A stretch of DNA of 38,966 nt from a virus: positions 1 through 38,966 of the IMG/VR virus record IMGVR_UViG_3300029286_000114; one strand, 5' to 3'. Shown piece after piece: positions 1-38,966 of this stretch. Within the stretch, counting starts at the first letter, position 1. Each line of letters opens with the position of its first letter. The translations under genes and the position numbers were made by a program. The notes below the pieces were generated by a model. It searched no databases, had not been told where the DNA came from, and was given only the letters and a program-made list of their open reading frames with translations.

Positions 1-1
1 T

Positions 2-189
2 GGCTACCTGTCCTGGCCCGCCGTCAAGCGGGCCACCCAGGGGCCCAGGGGTGGCGGAGCCACCCGGCTCCAGGCGGAGCCTGGATAGCACGCAGGGCGT
101 GCCAAGCGGAGCCAGCTTGCGAAGCAGGCTACCTGTCCTGGCCCGCCGTCAAGCGGGCCACCCAGGGGCCCAGGGGTGGCGGAGCCACC
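2..189. repeat. 63-bp direct repeat, two copies 125 bp apart
   Basis: Positions 2-64 and 127-189 are identical over 63 bp. Each copy contains two inverted repeats: TGGCCCG...CGGGCCA and GGTGGC-GGA-GCCACC. The spacer between the copies holds further small hairpins (CCAGGC-GGA-GCCTGG and GCACGC-AGG-GCGTGC). No reading frame here looks coding. The repeat could be a dispersed hairpin element, a genome-end feature or an assembly artefact at a contig edge. Confidence 0.85.
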
Positions 190-199
190 TTAAATCCCC

Positions 200-275
200 G
201 CGCCCGCAGGCGCATAGATAAAGTGCGCAGCCACATTAGCATTTTTTCCCAAGGCCGCAGGCCATTGGGAAAAAA
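200..275. repeat. GC hairpins: 14-mer palindrome and nested 34-nt hairpin
   Basis: Positions 200-213 are GCGCCCGCAGGCGC, a 5-bp stem with a CGCA loop that recurs at 1865-1878 and 1905-1918. Positions 242-275 form a long nested hairpin: an 11-bp T/A-rich stem (242-252 with 265-275) encloses GGCC-GCA-GGCC. The T tract lies on the 5' side of the stem on both strands, so this is not a textbook intrinsic terminator. Confidence 0.7.
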
Positions 276-296
276 TTTTCTGCGAGTGGACAAAGT

Positions 297-328
297 GAGA
301 GGCGGACATCTAATGATGCCCGCCTCTC
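297..328 (-). terminator. hairpin downstream of the leftmost gene pair
   Basis: GAGAGGCGG (297-305) pairs perfectly with CCGCCTCTC (320-328), giving a 9-bp GC-rich stem with a 14-nt loop. It sits 5 bp beyond the stop codon of the minus-strand gene ending at 334, as a terminator would. There is no clear U tract after it, so termination may be weak or the hairpin may protect the 3' end. Confidence 0.5.
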
Positions 329-333
329 TTGAG

Positions 334-933
334 TTAAGCGGTAACAGTCGCTGCGTCAACCAGCATAAGGTCATCATCCAATTGGTCTACCTGGGGCAAA
401 GTGTAGGTGTCTGTCACGCTCATTGGTAAGCGGTGGGAATACTCGCATTTATGACACGGTGAAGTGAAGCGTTCCTCTGCGAGTAGCTCGGTGAACCTGA
501 TGCTCGGTTGTAGTACCTGTGCCCATTCCTCACAAAGTAGGGCACGTTTCATGGCGTACGCTGGATGCTCAGCCTTATCCTTGCGTGCGAGTTCACTCAG
601 GTACATGGCAAGCAACAGCCAACACGATGAACCTTTGCACGATGGGATATACCAGTCGTGTTCAGCATCATATGGCAAATTGTACAGGCGTTCGGGGATT
701 ATTCCATCCTGTATCTGTGACTGCCAACGATCGGCCGTTTCAACCATTGGCAAGTATGGCAATTCAAAGTTGCGTTGCTCGTCCATACCCTGGTCGGAGA
801 AACGGATTTTATCCTCTTCGCTATCAAGCATAAGGGAGGGAACACATACCATACCCGTGGCAAGGCGCATATATTTAGAAACGCTCATGCGCTGTTCTTC
901 GGTAAGTACGGCTAACAGTAGGGCAAGGCTCAT
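334..933 (-). CDS. hypothetical protein, 199 aa
   Basis: I do not recognise the family. The protein is soluble and mixed in composition. Two cysteine groups are visible: CKGSSC near residue 100 and a CHKC pair near residue 160, so metal binding is possible. The segment from about 100 to 140 is predicted-looking helix rich in Leu, Ala and Glu. Its ATG lies directly after the stop codon of the upstream gene (stop 934-936, start 931-933), so the two are probably translationally coupled in one minus-strand operon. The hairpin at 297-328 follows its stop. The operon lies apart from the structural block, so an early or accessory role is likely but not shown. Confidence 0.7.
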   Translation of the reverse strand: MSLALLLAVLTEEQRMSVSKYMRLATGMVCVPSLMLDSEEDKIRFSDQGMDEQRNFELPYLPMVETADRWQSQIQDGIIPERLYNLPYDAEHDWYIPSCKGSSCWLLLAMYLSELARKDKAEHPAYAMKRALLCEEWAQVLQPSIRFTELLAEERFTSPCHKCEYSHRLPMSVTDTYTLPQVDQLDDDLMLVDAATVTA

Positions 934-1335
934 CTACATGACCTCAACGGTGATAGCACGTGGGGAGCGCAAGGCCTTAGAGGTTATCGGCCAGTCTTGA
1001 AATTTCAGCTTTAGGTCGGATACGCTCGGCTGTGCTTCCTCTGGATTAAAGTACAAGGTCTGTCCAGCAGCCGGTTCTTTGTCAGCCAATAATTGATACA
1101 CAACCTTTGTGCGTGTACCTGCTACCAATTCACGCATGACAACGGGCGCTATCCAAAGCTTATCAACGGACGAGTAAGCAAAGCGCTTTGCGCTGATAAC
1201 AAAGACGCCTTGTTCGTTGCGTACGGTCTTTGCAATCAGGTCTACCTTTGCGGTGACAGTCTGCGGTGCGGTCTGCCGTGTTGCCTGTGGCACGTTGTGC
1301 CCAAACAAGCGGGCGAGGAAGTTAAGTACAAACAT
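934..1335 (-). CDS. hypothetical protein, 133 aa
   Basis: Unknown family. The N-terminus is hydrophobic (MFVLNFLARLF), perhaps an amphipathic or membrane-associating helix. The rest looks like a small alpha/beta domain with several short valine-rich strands. A GTG two codons upstream (1341) is possible, but the AAGGAG at about 1341-1346 would touch it directly. The ATG at 1335 has the normal 5-nt spacing, so I chose that. The gene is coupled to the 199-aa gene downstream. A 28-codon ORF lies just upstream and ends immediately before this ribosome binding site. Confidence 0.7.
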   Translation of the reverse strand: MFVLNFLARLFGHNVPQATRQTAPQTVTAKVDLIAKTVRNEQGVFVISAKRFAYSSVDKLWIAPVVMRELVAGTRTKVVYQLLADKEPAAGQTLYFNPEEAQPSVSDLKLKFQDWPITSKALRSPRAITVEVM

Positions 1336-1348
1336 TTTCACTCCTTTT

Positions 1349-1435
1349 TTAACCTGCCATATACTGGTCAGGTCTGACAGCGTAACAAACCCGCAGGTTT
1401 CCCATCTCTGCGGGGTCGATTTTGTTCGTGTCCAT
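1349..1435 (-). CDS. possible 28-aa leader ORF
   Basis: This is an open frame of 28 codons (MDTNKIDPAEMGNL...QYMAG) that ends just before the ribosome binding site of the next gene. It has no Shine-Dalgarno sequence. A TATAAT box (1442-1447, read on the minus strand) lies only 6 nt before the ATG, a layout expected for a leaderless transcript starting at the ATG. It is too short to be sure it is a gene. It could instead be a leader peptide or chance. Confidence 0.35.
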   Translation of the reverse strand: MDTNKIDPAEMGNLRVCYAVRPDQYMAG

Positions 1436-1441
1436 GGCTAA

Positions 1442-1447
1442 ATTATA
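1442..1447 (-). promoter_or_regulatory. TATAAT box 6 nt before an ATG (candidate leaderless promoter)
   Basis: The minus strand reads TATAAT-TTAGCC-ATG. A perfect -10 box this close to a start codon would put the transcription start at or near the ATG. No good -35 box was found at 16-18 bp. Just upstream, the 10-mer TACTTTAGTA occurs twice (1474-1483 and 1498-1507, 24 bp apart) with GTAC half-sites between, which may be a repressor-binding pair. Confidence 0.35.
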
Positions 1448-2065
1448 CTCTCATTGCGTAGCTAAATAAATCATACTTTAGTACTATATCGGAGTAGTAC
1501 TTTAGTAAATTTCCTCGGAATAAAAAACGAGAGAGAGAAAAATATAATCACGTACCAAACAACGTTTACCCAGCCTGCTGGTCGATGGTGTGTGGCTCCT
1601 TAATTATGTTGACATATTTTAGTTCAAACTGCGGAGATCTGCGTGATGCTGAAATAACACAAGCAGCAGTTTGAGGGTCTTGGTCTTTGGTGCAGGGGTG
1701 GGACTAAAATATGGCAAGTGCAAATTGTATTCGTCAATTTGCTTAACGTGATATAAAGAGATGTTGAATTACGAGAGCTGGGGCGGAGCGTTAGCGGAGC
1801 TGAGATAGCAGAGCAAAGCGGAGCGGTCCATGCTGGCATGAGCTCAACAAATAAAATCTTAAGTGCGCCCGCAGGCGCCACCTTTATCCGCCGACAGGCG
1901 GAACGCGCCCGCAGGCGCATAAAGTTCTCTACCTTTCTGAATGTTTTGCAGTTCGCCAGCCGCAGCGGCGAGTTGCAAAACAAAGGCAACCGCAATTACC
2001 AGGCTGGCCGAATGCAGTACAGCCGCAATGCGGGACGCCTTTTTCCCAAAAGAAAACAAGGCTGG

Positions 2066-2106
2066 TTAGCTTCTGTAAATAAATAGTTTACACTGGATTT
2101 ACAGAA
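2066..2106. promoter_or_regulatory. operator-like inverted repeat, distant copy of the 35767-35832 motif
   Basis: TTAGCTTCTGTAAAT (2066-2080) is identical to 35767-35781. A partial inverted copy, ATTTACAGAA, follows at 2097-2106. A third TTTACA lies between them at 2087-2092. The site lies just beyond the 3' end of the minus-strand nuclease gene. It may bind the same protein as the cluster in the replication region. Confidence 0.55.
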
Positions 2107-2125
2107 CGTAGCTGATTAAGAAAGA

Positions 2126-2467
2126 TTAACGTGCCAAGATTAAATTAACAACAGCTTCAATGTTACTTTGAAAACCACACACAATCACCGGAATACCAAA
2201 GCTTTGCTTGTACTTATCCAATTGCTTTGTGTTTGACTTAGTCTGCCATTTATTGTTGCGGATATAAGACTGCTTCCAGGATTTACATTCAACAATAAAG
2301 ACAGGCACCTTATCTTTGAACACAACCAGGTCTAATAAAGACCGCGGCTTATCTCCGTTGGATTTAACTTGCAGCCTGGCATCAACGCCATGCTTACGTA
2401 ACTCCAACCATAACAATGCTTGAATCTCTGCCTCACTTTGTTTCACAGGATATGGTATGTTACTCAT
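2126..2467 (-). CDS. small PD-(D/E)XK-like nuclease, 113 aa
   Basis: This is a probable metal-dependent nuclease of the restriction-endonuclease fold (VRR-NUC/HsdR-N-like). The visible core is a helix with E13 (QSEAEIQALL), then D46 in a strand (SLLDLVVF), then E60-C-K62 in the next strand (FIVECKSWK), which matches D...ExK. A later Q82 with Y86 (KQLDKYK) resembles the helix that follows the core in this family. At 113 residues it is a minimal domain, as is common for phage single-domain nucleases or Holliday-junction resolvases. There is no Shine-Dalgarno sequence. TATAAT lies 5 nt before the ATG, suggesting leaderless expression. The target, DNA branch or host DNA, is unknown. Confidence 0.7.
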   Translation of the reverse strand: MSNIPYPVKQSEAEIQALLWLELRKHGVDARLQVKSNGDKPRSLLDLVVFKDKVPVFIVECKSWKQSYIRNNKWQTKSNTKQLDKYKQSFGIPVIVCGFQSNIEAVVNLILAR

Positions 2468-2472
2468 GCTAT

Positions 2473-2478
2473 ATTATA
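2473..2478 (-). promoter_or_regulatory. TATAAT box 5 nt before the nuclease start codon
   Basis: The minus strand reads TATAAT-ATAGC-ATG with no ribosome binding site. The spacing fits a leaderless mRNA beginning at or beside the ATG. It closely resembles TATAAT-TTAGCC-ATG at 1433-1447. No clear -35 box is visible. Confidence 0.4.
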
Positions 2479-2520
2479 GCGCAAAATATACTTCCCCTGT
2501 AACCCCATAATATATCAGTA

Positions 2521-2569
2521 TAATACTTAACAGTATTACTATATATAAGTATTACTTAATAAGTAATAC
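2521..2569. promoter_or_regulatory. cluster of AGTATTAC half-sites (operator candidate)
   Basis: There are two perfect inverted repeats, 2521-2538 (7-bp arms, TAAC centre) and 2549-2569 (10-bp arms, 1-nt centre). They share the half-site AGTATTAC/GTAATACT and lie about 30 bp apart. Such paired palindromes are typical of dimeric repressor sites. Nothing shows which protein binds. Confidence 0.45.
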
Positions 2570-2809
2570 AGAAGAGGGTGCAGGCCTGCACCTACAAGTA
2601 TAACACACCTTGTCAAGTCCCTAACGGGAATAAATAATTGCGGAGTTATTCATAGAATAATTATCAAGCTATGCCACATTACCCTTGCGGGGTATGTAGT
2701 AAATTACTACAGTAAAGTATTTGATAAGTATGAAATGAAATTGTTATGACGATGTAAGTGATAAGTAACAATGCATTGATGTAACGAATGAGTAGTTATG
2801 ATGTAGTAT

Positions 2810-2932
2810 GTCGTGCTTACGCACGACCAGGGGTGGGGGAAGTAAGACTATCCGTTTATAACGGATGTCGTTCCCCCGAGGTGTGCAGCGGGCAACGCCC
2901 GCGCCGGGGGCGCAGGGGGCGGAGCCCCCTGC
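2810..2932. repeat. row of four short GC hairpins
   Basis: Four perfect small hairpins follow one another: GTCGTGC-TTAC-GCACGAC (2810-2827), ATCCGTT-TAT-AACGGAT (2850-2866), GCGGGC-AAC-GCCCGC (2888-2902) and GCAGGGGGC-GGA-GCCCCCTGC (2912-2932). The GGA-loop form matches those at 50-64. The open frame that runs through them has an arginine-rich, repeat-derived translation and is unlikely to be a gene. Confidence 0.65.
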
Positions 2933-3312
2933 TGAAAGCAAGACGGTACTTAGAAAGTATACTCTTGAGATCTATGGAACTAATCTTAAGGACAGCTTGT
3001 CGGTTGTTTTGCTTACAGTCGAGTGGGAAGAGAATAGAGAATAGAATATATGATTTGATTTATAGTTAATTGAATCTGGTTTAAAGGATCTTAAAGTCTG
3101 GTGAATCTAATCCGTCAAGTGAATCTATATCTATAACTAATTAATATCACGAATATAATTAACAAAGACAAGGACAGTAGTAGAGGTAGAGGTAGAGTAG
3201 TAGTAGTGTGGGTTAGACCCACTCCCTTAGTGTTAGGACTACACGTAAAGTCTATTAAGTATATATATATAAATTTATTTCACTAAGTACCCGTGTCGCT
3301 TTTAATTTTTTT

Positions 3313-3340
3313 TTGAAAACTTGACACGTTAGTGTATTAT
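3313..3340 (+). promoter_or_regulatory. candidate promoter of the late operon
   Basis: TTGAAA (3313-3318), a 16-bp gap and TATTAT (3335-3340) resemble a sigma70 promoter upstream of the first plus-strand gene. The predicted start would fall at or in the ribosome binding site CGGAGGA (3345-3351), which is tight. The true start may use TTGACA at 3321 or another element, so this is a weak call. Confidence 0.3.
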
Positions 3341-3356
3341 AGAAACGGAGGATAAT

Positions 3357-3542
3357 ATGAAAGATTTAACTATTCTATTCAGCATCCTGGCTTTATACAT
3401 TGTGTCCTGCACTGTCACATATCATCTGTCCTATCGGGCCGGGTACAACCAGGCGGTCAGGGACCTGCCGCCGACGGCGGTGGTGTATGTGGAATGTAAG
3501 GATGGCGTGTGCACTATCATCAAGGATCCCGTATTGAAATGA
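3357..3542 (+). CDS. small membrane-anchored protein, 61 aa
   Basis: This is the first gene of the long plus-strand operon. Residues 4-20 (LTILFSILALYIVSCTV) form one hydrophobic segment, followed by a polar tail of about 40 residues with a Cys pair (VECKDGVC). That suggests a single-pass inner-membrane protein with an extracytoplasmic tail, or a lipoprotein-like anchor. A clear CGGAGGA ribosome binding site lies 5-6 nt before the ATG. Its stop overlaps the next start as ATGA. The function is unknown. Being ahead of the terminase, it is not in the usual lysis position. Confidence 0.7.
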   Translation: MKDLTILFSILALYIVSCTVTYHLSYRAGYNQAVRDLPPTAVVYVECKDGVCTIIKDPVLK

Positions 3543-3766
3543 AAATGTATGAGGGGCCTGACCTGCCCAGGGAGATCAAGCCGAACTGCCCGCAGGGCGA
3601 GCACTGTTATTGCAAGCGGCTGGTGGACGGGCAGGCCTATTGTTGCAAGTGTGGGTTCCAGCCTACTGCGTGGATGGAGATAGAGAACTGCAACCCGCAT
3701 CTTGACCCGTTGTTGAACGGGAAGCATGTGAGCGCATTAAATAAAAAACATAAGTGGAGGAGCTAA
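3539..3766 (+). CDS. cysteine-rich zinc-binding-like protein, 75 aa
   Basis: Unknown family. Residues about 16-40 hold a tight cluster of cysteines and a histidine (CPQGEHCYC, then YCCKCGF), which looks like a small zinc-binding knuckle. The C-terminus is basic (NKKHKWRS). The start at 3539 forms an ATGA overlap with the stop of the preceding gene, which suits coupled translation better than the in-frame ATG at 3509 inside that gene. The next gene begins on its stop codon. Confidence 0.65.
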   Translation: MKMYEGPDLPREIKPNCPQGEHCYCKRLVDGQAYCCKCGFQPTAWMEIENCNPHLDPLLNGKHVSALNKKHKWRS

Positions 3767-4104
3767 TGAACTGCCCTGACTGTAAGACAATTATCCATGA
3801 TGACGACGTACGGGAATGCCCGATTTGCGGCAAGAGCCTGTACAAGCGGGAGAACCCGATGAAGCCTGACGACTATGACCCGGCGGAAGACGCGGACGCG
3901 GACCCGGCAAGTTATATGAAGCCTACCCCTGTCGATACCATCACTGGCCTGGTTGACGAATTCGGGATTATATTAAATGGCTTGCATCGGCTTGATTCAA
4001 AACCAAAGCGCAGGGTCATTAAGCACCGGCGCAAGATAAACCACAGGCCCGGGTGGATTGACCCGCGCAAGAGGAAGAAAGTAGATGCCGGTAGCGCAGA
4101 CTAA
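3766..4104 (+). CDS. zinc-ribbon protein with basic tail, 112 aa; just before terminase
   Basis: The N-terminus carries a CPDC...CPIC pair, a classic zinc ribbon (residues 3-21). An acidic linker rich in Asp/Glu follows, and the C-terminal 35 residues are strongly basic (KPKRR, KHRRK, PRKRKK). An upstream in-frame ATG at 3754 exists. The ATG at 3766 has GGAGG at the right distance (3756-3760) and overlaps the preceding stop. It occupies the place where many phages encode the small terminase subunit, and a basic DNA-binding tail would fit, but no small-terminase fold can be recognised. This role is inference only. Confidence 0.7.
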   Translation: MNCPDCKTIIHDDDVRECPICGKSLYKRENPMKPDDYDPAEDADADPASYMKPTPVDTITGLVDEFGIILNGLHRLDSKPKRRVIKHRRKINHRPGWIDPRKRKKVDAGSAD

Positions 4105-5551
4105 CCTGTATGTAGAATGCTGCGTGTCCTTCCACACGTTCTCATCCTATTGCAAATTGAAGGATGAGGACGCCAAGGAAATCATTCAATATCAGCGGTG
4201 GCCACGGGTTGATGACCTCTTTGAGCTGTGCGAGAACAACCGCTTTGTCATTGTACTGAAAGCCAAACAGGCGGGGATATCCTACTTCACGATAGCCTAT
4301 GCCCTGTGGAAGATGCTTACCGTTCCCATATTCACCATCGCCTACATATCGGCCAGCAAGAAGGCCGGTATCAAGTGGTTGAAGAAGTTGAAGTTAATGT
4401 ACGACATGCTGCCCGACGAGCTGAAGGTACCGATAAAGGAATACAACCAGACGTATCTCGAGTTTGACGGACTGTTGTCTTCCGTGTCCATCTTCTCCAG
4501 CATCAGGCAGCCTGGCCTGGGCGACCACTTCAGCCTGGCCATTGATGACGAGTATGACTTCCACCGGTTCCCTGATGACGACTGGGCGACTATTGAAGCG
4601 ACGACGAACATGGGTGGGTCAGCCATTATCCTGTCCACCCGCAACAAGAAAGCGGGCAATACCCGGTTCTACACCACGTATGTCAAGGCCAAGGAAGGTG
4701 AGAACGAATTCAAACCGTTCTTTATTTCATGTTTCGACAGGCCCGGGCGTGATGAGGAATGGTACGCAACACTTGACAAGAAGTATAAAGGTGAGGAATC
4801 ATGGAGGAAGATGGAAAACTATCCGCGCACTGAAGAGGAAGCTTTATCCCCGCTGACCGGCCTTGCGTTCTTTAACCAGGATACGGCCGTCGGCATTACG
4901 CTACAGCAGCTCGCTGACTCCTGTGTTGAGCCTATCGAGAACCGCGGCGACGTCACGTTCATTTATAAGAAGTATGTGCCCGGGCGGATGTATGTGCTGG
5001 CCGCTGACTGTGCCGTCGGGCAGGGCGGGGATTACCAGGCCGGTACGTTGTGGGAAAAGTCCGGGGCGACGCTGGACCTGGCCGCTGTTATACACTCAAA
5101 GAATATAATGACTGATGCTTTCGCTGTTGAAATTGAGCGATTAGCGGTAGAATATGGTAAGCACCTTGTTGCCGTGGAGGCCAACTCTTACGGTGAAAGT
5201 GTCATTAGCAAACTGGAACAATTGGAATATGGAAACTTATTTTACAGGGACAGAAAGCATAACAAACGTGGTTTCTTTACTGGTAACCAGAAGGAACAGA
5301 TGCTTCGAGAGCTGGGGATTGCGTTCGCAAAGGGCGATATGTCATGCAGGTTCAAGCCGCTCATCAACGAAATGCTTTACTTCCAGCGTACTTCCGCAGG
5401 GATCCGTTGCGTTAAAGGCCATGATGATCTGGTTATGTCGGCCGCTATCGCATGGACCGTGGGGAAAGATCTCTTCAAACCTCTTGAATGGGATGCCGAT
5501 ACTACATCACCCCTTGCAACAATCAGCACCGGGGGCATGTTTGCAGTATAG
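4085..5551 (+). CDS. terL: terminase large subunit (packaging ATPase-nuclease)
   Basis: This is the motor that pumps DNA into the prohead and cuts the concatemer. The ATPase part shows the deviant Walker A typical of many TerL proteins, KAKQAGIS (59-66), Walker B LAIDDEYD (151-158) with the acidic catalytic residues, and the coupling-type motif ILSTR (182-186). The C-terminal RNase-H-like nuclease shows an Asp in AADC (308), a Glu in AVEANS (365) and an Asp pair in GHDDLVM (447-448). At 488 residues the length is normal. It overlaps the preceding gene by 20 bp. The weak site AGAGGAAG lies ahead of the chosen ATG. The portal gene follows 9 bp later. No separate small subunit is recognised. Confidence 0.93.
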   Translation: MPVAQTNLYVECCVSFHTFSSYCKLKDEDAKEIIQYQRWPRVDDLFELCENNRFVIVLKAKQAGISYFTIAYALWKMLTVPIFTIAYISASKKAGIKWLKKLKLMYDMLPDELKVPIKEYNQTYLEFDGLLSSVSIFSSIRQPGLGDHFSLAIDDEYDFHRFPDDDWATIEATTNMGGSAIILSTRNKKAGNTRFYTTYVKAKEGENEFKPFFISCFDRPGRDEEWYATLDKKYKGEESWRKMENYPRTEEEALSPLTGLAFFNQDTAVGITLQQLADSCVEPIENRGDVTFIYKKYVPGRMYVLAADCAVGQGGDYQAGTLWEKSGATLDLAAVIHSKNIMTDAFAVEIERLAVEYGKHLVAVEANSYGESVISKLEQLEYGNLFYRDRKHNKRGFFTGNQKEQMLRELGIAFAKGDMSCRFKPLINEMLYFQRTSAGIRCVKGHDDLVMSAAIAWTVGKDLFKPLEWDADTTSPLATISTGGMFAV

Positions 5552-5560
5552 GAGAAGCCA

Positions 5561-7330
5561 ATGAGATATCTTGACAATGCCGGCGCCGTTGCCCTGCGCA
5601 ACGAATTGAAATCGTACTACGGTACGATGCACAAGAACATGAAAATCCAGCAGGACTTCTATGAACAGAACATTACCCTTCCCATGCAGCTCAAGGGAAT
5701 TGAGCCTCATATCCCGCCTACTGCCCGCACTATTATCGAAACAGCGGTCAACCAATTGATGCAGCTCGACCACATTGTGTCGGTGCTTTTGTGGCGGGAA
5801 ACGGAGCAGGCAAAGAGCACGGCCGCCAGGTTAAGGAAGGTTGACCGGGCGTATCTTGACAATATCAGCAAGTCAATGCGCTACAACCTGCGGCGCATGG
5901 CCACCAAGCACGGGTTATTGTATGGCATGTATGCTGTCAAAGGCCCGATCTATATCCCCCGGCTTGCCCCCGAGAAGAATCCGGGCGAGGGCAAGGATGA
6001 TTACAGGAACCGCTGTGATATATGGGAAGACACCCTGGACAAAACATTCCCGTTTGACCACAGGGTAACGAATCCGATGAGCATCCTTCCGGATCCCAAT
6101 GTCGTTCCCGAGTTTGTATTTGAAGATTACATGCGGCGCAATTCAGACCTGATTGCCTGTCATCCGGAATGGAGTGACCTGCCGTCAACGGGGTATTCCA
6201 GGTGGACCGCGTTCTATTCGGCGCGGCAGAAGATCTACATGGTAAACAATGAGAGTCGGCTTAACACTGATAACCTTTACGGGTTCATTCCCTACGAGTT
6301 CGGCAACGCCGGGTACGGCAACGAGGATGATATATCTGACCCGGCCAAGGCCGTTGTCGGGATCCTGGCCCCGGCGCTCAAGACAATTAAGAGTGATATT
6401 ATCCTGCGTACTACCATCCTTTACGGCCTGCAGTATGCGGTATTTGGCAAGAAGGTTACGGATATACCGCCCGGGATGGGCGGCCCGTGGAAGTGGAGCA
6501 ACATCCCCGGCGATGTCAGCACGGTGGACCCGAAGTACAACCTGCGTGATGTCATGCCGGCTGGTATGAATCCTGAAACGTGGCGCTTGCTCTCGATGCT
6601 GGACACAGACATACAGCAGATTATGCCCAAGACTTCCTATGGCAACCTGCCAAAAGGAATTACCAGCGGGTCGATGCTGGTAACGTCCATTATCCAGGGC
6701 AGTCAATCCCTCAACGAATTGAAATCTCAGTGGTCACAAACAGCTTCCAATCTATGTAACAAGCTACACCTCCTGATCAAATATATTGTGCAGGAACCCA
6801 TAGGGATACTTGGTACGCTGGCCGGGGGAAGTTCGATTATCAAGCTGACCCCGGCCATGCTCCATCCTGATGTGCAGGTAACAACGGTCGGCCTGGACCC
6901 GCTATCACCCGAGGACAGGCAGGGCCGCATTAACTTGGGGATACTCCTGTGGCGCAGCAAGGCCGCGTCAAAGGAAACTATCTCCGAGGATTTCTTTGGA
7001 CTGGACTGGACAGTAGAACGTAATCGAATGCTGGTTGAAAGTATTCTTGAATCTCCGCAAGTACAGCAAGTAATGGCGCAGTCTGCGCTTGAAAGCGCTG
7101 GACTGATGGAGGTATTCGATGTCCTTCGACAGAATGGAATGCAGATCCCGCAGTATCCTGGCGAAGCCGATAGTATCCGTCGTGCTCAAGGCGGAATGGC
7201 AGAAATGCCACGGTTCAATGATTACAATGCTCCGCCAATGTTGGGCGTGGGCGCCACACAGCAACAGTTGCCTGACCGTGCCATCTACGGGCAAGGTGCT
7301 GAAGAAGGTCTTGAGTTCATGGAGCGATAA
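5561..7330 (+). CDS. portal-like protein, 589 aa
   Basis: This is a probable portal, the dodecameric ring at the capsid vertex through which DNA enters and leaves. Evidence is the position straight after terL, the length of 589 residues and a composition like podovirus portals: a helical N-terminal third, conserved-looking Trp/Pro/Tyr-rich middle sections (TNPMSILPDPN, near 170), and a long helical section with Gln and Ser near residues 360-400 followed by a polar C-terminus. No short motif proves the assignment. AGGAG lies 6 nt before the ATG. The next gene starts 2 bp after its stop. Confidence 0.75.
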   Translation: MRYLDNAGAVALRNELKSYYGTMHKNMKIQQDFYEQNITLPMQLKGIEPHIPPTARTIIETAVNQLMQLDHIVSVLLWRETEQAKSTAARLRKVDRAYLDNISKSMRYNLRRMATKHGLLYGMYAVKGPIYIPRLAPEKNPGEGKDDYRNRCDIWEDTLDKTFPFDHRVTNPMSILPDPNVVPEFVFEDYMRRNSDLIACHPEWSDLPSTGYSRWTAFYSARQKIYMVNNESRLNTDNLYGFIPYEFGNAGYGNEDDISDPAKAVVGILAPALKTIKSDIILRTTILYGLQYAVFGKKVTDIPPGMGGPWKWSNIPGDVSTVDPKYNLRDVMPAGMNPETWRLLSMLDTDIQQIMPKTSYGNLPKGITSGSMLVTSIIQGSQSLNELKSQWSQTASNLCNKLHLLIKYIVQEPIGILGTLAGGSSIIKLTPAMLHPDVQVTTVGLDPLSPEDRQGRINLGILLWRSKAASKETISEDFFGLDWTVERNRMLVESILESPQVQQVMAQSALESAGLMEVFDVLRQNGMQIPQYPGEADSIRRAQGGMAEMPRFNDYNAPPMLGVGATQQQLPDRAIYGQGAEEGLEFMER

Positions 7331-7332
7331 CA

Positions 7333-7797
7333 ATGAGATCAGAGAGTAAACCGGATCCCGTAATCAAGGCAGCGTCGATAATCAACGGCGCTATCAAGCA
7401 GTCGTGGAGCCCATCAAACAAGATAGTGAAGGGTAGTGCCCCACTTATTTTGCAGAACATCACAATGCTCAAAGGGCAGTTGTCGCCTAACGGCATGGCC
7501 ATGCTGGCCAAGATGTTCCCCGCATTGATAAAACCGGAGGGGGCGCCGCCGCCGGCCGCCACACCGGAGCTGTCTTTTCAGGGGCAACCTGCCACTTACG
7601 GCCAAGGAAATACAACAGTCAATGCTCCGACCACTGTGCAGGGCGGGCAACCTTCTTCTTATCAAGATTTGCTGGCCTCTCGCCTGCCTGCGATGCGGCC
7701 TTTCAATGGCAATACACAAAATGTTAATATAAGCATGAGGCAACCATTGGCTCCTGCGGCTGAACCGCAAATGCCGATGCCTCAAGGAGAAATATAA
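7333..7797 (+). CDS. hypothetical virion-block protein, 154 aa, Pro/Gln-rich C-terminus
   Basis: Unknown family. The N-terminal 70 residues look helical (KAASIINGAIKQSW, NGMAMLAKMFPAL). The rest is low complexity and rich in Pro, Gln, Ala and Asn, probably disordered. GGAG precedes the ATG by about 8 nt, inside the end of the portal gene. Its stop overlaps the next start (TAATG). The place between portal and giant protein suggests a head-associated or chaperone role, which is inference. Confidence 0.7.
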   Translation: MRSESKPDPVIKAASIINGAIKQSWSPSNKIVKGSAPLILQNITMLKGQLSPNGMAMLAKMFPALIKPEGAPPPAATPELSFQGQPATYGQGNTTVNAPTTVQGGQPSSYQDLLASRLPAMRPFNGNTQNVNISMRQPLAPAAEPQMPMPQGEI

Positions 7798-8738
7798 TGG
7801 CTGAAGAAATGTTGATGGATAAAGTGGCGAAGTCCTATGCTGAGAATATTACTGCCCAGCAGAAAGCCAATGCAATAAACCGTGCGTACTGGATGAATGC
7901 CGGGGTAGGCTGGACAGGCCCGGATGGCAGGGTAAGCACCCTTCCTTATTGGGCAGCCAGGCTACTGACCGGATACCAGGATGTAAAGAAAGGAACTGGA
8001 CTTGATGGCCAAGTTAACGCTGCTGATATACCCGTACCTGTAGGATGGAACCCTGCACTTGAAAGGCAGTACTTGCAGAACTTTGCTCAGCCTGAAGGTG
8101 GATTGCCTGACACGTTGTTAGGTTCTCCAACCTGGACACCGGGGCCTAATGCGAAATTGCCTTATAACGATTTGAATTCTTATGACATGGGCAATGGAAG
8201 ATATTGGAATGATCCCAACGCTCCGTACCGCCCGCCCCAGCGCGGAGCTGTATGGGGCCAAGGCCCTAATGGTATGCCGTATAATGGTGGTGTATCCGGT
8301 TCGCCTGTTAGCCAATGGGGATTAGACGGTGGTGGCAACTTCCTTGACCTTGTTGGGATAGCTCCAACAAGTGTCGCTGTCCCAATTGGCAGTGGCGCTG
8401 GCAACAGCCTTTCGCAAGGCCGTATAAATCCGCAAAATAATGTAAGTGCGTGGGGCATGGGCGGGCCTTCACCATGGGAACCGATGGGCGCATTTACATC
8501 TAATTGGTTAAGCGGGGCGCCAATGTCGGCGTACACTCGCAGGCTGCTGACCCGCAATGGGTTGCTTGCCCCAATGGAGCAGGCTTCTGCCGAAGCGGGG
8601 CAGGCCGTGCTTAATAACCGTGGCGGGTGGGGAGCCAACGCGGCGACCGGCCTGACGGGATCCAGCGGCGCAGCAGCGGGCATCACACCGGGCGGAGCGA
8701 AGCGCGCCCCAAGCTGGCGCACAGTAACGCAGGTGTAA
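7797..8738 (+). CDS. hypothetical protein, 313 aa, Gly/Pro/Asn-rich
   Basis: Unknown family. The first 90 residues look ordered and include a helical start (KVAKSYAENITAQQKANAINRAYW) and aromatic residues. From about residue 110 on, it is rich in Gly, Pro, Asn, Trp and Ser with motifs such as WGQGPNG and GRYWNDPN, consistent with an extended or disordered structural protein. It is coupled to the gene before it by TAATG. Like its neighbours it is probably a virion or assembly component of this phage type. Confidence 0.7.
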   Translation: MAEEMLMDKVAKSYAENITAQQKANAINRAYWMNAGVGWTGPDGRVSTLPYWAARLLTGYQDVKKGTGLDGQVNAADIPVPVGWNPALERQYLQNFAQPEGGLPDTLLGSPTWTPGPNAKLPYNDLNSYDMGNGRYWNDPNAPYRPPQRGAVWGQGPNGMPYNGGVSGSPVSQWGLDGGGNFLDLVGIAPTSVAVPIGSGAGNSLSQGRINPQNNVSAWGMGGPSPWEPMGAFTSNWLSGAPMSAYTRRLLTRNGLLAPMEQASAEAGQAVLNNRGGWGANAATGLTGSSGAAAGITPGGAKRAPSWRTVTQV

Positions 8739-8739
8739 T

Positions 8740-9153
8740 ATGGCAGAGAAAGAAATCTTCACTGTCGTAAATAAGAAGACAGGCGAGCCTACTGATTGTG
8801 AAATCAGTTACTACCGTGGTACTTGCTTTTGCCTGCACACTTGTAAAGGTGGCGTACCTATTGGTAGCTTTGTAGTTACTGATAAAGATGAACTCAAGGC
8901 CCTATTACTTGACAATGATTTCAGGAGTGGGAATTTTGGCGATATAGTAAGAAAGGCATTAAGAGCTGCCATTCTTAATAGTGGTGACCTCAAACACATA
9001 GGTGCTTCTGGATACATAACAGGCACTACTCCCAAGAGAGTAGATAAAGTACGAAGACAGGTAAGGCCAGAAAATACCAATCACAAAGAGATACACCATC
9101 GTGGTGAACCGTGGCTTATAACTTCTCGCAGTGTTGAAGATATACTTAAATGA
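8740..9153 (+). CDS. hypothetical protein, 137 aa
   Basis: Unknown. The N-terminal half looks like a small alpha/beta fold (EIFTVVNKKTG, ISYYRGTCFCLHTC, IGSFVVTDKDELKALL) with three Cys near residues 29-35. The C-terminal 40 residues are basic and His-rich (KRVDKVRRQVRPENTNHKEIHHRG). It has only a weak ribosome binding site. Its stop overlaps the giant gene start as ATGA, so it may set the translation level of that protein. Confidence 0.65.
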   Translation: MAEKEIFTVVNKKTGEPTDCEISYYRGTCFCLHTCKGGVPIGSFVVTDKDELKALLLDNDFRSGNFGDIVRKALRAAILNSGDLKHIGASGYITGTTPKRVDKVRRQVRPENTNHKEIHHRGEPWLITSRSVEDILK

Positions 9154-12100
9154 ACTGGCAATGGTGGCTGTCTGAATTACCTGTTCAACGCCGTTTATGT
9201 AGGATGAGCGGTGATGGGACTGGTAGCGATGGTGGTGACGATGGTGGTGACGATGGTGGTGACGATGGTGGTGACGGTGATGGTGACGGTGATGATGGTG
9301 CTGATGCCGCCGCTGCTGTTGGTAACTCCCCCGGTGTAGCTGCGGCCGCCTCTGCCGCTGTAGGCGGTGCGCCATCCGCTACTGGCGCTGCTGCTGCAGC
9401 AACCGGATCTGCGGTTGGGCCTAATGGAACGGTAGGTGGGCCGCCAGGCTATGGGCCTGGGCAAGCCAACCCTGCTGATTGGGGATTCACTGTACCAGGA
9501 GAATATGCAGGGTTAATGGGGGATGATCTCGCAGCAGCAATCGATGCTAATGCTACCTTTGCTGTGGGTGGCACTCCTTCAGGTTTGGGTTCCTCTGATG
9601 TCGCTGCATCAGGCAAAGGTGAGGGGCAGTTTGGTCATGTGCCCGGGGGCATTAACCCATCGCAGGCACAGCTTGATGTTAATGCGCGGATGCAACTGCA
9701 GGCTGACAACGGACTGATCCTGCTCCCGGATGCTACCGTTATACCGGGTCTGCCTGATTACGTGCCTTCCACTACTGCCGATGAGCGTGCTGCGCTCAGC
9801 GCACAGGTTGCTCAAAAAACCAAGGCATCTGATCCTGCTGACCCTGACTATGTATTCGATAATGATCCCAATGTCATCGCAGGACTGATGCACCAGGATA
9901 CACTTCCCGCTAATTCCGTTGACAAGGTAAAGACTGGTGTGGCGCTGAGAGATCTTGGCAGGACTGTAGGCGTACTTGCCTTACAGGAAGGCGTAACACC
10001 CACGGCCCTGCTTGATTACTCCGAACTGGATGCCGCAGAGAAGGGGAAGCTAACTTCCAATGATATCGGGTACATGGCCATGAAGGGCAAGGGTAATGCC
10101 ATACCTGAATCGGTATTGAGAACTGCGCTGAACGACCCTAACGGGAATTTTGCCAAGGGGTTTACGGCGTACGGATGGACCGGAAATCCAGCCGATATCC
10201 TTGAGGGACACATGGGCAAGGGCAGTCTGGCAGATGTGCGTAACAGCACGCTCTATGAAACTTATTACAACATCACGCAGCCGAATGTGGTAAGGGCAAC
10301 ACAGTTCATGCACGCCCCTGAGTACGATACCTATTCGCAGGATTTGAAGGATGGCCTGGCCCTGGTGGCCATGGCACCGTATGGACTGGTAGCCATGCAC
10401 GGGAAGAATACGAATGACACTGCGTACACCGATCCGAATTCTCCGTTGTTTAAGGACTATGGTGCATGGTATGCCAATCAAAAATCGTATTTACAGAACT
10501 GGACAAATGAGCAAGGTTGGCATCTTGAAGTGGAAGTGCATGGGTTCTCTGCCAAGGGCGTGCCCATGCTGTATATCAATTGTCCCGAGCATGACGCAAT
10601 CAGGGCGAACCAGCATGAAGCTGCAAACTTGAGCAAGATCCCCGGCCTTAATATGTGGGAAGGCCAGTGGGAAATGAATGTCAACAACCAGACCATGACA
10701 CCCTTTGGGCACCATGCTTACGCCGACCCGAACATAGCAAGGCCGGCCAACGAGGACTGGCAATTGATGGGTGATGGCACGTACCAGCGGTCCGTCGGTG
10801 ATCAGAACTATACCGATACCAGCGCTGGCGGCGGGTCATTCGGGTATCTTGAAGAGCTGGCCCGCAAGGACTGGGACATTGAAAAGGACTGGGAACCAGG
10901 CGCGTCGCCTCTTGAGATCAGGCGTGCGGTAGATAAATATGGGATTGAGTTAATGCAGCCAGACGGCCCGCTTGATTCTCAGCGCCAGGCATATGCAAAG
11001 CAATATGCATATACCAGGGATACATCTCTTACTGAGCCTGGCCCGGCGGCGATACAATTCATGTATGGCCAGACAGATATCAAGGCTGTTGACAGGGACA
11101 ATCCGTTTCTTAAAGTTGATCCTGTTACTGGATTGCAGGAAACTACTGGTGCTGCATGGGAGCGGGTCCGCCTGGCCATGGAAGAACAAAAGAATAACAG
11201 GATCGAGGATGGAGTATTCAATCCTGTCTACCATGCCCGCTTTGAAGAAGCGGTTGAGTATCTTTTCAATAATCCTGAACCAGTCCATATCCATTTGGTT
11301 GATCAGGTAGCCTACCTGGGCAAAGCTGTAAAAGAATATGGTGACGAAACACTCGTTCCATTATCTAAGATAGTTACCGCGCAATATGACAAGCTTGTTA
11401 ATCCATGGAATCCTGGCTATTGGGATTGGCCGTGGGTAAAGCTGGGAAGATTCAGTGAAGAAATAAATACAGTATGGGATGAAACTTTCAGAGAGCTTGA
11501 GGGTACTGCGCCAGCAACCGGGACAAGCACGGGCACCGGCATACCGGCAGAAAATTTATACTCCATGAGGTTGATAAATGATTATCTTAAAGAAGGTGAG
11601 TTGCCGAGCGCGATGGCCGACAGGTTACGGCCTACCTTGCTTCAAAGTGCCCCCGGTACCCAGTATATAGAACGCGCATATGCTCTCATGAAGAGTGGGT
11701 ATTATGACAAGATGCCATACCAGGCTCTTAAACAACCAGGCTTTGGCACAGCTGCGGAAAGGTTTCGCTGGAGTGATGAGTTTAATTTACTGTCAGACGA
11801 ATCCAAGCAAGAATTTATGAAAGGGTATAATCATTACTTCGGCCCGACTACCATTGACAATCTTTATTTCAAAGCTGTGCAAGGAATTAAGCAGGGACTT
11901 TTCCAGCATGTCTTGCAGGGGATACTTGACCCTCTCGACATTTTATACAACGAAGTGGTGAAGGAAGAGTTTGCCACACGCATTTCATTACCGGCAGAGC
12001 AGGCAGGCTTGACAGATACGTTCGGAAGCATTGGCATGTTGAGCGGAGATGGATGGCCACTGCCTGTATCTCTTGCAAATACTGGAATCAATTTACAACG

Positions 12101-15100
12101 GACAGCCGGTGAAAAATTCCAGGCGTACAAAGAAGATTTCAAGAAGTCCAAACTTGATTGGGAAAAATGGATCTGGCGTAAGTCTGATGAAGAGGCAAAG
12201 AAGGATGTTGAAAACTGGATGGCGCTGAAGACCCATGCTGACATAGCTCTCTTGCTTATAACCTTGCCTGATTTTATTAAACTTGCTGCTGTTCTCCCGC
12301 GCCTTATCATCAGCTCAAGAGCTGCTGCTGAAGTGCTGGAGATAAATTCACATTTCAATGTAATGATGCTTGCGTTTACTCCGGAGCGTGCTGTCTTTGA
12401 AGTAGGGAAGCTATACCCTAAAGTCCCAAAGGCTGACCTGATGGATATCTTTCAGGCCAACCGTGCCTCCAGGGAAGCCAATAAGCTCGGGCAAATCCGC
12501 AGGCGCATTGACGAATCCAGGTATATGATAAATAAATTGTGGAGTAGCAAATGGAATGGCAAGGCGTTGGGAACCGCTGAAGAAGCGGAGCTGGCTGCTA
12601 ACATAAGGAATGTCCCTTATCTGTCACAGTTAAGGGATTACCACCGTGCTCGCTTGCTGGCCTACGTAAATAGAATTGCAGCAAAGAACCCTGCAAAAAT
12701 GCTGGAAGTATTCAGCAATCTTAACTTTGACAGGGCAGCACTTACAAAGTTTGGATTTTCAACTGACGATATCAATGCTTTTGAATCGGCATACACTGAA
12801 CTTGTAACTGCAGGAGTGCCGCTCGGTAAGGCAAGGCTTATGTTAAAGCATTCCCTGCCGTGGGAAACATGGAAGTGGGAAGCTGAGTCAAATGCATTGC
12901 TTAATTATTATACAGGACTTATGACTGACACGAACCAGCTTGTCAGGATGATCCGGACAATGGCCACCGTTCCCGGGAAGGGCCTGGCTGTGATTGAAGA
13001 TCCACTCAAACTTGTTACAGATGGGACATATGTCACTGAAGTATTGGATATGGACGACCTTATCCTGTGGCTTAAAACAAACAACAAAGGCTTAACTAAA
13101 CTGATTAGTTGGGAACGGCAAGCATTGGTTGATAGCGGGACCGAGATTGACAAAGCGCTTGTGAGTGCTATCGATAAGTCAACAGGATTATTGACAAAGG
13201 TGCCGAGGCTTTTGGCAGAGATGAATACGGATGCCGGCAAGAGAGATCTCGAATTTCTTTTGCATACCCTGCAGCAGCAGCAGGCGCGCAGCCAAGTGCA
13301 GCTGCTTTCAAATATAATGTCCGAATTACCTGATGCATATAAAGATGTAGGGATGGTGTTTATCCAGGATAAACACGGAGCCAAGAGAATTTTTTTCCCA
13401 AACATAGAACCGATACCTGCCGGTGGCCCTGCGCCTACTCCGCAGTTAACAGTAAAACCATCTCTTCCTTCAGGCCAGCCACCGCCTGCCGGGCCGCCTA
13501 CTCCGCCGAGCATAACCCCGTACCTGCCAGGGTTCAAAGGCAACCTTGCGCAACTTGCTACTGCTCCTCATACGCAGCCTGCTCCGCATGTCCTGTTGCC
13601 TGATATAGACCAACGTATTCAGCCATACCTTGATATGGCCAAAGGTTACAAGTTTTCTCCGCAGGATCAAACCATTTCCGATTTGTATTACGATGTCTAC
13701 GAATCAGACGCTGTGCTTTATTTCTCAGCAAGAACAGCTCGTTACAAATACACGGGTCCAAAGGTAGGCGCAAATTACACTGCTTCGCTTGCGCCTGACT
13801 ATAACCTTAAATACGAAATGGCGAAGAGGATGGCAAAGGACCAGGGTAAACCTTTTTATGAATATGGGCATGACCTGAAGTCGCGCCATGAGATACCATC
13901 AGCAGGACTTCCCGCAACACCGCGTCCTGCCAATACATTCTTCAATGTCGATGAGGCGAAGGCAGCTGCCGATCAATATGGAAAGCTTGCCCTGGTAATG
14001 GATGATGTTTCCCACATGACAAATGCTGCTGTCGAAAGATTTGTAAGGATGGGAATTGAAATTATTTCTGACCCGGGCCCGAGGTGGACAAACATACGCG
14101 CATCGGTTTTCCCGTTTGCCATTGGTACAGAAACAATGTCTGCCGCAAAATACCAGGCGCTTCACCCGTGGTCTACTCCTGCCCATGAAGCTCATCTTGT
14201 GATGATGTCGCTTGATAAATGGCAGATACGTAGCGGCCCGCTGGCCGGCACACCGTTGACTGAATTGCCCCAGTTCAAGATGTCCATGGTATTAAACAAG
14301 GCATCTCACGCCTATGCCATTAAGCACGGACTGGTTCCAAAGTCTGTATCAATGAGCGGTGAATGGATGCTTCCGCTTTACCATATGATACGGGCGCAGG
14401 CAGGGCAGATAACACCGATACCAAATCTCCGTGGGAAAAATTACGATGAACTCATATCAAAGATAACGAGTGGTGAAGTCGAGCTTGAGATTGATATAGC
14501 AAGGCTGACCCATGACAAGCTGATGTATGACTTCAATGCGGTACTGTCCAAGATATTCAGGGATAACATAAACAAGCATGGCATGGCATCTCAGCAATTT
14601 TATACTGTAAGGGCAGAGTCATTAAATAAATTGATACGAATGATTGAAGGTAAATTGAATCCTGCCATAGCCACGCCGATCAGGCTTTCATTGATACAGC
14701 AGAAGGCTCTTGAAGATGCCGGGGTAATGGATATCCTAAATATAAAAGCTCTTGAATATTACGATGGGCATTCTCTTACTACTGTGCTTAATCATCTCAA
14801 GAGATTGGAGGCTGAAAGTCTTGCGACTCACCCGGTAGAACAGATCGGTGCCAGGAATTTATTCACACCCTTTGGTAAGACGGAGTCGCTTGGTAGGGGG
14901 CGTACAGTTTACCATGAAAAGATATCTATCCCCGGACTCGGGCGCAATGTGCAGCCATGGAAACGCGGCGGCGACAGGTTGCCATTGGAGATTACCCCAA
15001 CCCAGGCGTTTTATCGTGGCCAGTTAACTCCTGATCTCGCTGCTAAGAATTTCTTGCGCGGGCATGAGATGTACTACTTTGACAGAAAGGTGGCAGACTC

Positions 15101-17585
15101 TATTGAGAAGTCAATATCTGTGAGGATGTCGCCAACATTGAAGCCACTCATTGATATGAATACATTGTCAAGAATGTTGATGACTACCGTGGACTTAGGG
15201 TACCTACCGGTTATGGGTATGACCACAATGCTCATACGCCCCGACATATTCCTGAAGGCTGCGGCAATATCCTTTCCCATGTTCCTTACCGGGCATAAGG
15301 CAATCTCAAGATACATGGTTGGCAATGCAGATACTATCTTGCAGGCTATTAAAAAAGGCGGCTTGTCATTCTCATCTGGCGAATACGCAGGAAAAGTGAT
15401 GCTGAACAGGCTTGACCCTCTCTATAAAGTAGTCGCAACTTTTGGTAACGTCTTTAACTCATACATTGATGTACTCAAACTTGAATGGTGGAAATCCTAT
15501 TACAAGATTGGAATGACCGCAGAGCAGGGATATATAATCGGCACACAAATCAATAACTGGGTCGGGCAATTTAATACGGAAGCGATAGGTATAGGTACTG
15601 ATGTCAAGCAACTTGAAACGCTTTTGTTCTTTGCGCCAAGATATATGCGTGCCAATGTTTCAGCGTGGCTTGATATTGTCAAGGGTGGGATGGCATCGCA
15701 GCTTGCGCTTGAGCATGTCACCAAGTCCACGATAATGCACCTGGTTAATTACATAATGCTTTGCGAGTTAACCGGGCAGGATCCGCAGCTGGACCCGCTT
15801 AATGCAAACTTTATGAAGTTTGAGATAGGGGGAGTCTATGTCCGATGGGCAGGCGGGTTCCTTACGAACCTGACTATGCTGTGCAGGATTGCGGCATACA
15901 TTACCATGGCAGCAAAGGGAGCGGCAGACAAAGATCAGGATGCAACCAAGAAGGCATGGGATGCCTTGCTTAGTCAGCCATGGAGTTACTTGAGATCGCA
16001 CACATCACCTGTAATAAGTGCTGCATTAGACTCGGCATATGGCACAACCTTTGTAGGGAAGGATGTGTACAAAGATATAGGATCATGGCTTACGTATGTT
16101 GTTGCTCCAAGGTTTTCCCCGTTCTGGATAGGCGGTGCTCTTGTATCCTATCTTTATGAATATGATCAGCTTCCGCTTTATGGTGATGAACATTGGTGGT
16201 CAATGATTGGCCCCATCTTCGCTGAGTTTTTCGGCATGAACGCGCAACGGGAAACTTACATGAATCTGATTACCGACAGGCAAAATGTTGTCGCGCAAAG
16301 ACATGGCTATATCAATGCCCGCTCAGCCAGGGAAAATTTACCAGCACTTGAATTCAAGACAATGATGATGGAAGATTCTGAATTGCTTGAACTGGAAAAA
16401 AAGATTGCTGAATTAAAAGTTAAGACTGATGCTGAAGCGCCGATACAAGACATGCTTGATCAGAAGGTTCCTGCCGCCAATCAAACCAGCCTCATTATAA
16501 CTATTGCCGCACTCGATATGCAGAATGCGTTACTTGAATTAGATGACAAGCTCGAGCGGAACCTTGTCACTCTCAAGGAATACAGGCAGGAATATTCCAA
16601 GATCAAGCAGGCATACTACGATGCAATCAAGCAGCAAACATTACTTCACCCTGAAGTGTTTGAAGCATGGACCAAGAATAAATATGATGACCCGCAAGCT
16701 TCAAACTTTTGGGATCTTGCATACCTAAAGTACGGGGCGATTATTGATGACCCGCAATGGGATACTGCTGACGGTTATGACTTTGCCGGGATGAACAAAG
16801 CATTGCGTGAATACCGTGATGAACTTGAAAAGAATCCTAACGGTACGGCAATATGGGAATACTGCTCCCGCATGTCAACGGTCGGCAGGGGCATGACCCC
16901 TACTGCCCACCTTATTGCTATGTGGAAAAAAGATATCTCCGATGTTTATGAAGATGATACAAACTATTGGAATATCAATCCGTACATAGCAACGGAAAGC
17001 AAAGGCCTGCCAGTTACCGGCCAGGATGAATTCGCTGCATACCAAATGAATCCTGCCAAGTTTGAATTCAGGCAAAGGAATCCGGAAGTCGATGCAAAAT
17101 TATTTATGCTTGGGTATGTTTCTACCTTGCAGAGTGCCAAGGCGCACGACATAGCGCAGCGTTATAACATAATGTACGACCTGGGCCTGAAGCTGCCGGG
17201 CGCAACAGACAATGCTGAATTAAACAGGGTAACTGAAACTTCCGACAAAGCTATGGCGGATCTCCGCGCAACCATGGAGCAGAAGTCCAGGCCCGAACCG
17301 CAGACCCAATTATATATGAACGAAGAGCGTGCACTGTATGCAGAGATAACCAGTTTGAGCAAGAAGCTTGGTGATGAGAATCTTGACATCATGACGATGG
17401 CAAGTATATTATCAAAGATAGATGAACTGAGAGATCAGTACCGCTCTTTAACAAACTTGGCGATGGAATACGTAAAGGGCCAACCGGCTAACAGTTGGGC
17501 GCAATGGCTCCAGCTGAAGATGGAAAAGAACCGCTACGTGCTCCAGCACCTATTTAATAAATACGAAATTTGGAGGTACAAGTAA
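9150..17585 (+). CDS. giant virion-type protein, 2811 aa (polyvalent-protein-like)
   Basis: This is the largest gene, 8.4 kb without interruption. In order it has an acidic Asp-Gly tract (residues about 22-50), an Ala/Gly-rich linker, and long mixed regions with many Trp/Tyr. A hydrophobic stretch lies near 1031-1064, a Pro-rich linker near 1421-1461 and another hydrophobic stretch near 2013-2050. A segment near 2150-2175 reads QLETLLFFAPRYMRA, a signature I associate with giant phage polyvalent proteins. A helical, coiled-coil-like C-terminus starts near 2400. I found no RNA-polymerase, protease or peptidoglycanase motif. Its place between portal and scaffold suggests an internal capsid protein ejected with the DNA, as in other short-tailed phages; this is inference. 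The start overlaps the preceding stop (ATGA). An alternative ATG at 9204 lacks a good ribosome binding site. Confidence 0.85.
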   Translation: MNWQWWLSELPVQRRLCRMSGDGTGSDGGDDGGDDGGDDGGDGDGDGDDGADAAAAVGNSPGVAAAASAAVGGAPSATGAAAAATGSAVGPNGTVGGPPGYGPGQANPADWGFTVPGEYAGLMGDDLAAAIDANATFAVGGTPSGLGSSDVAASGKGEGQFGHVPGGINPSQAQLDVNARMQLQADNGLILLPDATVIPGLPDYVPSTTADERAALSAQVAQKTKASDPADPDYVFDNDPNVIAGLMHQDTLPANSVDKVKTGVALRDLGRTVGVLALQEGVTPTALLDYSELDAAEKGKLTSNDIGYMAMKGKGNAIPESVLRTALNDPNGNFAKGFTAYGWTGNPADILEGHMGKGSLADVRNSTLYETYYNITQPNVVRATQFMHAPEYDTYSQDLKDGLALVAMAPYGLVAMHGKNTNDTAYTDPNSPLFKDYGAWYANQKSYLQNWTNEQGWHLEVEVHGFSAKGVPMLYINCPEHDAIRANQHEAANLSKIPGLNMWEGQWEMNVNNQTMTPFGHHAYADPNIARPANEDWQLMGDGTYQRSVGDQNYTDTSAGGGSFGYLEELARKDWDIEKDWEPGASPLEIRRAVDKYGIELMQPDGPLDSQRQAYAKQYAYTRDTSLTEPGPAAIQFMYGQTDIKAVDRDNPFLKVDPVTGLQETTGAAWERVRLAMEEQKNNRIEDGVFNPVYHARFEEAVEYLFNNPEPVHIHLVDQVAYLGKAVKEYGDETLVPLSKIVTAQYDKLVNPWNPGYWDWPWVKLGRFSEEINTVWDETFRELEGTAPATGTSTGTGIPAENLYSMRLINDYLKEGELPSAMADRLRPTLLQSAPGTQYIERAYALMKSGYYDKMPYQALKQPGFGTAAERFRWSDEFNLLSDESKQEFMKGYNHYFGPTTIDNLYFKAVQGIKQGLFQHVLQGILDPLDILYNEVVKEEFATRISLPAEQAGLTDTFGSIGMLSGDGWPLPVSLANTGINLQRTAGEKFQAYKEDFKKSKLDWEKWIWRKSDEEAKKDVENWMALKTHADIALLLITLPDFIKLAAVLPRLIISSRAAAEVLEINSHFNVMMLAFTPERAVFEVGKLYPKVPKADLMDIFQANRASREANKLGQIRRRIDESRYMINKLWSSKWNGKALGTAEEAELAANIRNVPYLSQLRDYHRARLLAYVNRIAAKNPAKMLEVFSNLNFDRAALTKFGFSTDDINAFESAYTELVTAGVPLGKARLMLKHSLPWETWKWEAESNALLNYYTGLMTDTNQLVRMIRTMATVPGKGLAVIEDPLKLVTDGTYVTEVLDMDDLILWLKTNNKGLTKLISWERQALVDSGTEIDKALVSAIDKSTGLLTKVPRLLAEMNTDAGKRDLEFLLHTLQQQQARSQVQLLSNIMSELPDAYKDVGMVFIQDKHGAKRIFFPNIEPIPAGGPAPTPQLTVKPSLPSGQPPPAGPPTPPSITPYLPGFKGNLAQLATAPHTQPAPHVLLPDIDQRIQPYLDMAKGYKFSPQDQTISDLYYDVYESDAVLYFSARTARYKYTGPKVGANYTASLAPDYNLKYEMAKRMAKDQGKPFYEYGHDLKSRHEIPSAGLPATPRPANTFFNVDEAKAAADQYGKLALVMDDVSHMTNAAVERFVRMGIEIISDPGPRWTNIRASVFPFAIGTETMSAAKYQALHPWSTPAHEAHLVMMSLDKWQIRSGPLAGTPLTELPQFKMSMVLNKASHAYAIKHGLVPKSVSMSGEWMLPLYHMIRAQAGQITPIPNLRGKNYDELISKITSGEVELEIDIARLTHDKLMYDFNAVLSKIFRDNINKHGMASQQFYTVRAESLNKLIRMIEGKLNPAIATPIRLSLIQQKALEDAGVMDILNIKALEYYDGHSLTTVLNHLKRLEAESLATHPVEQIGARNLFTPFGKTESLGRGRTVYHEKISIPGLGRNVQPWKRGGDRLPLEITPTQAFYRGQLTPDLAAKNFLRGHEMYYFDRKVADSIEKSISVRMSPTLKPLIDMNTLSRMLMTTVDLGYLPVMGMTTMLIRPDIFLKAAAISFPMFLTGHKAISRYMVGNADTILQAIKKGGLSFSSGEYAGKVMLNRLDPLYKVVATFGNVFNSYIDVLKLEWWKSYYKIGMTAEQGYIIGTQINNWVGQFNTEAIGIGTDVKQLETLLFFAPRYMRANVSAWLDIVKGGMASQLALEHVTKSTIMHLVNYIMLCELTGQDPQLDPLNANFMKFEIGGVYVRWAGGFLTNLTMLCRIAAYITMAAKGAADKDQDATKKAWDALLSQPWSYLRSHTSPVISAALDSAYGTTFVGKDVYKDIGSWLTYVVAPRFSPFWIGGALVSYLYEYDQLPLYGDEHWWSMIGPIFAEFFGMNAQRETYMNLITDRQNVVAQRHGYINARSARENLPALEFKTMMMEDSELLELEKKIAELKVKTDAEAPIQDMLDQKVPAANQTSLIITIAALDMQNALLELDDKLERNLVTLKEYRQEYSKIKQAYYDAIKQQTLLHPEVFEAWTKNKYDDPQASNFWDLAYLKYGAIIDDPQWDTADGYDFAGMNKALREYRDELEKNPNGTAIWEYCSRMSTVGRGMTPTAHLIAMWKKDISDVYEDDTNYWNINPYIATESKGLPVTGQDEFAAYQMNPAKFEFRQRNPEVDAKLFMLGYVSTLQSAKAHDIAQRYNIMYDLGLKLPGATDNAELNRVTETSDKAMADLRATMEQKSRPEPQTQLYMNEERALYAEITSLSKKLGDENLDIMTMASILSKIDELRDQYRSLTNLAMEYVKGQPANSWAQWLQLKMEKNRYVLQHLFNKYEIWRYK
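9228..9275 (+). repeat. 12-bp tandem repeat x4 coding Asp-Gly-Gly-Asp
   Basis: GATGGTGGTGAC is repeated four times without change, then decays into GGTGAT/GGTGAC units to about 9305. It lies in frame near the start of the giant gene and encodes an acidic DGGD run. Copy number can change by slippage without breaking the frame. Confidence 0.9.
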
Positions 17586-18400
17586 TGACAGATCCTAACC
17601 AGCCTGCGGCGCAGGCGCCCCAAGGTAGCGCTGTACCGCCCGGCCCGGGCGAACAGCAGAAGGCCGACCAGACCCCGCCAGTGGCGGCACCTGTTACTGC
17701 CCCGGCACGGCAAGATAACAGAGAAGTCCAAGCGATGATTGGGCGGCTTGTTAACGAACGCAACACCTTGAGAACCGAGAACAAGTTACTTAGCGACAAA
17801 GTGTCGGCAAGGCTCGAGGGAATCGAATCCATCCTGAAAGCTCTTGCCCCGGCAATTGCCAGCGGTGCTGCTCCCGGTACTAACCAGGATCTAACAGCTA
17901 CAATTGAGAACTTGTCAAAGGCCGCTGGTGAAAAGACAGCGACCATTGACAAGAACCTTTCAGACACGGAGCTGAAGACCCAGTCTGACCAGGCAGCTGA
18001 TAGCGCGTTCGGCGTTGTTGACGCGCTGCTTTCTCCGATTGGAGTGGATATGAATGATCTGAAAGATCCTGATATCCAAGCAATCAAGGCAGTGTTTGAC
18101 AGCACTTACCTTTCTGGCAGCCTTGACTATTCAAAGATGATAATGCTGGCGGTACAGATCGCCAATAACAGACGGTCTGCCCCCGCAGCAGCGCCGGCAC
18201 AACCACAGCAAACAGTCGGCGACATCGAGGCAAAGCTCAAGGAGGCGGAAGAGAAGGGCAAGAAGACTGCCATTGAGGAAGTCAAGAAGATGGCCGGCGC
18301 ACGCCACGATCTCCCCGGAGTCGGAGGGACCGGCGCCCTTGTCACGGACGACATGGAGCGCAGGCGGCAGGCCATAGCCAAAGCACGGGAAAATCTATAG
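17585..18400 (+). CDS. probable capsid scaffolding protein, 271 aa
   Basis: Scaffold proteins guide capsid assembly inside the prohead. The evidence is the position directly before the major capsid gene and the typical composition. The N-terminus is Pro/Gln/Ala-rich and disordered, a coiled coil follows around residues 45-80 (MIGRLVNERNTLRTENKLL), then Ala-rich helices. The C-terminus is charged and helical (EAKLKEAEEKGKKTAIEEVKKM). An in-frame ATG at 17570 exists. The ATG at 17585 has GGAGG 8 nt upstream and overlaps the giant gene stop (TAATG), so it is preferred. Confidence 0.8.
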   Translation: MTDPNQPAAQAPQGSAVPPGPGEQQKADQTPPVAAPVTAPARQDNREVQAMIGRLVNERNTLRTENKLLSDKVSARLEGIESILKALAPAIASGAAPGTNQDLTATIENLSKAAGEKTATIDKNLSDTELKTQSDQAADSAFGVVDALLSPIGVDMNDLKDPDIQAIKAVFDSTYLSGSLDYSKMIMLAVQIANNRRSAPAAAPAQPQQTVGDIEAKLKEAEEKGKKTAIEEVKKMAGARHDLPGVGGTGALVTDDMERRRQAIAKARENL

Positions 18401-18412
18401 GAGGGATCTACC

Positions 18413-19474
18413 ATGACGACAGATTCAGGCGGGTACTGGAATTCGCTTGAAGAGATGGCGAAGGCTACTCAGTCTTTGCTCTGCCCTGGCGTGGTCGAAG
18501 AGGATATTAAACGCAATCCGCTCTTGGAAAAGGCCCCGGTGGCGCAAGCCGTCGGCACTGGCCCAAGCATCAAGTGGCTGCGCGAAGGTACCCTTGACGA
18601 ATCCACCGTGGCAGAATTCGACATCGGTGAGGAACTGCAGTGGACAAAGGGCGGTAACTACACCACCGTCGAAACATCTCTGAAACGCTGCTACAAGGCA
18701 GTGAAGCTCGACAACTTTGTTGCCGAGATCTACAAGACCGTCAACGACTACGAGGCCCTGATGATGAAAGAGTGTGAGAAACTTATCTTGAGGAAACTCA
18801 ACCATAAGTTTATCTACGATGACATCACCTATGGCAGCTCGAAACAGTTCGACGGCCTGCACGCACTGGCCGCTCTTAATGACACCGGCGCGGCTGCCGA
18901 CGGCGTGCTGGACATAGACAATGGCGAGGCCGGTTTATCCCTGTTCAACATGCGCAGCATGATTGACAACGGCAAGCATGGCTGGGATGCCTGCTACATG
19001 CCGTACGTCATTTTCCGCTACTTCACCCAGGCATATGAAGAGCGCGGCTTTGCTCAGCTGGCTACTGCCACTGCGGGCAACCTCTCGTACATCACCCGCA
19101 GCATGAATGAAATAGGGAAACCAGTCTACGCCTTCGGCGGCGTGACGATCATACCGACCGATTACCTTCTGGCTGAAGATGCTAACACCGGCCGGGGCAC
19201 CACGCTCCGCAACCTGCACTCCACCGGCACGGCCAATTACTCCATCTTCTTCGTGAAGTGGGGCAACCCGATGTCTGGCAGCAACCCGGGTCTGGCCCTG
19301 GGATTCGGCGGTACCAAGGGTATCGGTGAATTCTTCAAGCTGGACATCTTCGACAAGCTCCCCAACTACGATGCCCGGGGCATCAGGCTCATCAACTACT
19401 CAGCGCCCCTGCTCGGATCGAAGCTTTGCCTGGGTAGAATACACGACGTCACCGCAGCCGCGGTAACGGTGTAA
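18413..19474 (+). CDS. major capsid protein (HK97-fold-like), 353 aa
   Basis: This probably forms the icosahedral shell. The reasons are the gene order scaffold-capsid, the length of 353 residues and a sequence pattern expected for HK97-type capsids. There is a helical N-terminal arm, a long strand-rich E-loop-like region (FDIGEELQWTKGGNYTTVETSL, near 70-92), a spine-helix-like segment (YEALMMKECEKLILRKLNHKF, near 114-134) and a late beta-rich A-domain-like part (GGVTIIPTDYLLA, near 244). AGGAGGG lies 8-9 nt before the ATG. Codons use many G/C third positions, as expected of a highly expressed gene. The next gene follows after 11 bp. Confidence 0.85.
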   Translation: MTTDSGGYWNSLEEMAKATQSLLCPGVVEEDIKRNPLLEKAPVAQAVGTGPSIKWLREGTLDESTVAEFDIGEELQWTKGGNYTTVETSLKRCYKAVKLDNFVAEIYKTVNDYEALMMKECEKLILRKLNHKFIYDDITYGSSKQFDGLHALAALNDTGAAADGVLDIDNGEAGLSLFNMRSMIDNGKHGWDACYMPYVIFRYFTQAYEERGFAQLATATAGNLSYITRSMNEIGKPVYAFGGVTIIPTDYLLAEDANTGRGTTLRNLHSTGTANYSIFFVKWGNPMSGSNPGLALGFGGTKGIGEFFKLDIFDKLPNYDARGIRLINYSAPLLGSKLCLGRIHDVTAAAVTV

Positions 19475-19485
19475 GGAGAAAGGAT

Positions 19486-20370
19486 ATGGCGACGAGAAAA
19501 CATACCGAATATCCCCTGACCCTAAAGAACGGCATGCTCCTGTGGCTGCCCCCGTGGGGCGATGTTCCTAACCTGGACATGCCGCTCAACATTCACACTT
19601 CCGATACCATGCAGAAGTATCCGCTGGGCACGAAGCTCATGGCCGGCCCGATGCGGACCTTCTACTACTGCAAGGCAAACGGCACGGTTAACCCGGAGGT
19701 CGGCGCATACAAGGCTAAGAAGACCAACACCTGCGCCGTGGCTCCCACCCAGGCTACCGCCGCTGCGCAAGCGCTGGCATATCCTGGCGAAACCCTGGCC
19801 GCCGGTGCGGTTGGCAGTTACTATGTATCTGTCACCATCGACACCGAGATCGGCGTTCTCACCACTGGCGTACTGTCCGCTAACGAACTGGCCGGCGGCT
19901 TCATAGTCGTAGGTAACGGCAGCGGTCAGCACCCGCAGATGTTCCAGATTGTCAGCCATCCCGCGCTGGCCACCACCGGCGGGACCTTGACTCTCAAACT
20001 GGACTTCCCGTTGAGCATTGCTGTAACGGCTACTACCACGACCATCGAACTGATGGAGTGCCCGTTCTACAATCTCAAAGCGGATAACTCCGGTGGCGAG
20101 TATGTCACCTATCTCGGCTTCTCCGCCGCGGTTGCGGCAGATGGCGAATTCTTCTGGCTGCAGACCCGTGGCCCTTGCTGGGGAACCAGCGATGGCAACA
20201 CCTGCGACAGCGTTGGCGACAGGACTCTCGTCTATGTCGGCAACGGCAGCCTGAAATCCAGCAACGACATCACCTTGGAAAGCGGATTACAGATCGCCGG
20301 GGTCGCGCTCGACATGAGCGGATCAAGCGCATCTAACGCTCCCATGGTAGACCTGCAAGGCATGGTGTAA
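19486..20370 (+). CDS. probable capsid-associated or decoration protein, 294 aa
   Basis: Unknown family, beta-rich, following the capsid gene by 11 bp with GGAGAAAGG before the ATG. The N-terminus (TEYPLTLKNGMLLWLPPWGDVPNLDMP) looks ordered. The middle is Ala/Thr/Gly-rich with alternating hydrophobic residues typical of virion beta-sandwich proteins. Three Cys occur in the later part. Codon use resembles that of the capsid gene, suggesting high expression. A strong hairpin at 20376-20406 follows the stop, so this gene closes the head transcript section. Decoration, spike or minor head protein are all possible. Confidence 0.65.
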   Translation: MATRKHTEYPLTLKNGMLLWLPPWGDVPNLDMPLNIHTSDTMQKYPLGTKLMAGPMRTFYYCKANGTVNPEVGAYKAKKTNTCAVAPTQATAAAQALAYPGETLAAGAVGSYYVSVTIDTEIGVLTTGVLSANELAGGFIVVGNGSGQHPQMFQIVSHPALATTGGTLTLKLDFPLSIAVTATTTTIELMECPFYNLKADNSGGEYVTYLGFSAAVAADGEFFWLQTRGPCWGTSDGNTCDSVGDRTLVYVGNGSLKSSNDITLESGLQIAGVALDMSGSSASNAPMVDLQGMV

Positions 20371-20375
20371 TCAAT

Positions 20376-20406
20376 GGGCCGGGGGGACTTTTAATCTCCC
20401 CGGCCC
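20376..20406 (+). terminator. GC-rich hairpin after the capsid genes
   Basis: GGGCCGGGG (20376-20384) pairs with CCCCGGCCC (20398-20406), and the stem can extend inward by three pairs around a T-rich loop. It begins 5 bp after a stop codon. There is no U tract after it, so it may be a partial terminator or an mRNA 3'-end stabiliser that keeps capsid mRNA abundant. Confidence 0.6.
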
Positions 20407-20418
20407 AAGGAAATTGAT

Positions 20419-20715
20419 ATGGAAGGAATTATTCTTGACGATTACAACGACAAGAAGTTCTGCAAACTGATTGCACTGAGCGAAGATGGCAGCATGTCGC
20501 TGTATGAACCGTCCGCATCAGGTTTTGTAAAGGTAAGGGACATTCCCGCTCTGCCTGCAGAAATTTCGTCCGATGTATCTTTCACAGGTAAGGTTGTAGT
20601 CAACGGGAAACTTTACTCCGGTGAACACAAAGGCAAGAATGAAGTCATCCAGCTTGCCGAAGGGAAACTGACATTCAAGGATGGCATCTTAACGAAATGG
20701 GAACCAGGAGAATAA
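20419..20715 (+). CDS. hypothetical small virion-block protein, 98 aa
   Basis: Unknown family. It is an acidic, strand-rich single domain (GKVVVNGKLYSGEHKGKNEVIQL). AAGGA lies 8 nt before the ATG. It is the first gene after the capsid hairpin and is followed 1 bp later by another small beta protein. It is probably a head- or tail-associated structural protein by context only. Confidence 0.65.
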   Translation: MEGIILDDYNDKKFCKLIALSEDGSMSLYEPSASGFVKVRDIPALPAEISSDVSFTGKVVVNGKLYSGEHKGKNEVIQLAEGKLTFKDGILTKWEPGE

Positions 20716-20716
20716 C

Positions 20717-21088
20717 ATGATAGGTAAATGGAAAGACGCAGTCATTGATTATGACCGCACGGATCTTGAATTTTCAGGCGATGACGCAGACCAGTATTCA
20801 AGCCTGGTTGACCTGGGCGGTGACTACACGCACGTACTGGTGATTGTCCCAACTATTACCAGTTCTGTTGTCGGAGTCGCCATACAGGAAACTCCCAGTA
20901 AAGCCGAGGTTCCCGTCATCGTGAACATTCTTGATGACGATGCAACCGGGCATTTTGCGCAGGCTACTACTGCTGGCACTGCCGGCATGGCCATACTCTT
21001 CAGCATCGGCGGGGCACAGTACATCCGTATCAAATGCGGAAGCAACCAGGCAGCTGACAGGACATTCAGGGTAAGGGGCGTAAGCTAA
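20717..21088 (+). CDS. hypothetical beta-rich virion protein, 123 aa
   Basis: Unknown family. The alternating hydrophobic pattern (THVLVIVPTITSSVVGVAIQ, VPVIVNILDDD, GMAILFSIGGAQYIRIKC) suggests a beta-sandwich of the kind found in decoration, collar or fibre-attachment proteins. AGGAG lies before the ATG. The stop is immediately followed by the GTG of the next gene. Structural assignment is from context. Confidence 0.65.
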   Translation: MIGKWKDAVIDYDRTDLEFSGDDADQYSSLVDLGGDYTHVLVIVPTITSSVVGVAIQETPSKAEVPVIVNILDDDATGHFAQATTAGTAGMAILFSIGGAQYIRIKCGSNQAADRTFRVRGVS

Positions 21089-21511
21089 GTGGCTGACGCA
21101 ACCTTTGTTCTGTTCGGATCCTTGCCGGCCGCAATGGCTAAAGGCCATATCGATTGGGATACCAATGCGATTAAGTGCGCTCTGCTGCTGGATACGTGGA
21201 CACCCGACCAGGATACCGAAGACGAATGGAGTGACATTTCCACGCATGAGCATTCCCACGCCGGGGATTATCCTGAAGGCGGCGAAGAGCTGACAACGAA
21301 AACTGCAACATACGTTGAAGCAACGAATATAACTACGTTTGATGCTGACGATGTTTTATTTAACTACACAACCACAGCTCACTATGCGGTGATTTACGAT
21401 TCGGTTACAGGCTACCTGATAGGTTATATTGATTTCGGACTGAATATAACCGGTGATCCGTCTACCACGATTAAATTCCCCACGGCAGGATTGTTCTCTG
21501 CCAGCGTATAG
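21089..21511 (+). CDS. virion-type protein, paralogue of the 22268-22675 product, 140 aa
   Basis: It starts with GTG directly after the stop of the gene before. The sequence resembles the product of 22268-22675 throughout the second half: FDADDVLF versus FDAADITI, YAVIYDSVTG versus YIVIYRDSGN, then IGYID versus ICCID and a closing strand with Thr/Ile and Phe. The family is common in phage structural blocks, function unclear, probably a small beta-sandwich of the tail or head surface. The two copies flank a fibre-like gene, suggesting an old duplication in an appendage cluster. Confidence 0.7.
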   Translation: MADATFVLFGSLPAAMAKGHIDWDTNAIKCALLLDTWTPDQDTEDEWSDISTHEHSHAGDYPEGGEELTTKTATYVEATNITTFDADDVLFNYTTTAHYAVIYDSVTGYLIGYIDFGLNITGDPSTTIKFPTAGLFSASV

Positions 21512-21520
21512 GAGATTGAA

Positions 21521-22249
21521 ATGGCAAATGAATTCAAACATGCTGATGTTGGCGATGATCTGAGCAAGGCAGATTGGCTGGGTACAGCCAGCCATGTTGC
21601 CGATGGCCAGGCTGCCGGGGATATTATTTATTGTGATGGCACATACTGGAAGCGGTTAGCCAAAGGGACATCAGGACTCTATCTCAAGATAGGGGCAGCC
21701 GCTCCTGAATGGGCGAACCCGTTTGCTGCGCTGACAGAGCATGGCGATGTTCCTTATGCTTCAGCAGCAGGGGTGATGGCTGCTTTACCGCACGGCACAT
21801 TAGGGCAATCACTAATGAGTGGTGGGCACGGAGCTAACCCATCATGGGGAAACCCGGGAACCCCTGACTTTTCTGCAGGTAATGTGCTGTTATTACCTGC
21901 AGCCGCCACGGAAGAATTTATATCTGCAGCTTCAAGTCCTCAATTGTTCAAAGCATATACCGTTTACAGAAGTGGAATCTTAACTGTTAAATTTGATTTG
22001 AAGAGGGAATCTGGCACTGCCGGCGTATTCGGACAAATATATGTAAATGGTGCGGCGGTTGGAACTTTACAAACTGCCCCAAGTACCAGTTATACCACTT
22101 ATTCCGAAAACATTACTGTGGTGGCGGGGGATGCGTTACAATTGTATTGTTATGTCGGCAACATATCAACGACCAATGGGTATGTACGGAATTTTCTCCT
22201 GTATAATTCTATTGCAAGGGAAGTATCAGTAGCAATAACAGACGCTTAG
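21521..22249 (+). CDS. fibre-like appendage protein, 242 aa
   Basis: The N-terminal 60 residues (GDIIYCDGTYWKRLAKG, then LKIGAAAPEWA) match the short repeat-like segment seen at the start or shaft of many phage fibre proteins. The last 110 residues form a strand-rich domain (SPQLFKAYTVYRSGILTVKFDLK, VAGDALQLYCYV) that could be a receptor- or carbohydrate-binding head. It is shorter than full tail fibres. GGAG precedes the ATG. It lies between two paralogous beta proteins. Host contact is a reasonable inference, but the binding partner cannot be named. Confidence 0.7.
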   Translation: MANEFKHADVGDDLSKADWLGTASHVADGQAAGDIIYCDGTYWKRLAKGTSGLYLKIGAAAPEWANPFAALTEHGDVPYASAAGVMAALPHGTLGQSLMSGGHGANPSWGNPGTPDFSAGNVLLLPAAATEEFISAASSPQLFKAYTVYRSGILTVKFDLKRESGTAGVFGQIYVNGAAVGTLQTAPSTSYTTYSENITVVAGDALQLYCYVGNISTTNGYVRNFLLYNSIAREVSVAITDA

Positions 22250-22267
22250 TAAATAGGAGATTAAATT

Positions 22268-22675
22268 ATGGCAAGCGCACTGTACGCAAAAGCAAAGAAA
22301 GCCTTTCTCGACAAAGACATTGACCTGCTTGATGACGATATCAAAGTCGTGCTTGTCGATAGCGCGGACTATACCCTTGACCTGGCTGCCCATGATTTTC
22401 TTGATGATATCCCGGCAGGGGCCCGGGTCGGCACAAGCGGGAACCTTGCATCCAAGTCCACTACTGGCGGCGTATTCGATGCAGCCGACATCACCATAAC
22501 TTCCGTGACTGGTGATCAGTTTGAGTACATCGTTATCTATCGTGACAGCGGAAACGCTGCCACTTCCCAGCTTATTTGTTGTATCGACACGGCAACCGGC
22601 ATCCCGTGTACGCCGAATGGCGGAGATATCACAATCACCTGGGATGATGGGGCCAGCAAAATCTTTGCGCTATAG
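22268..22675 (+). CDS. virion-type protein, 135 aa (paralogue of 21089-21511)
   Basis: This is a recognisable but functionally unnamed phage structural family. Landmarks are a first strand DDIKVVLVDSADYTLDL, the segment HDFLDDIPAGARVGTS, the phrase GVFDAADITI, then EYIVIYRDSGNAATSQLI and a C-terminal TPNGGDITITWDDGASKIFAL. Many tailed phages carry one such gene near their capsid or tail genes. Here there are two, one on each side of the fibre-like gene. GGAG lies before the ATG. Confidence 0.75.
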   Translation: MASALYAKAKKAFLDKDIDLLDDDIKVVLVDSADYTLDLAAHDFLDDIPAGARVGTSGNLASKSTTGGVFDAADITITSVTGDQFEYIVIYRDSGNAATSQLICCIDTATGIPCTPNGGDITITWDDGASKIFAL

Positions 22676-22684
22676 GTAAAGCAT

Positions 22685-23224
22685 GTGGATCAAAAGGATA
22701 TTGATAAACTGCTGGAACTGCGGGGAGCATGGGACAAATTCAAAGCAAGTAAACAGGATAGCGCCGCTCTTAAAGATTTCTATACTGTAGCCTGGGCATA
22801 CGGCATGGAAACCCAGCATCACATTGAAGCCTTCAATGAATCGATGCTGATTAAACTTCTTCAGGAATACCGCACCGCACACAATAACTGTGATCTGTGC
22901 GTTGGCTTTAAGGATATCCCGCCATGCTTTGAGGATTTCAGTACAGCTTCATGTGTGACAACTGCGCGGAGAGAGATAGGTGTTGATGCCATGTACAAAG
23001 ACCTTCTCATGATGTATCGGCTTGGTTATAGCGCAGGATTAAAAACACTGGATGACCTGCTTGATGGAACAAAAGACCAGGTGATAGGGCTTCCTTTTAA
23101 GGACAAGACCCGCTTTATCCGTGTTATCGACAACAAACTTACCCGCTGCCCAAAAGCACAAAATTATTATGAGTGCAAGATACCTGATTCCGAATTCCCG
23201 TTTACTCTTGACTGGAAATTGTAA
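22685..23224 (+). CDS. hypothetical protein, 179 aa
   Basis: Unknown family. It is mostly helical and soluble, with a charged N-terminus (DQKDIDKLLELRGAWDKFKA) and a Cys cluster in the middle (CDLCVGFKDIPPCFEDFSTASC, near 70-90). It begins with GTG behind TAGGTAAAG. An overlapping ATG two bases earlier is in another frame. Its stop overlaps the next start as TAATG. The helical Cys-rich style differs from the beta-rich neighbours, so it may be a chaperone or regulatory protein rather than a virion part. Confidence 0.65.
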   Translation: MDQKDIDKLLELRGAWDKFKASKQDSAALKDFYTVAWAYGMETQHHIEAFNESMLIKLLQEYRTAHNNCDLCVGFKDIPPCFEDFSTASCVTTARREIGVDAMYKDLLMMYRLGYSAGLKTLDDLLDGTKDQVIGLPFKDKTRFIRVIDNKLTRCPKAQNYYECKIPDSEFPFTLDWKL

Positions 23225-24450
23225 TGGCTGAAATCTACTTGCGGCCAAATGGGGATATCACGGTCGGGTTATCCTGCAGTGCAGGGTCAAATCATTATGA
23301 GCTTGTTGACGAGGACACTCTTAACATTGCCGACTATGTCTACAAGACAAGCAATGCCGGTGACGCCAATCCTGCCAGTGCGTCTGATCTCCTCTCCCTT
23401 GAAACATACACACTTGCGGCTGGTGAGTCAGTAAAATCCATAACCGCATGGTTTTATCTTGGCACAAGCGATACCGGGGCCTCTAAACATTCTTATACAA
23501 TTAAACTGTACAAAGGAACAACCGAGCTTGCGACTGCTACAACCACGGATAGCGGGTGGCAAAGCATTACTTACACGGGAACTTTGACACAGTCCGAGAT
23601 AGATGATCTGCGTGTCTACGTATTATTATCAGCTACTTCAGTATATAACTACGGCACGAAAGCGTACGATCAGTACAGTTCGTATTGCTACATGATATAT
23701 TGCAGGGCGTTAATCAATCAGACATTAGCGCCAGGCAGCATTACGACCACAGCAGCAGTCAGCAGTCTTTCTCTTAGCTTCGGCATCAGGATTGATAACC
23801 ATGGAGATCCGTTCACCATCACATTCCCTGCGGTATGGTTGGGAGATATACAATCCACACTTGCCTTCGGATCACCGACGCTTAGTATAACAACCACCAC
23901 ACAGACACTTATCCCCGACGGGATTGCGTCAACCATCTCCGCGGGAACTCCGATGGTTGTCCATCTCATTGCTCCGCAAGGCATAGCTTCGGCCACAGCC
24001 TTTGGCACGCCGGCACTGGTATATGACCAGACCTTGCTGCCTGGCAGCATTGAGTCAACGACCACCTTCGGACAGGCGCTCACTAATCTTGACATGCTTC
24101 TTACGGGGATCGGCAGCACCGCATCATTTGGCACGCCTGCGCTGGGGTTTGTTCTATTTGCCACAGGAATAGGCAGCACAGAGCTGGTAGGGGAACCGAA
24201 TGTCGGAGTACAGCAATGGCTCTTGCCTGGCAGCATTGTTTTATCTACAACCTTTGGGACCGACATCCACTTCTGGCATGTTGAATGCATCGACCTGGGC
24301 GTGGTTGAATTCCCATTCACCTTCCCGTTTGTATTCCCGCCAGGCCTGACAACGATAGTTTACCAGGGGCAAACTGTTACTGTAAGATATAGAAGACCGT
24401 TAGTTGCCCACGTTGAAGCACTGGACTCGGTAACAACGGAGGCAAAATAA
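23224..24450 (+). CDS. tail-fibre-like protein with about eight 30-residue repeats, 408 aa
   Basis: The N-terminal 160 residues form a beta-rich domain (SVKSITAWFYLG, SYTIKLYKGTTELATA). From about residue 165 to 345 a motif recurs about eight times, of the type hydrophobic-x-P-x-x-I-x-S-T-x-x-F-G-T-P, for example PQGIASATAFGTPAL, PGSIESTTTFGQAL and TGIGSTASFGTPAL. Such repeats build beta-helical or fibre shafts. The C-terminal 50 residues (EFPFTFPFVFP to RYRRPLV) form a separate module found again as the next gene. It is coupled to the gene before by TAATG. It is probably an appendage exposed on the virion. Confidence 0.75.
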   Translation: MAEIYLRPNGDITVGLSCSAGSNHYELVDEDTLNIADYVYKTSNAGDANPASASDLLSLETYTLAAGESVKSITAWFYLGTSDTGASKHSYTIKLYKGTTELATATTTDSGWQSITYTGTLTQSEIDDLRVYVLLSATSVYNYGTKAYDQYSSYCYMIYCRALINQTLAPGSITTTAAVSSLSLSFGIRIDNHGDPFTITFPAVWLGDIQSTLAFGSPTLSITTTTQTLIPDGIASTISAGTPMVVHLIAPQGIASATAFGTPALVYDQTLLPGSIESTTTFGQALTNLDMLLTGIGSTASFGTPALGFVLFATGIGSTELVGEPNVGVQQWLLPGSIVLSTTFGTDIHFWHVECIDLGVVEFPFTFPFVFPPGLTTIVYQGQTVTVRYRRPLVAHVEALDSVTTEAK

Positions 24451-24459
24451 GGAGGAATT

Positions 24460-24645
24460 ATGCCGGCGCAAGAAATCACAATGGGTAATACCACTTTCCC
24501 TTATACCTTTCCTGTTGTATTCGGGGCAGTGGTTACCAACATCAAGGTGATGGGCCATGCCAACCAGACCATCAAGCACAGGAAACCACTGGTATCGTTT
24601 ACCCAGCCGTGGAAACACAACGCAGTTAAGTCATCTGCCAAATAA
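24460..24645 (+). CDS. stand-alone copy of the C-terminal fibre module, 61 aa
   Basis: A perfect AAGGAGGAATT ribosome binding site precedes the ATG. The protein aligns with the C-terminal 50 residues of the previous gene product: TTFPYTFPVVFG versus VEFPFTFPFVFP, then NQTIKHRKPLVSF versus GQTVTVRYRRPLVAHV, and both end in a short polar tail with AK. It may cap or trimerise the fibre, or be a leftover of a duplication. Function is not known. Confidence 0.7.
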   Translation: MPAQEITMGNTTFPYTFPVVFGAVVTNIKVMGHANQTIKHRKPLVSFTQPWKHNAVKSSAK

Positions 24646-24665
24646 CGTGATACAATGGAGATAAG

Positions 24666-24974
24666 ATGAAAGGATATTATGTCGGGGCAAAGCCAAAGTT
24701 ATATTGCGAAACCCGGGACATCGATGGTGCCCTTGTAGATCCGGATACTTCCATCACCTGCGCCATCTACGAAGAGGACACCGGCAAACTGGTATCCGCT
24801 ACCGCCACGGAAACTGCGGCCAAAGAGTCAACTGGAGTTTACTACTATGACTCATGGTTGATAACATCTTCCCACAAGGTAGGTCGATATCTTGCCATCT
24901 TCACAATCACCGACTCGGGTCACATCACCAGGGACAAGGAATGCTCTGTCCCATTTGAGGTATTAGCGATATGA
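24666..24974 (+). CDS. Ig-like beta-sandwich virion protein, 102 aa
   Basis: It looks like one immunoglobulin-like or BppU-like domain: GAKPKLYCETRDIDGALVDP, TSITCAIYEEDTGKLV, STGVYYYDSWLI, GRYLAIFTITDSGH, PFEVLAI. The pattern DG-x-x-x-DP followed by GxYYYD is common in small phage proteins next to connector genes. GGAGATAAG precedes the ATG, and the stop overlaps the next start (ATGA). A structural or adhesion role is inferred. Confidence 0.65.
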   Translation: MKGYYVGAKPKLYCETRDIDGALVDPDTSITCAIYEEDTGKLVSATATETAAKESTGVYYYDSWLITSSHKVGRYLAIFTITDSGHITRDKECSVPFEVLAI

Positions 24975-25804
24975 GTAACATAACATTAGCCACTTTTGAG
25001 CAGGCCGTAGCACGCAAGCTTGGCCTGTACCATGCGTTCAAAGTAACAACAGAAGGCGGGAATAACTTTGATAACTTCATGGCTACCGAATGCAAACGTT
25101 ATTCAAACAATGTGCTATGGAATAAATGGGTAAGGGTAGTACGTGATGTTGCATTTGACAGGCAGATCAAGGCCAATGGGCAGGAGCGTGGCGAGATATT
25201 TTTCTACGAGCCGTACACCCAAAAGATAGTGGTTGATGATACGGCTGAGATAACCAATTACAGTATGGCTGACATAGACCGGTGTATCAACGAAGCCATT
25301 GAGATGTGCTTCCCCGAATTAAATACTCCTGTCCAGGATAAGACACTTGAGGTGTCCAGTACATCAATGTATCACCTTGTGCCCAGCAATATCAGGATTA
25401 TTCAGCGAGTAGAGATAGGTGGTGACATAACCGAAACCAATGACAGTACGTGGATACGGTGTGATTGGGAAGAGCACTGGATATCCGGAGTCAAGTATAT
25501 CTCCGTAGATTCTTTTGCTTCAGGATGCAAGATACGGATATCAGGACTTGCCACTTACGGAGAATACACCACTCCTGCGTCCGTGCTTGATTTTCCTATT
25601 GAGTGGAAAAGGGTAATAACTTATGGCGCCGTCTACAATATATTGACGCAGTATATCAACATGTCTGGTAATGACAGTAAGGAATTGGCTGCCATAGCCA
25701 ATCTATTTGTGAAGGAACACAATAACCTTAAAGCAAAATTTGTCATGGTTCCGTTTGCGACACAGACAGCGGATTCCAGTTTCAGGATGAACTATGAAGG
25801 GTGA
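24971..25804 (+). CDS. probable head-tail connector or tail adaptor protein, 277 aa
   Basis: No short motif identifies it. Its position directly before the large propeller-like tail protein matches the adaptor/tubular A slot of short-tailed phages. The middle contains an adaptor-like helix (SMADIDRCINEAIEMCFPEL), then beta-rich parts (VSSTSMYHLVPSNIRIIQRVEIGG, KYISVDSF) and a late helical stretch (WKRVITYGAVYNILTQYI, ELAAIANLFVKEHNNLKAKF). Those long C-terminal helices suit a ring-forming adaptor beneath the portal. The start overlaps the gene before (ATGA) and the end overlaps the next gene by 11 bp. Confidence 0.6.
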   Translation: MSNITLATFEQAVARKLGLYHAFKVTTEGGNNFDNFMATECKRYSNNVLWNKWVRVVRDVAFDRQIKANGQERGEIFFYEPYTQKIVVDDTAEITNYSMADIDRCINEAIEMCFPELNTPVQDKTLEVSSTSMYHLVPSNIRIIQRVEIGGDITETNDSTWIRCDWEEHWISGVKYISVDSFASGCKIRISGLATYGEYTTPASVLDFPIEWKRVITYGAVYNILTQYINMSGNDSKELAAIANLFVKEHNNLKAKFVMVPFATQTADSSFRMNYEG

Positions 25805-27992
25805 AATCGATATCCTCTATAAGACAGAAGTACTGCCATTCAGGCTCGGCATTGACCCTGACACCAATCTCAAGAAGATGCAGGTCACGGATATGAAGGT
25901 GATGTCGCCAATGTATACGAACGAGAGGCCGGCAGAGGCAAGGATACCCTACCTGCAAGAAGTCAACCTGTTTCAGGAAACCTTTCATGGCGGGTGCGGC
26001 CAGCGTTACTTCGATAATAACATGGCCAAGTATTATGACAGCGAGGGCGCTGATGCTTCCATCATCAGGAAGATAGTTCGGGGTCCCAAGATAGTGAAGT
26101 CATCCAACACCGGTACTGCGTTCAGTGGCAGTGGGGTGAAATGCTTCAACTTTAATAGCAAGCTCTATGCAGCCTGGGGGCAAAGGCTATACGAATTTGA
26201 TACAGATCATTGGAAGGATGCGCTGGATACAGGCGCGGCAATTACCGATGTCATAGTGTGGGGTGATTATGTCCTAATTGCCCACGCAGCAGCAGCAGCC
26301 TACGGCTATTGGGATGGCACAGACCTTACTGCCTGCACCAACACGGTGCACAACATCGCCTTGTTCTCGATGGTAGCTGATACCTTGTGGGGCAGCAGCA
26401 GTGACTATGAGGTACGGAGTACGGCCAACCCGCTGAACGGCGGGGCCTGGTCAACTGCATCAGTGGTTGGTAATGCCAACGCTGTCATCACCGGCATGGT
26501 CAGCCACCCTTCAGAGGTTTATGTAGGCACAGAAGATATGCTGTACGTGCTGGATACGGATGGCCTGGTCAGCGCAGTGGACAATGTGTTCAATTGCTAC
26601 GCCAATAGCTATAGCTGCAGGAACATGATGTATGCCAGCAGCTATCTGTACATCCCTGTCGGATCAGGTGACCTGTTCGAATACAGTTCGTCTGACGGGG
26701 CAGTGAGCAGGCTTTCGTCATGGATATACAACGGGGATATCAATAAACATACAGGCAAAGTGCTGGCCATGGCTCATGACAATTGGTTCCATTACATTGT
26801 GCTCGACAACGGTACGGAGATTGAAATACTCAAGGCCCGGTGGGAATACCTGGGCGGTAAAGCAACATGGGTATGGCATCCTATAGGTTCTGTCACCGGC
26901 CTGGAAGACTCGGCAAACAATTGTAACCATGCTTTTATCAGCAACCTTGGCGGGTCCTTGCGGTTATGGATTACCTGCAGCAATGCAACCAATGGGATCT
27001 ATTACCTGCATATCCCTACCAACTATGCCGATCCTGATTCTGACTCAGCATTCTTGTTCAATGCCAGCTCATCGTGGTACTCGTCATTCTTCCGCGGCAA
27101 GATGGCCGACACTAACAAGTGCTTCTACCGTGTAGGCCTGCGGCTTCGTGGTGTGTCAGCAACCTATCCTGTTGCATTGTATTACAGGGTCAATCCCGAC
27201 GATAGTTGGGTAACTCTGAACGCCAGCATTACAACCGGTGACTATGTGCTCGTAAGTTTCCCCGACAATACTTACGCAAGACAGGTGCAGTTCAAGGTGA
27301 CCATGTCCAGCTCAACCTATACCGCGTCTGCGGTAATAGAAGGTATCTCTGTTTACTATGCGGAGTATGCTTCGATTGATTCCAAGGAGGAACGGTTCAG
27401 TATCAATGACAGGTGGGAGTTCGTAATGCATGGCGGCGCCGATACATTCTGGCAGCACGCTGATTACCATGACACACCAAAGGCATTCTTTACCTTGTCC
27501 GTGCAGACATTCGGCATATCAACGGATGATTACATCACGGTATCATACAAACTTGACGACTCCCCTAACTGGTATGAGTTCCAGGAAAAGATAACAACCG
27601 GGCCATGGCAAACGCTTATCTTTCCTGACAACACATGGGGTAATATCATCACTCTCAATTTCGTGAGGGAAGATGAGGATGCCACAGAATTACTCACGTA
27701 TAAAATATCAGGCAAGCTTATGCCGAACAAGCAAAAGCAATTTCTATTTACTGTTTACCTTTCCGATACAGAAATGACGCCGACCGGCGGAGCTGGCATG
27801 CGCAGTGTCACCGAGCTTGCGGAAATCCTGCGTGAAATAGATAATGAAAAGTGGCCGGTGTATATTGAAACATTCAATGGATACAAAACGTGGGTGACAT
27901 TTGATTTAATGCATGAGCTTTGCATGTACAAGGGACCTGGCAAGAACCCTGAGTATTGGTTTACGATAACTGCAACGGAGGCCAAAATATAA
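25794..27992 (+). CDS. large propeller-like tail (nozzle-type) protein, 732 aa
   Basis: The protein is beta-rich with repeated blade-like segments, each a run of hydrophobic strands with Trp, Tyr and Gly: KLYAAWGQRLYEFDTD, VIVWGDYVLIAHAAA, PSEVYVGTEDMLYVLDTDG, SYLYIPVGSGDLFEYSS. This matches the beta-propeller plus platform layout of the nozzle (tubular B) protein of short-tailed phages, which binds fibres and seals the tail. Two later repeats resemble each other (YPVALYYRVNPDDSWVTL and DYITVSYKLDDSPNWYEF, each followed by a TTG...FPDNT segment). The start overlaps the connector gene. The assignment rests on style, size and order. Confidence 0.7.
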   Translation: MKGEIDILYKTEVLPFRLGIDPDTNLKKMQVTDMKVMSPMYTNERPAEARIPYLQEVNLFQETFHGGCGQRYFDNNMAKYYDSEGADASIIRKIVRGPKIVKSSNTGTAFSGSGVKCFNFNSKLYAAWGQRLYEFDTDHWKDALDTGAAITDVIVWGDYVLIAHAAAAAYGYWDGTDLTACTNTVHNIALFSMVADTLWGSSSDYEVRSTANPLNGGAWSTASVVGNANAVITGMVSHPSEVYVGTEDMLYVLDTDGLVSAVDNVFNCYANSYSCRNMMYASSYLYIPVGSGDLFEYSSSDGAVSRLSSWIYNGDINKHTGKVLAMAHDNWFHYIVLDNGTEIEILKARWEYLGGKATWVWHPIGSVTGLEDSANNCNHAFISNLGGSLRLWITCSNATNGIYYLHIPTNYADPDSDSAFLFNASSSWYSSFFRGKMADTNKCFYRVGLRLRGVSATYPVALYYRVNPDDSWVTLNASITTGDYVLVSFPDNTYARQVQFKVTMSSSTYTASAVIEGISVYYAEYASIDSKEERFSINDRWEFVMHGGADTFWQHADYHDTPKAFFTLSVQTFGISTDDYITVSYKLDDSPNWYEFQEKITTGPWQTLIFPDNTWGNIITLNFVREDEDATELLTYKISGKLMPNKQKQFLFTVYLSDTEMTPTGGAGMRSVTELAEILREIDNEKWPVYIETFNGYKTWVTFDLMHELCMYKGPGKNPEYWFTITATEAKI

Positions 27993-28252
27993 TGCCGACC
28001 ACACTTGAATCCTTATCTGTTGAACTGGCATTTGCCCGTCAGGAAATTGCCAGGCTTGAGGGCAAGATAGACAAGCTTGATCAGAAAGTGGACCTTCTTG
28101 ATACGAAGGTAGAAAAATACTACCTGACCATCAAGCAATTCGAAACTGAGTTTAAGCCGATACGTAATATTATCTACGGCATGGTGGGTGCAGTTTTATT
28201 GGCTGTGCTCAGCGCCTTGCTATACATCGTCATCAATAAAGGAGGCCCGTAA
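27992..28252 (+). CDS. XhlA-like coiled-coil membrane protein (holin-associated candidate), 86 aa
   Basis: The first 45 residues form a clear heptad coiled coil (ARQEIARLEGKIDKLDQKVD, LLDTKVEKYY). One transmembrane helix follows near residues 59-80 (IIYGMVGAVLLAVLSALLYIVI), with a short tail. That layout is the one seen in XhlA-type proteins found beside holins. GGAGG lies 10 nt before this ATG. An upstream in-frame ATG at 27956 lies inside the preceding gene and is less likely. It begins a group of membrane and small proteins at the end of the late operon, the usual lysis position. TAATG couples it to the next gene. Confidence 0.65.
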   Translation: MPTTLESLSVELAFARQEIARLEGKIDKLDQKVDLLDTKVEKYYLTIKQFETEFKPIRNIIYGMVGAVLLAVLSALLYIVINKGGP

Positions 28253-28674
28253 TGTCCAAACTCTTTCAATGCATTGCCTTTGTCACGCTACTGCTTGCCA
28301 TCGTGCTGATACTCTTCATTGGGTTCAACCTGATATACCCTTACAAAACTATTGAGGTCGTACAGCCGGTCCCTGTGTGCAAAGAAGTCTACCGGCCCGG
28401 TGAAACGCTCGGCGTCTGCATGGATTACGTGAAGTACACTGACCAGTCGGCCAGGGTGCAGCGTGCTTTTATTGACGGTGTCATCTTTTCACTGCCTGTT
28501 TATAAAAGTTCCTACCTTACCGGCAAGCACTGCATAGAAGACATCACCACCGTAATCCCTGAGTCACTGCCGGCGGGCACATACTATATGCACGTTATAA
28601 TTGAGTATGACTTCCCGCCCTTTCGGACTGTGACGTATACTTTTGATACTCAAAAGTTTACAGTAGTGAGGTAA
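28252..28674 (+). CDS. single-pass membrane protein with extracytoplasmic beta domain, 140 aa
   Basis: Residues 7-30 form a strong transmembrane helix (IAFVTLLLAIVLILFIGFNLIY), followed by about 105 residues that look like one Ig-like beta domain with three Cys (VCKEVYRPGETLGVCMDY, KHCIED, HVIIEYDFPPFRTVTYTF). It probably sits in the inner membrane with the domain outside. In the lysis region it could be a spanin-like or superinfection-related protein, but no family is recognised. The next gene starts 4 bp after its stop. Confidence 0.65.
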   Translation: MSKLFQCIAFVTLLLAIVLILFIGFNLIYPYKTIEVVQPVPVCKEVYRPGETLGVCMDYVKYTDQSARVQRAFIDGVIFSLPVYKSSYLTGKHCIEDITTVIPESLPAGTYYMHVIIEYDFPPFRTVTYTFDTQKFTVVR

Positions 28675-28678
28675 CACC

Positions 28679-28864
28679 ATGGCTAAATTAAATGCAGCAG
28701 ACCGCAAGAAACTGTCCGAGTCATCCTTTGCTTTGCCTAATAGACGGTACCCTATCAATGATAAGAACCATGCTGTCAATGCCAAGGCAAGGGTAGAACA
28801 ACATGGTTCACCCTACGAAAAACGTGCAGTCAAAGCTGCCGTTAAGAAGAAGTACGGGATATAA
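28679..28864 (+). CDS. small basic phage protein (DUF6582-like), 61 aa
   Basis: The sequence MAKLNAADRKKLSESSFALP, then RRYPINDKNHAVNAKARV and a basic helix ending in KKKYG, follows a pattern I know from many phage and prophage small proteins: helix, SFALP, RYPI-x-D-x-x-HA, basic C-terminus. The exact family name is from memory. The molecular role is unknown. It is probably a capsid- or DNA-associated helper. It lies in the tight operon with only 2-4 bp between genes. Confidence 0.65.
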   Translation: MAKLNAADRKKLSESSFALPNRRYPINDKNHAVNAKARVEQHGSPYEKRAVKAAVKKKYGI

Positions 28865-28866
28865 CT

Positions 28867-29145
28867 ATGGCATATGTTATAACTTCAAGCTCGGATGCTC
28901 CTGGAAATCCGCACACCCATACTGTTACCTTGACCACGCTTGAAGCCAGGGTAACTGCGCTTGAGGCGGCTATCGCATTAAAAGCCGCACAGGCTGATCT
29001 TGTTACAACCACAACTACAGCAGATGCAGCGGCTGCGGCAGTCATAGTCGCTGATGCCAAGCGTGTTCGTGACATCAAAGCAGTAAGCAAGCGCACTACT
29101 GCTATTGTAAATAAACACTTAATAAATAAAGGGGGAATACAATGA
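28867..29145 (+). CDS. hypothetical Ala/Thr-rich helical protein, 92 aa
   Basis: Unknown. After a short His-containing N-terminus (PGNPHTHTVTL), the sequence forms one long Ala-rich helix that may be a coiled coil (LEARVTALEAAIALKAAQADL) with a Thr run, and a basic end. It overlaps the next start by 4 bp. It may be a trimeric structural or fibre-associated piece; nothing decides this. Confidence 0.55.
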   Translation: MAYVITSSSDAPGNPHTHTVTLTTLEARVTALEAAIALKAAQADLVTTTTTADAAAAAVIVADAKRVRDIKAVSKRTTAIVNKHLINKGGIQ

Positions 29146-29999
29146 CAGAAAAACCTATCGATGGGTATGTGAGGATGATCACGATGGCACTCAGTATGAT
29201 GCTGACAGTCGTGCTCATGTTTGTTACCGACCCGGCCAAGGCAGAGACTATCACGCAGTTCTGGAATGCCTTGCTTATCCCGGCCGTGCCATTCGTGGCC
29301 GGTACAATCTTCACTATTGTCCGCACCATTACGGACGGTCAGAAGATTGAGGCAAAGAAAGAGCTGATGCTGGCCGGCATCATGCCGGTGTCCGCGCCGG
29401 CCGGTGATGGCAAGGCATCCGCTACCGTGGCGCCCAGACCGTCACAAGCGCCGGTGTTGATCCAGGCTGCTACCGTGCCCGCACTGTGGGCATATGCTGA
29501 TGTCAACACGATAGCAGACGAGATCAAGCAGAAGCTTGGCAAGGATGAGCTGTCCGCTGCCTATGCTTTCTACAACCGCATGCTTGACTTTGACTTGCTC
29601 AAGGTTCAGCCAAAGATGAGGGTGCAGCAGGCTACTGAATGGATCAAGAAGTGCGAAGACCTATTCTTCAAAGGCTGGAAATACTATACCCAGCTTGAAG
29701 TCCCGCCCATGGCAGAGTTCGCGAACAAGGCGAAGGTGATGTTCAAGGTCAAGCAAGACTATGAGAAGGCAAACAACATGGTCTGCTCGAACAAAACCTT
29801 TGACGAGATACTGAATCTCATCGGGATGATAGACGACTTCCAGATGTGGGATCAGGGGTTAGACCTGGTTGGTACCAATTCAGAAGGATTGGATTGGGGA
29901 ACCTTTGGCGGTGGCAGACCGGTTAACCCTCTCGATGTTGCCATCTATGCCAGCTCATTGAATAAGAACCCGGCAGTAAAGGGAAAGAAAGACTCTTAA
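29142..29999 (+). CDS. membrane protein with two N-terminal helices, 285 aa
   Basis: This is the last gene of the late operon. Two hydrophobic segments lie near residues 11-29 (MITMALSMMLTVVLMFVT) and 42-60 (ALLIPAVPFVAGTIFTIV), a holin-like hairpin. An Ala/Pro linker and a soluble helical domain of about 160 residues with many Lys follow. The head resembles phage holin-like membrane anchors, but the long tail is unusual for a holin. GGGGG precedes the ATG. A transcription hairpin follows the stop. Confidence 0.65.
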   Translation: MTEKPIDGYVRMITMALSMMLTVVLMFVTDPAKAETITQFWNALLIPAVPFVAGTIFTIVRTITDGQKIEAKKELMLAGIMPVSAPAGDGKASATVAPRPSQAPVLIQAATVPALWAYADVNTIADEIKQKLGKDELSAAYAFYNRMLDFDLLKVQPKMRVQQATEWIKKCEDLFFKGWKYYTQLEVPPMAEFANKAKVMFKVKQDYEKANNMVCSNKTFDEILNLIGMIDDFQMWDQGLDLVGTNSEGLDWGTFGGGRPVNPLDVAIYASSLNKNPAVKGKKDS

Positions 30000-30018
30000 C
30001 TTCATTGCAATTACGACG

Positions 30019-30048
30019 TAGGGCGGGGCGCCTCGGTGCCCTGCCCTA
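30019..30048. terminator. bidirectional hairpin between convergent operons
   Basis: TAGGGC (30019-30024) pairs with GCCCTA (30043-30048), and the stem continues inward as GGGC/GCCC after one G.T pair, giving about 11 bp around a short loop. It follows the last plus-strand gene by 20 bp and abuts the stop codon of the minus-strand gene. The base after the stem is TTATTAT, a modest U-rich tail for the plus strand. Confidence 0.7.
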
Positions 30049-30234
30049 TTATCCGTAGGCCCTGAGTTCATTAAAGACAAGCTGCTCGTCGTAACGCTTG
30101 AATTTACCAGTGATCAGAGCATAGATAGCATTGCAACTGTAGCAAAAAATCACAGGCTCGTTGTATCCCATGCCTGTTGTGCCATTGCACCTGACACACC
30201 GCTGGTTAGGTTTTTGCCTTGGAATTCTTTTCAT
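30049..30234 (-). CDS. zinc-ribbon microprotein, 61 aa
   Basis: A basic start (MKRIPRQKPNQ) is followed by CVRC and CYSC pairs 18 residues apart, a small zinc ribbon, then a helical tail ending in FNELRAYG. The ATG at 30234 has GGAG 4 nt upstream. A longer frame upstream has no ribosome binding site and overlaps the gene before it more deeply. It ends right at the bidirectional hairpin, so it is the last gene of the minus-strand block. The function is unknown. Such phage zinc microproteins often bind nucleic acid or host enzymes. Confidence 0.65.
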   Translation of the reverse strand: MKRIPRQKPNQRCVRCNGTTGMGYNEPVIFCYSCNAIYALITGKFKRYDEQLVFNELRAYG

Positions 30235-30385
30235 ACCACTCCATAATAGCATCACAGTGCCGTTGCATCAACGGGTTGCCAGGCTCGAGCAATAGCTCAA
30301 GGTCAAAGCAATTCTCCCCGGGTCCAAGATGGATGAGCGGCCGGCCAAGTTTAACGTACAGCGTCAGGATAAGTTCTTTGTCCAA
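30206..30385 (-). CDS. hypothetical protein, 59 aa, TTG start
   Basis: This is a short frame starting with TTG behind GGAGG, with a sensible translation (DKELILTLYVKLGRPL, PGENCFDLELLLEPGNPLM, CDAIMEWYEKN). It bridges the 5' part of the neighbouring genes: it overlaps the gene before it by 22 bp and the gene after by 29 bp. That is the rule in this crowded cluster and argues for a real gene. No family is recognised. Confidence 0.55.
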   Translation of the reverse strand: MDKELILTLYVKLGRPLIHLGPGENCFDLELLLEPGNPLMQRHCDAIMEWYEKNSKAKT

Positions 30386-30570
30386 GTGTCCTCCATCGGA
30401 AGTACCTGTTCAGTGTAGCACTTCCATTTCTTTTTCCAGTCATACGCCCGCCTGCCCTGAAACGGGCACGCCAGCGCAAAGAAGCACTTCACGCACCCGC
30501 AGGTTAGCTGCCCTTCCGGGCGTGACCCGCACTTATTACAGGTGTGCGTGATTGGCACAGGTTTACTCAC
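30364..30570 (-). CDS. cysteine-rich zinc-type protein, 68 aa, GTG start
   Basis: The GTG at 30570 forms a GTGA overlap with the stop of the methyltransferase-like gene and has GAGG 7 nt before it. A longer frame starting at 30651 lies within that gene and is unlikely. The protein shows CNKC, CGCVKC and a further Cys near residue 35, suggesting one or two zinc sites. Basic and aromatic residues follow (RRAYDWKKKWKCY). The function is unknown. Confidence 0.6.
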   Translation of the reverse strand: MSKPVPITHTCNKCGSRPEGQLTCGCVKCFFALACPFQGRRAYDWKKKWKCYTEQVLPMEDTWTKNLS

Positions 30571-31133
30571 TGTCCCACCTCTCGCAGTGTTCCCCATTGT
30601 TCTGCCATGGCAAGCGCTATCCCCGATAATGTCCTGCTGCGTTCCTTCCATCGGTCAGGCCCAGGTGGCATACGGTGTACTCTTGCTAATCGGCCTTCAA
30701 CTATACCAGTCGGCCTTAATAAAGGCAGGTTCTTTAGCCATAGGCACGTTGCTTTAACTTCGCCATGTCCGAATTGCCACGGCTGGATTATCTGGTCAGG
30801 CTTGCGTATTCTGCTACTAATAATGCTTATGGGATTTTCAAGAGCTATATGGGGGATTGGTGCATTAAGCAACTGTCGGACAAATTCTAATGCTGATTCT
30901 TGTTCTTGCGGTTTATCCTTAAACCATCGTGCGCCTGATACGGCCAAATGAGTACACGGCGGGTGAGCAATCATCAAGTCCCATCCATCCTCCAGTATTT
31001 CTTGTACGTCACCTTGTATATGGTTGCCGGGGCGTTCTGTTGGCAGTAGGTCGCAGGACCAGGCATCATGCCCACGCCTTGCAAAGGCATCACGCACTAC
31101 CCCACTAAACTCACAGGCTACGAGTATTCTCAC
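30567..31133 (-). CDS. mini cytosine-methyltransferase-like protein, 188 aa
   Basis: The fold is that of DNA cytosine-C5 methyltransferases. Motif I is the cofactor loop ILVACEFSGVVRDAF (3-17), motif IV is the catalytic PPC (58-60, AHPPCTHLA) and motif VI-like is ENP (99-101, ALENP). At 188 residues it is far shorter than ordinary enzymes and shows no clear target-recognition domain or motif X. Phages often carry such short forms, which may modify DNA without a partner endonuclease or act in other ways. The catalytic Cys is present. It lies in an operon of small genes, overlapping both neighbours by 4 bp. Confidence 0.75.
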   Translation of the reverse strand: MRILVACEFSGVVRDAFARRGHDAWSCDLLPTERPGNHIQGDVQEILEDGWDLMIAHPPCTHLAVSGARWFKDKPQEQESALEFVRQLLNAPIPHIALENPISIISSRIRKPDQIIQPWQFGHGEVKATCLWLKNLPLLRPTGIVEGRLARVHRMPPGPDRWKERSRTLSGIALAMAEQWGTLREVGQ

Positions 31134-31408
31134 TGTCCCACCTCATCAGGCAGGTCAGGGAACGCACCCATCAGGTTATTCAAGGCGATAGAGGATCTGA
31201 GGGATAGCCAGTAGTTATAATGTGATGGGTCTTTTGGATGTTCTTTACACGGCTCATCCAGCCATTTGATTACAGCAGAGAGCATGGCAGAGGCACCAGA
31301 TTCATATATCCCCTCAGTGTCCCAATCTCCCACCTTCGGTCTTACTTCGGGATTCCTTTCGTAAAACTCTTTATGAGGATTTACCCAATTATCAGGTCGC
31401 CAGTTCAT
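31130..31408 (-). CDS. hypothetical protein, 92 aa
   Basis: The ATG at 31408 has GGAGG 7 nt upstream and overlaps the stop of the gene before it (ATGA). A longer frame to 31486 has no such support. The protein is soluble, Trp- and Pro-containing (NWRPDNWVNPHKEFYERNPE) with a helical second half. Family unknown. It overlaps the methyltransferase-like gene start by 4 bp. Confidence 0.6.
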   Translation of the reverse strand: MNWRPDNWVNPHKEFYERNPEVRPKVGDWDTEGIYESGASAMLSAVIKWLDEPCKEHPKDPSHYNYWLSLRSSIALNNLMGAFPDLPDEVGQ

Positions 31409-31707
31409 TGTGATGCCTCCAGTTCTTTGTACATTACTTTCAAGGTTCTGATTTTTATACAGTCCTGTTTTTCTTCCTCTGTCCATTCGGCTTTATCAGG
31501 ATGTGCTATCAGATATTCCAGCAGTTTGCGTTGAGCATCTATGGCTATGAATCCACAGTAATGCCCTACGGGACAATGCTGGCAATCGATTAACCCATCA
31601 GGTGTGCGGTCACACGGTAGTCCTGGATGCCGTGTATCCAGTTCACAGTTAGCCACGTTTTTAAGTTCGGCATTGGTTAGTTTCCAGTACGGTAGTGTTA
31701 TCTTCAT
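31405..31707 (-). CDS. paralogue A1 of tandem family, 100 aa
   Basis: The protein starts MKITLPYWKLTNAE and has a Cys-rich part (CELDTRHPGLPCDRTPDGLIDCQHCPVGHYC, residues about 20-50). The segment AIDAQRKLLEYLIA is identical in the 31880-32143 product. An ATG at 31734 also has GGAGG upstream and forms an ATGA overlap. I prefer 31707 because its N-terminus aligns with the paralogue start and GGAGG is close. Function unknown, probably metal-binding through the cysteines. Confidence 0.6.
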   Translation of the reverse strand: MKITLPYWKLTNAELKNVANCELDTRHPGLPCDRTPDGLIDCQHCPVGHYCGFIAIDAQRKLLEYLIAHPDKAEWTEEEKQDCIKIRTLKVMYKELEASQ

Positions 31708-32029
31708 TTCTCCTCCAGTTCCTTTTGTTGTCATTTCTTAACCTCCACTTTTATTTCCTGGCCACAACGAGGGCAGAATATCTTCGGTATATTGATTGGC
31801 ACATTTGCATTAACCGATAGATATGGGCATACAGAAGTTGTGCTATCATGGTAATTGTTACAATAAGGACACCAATAACTCATTTCCTTTCCTCCAGTTG
31901 TTTTAGCATTGATTCAAGCCTAATCAATCTTGCTTTATATATGGTTTCCGCAATTTCGACTAAACCTTTTCCTATCTCGTATTTGCATTCTGCTATCAGA
32001 TATTCCAGCAGTTTGCGTTGAGCATCTAT
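31504..32029. repeat. 39-bp perfect direct repeat within two paralogous genes
   Basis: Positions 31504-31542 and 31991-32029 are identical. They encode the shared AIDAQRKLLEYLIA helix of the two minus-strand paralogues. The genes are otherwise diverged, so the patch may reflect recent conversion or strong selection. Confidence 0.9.
31731..31883 (-). CDS. zinc-ribbon microprotein, 50 aa
   Basis: This 50-codon frame reads MSYWCPYCNNYHDSTTSVC, then a middle of PYLSVNANVPINIPKIF, then CPRCGQEIKVEVKK. That is a complete zinc ribbon with CPYC and CPRC pairs. GGAGGAAAG lies before the ATG, which overlaps the preceding stop (ATGA). Its stop overlaps an ATG downstream. The coupling and ribosome binding site make it a real gene despite its size. 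Confidence 0.7.
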   Translation of the reverse strand: MSYWCPYCNNYHDSTTSVCPYLSVNANVPINIPKIFCPRCGQEIKVEVKK

Positions 32030-32143
32030 CGCACTTTGATATCTTTCGTATGATGCGCAACCGAACCTATTGCGTGGTGGACAATAACTGTCCCTGCTTT
32101 TGCAATCGTCCGTACACAGATTAACTGGTTTCCAGTCATTCAT
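31880..32143 (-). CDS. paralogue A2 of tandem family, 87 aa
   Basis: The N-terminus is Cys-rich (NLCTDDCKSRDSYC, then FGC) and aligns with paralogue A1. AIDAQRKLLEYLIAE is followed by a Lys/Glu-rich helix. AGGAG precedes the ATG at 32143 by about 9 nt (AAGGAGATAGGGTTATG), and a near-identical leader (GGAGCGTAGGGTTATG) precedes the 53-aa zinc gene at 32552, so the leader was copied too. It overlaps both neighbours by 4 bp. Function unknown. Confidence 0.65.
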   Translation of the reverse strand: MNDWKPVNLCTDDCKSRDSYCPPRNRFGCASYERYQSAIDAQRKLLEYLIAECKYEIGKGLVEIAETIYKARLIRLESMLKQLEERK

Positions 32144-32394
32144 AACCCTATCTCCTTGCGGCGTTCTTGCCATGCTTTGCACGACTTTTGTATTATCTCG
32201 CAGTCAGGGGTCATATATTTGCAGGTACACGCTCGGCACTCGGATATCGTGCGCTCCCACCACTCTGCCCACTCTTTATCTGCCTTGGCGAGTTGGGCGG
32301 CGGCACCTTCGTCAAAAGCATTAGCCATAGCATTTTGCAGTCTGGTTGTGATTGTAGTTGATAAGCTGTACCTATATGGATTATTTATACTCAT
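32140..32394 (-). CDS. paralogue B2 of tandem family, 84 aa
   Basis: The product shares its C-terminal half with the 32549-32827 product: AQLAKADKEWAEWWERTISE versus AQLAKTDAEWVEWAETTLRA, TCKYMTPDC versus TCKYHDKNC, and AWQERRKEIGL versus AWQERKRSVGL. The N-terminus differs. The Cys spacing C-x-C-x(6)-C suggests a metal site. The start overlaps the preceding stop as ATGA. No known family. Confidence 0.65.
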   Translation of the reverse strand: MSINNPYRYSLSTTITTRLQNAMANAFDEGAAAQLAKADKEWAEWWERTISECRACTCKYMTPDCEIIQKSCKAWQERRKEIGL

Positions 32395-32552
32395 AATAAG
32401 TCACCTAATTTATATCCTTCACTGACTAACTCCAAACGAGTACCACAAACAGAACATTTCAATTGTCCGCTTCTATCTCTTTTTACATTCTCTTTGGGTA
32501 CACGTTTTTTATTCTTATGACATTTGCTACAATACCAGTAATATTTAATCAT
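32391..32552 (-). CDS. zinc-ribbon microprotein, 53 aa
   Basis: MIKYYWYCSKCHKNKKRV leads into KCSVCGTRLELVSEG, a zinc ribbon with CSKC and CSVC pairs and a Lys/Arg-rich middle, so nucleic-acid binding is plausible. The ATG at 32552 has GGAG 9 nt upstream and overlaps the stop of the gene before it. The longer upstream frame is the out-of-frame tail of the paralogue gene and is not used. Confidence 0.65.
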   Translation of the reverse strand: MIKYYWYCSKCHKNKKRVPKENVKRDRSGQLKCSVCGTRLELVSEGYKLGDLL

Positions 32553-32827
32553 AACCCTACGCTCCTTTTGCGTTCTTGCCATGCTCCGCATAATATATCT
32601 CTGAGATATAGACAGTTCTTATCGTGGTACTTGCAAGTACGTGTAGTACAGGCACGTAATGTGGTTTCTGCCCACTCCACCCACTCTGCATCTGTCTTGG
32701 CGAGTTGGGCAGCGGATATGGCTTCGATGAATTTATGGATTGCTTCCAATTCACATTCCTCTTTGCCGTAGACTTCGTGGAATATCCGCTGGCAGTCCTG
32801 TTCGCTCAATAGTCTATTCGTCAGCAT
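32549..32827 (-). CDS. paralogue B1 of tandem family, about 92 aa
   Basis: This is the partner of the 32140-32394 gene, with the shared half AQLAKTDAEWVEWAETTLRA to AWQERKRSVGL. The N-terminus (LTNRLLSEQDCQRIFHEVYGKEECELEAIHKFI) is helical and unrelated to its twin. Starts at 32842 (ATG) and 32845 (TTG) are also possible; none has a strong ribosome binding site. I chose 32827, which overlaps the preceding stop by 14 bp. Function unknown. Confidence 0.55.
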   Translation of the reverse strand: MLTNRLLSEQDCQRIFHEVYGKEECELEAIHKFIEAISAAQLAKTDAEWVEWAETTLRACTTRTCKYHDKNCLYLRDILCGAWQERKRSVGL

Positions 32828-32948
32828 GATAATCTTCACCATCAATCAATGGCTCTTCTATTGGGACTCGCTTGCACTCACAATCTTCTGCCAGTTCCTT
32901 GCAGGTTTTGCAGTGTGATGGCTGCATGTGTCCGTAGTTGTCTGTCAT
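32814..32948 (-). CDS. Cys/His microprotein, 44 aa
   Basis: This short frame reads MTDNYGHMQPSHCKTCKELA, then EDCECKRVPIEEPLIDGED. It has a CKTC pair with C-x-C nearby and a possible His ligand, which looks like a minimal zinc knuckle. GGGGGGAATA precedes the ATG, which overlaps the preceding TAA. Short, but its composition, ribosome binding site and overlaps are like those of its neighbours. Confidence 0.55.
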   Translation of the reverse strand: MTDNYGHMQPSHCKTCKELAEDCECKRVPIEEPLIDGEDYHADE

Positions 32949-33280
32949 TATTCCCCCCTTATTTTGTATGTGGCAGCATCTATCATGGCAGGTTCTTTGA
33001 CTCGCGGAGTCCAGATAACCACAAGCTGCCTGATTGGTGCCGGCATCTTGAACTTTCTAAATTCCCTGACATGAGCTGCTACCTGTGCCCTGGTTGTGGA
33101 ATTCCAAAAGATAAAATTATCTTTGTCAAAGGCAACACCATCAGCGCCGAATAGATCCTTCTTGATTGGAATGCGCCTGGGTCCACCTACCCACATCAGG
33201 GTTTCAACGTACTCAGCTGTGAAGCCATGGTCACGGAACCAGTCGAGCGTCTTCTTTTTGTCACGCTTACCTGTGTTCAT
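32948..33280 (-). CDS. PD-(D/E)XK-like (VRR-NUC-type) protein, 110 aa
   Basis: Motifs recall the phage group in which a KDLFGxxD strand is followed by a second strand and a basic helix. Here KKDLFGADGVAF (40-51) gives D47, then DNFIFWNSTT (54-63) and RAQVAAHVREFRKF. The position normally holding E-x-K reads W-N-S-T, so catalysis would need another arrangement or be lost. It may be a divergent nuclease or a DNA-binding relic. The ATG at 33280 lies inside the preceding gene end. TAATG couples it to the microprotein downstream. Confidence 0.5.
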   Translation of the reverse strand: MNTGKRDKKKTLDWFRDHGFTAEYVETLMWVGGPRRIPIKKDLFGADGVAFDKDNFIFWNSTTRAQVAAHVREFRKFKMPAPIRQLVVIWTPRVKEPAMIDAATYKIRGE

Positions 33281-33440
33281 TGTCGTGATCTATTAACTCA
33301 ACTTCAGGCAGAATAAGTTCTACCCCACATCCTTTGCATAGTGTGGTTGTTTGGGGATCATCGACCTGATGCCCACACCGACAGACATATTCGTAATCTG
33401 CTACTCCACCATATACTTCAATCTTAACGGTTGCTATCAT
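33267..33440 (-). CDS. zinc-ribbon microprotein, 57 aa
   Basis: MIATVKIEVYGGVADYEYVC is followed by CRCGHQVDDPQTTTLCKGCG, a four-Cys zinc ribbon, then an acidic end with EVELIDHDNEHR. GAGGAAG precedes the ATG at 33440; the upstream ATG of the longer frame has none. It overlaps the nuclease-like gene by 14 bp. Function unknown. Confidence 0.65.
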   Translation of the reverse strand: MIATVKIEVYGGVADYEYVCRCGHQVDDPQTTTLCKGCGVELILPEVELIDHDNEHR

Positions 33441-33664
33441 ATCTTCCTCTGTATTTCCCCGCATACTTTACGGATCTCGGTTATCGGAATGCCGCTAAAT
33501 GTATTACAACCACCCCTGGGAAAATTCTCAGGAGCTTCACGTTCCAATCTATGAAGATGGAGCTCAGCAAGGCCGCATATCTCTCGCATTACTGCCAATT
33601 CCATCTCGGTTTCTAATTCAATTACTTTCAATCCTCTGTAACAAGTCTCTTTTTTTATCCGCAT
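33437..33664 (-). CDS. hypothetical helical protein, 75 aa
   Basis: The protein is mostly helical with many Glu/Leu/Arg (VIELETEMELAVMREICGLAELHLHRLERE) and a short Gly/Pro section after it. An AAGGA lies upstream of the ATG at 33664. The longer frame to 33703 has weaker support. It overlaps the zinc-ribbon gene by 4 bp. No family is recognised. Confidence 0.55.
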   Translation of the reverse strand: MRIKKETCYRGLKVIELETEMELAVMREICGLAELHLHRLEREAPENFPRGGCNTFSGIPITEIRKVCGEIQRKI

Positions 33665-33724
33665 CCTATTAATTCCTTGGTTAAAACCGGGGCAAACTGC
33701 CAAATTCTAAGGCTGACCCAAAAT

Positions 33725-34177
33725 TTATGGGGCATTGCCTATTCCTTTTCCTGAATTACACAAATTACAAGCTGTAATAAGATTGTTATCTGCATTGTTG
33801 CCTCCTTTGGCAATCGGTATAATATGATCTAATACTAATTTGATTCCATCGTCAGGCGTAGCTCCGCAATAATGACAACGAAAACCATCTCTTGAAAAAA
33901 TAGACCAACGCTGGTTAGAGGAAATGCGATTTCCATTTTGATCGACTATCCGATTACGTTGCCTATTCAGATTAGCTTCATGACTACACTCATAAGAACA
34001 GTAGATAGCATCACTTCGTTCATGCATAAATTCTTTATGGCATAAGATACATCTCCTGACTTTGAGTTTATCTATAGCTGCATAGTAAGAAGCTGCGCAA
34101 CTCGCAGAACAAAAACTTCCTACCCGGTCTTTGCTCGGATAGTATTCTCTACAAGCCTTACATCTTGACTTACTCAT
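33725..34177 (-). CDS. HNH endonuclease with extra zinc knuckles, 150 aa
   Basis: The C-terminal HNH domain shows FRCHYCG (C101, C104), LDHIIPIAKGG (H118), NNLITACNLCN (C137, C140) and the conserved Asn at 131-132, all needed for a metal-bound beta-beta-alpha nuclease. Two Cys-pair zinc knuckles precede it (C6, C9, C23, C27 and C43, C46, C60, C64), probably for DNA binding. The ATG at 34177 has GGAGG 5 nt upstream. It could be a free-standing homing endonuclease or a packaging-linked HNH protein. It is not next to terL, which favours the first. It overlaps the gene before it by 8 bp. Confidence 0.85.
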   Translation of the reverse strand: MSKSRCKACREYYPSKDRVGSFCSASCAASYYAAIDKLKVRRCILCHKEFMHERSDAIYCSYECSHEANLNRQRNRIVDQNGNRISSNQRWSIFSRDGFRCHYCGATPDDGIKLVLDHIIPIAKGGNNADNNLITACNLCNSGKGIGNAP

Positions 34178-34598
34178 ACTGACCTCCATCCGCTGGTACT
34201 GTCGGGTCTAACGGAATGGTAAAGCTCTTAAGTAGCTCGCTCAAATCGGTTGCTTGCTTCTCCTTTAATTCGGTCGGATACTCTGAGATTGTCCCGCGCC
34301 GGCCCATGACATAGCCTATGCACATGCCGGTTATGGTGGCTGACATGGTGACAGCTCTCACTGTGTCGATCATCTCAACGTATTCCTTTGCCTTTGCCCT
34401 GTCGGTTGCGTTGATGATTATGCTGATCATCATCTTGAATGCCAGCTCTTTTATGCGTAGAGCATTATACTTTGCAAAGTCTATGTAAAAGCGGGCAGCA
34501 TTCTCGCATTCCTGTGCTGTCACATCGGTGTTCAGCATGTCGCTCAGTATCTTGTCGGGTCCATCACTTGTATCAAACCCGTGTCCGTTTTGTTTCAA
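34170..34598 (-). CDS. hypothetical protein with a central hydrophobic stretch, 142 aa
   Basis: Unknown family. Mostly helical. Segments FKMMISIIINATDRAKAKEYVEMI and TMSATITGMCIGYVMGRRG are hydrophobic enough for membrane contact, though neither is a clear transmembrane helix. Its start overlaps the ATPase gene end by 26 bp, so the two are cotranscribed. It may assist replication or recombination, but nothing in it says how. Confidence 0.6.
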   Translation of the reverse strand: MKQNGHGFDTSDGPDKILSDMLNTDVTAQECENAARFYIDFAKYNALRIKELAFKMMISIIINATDRAKAKEYVEMIDTVRAVTMSATITGMCIGYVMGRRGTISEYPTELKEKQATDLSELLKSFTIPLDPTVPADGGQYE

Positions 34599-35694
34599 TG
34601 AATGTAACTCCTTCGGGCAGTATTAGATTTTTGGGTGGCAATACTACCCGCATTACTGGTTCGCCATGTGGCCATACCCTGTGTGTTTCGGTAAGAGTAG
34701 ATCCGCCATCTGATACCTTGTAGAATATCTTCAGTCCAACCGGTGATTGCGTGAGCTTGTGCAGCTTCATCGTCTTGACAATCAGCCAGTTAAACACATC
34801 TCCACGATTAAGGGTACAGTATATCCTGGCCTTTTCCCTTGACTTGTCGGCACCCATGCCGAGTTCTTTGAACGCATCCTTCTGTATGAATATAACGGCA
34901 ACGCCTCCCTCAAGCGCATCATGGATGTCACGGATCTGGTCACTTATCATGGCATACTCGCCGTCCCGGACCTCCATGTAATCCACGATATTCAATCCAT
35001 CAGGAATAATGTAGTCTGCGTAGTTTCTATTGCAGCTGTACATTTCGTGCGTCCATTCTTGGATCATGACATCAGTGTGATTCATTAGCCTGGCTTTGAT
35101 TTCCTCCGGGCCTGCCTCAGAATTCAAGAGCCTGATAGGTTGTGGTATCTTGACATTCCGTATATTATTCTTTATTATGTTGTGTGCAAAAGTGGACTTG
35201 GCAGAATCCTTTTCACCCGCGAACATGATGATTGACTTCGGGTAGATGTCACAATACTTGTGAAGGTCAAAAGGCAGCCACATGTCAAAGACCTTGCCAG
35301 TGTCGGCTGACTGCCAGTCTACTTTCTCTAAGGCCTGGCCCTTCACCCTGTACTTACCTTCAATTTTCCTGTTCGGCTCCAGCTTGCCGGCATCCTTCAT
35401 CTGCTTGACCGCCATCCTTGCGATACTGCGGTCTTGCGCTGTGCTCAACATGAGGTCACGATACATATCCGTGTAAGTGAACCAGGTTGTAGTGTTCTTG
35501 ATGTATTCCTTTACCTTGCTGGTAAGTGTCTGGTCCTGAGGCGGGTTCTCCAGGCAGGCTTCCCTGACAATGTCAACCACTTCATCCTCTGTCAATTGTC
35601 CGTTTGCGTTGCGCACATACCGGTGCACTGTGTTGAGATCCGCCCCTCCACTCCGTAGAATCTGTGCCATTTTTGTCAGTTCAATTCTTTCCAT
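34573..35694 (-). CDS. RecA/RadA-like ATPase with N-terminal winged helix, 373 aa
   Basis: The N-terminal half includes a winged-helix-like region (near 55-120, DRSIARMAVKQMKDAGKLE then a KYRVKG wing). The ATPase core has a P-loop GEKDSAKST (160-168) that carries Ala where Gly is usual before the Lys, an ADP-facing Glu in NSEAGPEE (E193), and a Walker-B-like strand VAVIFIQKD (265-273). This points to a DNA-dependent RecA-family motor such as a recombinase, helicase loader or replication ATPase. The gene lies beside an ssDNA-binding-like and a Cas4-like gene, forming a replication/recombination module. GGAGG is 5 nt before the ATG, and the operator cluster lies upstream. Confidence 0.7.
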   Translation of the reverse strand: MERIELTKMAQILRSGGADLNTVHRYVRNANGQLTEDEVVDIVREACLENPPQDQTLTSKVKEYIKNTTTWFTYTDMYRDLMLSTAQDRSIARMAVKQMKDAGKLEPNRKIEGKYRVKGQALEKVDWQSADTGKVFDMWLPFDLHKYCDIYPKSIIMFAGEKDSAKSTFAHNIIKNNIRNVKIPQPIRLLNSEAGPEEIKARLMNHTDVMIQEWTHEMYSCNRNYADYIIPDGLNIVDYMEVRDGEYAMISDQIRDIHDALEGGVAVIFIQKDAFKELGMGADKSREKARIYCTLNRGDVFNWLIVKTMKLHKLTQSPVGLKIFYKVSDGGSTLTETHRVWPHGEPVMRVVLPPKNLILPEGVTFIETKRTRV

Positions 35695-35710
35695 GCCTAC
35701 CTCCGAAATA

Positions 35711-35746
35711 AGCGTACCGGCGAAGCATACACCCCGCCGGCACGCT
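35711..35746 (-). promoter_or_regulatory. leader hairpin of the ATPase gene
   Basis: AGCGT-A-CCGGC (35711-35721) pairs with GCCGG-C-ACGCT (35736-35746), an 11-bp stem with one A.C mismatch and a 14-nt loop. It lies about 17 bp upstream of the ATPase start and could act as a 5' untranslated attenuator or stabiliser. Confidence 0.45.
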
Positions 35747-35766
35747 TTGGCAAGTCTGATCGTAAC

Positions 35767-35832
35767 TTAGCTTCTGTAAATTCTGTGTAAATTTTTCGTT
35801 TACAGAAGCTAACTACTAATTTACAGAAGCTA
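35767..35832. promoter_or_regulatory. operator cluster: TTAGCTTCTGTAAAT and inverted copies
   Basis: One copy runs TTAGCTTCTGTAAAT (35767-35781). Its exact inverted form TTTACAGAAGCTAA lies at 35799-35812 and again as ATTTACAGAAGCTA at 35819-35832, 20 bp (two helical turns) further on. A weaker TTCTGTGTAAAT lies at 35781-35792. The cluster fills the gap before the ATPase gene and covers the stop of the ssDNA-binding-like gene. The same motif occurs at 2066-2106. A repressor or replication-initiator binding array is the simplest reading. Confidence 0.65.
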
Positions 35833-36237
35833 TTCAGTTTTAGCAGCGGGTTTGATGGCAGCGTAAATGGCCTGTATGGCCTGTGCCATTTCGAGTCCGA
35901 AGTCTTTGACCAGGTCGGAGCGGAGTGCACCGTCCTTAGTCAGTGTCGGCAGCTGGCCGGCAACCATCAGGTCAATAACGCCCTTGTAGGCCACCTGTGC
36001 TATGATGATCTCGTTGTCCCGCGGTGCGCTGCGGTACCCGCCTCCACCACCACCGGCCCTCTTCACGAAGTAAGACTCGCCGTCCTTGGACAGCTCAACT
36101 TCCTGGGTGAACTCGTCAAGCTGCTTGAACGGACCGCCGAATGCTATGACCGGCTTGTCCAAGCCTTCGATGGCCAGCTTGAAATACTCCTTCCCATCCT
36201 TGCTTGTCTTTTTCTCAGCTAAGAGAATTTTCCCCAT
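35830..36237 (-). CDS. possible ssDNA-binding/OB-fold protein, 135 aa
   Basis: The first 60 residues look like one small beta-rich domain with charged strands (KILLAEKKTSKDGKEYFKLAIEGL, IAFGGPF). A Gly-rich hinge follows (RAGGGGGGYRSAP), then a helical C-terminal half (MAQAIQAIYAAIK). The neighbours are a RecA-like ATPase and a Cas4/RecB-like nuclease, the usual partners of phage single-strand binding proteins. The sequence itself has no decisive motif, so this call is from context. GGAGGAAG precedes the ATG, and it overlaps the nuclease gene by 23 bp. Confidence 0.5.
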   Translation of the reverse strand: MGKILLAEKKTSKDGKEYFKLAIEGLDKPVIAFGGPFKQLDEFTQEVELSKDGESYFVKRAGGGGGGYRSAPRDNEIIIAQVAYKGVIDLMVAGQLPTLTKDGALRSDLVKDFGLEMAQAIQAIYAAIKPAAKTE

Positions 36238-37072
36238 TGTCTTCCTCCTGTATAAACTTTGCTTCGAGTCCGTAGTTACAAAATTCTACGACATCGCAAT
36301 ACTTACAGCGGTTTCCACCCCACCGTTCTTCAACTGTGCAGAGTGGCGGGATCTCACCGCTGGTAATAGCCAGGCTCAACTTGTCTGCCTTCTCGGCAAA
36401 GTAATTGAGCACGGTCGCGTCTTCCATTGGTTGAATGATGATGTCATACCATGGCCTTGTAATGCCACGGCTGTATGCTATGCGCAATTCCGCATCCTTT
36501 ACTATGACGAACAGTTTCATCAGGTCAACATCTGGCAGCTTGCCCTTTGCCAGTATCCTGTACATGTTGAGCTGAAGGGTTTCTTCATCAAGTTCAGGCT
36601 CGCCTCCGGGCACATAGGAATTGATAGGCTTGCCTGTCTTCGGACTTGGTACCTTGACTGACCTCATGCCCAGCGCCCGCGCTACCCGGTATGAACCCCA
36701 TACCTTGTAGTCCCACAATATCCCTTCATCAACCAGGTCTATTGTACCGGACACCCAGTCATTAGATACGGTCTGTTCCATCGCAAACAGTCCGCTCTTT
36801 TCATTGCTATTCATTTCATGCATGGCTGTGCCGTAGAATGCTTTAATTGCACCCTCTGGCTTAATATAAATTGCGCTGATTTCCCGCAAGTATGCAATCC
36901 TTGTCGGGGATATCAGTTGAGTGACTGAGTATTTGCCATCTATTCTTTCCTTGTTACGCGCCAGCTTGAGCAGGATAGGCCGGGGCAAGCAACGCTTCGG
37001 CATCCTGCAATTCGATATGCATTCGGCGGCGCCGATCTTTGTGGTATCAGGGCATATAAACCCTACTATCAT
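36215..37072 (-). CDS. Cas4/RecB-family nuclease with Cys clusters, 285 aa
   Basis: This is a PD-(D/E)XK nuclease of the RecB/Cas4 type. Motifs are YGTAMHE (H85), GTIDLV (D112), LWDYKVW (D121, K123) and the QxxxY motif LQLNMYR (Q167, Y171). C245, C256, C259 and C265 near the C-terminus fit a Cas4-like Fe-S cluster. Four more Cys lie within the first 28 residues (C7, C18, C22, C28). Phage proteins of this type act as exonucleases in replication or recombination. No CRISPR array is present. A near-perfect AAAGGAGGT ribosome binding site precedes the ATG. Confidence 0.82.
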   Translation of the reverse strand: MIVGFICPDTTKIGAAECISNCRMPKRCLPRPILLKLARNKERIDGKYSVTQLISPTRIAYLREISAIYIKPEGAIKAFYGTAMHEMNSNEKSGLFAMEQTVSNDWVSGTIDLVDEGILWDYKVWGSYRVARALGMRSVKVPSPKTGKPINSYVPGGEPELDEETLQLNMYRILAKGKLPDVDLMKLFVIVKDAELRIAYSRGITRPWYDIIIQPMEDATVLNYFAEKADKLSLAITSGEIPPLCTVEERWGGNRCKYCDVVEFCNYGLEAKFIQEEDNGENSLS

Positions 37073-37289
37073 GTGGACCTCCTTTGATTAAAGAACCCTG
37101 CCGGGAATCAGTAACACCGGGTTACAGAATCTATCTGCACTACCTATGTACATTTGATTCACCGGACAGGGTAGGCCCAAGCTGGCACCCTCCTCTATTA
37201 AGGCATCGCCCCACGTCGTTCGGCTTTACTTGTTCTGCCACCAGCTTTGTGCATTGGGTAACTATATTGTAGCACGTGTAGGATGCGGC
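37073..37289. other. short non-coding gap before the Cas4-like gene
   Basis: There is no clear gene, tRNA or strong hairpin. On the minus strand it holds an 18-codon ORF (ATG near 37255) and a TACAAT box (37266-37271, read on the minus strand) 11 or so bases before that ATG, but no good -35 box. It could be a promoter and leader region for the nuclease and downstream replication genes. Confidence 0.35.
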
Positions 37290-37649
37290 TCAGAGGGGGT
37301 GCCCGGCGTAGCGGTCGGTTCCGCAGTCGCAGCCGTCGGGGCCACCACAGTTGGGACAATAGTAGCCTTCGTCTTCTTCATCGCCGGGATCTTGGGCAAG
37401 GTCGGCTTCATTGGGAACAGGGTTGGTGACGGCACGCTCGGCTTCTTTACGGGCCTCTTCGATTTGCTTTTCCCAGGCTTCGTCGACGGCTTGCTCTTTA
37501 GCGCATTCAGCAATCTCTGCAATGCGTTCGGCCCCTTGATTGCCTGGCCACACTTCGGGCAGACCTTCTGCTTTGGCTGCGCTTTCTTTGCCGGCTTCGT
37601 CCTTTTGTGTTCCTTTACCTTTACCACTGGTTTGTTTTCTGGCACTCAC
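37290..37649 (-). CDS. acidic zinc-site protein, 119 aa, GTG start (second frame also open)
   Basis: The protein has a basic N-terminus (SARKQTSGKGKGTQKDEAGKE), a Glu/Ala-rich helix (EIAECAKEQAVDEAWEKQIEEARKEAERA), an acidic run (GDEEDEG), and a C-terminal Cys cluster YYCPNCGGPDGCDCG that looks like a zinc site. GTG at 37649 has GGAGG 5 nt upstream. A second frame, 37262-37645, starts at a GTG 4 nt later and also lacks stops for 127 codons. It is Lys/Pro-rich and holds one CPKC. The first-position purine and G bias fits this frame as the gene and the other as its shadow, but overprinting cannot be excluded. Confidence 0.6.
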   Translation of the reverse strand: MSARKQTSGKGKGTQKDEAGKESAAKAEGLPEVWPGNQGAERIAEIAECAKEQAVDEAWEKQIEEARKEAERAVTNPVPNEADLAQDPGDEEDEGYYCPNCGGPDGCDCGTDRYAGHPL

Positions 37650-37735
37650 TTGTACCTCCTTATTATATTACTATATATTATACCACACTTTACGATGATA
37701 GTGTAGCTAATACCCATCATCTGCATGTATGCCCA

Positions 37736-38503
37736 TTACTTACGCTCCACATAGCCATTGATCAGTGCTTCGAGCTTCGTAGTGTAGCCCTGATTACGAT
37801 ATAGGATGATGTCTTTGTATTGCCCGGTAGCGGCCTGGTATACAGACCACACGGTGCCGGGATACTTGATCGGCACATCCCCACCGTCATAAGCGGTAAG
37901 GAAATCTCCACGTGCCTTCATGAAGTTAGCGATGGGCAGTGCCTTCTTCTCTACGGCAGCAGCCAGCAATGCTACGCCGCTGTCCGCTGTGATTGGTGTA
38001 CCCTTGAGCCTGTCATCCCATTCATACTTTTCCCGGGCCAGCCTTGGCAGCTGGTCAAAGGCAGACTTCACCAGGTCAGTCAGGTTTACCCTACCGGTCC
38101 AGTGTATGTTGACAGCCTTGATGTCACCGGAGAATGCCAGGTTGTCGCAGATAAACACGCGCCTGCCGAAGCACATGCTTGCCGCGAAGCTCTTGTTGTA
38201 TGAGTTCCTTTCGCCCACTGCAAGGGACGAATCTATATCGAGCAGGCCGGGGATCTCAATCCCCGCAGTACAGAACATATGCCCGCCATCACCTGACATG
38301 GCAGTCCTGAATATTTTATCAGGGTTTGCATCAGGATTTGGCAGCCAGCCATACTCGCACAGCACATCGTAGGTAGTGGCTATCATGTCGAGATGCCATA
38401 CAGGCTGGTATGTCTTGGTCTGCTCTGGCACAGGTATCTCGCCCAGTTCTAATAGGCTGACTTCCCGTGCCCCGGAATGTAATATAAGTTGTGGTGCATC
38501 CAT
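37736..38503 (-). CDS. DUF932-like phage/plasmid protein, 255 aa
   Basis: The sequence resembles DUF932 proteins (phage/plasmid-related TIGR03299 type). The landmark part is ERNSYNKSFAASMCFGRRVFICDNLAF (near 98-124), which matches the family pattern N-S-x-D/N-x-S-x-x-x-x-x-G-x-R-V-x-x-C-x-N. The C-terminal half contains a helical SVYQAATG-type segment. The family is common in phage early regions, with no agreed biochemical role. GGAGGT precedes the ATG by about 6-7 nt. It follows the 54-aa gene by 15 bp and is likely cotranscribed with it. Confidence 0.75.
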   Translation of the reverse strand: MDAPQLILHSGAREVSLLELGEIPVPEQTKTYQPVWHLDMIATTYDVLCEYGWLPNPDANPDKIFRTAMSGDGGHMFCTAGIEIPGLLDIDSSLAVGERNSYNKSFAASMCFGRRVFICDNLAFSGDIKAVNIHWTGRVNLTDLVKSAFDQLPRLAREKYEWDDRLKGTPITADSGVALLAAAVEKKALPIANFMKARGDFLTAYDGGDVPIKYPGTVWSVYQAATGQYKDIILYRNQGYTTKLEALINGYVERK

Positions 38504-38518
38504 GTGATTACCTCCTTA

Positions 38519-38683
38519 TTACTTGGCTAACTTCGCCAGCTTACGTTGCCATTGTGCTGCAGACACATAGCGTTGGCATGGCCTTGGCTTACACGGGTCA
38601 CACTTGATACCGTACTGACATGACATTGTTTCCTTTGTAAACCATGCACACAGATTGACTTTAACATACGGATTGTTTGACAT
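38519..38683 (-). CDS. Cys-rich microprotein, 54 aa
   Basis: MSNNPYVKVNLCAWFTKETM leads to SCQYGIKCDPCKPRPCQRYV and a basic helix (AAQWQRKLAKLAK). The six Cys, with CDPC and CKPRPC spacing, suggest zinc or disulfide binding. GGAGG lies 3-4 nt before the ATG. The DUF932-like gene follows on the same strand. Unknown function. Confidence 0.6.
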   Translation of the reverse strand: MSNNPYVKVNLCAWFTKETMSCQYGIKCDPCKPRPCQRYVSAAQWQRKLAKLAK

Positions 38684-38691
38684 ACGCCTCC

Positions 38692-38966
38692 TTAGTTGGT
38701 GCCATCATAAATGAGGGAACCAGCTTTAATCGCTTCGTTAAGCAGGCCGGTATGTTTGGCCATGAACAATTGCTTGGCGCCCAATGTCTGCCATGTATCA
38801 TCAATGCAATTGTGTAGGTCATACTTGCCATTGGCCAGCACATAGATTTCCTTGCGGCTGTACCCCCCACCATTCAGCATTAGCTTGAATGAGTGGGTCT
38901 TACCGTCCTTAAGGATATGCAGCAAGTGGGCCTGGCTTTCAATCGGATCGCCTATTAAAGTTTTGG
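38692..38966 (-). CDS. hypothetical protein, 5' end beyond the window
   Basis: The frame is open to the last bases of the window with no stop, so the start lies outside; at least 91 residues are visible. They look like one small alpha/beta domain (HLLHILKDGKTHSFKLMLNGGGYSRKEIYVLANGKYDL) with a helical end (AKHTGLLNEAIKAGSLIYDG). A TTG at 38925 could be an internal start but has no clear ribosome binding site. No family is recognised. The gene feeds into the early minus-strand operon. Confidence 0.65.
   Translation of the reverse strand, partial: KTLIGDPIESQAHLLHILKDGKTHSFKLMLNGGGYSRKEIYVLANGKYDLHNCIDDTWQTLGAKQLFMAKHTGLLNEAIKAGSLIYDGTN

Follow-up and report, generated by a model that had tools for sequence, protein, structure and literature searches.

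What is the function of two copies of a short repeat array that lie far apart in the genome of a phage? The stretch of DNA analysed here (the window), a virus record 38,966 bases in length, comes from a tailed phage with terminase and capsid genes. A sequence-only reading of this DNA had drawn attention to a 15-bp motif present at two distant places and proposed that it might serve a regulator of early genes, a replication initiator or a pair of recombination sites. Our analysis favours the second of these: the two sites (designated A and B) are probably binding arrays for a phage replication initiator, most likely the wHTH domain of the helicase encoded beside site A.

The repeat itself is real. 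The 15-mer TTAGCTTCTGTAAAT occurs exactly at 35767-35781 (box A1, plus strand) and at 2066-2080 (box B1, plus strand), and inverted copies are present on the minus strand at both places, as had been claimed: box A3 (TTAGCTTCTGTAAAC, 35798-35812) and box A4 (ATAGCTTCTGTAAAT, 35819-35833) each carry one mismatch, whilst box B3 (CTACGTTCTGTAAAT, 2097-2111) carries three. Two details needed correction: A3 and A4 are 21 bp apart, start to start, rather than exactly 20 bp, and the array ends at 35833 rather than 35832, with box A4 overlapping the stop codon of the ORF at 35830-36237. A third type of box had also been overlooked. This is TTCTGTGTAAAT at 35781-35792 (box A2, plus strand), which lies 11 bp, or one helical turn, from A1, and its counterpart at site B is TCCAGTGTAAAC on the minus strand at 2086-2097 (box B2). 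Likewise, B1 is the counterpart of A3 and B3 that of A1.

These boxes, A4 excepted, belong to an asymmetric 42-bp module, copy A of which (35772-35813, plus strand) is identical to the reverse complement of copy B (2065-2106, minus strand) at 36 of 42 ungapped positions; the two modules are inverted relative to each other. The module consensus is TTCTGTAAAT-[TC]C[TA]GTGTAAA[TC]-T.TT..-TTTACAGAAGCTAAC. In each copy, two TGTAAA boxes 11 bp apart face an inverted box 13 bp further on, and site A has, in addition to what is seen at site B, one more inverted box another 21 bp on. The boxes are conserved over 13-15 bp, are partly inverted and are phased at 11 and 21 bp. Whether the motif exceeds chance depends on which unit is considered: the exact 15-bp repeat by itself is near the chance level (1.4 expected in 39 kb), whereas the 42-bp module has a chance expectation of 3e-7, scores 27 against no more than 18 in 20 whole-window shuffles and constitutes the longest inverted pair within the window. 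A scan for TTAGCTTCTGTAAAT allowing up to three mismatches gave five matches where 1.07 were expected, a number reached in none of 100 shuffles.

Two other types of origin were considered and rejected. No DnaA box (TTATCCACA, up to one mismatch), such as a DnaA-dependent origin would be expected to have, is found within 2 kb of A or B. Box B2 is one mismatch away from what we take to be the archaeal ORB-like core sequence; the other boxes do not match this core. GC skew tracks gene strand across the window and is uninformative on the location of an origin.

Site A lies within a leftward operon. The leftward genes at 30-38.9 kb include those for an HNH nuclease, the helicase (34573-35694, minus strand), a small SSB-like protein (35830-36237, minus strand) and an exonuclease-like protein (36215-37072, minus strand; phrog_2139, E 2e-17), and site A separates the SSB-like ORF from the helicase gene, the start codon of which is about 73 bp from box A1. 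The putative SSB-like product is a small protein with a Gly-rich stretch but has no family or PDB match and gives only a low-confidence single-sequence model (pLDDT 44); the earlier description of it as ssDNA-binding-like therefore finds no database support, whilst that of its neighbour as a RecA-like ATPase holds and can be refined to a wHTH plus a DnaB-like helicase. Site B is found 15 bp beyond the 3' end of the NERD-like ORF 2126-2467. It is non-coding, as originally described, but lies at the edge of a 785-bp gap rather than inside it, and about 1.2 kb beyond it rightward genes begin. Were the genome circular, A and B would be 5.3 kb apart by the shorter route. In 60-bp windows, the AT content of site A is in the 98th percentile and that of site B, which has an AT-rich right flank, in the 95th, although in absolute terms both are moderate (65-70%).

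Between site A and the helicase start there is a strong GC-rich hairpin (35710-35747, minus strand), a candidate attenuator or origin structure. An RNA spanning 35695-35850 folds far better than shuffled sequences (z -5.5, with none of 200 shuffles as good), and this raises the question of whether the inverted arms of the array, together with the adjoining hairpin, act as an RNA structure in the helicase mRNA leader that regulates translation or termination. We consider this very improbable. The arms of copy B pair imperfectly (AGCT versus ACGT) and the inner box GTGTAAA, which would be unpaired, is conserved, both of which fit DNA binding better, and there is no Rfam match at the site.

The protein encoded next to site A is of particular relevance. 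On its own it has no Pfam match, but an AlphaFold2 model (pLDDT 85) places a wHTH at about residues 57-118, between an N-terminal helical segment and a DnaB/RecA-like core, and the best Foldseek matches of the model are to DnaB (E 7e-11). The protein is a replicative-type helicase with its own predicted DNA-binding domain. In tblastn searches it matches Methanosarcina virus MetMV (30.5%, E 6e-29) and also Methanomicrobiales virus vir555, and in both of these viruses the homologous domain sits after a Prim-Pol domain, which is absent from the window. An alignment search yielded relatives at 44 IMG/VR loci (L numbers below); DnaB_C was found in 21 of 25 alignment members and Prim-Pol in 13 of 25. 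No copy of the helicase was seen at E<=1e-12 among 798 host genomes from two phyla, in a search run without a positive control. A further protein of 188 amino acids, encoded at 30567-31133 in the window and with no Pfam match, has counterparts 50-60% identical to it near the helicase genes of L178, L189, L191 and L199.

Is there evidence for comparable arrays in these relatives? Many have their own boxes of about 7 bp, phased at about 10.5 bp, either just upstream of the helicase gene or inside it. Upstream arrays that were matched in none of 200 shuffles each are seen in L173 (six copies of TGTAAC), L168 (seven of GACGACA) and L203 (six of TATACAA); by this 7-mer test upstream arrays are significant in only three of 31 relatives, and site A of the window is not significant by the same test. 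In L173, two perfect DnaA boxes (TTATCCACA) accompany the six TGTAAC boxes about 100-225 bp upstream of position 4340, which suggests that the host is a bacterium and that DnaA assists at the phage origin.

In many of the fused primase-helicases a different arrangement is found, in which an identical box is present both in the linker between primase and helicase (at roughly -260 to -140 nt relative to where the wHTH starts) and within the codons of the wHTH itself, typically at +30, +51, +71 and +81. The boxes are lineage-specific and of at least six types, examples being GTCTACA, GTTACA, GACCACA, GTCGTCA, GTCAACA and TTGTTAA. Loci with boxes in the linker and in the wHTH codons include L181, L183, L184, L190, L192, L194, L196 and L205; the deposited MetMV sequence (MK170447, 2513-4195) has linker and wHTH-codon boxes too, as does an out-of-sample genome from another collection, found afterwards, which has a new box, AGTCACA. 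An AT-rich stretch (typically 70-85%) is located ahead of the linker array in most relatives. Box spacings cluster at 9-11 and 19-22 bp, with a vector length of 0.85 at 10.5 bp (n=130). The boxes within the wHTH exceed the number seen in synonymous-codon shuffles in 16 of 16 phages (p<=0.0075) and in many phages occupy more than one reading frame; for these two reasons they are held to be kept as DNA. The relatives' boxes are mostly same-strand and 6-8 bp in length and in these respects differ from the longer, partly inverted boxes of the window. Nor does the window have a matching array in its wHTH codons, or any box common to these codons and the upstream region.

Arrays of GTGTAAA/TTTACAC, with boxes often 11 bp apart, were also observed directly after the primase-helicase gene in L210 (5196-5472), L213 (1602-1865) and L214 (3199-3464), where the primase-helicase is apparently a different one. 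L178 has clear simple inverted repeats ahead of its helicase gene and a few other relatives have weak ones, without any common pattern. Long inverted repeats in the helicase leader were noted in L196 (4080-4270), L202 (3990-4130) and L178 (2550-2700); those of L178 and L196 come after a sigma-70-like promoter and have no Rfam match there. It is possible that all three are leader RNA structures.

If the wHTH recognises the boxes, then the two should change together. Across 298 phage pairs, the identity of the recognition helix (a3) is 0.515 when the box is the same and 0.267 otherwise, whilst the corresponding values for the RecA core are 0.458 and 0.412. After regression on RecA identity, a residual of +0.22 remains (p<=0.0005 by label permutation), a p value that is optimistic in that labels were permuted ignoring the tree; relatedness was controlled only linearly. 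A single pair of loci makes the same point: between the proteins encoded at 4839-5831 in L163 and at 4839-5831 in L170, identity is 85% for the RecA core and 76% for the N-terminus but only 30% across wHTH helices a1-a3, and the box is GTTACA in L163 and TCTACA in L170. By all appearances, this is a natural specificity swap in which the wHTH was replaced and the boxes changed. Counting against a strict pairing, L165 and L163 have nearly the same a3 but slightly different boxes. These comparisons provide strong, if indirect, grounds for believing that the wHTH binds the boxes across this family of wHTH-DnaB-like helicases. For the window itself, the closest a3 helices belong to L183, L185 and L173, the boxes of which (GTTACA/TGTTACA) are one base from the window's TTTACA; the likeness is suggestive only, two of these three being related, and when all phages are ranked, box similarity and a3 similarity to the window are uncorrelated (Spearman -0.13).

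We also searched for the motif of the window in other genomes. Exact matches to TTAGCTTCTGTAAAT in IMG/VR were, among those listed, single and at chance level, and a pattern of two arms separated by 18 bp gave four matches in viral and 31 in genome contigs, none of them module-like outside the arms. Near relatives sought by helicase, terminase and capsid amounted to one near-identical 11-kb fragment that does not include sites A and B. In 19 records (18 relatives and this fragment), matches with up to two mismatches were scattered and single, with none adjoining at the helicase; the 42-bp module is present in no relative examined, and no close relative was found that covers A or B. No copy of the helicase-upstream region recurs elsewhere above shuffles in eight relative genomes, so that a second copy like site B is so far particular to the window. 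It had been suggested that a lack of conservation in relatives would count against a functional site: the outcome is mixed, since the sequence of the motif is indeed not conserved but the position and kind of element recur.

Taken together, these results favour the initiator because there is a replicative-type helicase beside site A and because the arrays at or in the helicase genes of relatives covary with the wHTH. Site A is read as an origin since it is homologous in position and architecture to the relatives' arrays. According to this model, the wHTH would bind the boxes of site A on one face of the DNA and oligomerise, and the oligomer would then melt AT-rich DNA and load its own helicase domain. 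Site A would be the origin, probably also controlling the helicase gene, whilst site B may be either a further origin or a site of initiator binding that serves control or fork stalling, in the way that oriR does in SPP1.

The main rival, though distinctly less probable, is that A and B are transcription operators at which a regulator of phage or host origin would govern the leftward helicase operon (from A) and the rightward late region (from B). The mirror orientation of the modules would suit divergent control of the OL/OR type, with A between two genes of the leftward operon close to the helicase start and B ahead of the rightward genes, and long, partly palindromic boxes in helical phase resemble a dimer operator. 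However, Pfam revealed no HTH regulator among the 40 ORFs of the window that were scanned, on a contig that may be incomplete, our scans placed no sigma-70-like promoter over A or B and arrays inside coding sequence, as found in relatives, suit origins rather than operators. Initiators often repress their own genes, so origin and operator functions can coexist and a regulatory role remains compatible with the initiator. The proposal that A and B act as a pair in site-specific recombination, resolution or partition fares much worse, and we think it highly unlikely. Such a role would be in keeping with a partly palindromic site that is present in two inverted copies, one of them (B) in non-coding DNA. 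However, the 18 bp between the arm cores does not fit the core of a tyrosine recombinase, the families searched yielded no integrase, resolvase or ParB-like gene and such arrays are linked to the helicase gene in relatives.

How does an initiator-binding pair of sites compare with what is known elsewhere? In Bacillus phage SPP1, gp38 binds two origins: oriL, which is located inside gene 38, and oriR, which is intergenic. Stalling of forks at oriR is the proposed trigger of the switch to rolling circle replication (PMC6316719). The window resembles SPP1 in having the same repeat organisation (36/42) at two distant sites, one among replication genes and the other intergenic, in an AT-rich region with repeats, and in the exonuclease, SSB(-like) and DnaB-family helicase genes found nearby. 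As with oriL and oriR, the most likely reading is that A is an origin bound by the initiator and that B is its second copy. Whereas origin binding and loading in SPP1 fall to separate proteins (gp38 and gp39, respectively), the window encodes a helicase with its own wHTH, and the likeness is one of organisation, with no sequence homology shown; the early ORFs searched gave no PHROGs or Pfam match to gp38- or gp39-like genes, many small ORFs having no match of any kind.

In lambda, TP901-1 and Tuc2009, the origin lies within the initiator gene (PMC7466680, PMC8965321). The relatives' boxes inside the initiator gene, beside an AT-rich stretch, are reminiscent of this, and iterons of the lambda O type within the gene are present in many relatives but absent from the window, where the array is outside the gene. 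The relatives depart from the lambda O type in that boxes are also found in DNA-binding-domain codons and in that a (primase-)helicase takes the place of an initiator that recruits a loader. The SaPI Rep and SCCmec Cch2 helicases bind iterons adjacent to their own genes (PMC7581432) and are thus similar to the window protein, with its predicted DNA-binding domain and short repeats beside the gene. In these proteins, however, the DNA-binding domain is C-terminal and the helicase is of another family, and the SaPI origin is downstream of the gene, whereas the window has an N-terminal wHTH, a DnaB/RecA-like core and an upstream array; given this core, membership of the Rep/Cch2 family was rejected. 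Finally, ORF904 of the archaeal plasmid pRN1 has a Prim-Pol related to that of the fused relatives and a winged helix in its replication protein but differs in its SF3 helicase and its stem-loop origin without iterons (PMC4234260), and the window has no Prim-Pol. The window is best classed with the iteron-type phage origins, as a variant.

A broader proposal, which we put forward tentatively and with slightly less than even confidence, is that viral initiator helicases of the wHTH-DnaB-like type, often fused to Prim-Pol, carry origin boxes in the codons of their own DNA-binding domain; domain and binding site could then move as one cassette and change specificity jointly. The window would then be a member of this group with its array upstream and a second copy elsewhere. 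We found no paper on boxes inside the DNA-binding-domain codons of such helicases in the literature covered, which was mostly outside subscription journals. Sequence seldom reveals where the origins of uncultivated phages lie, and the covariation seen here between a protein family and its boxes could make origins and initiator specificity predictable for a group of viruses that includes viruses of methanogens. If it is true that the wHTH reads boxes in its own codons, this would be a compact, self-contained specificity cassette, and natural swaps such as that between L163 and L170 make a joint change of initiator and origin testable.

Several other repeats were noted in the window. Many short GC-rich palindromes (such as GCGCCCGCAGGCGC) are found in non-coding DNA at 1-240, 1770-2040 and 2800-2960, and at the end of the contig a stretch of 63 bp is exactly and directly repeated (2-64 and 127-189). 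Within 31504-32845, segments of 42-44 bp are repeated in small leftward ORFs (31504/31991, 32140/32549 and 32260/32672), suggesting duplicated small genes.
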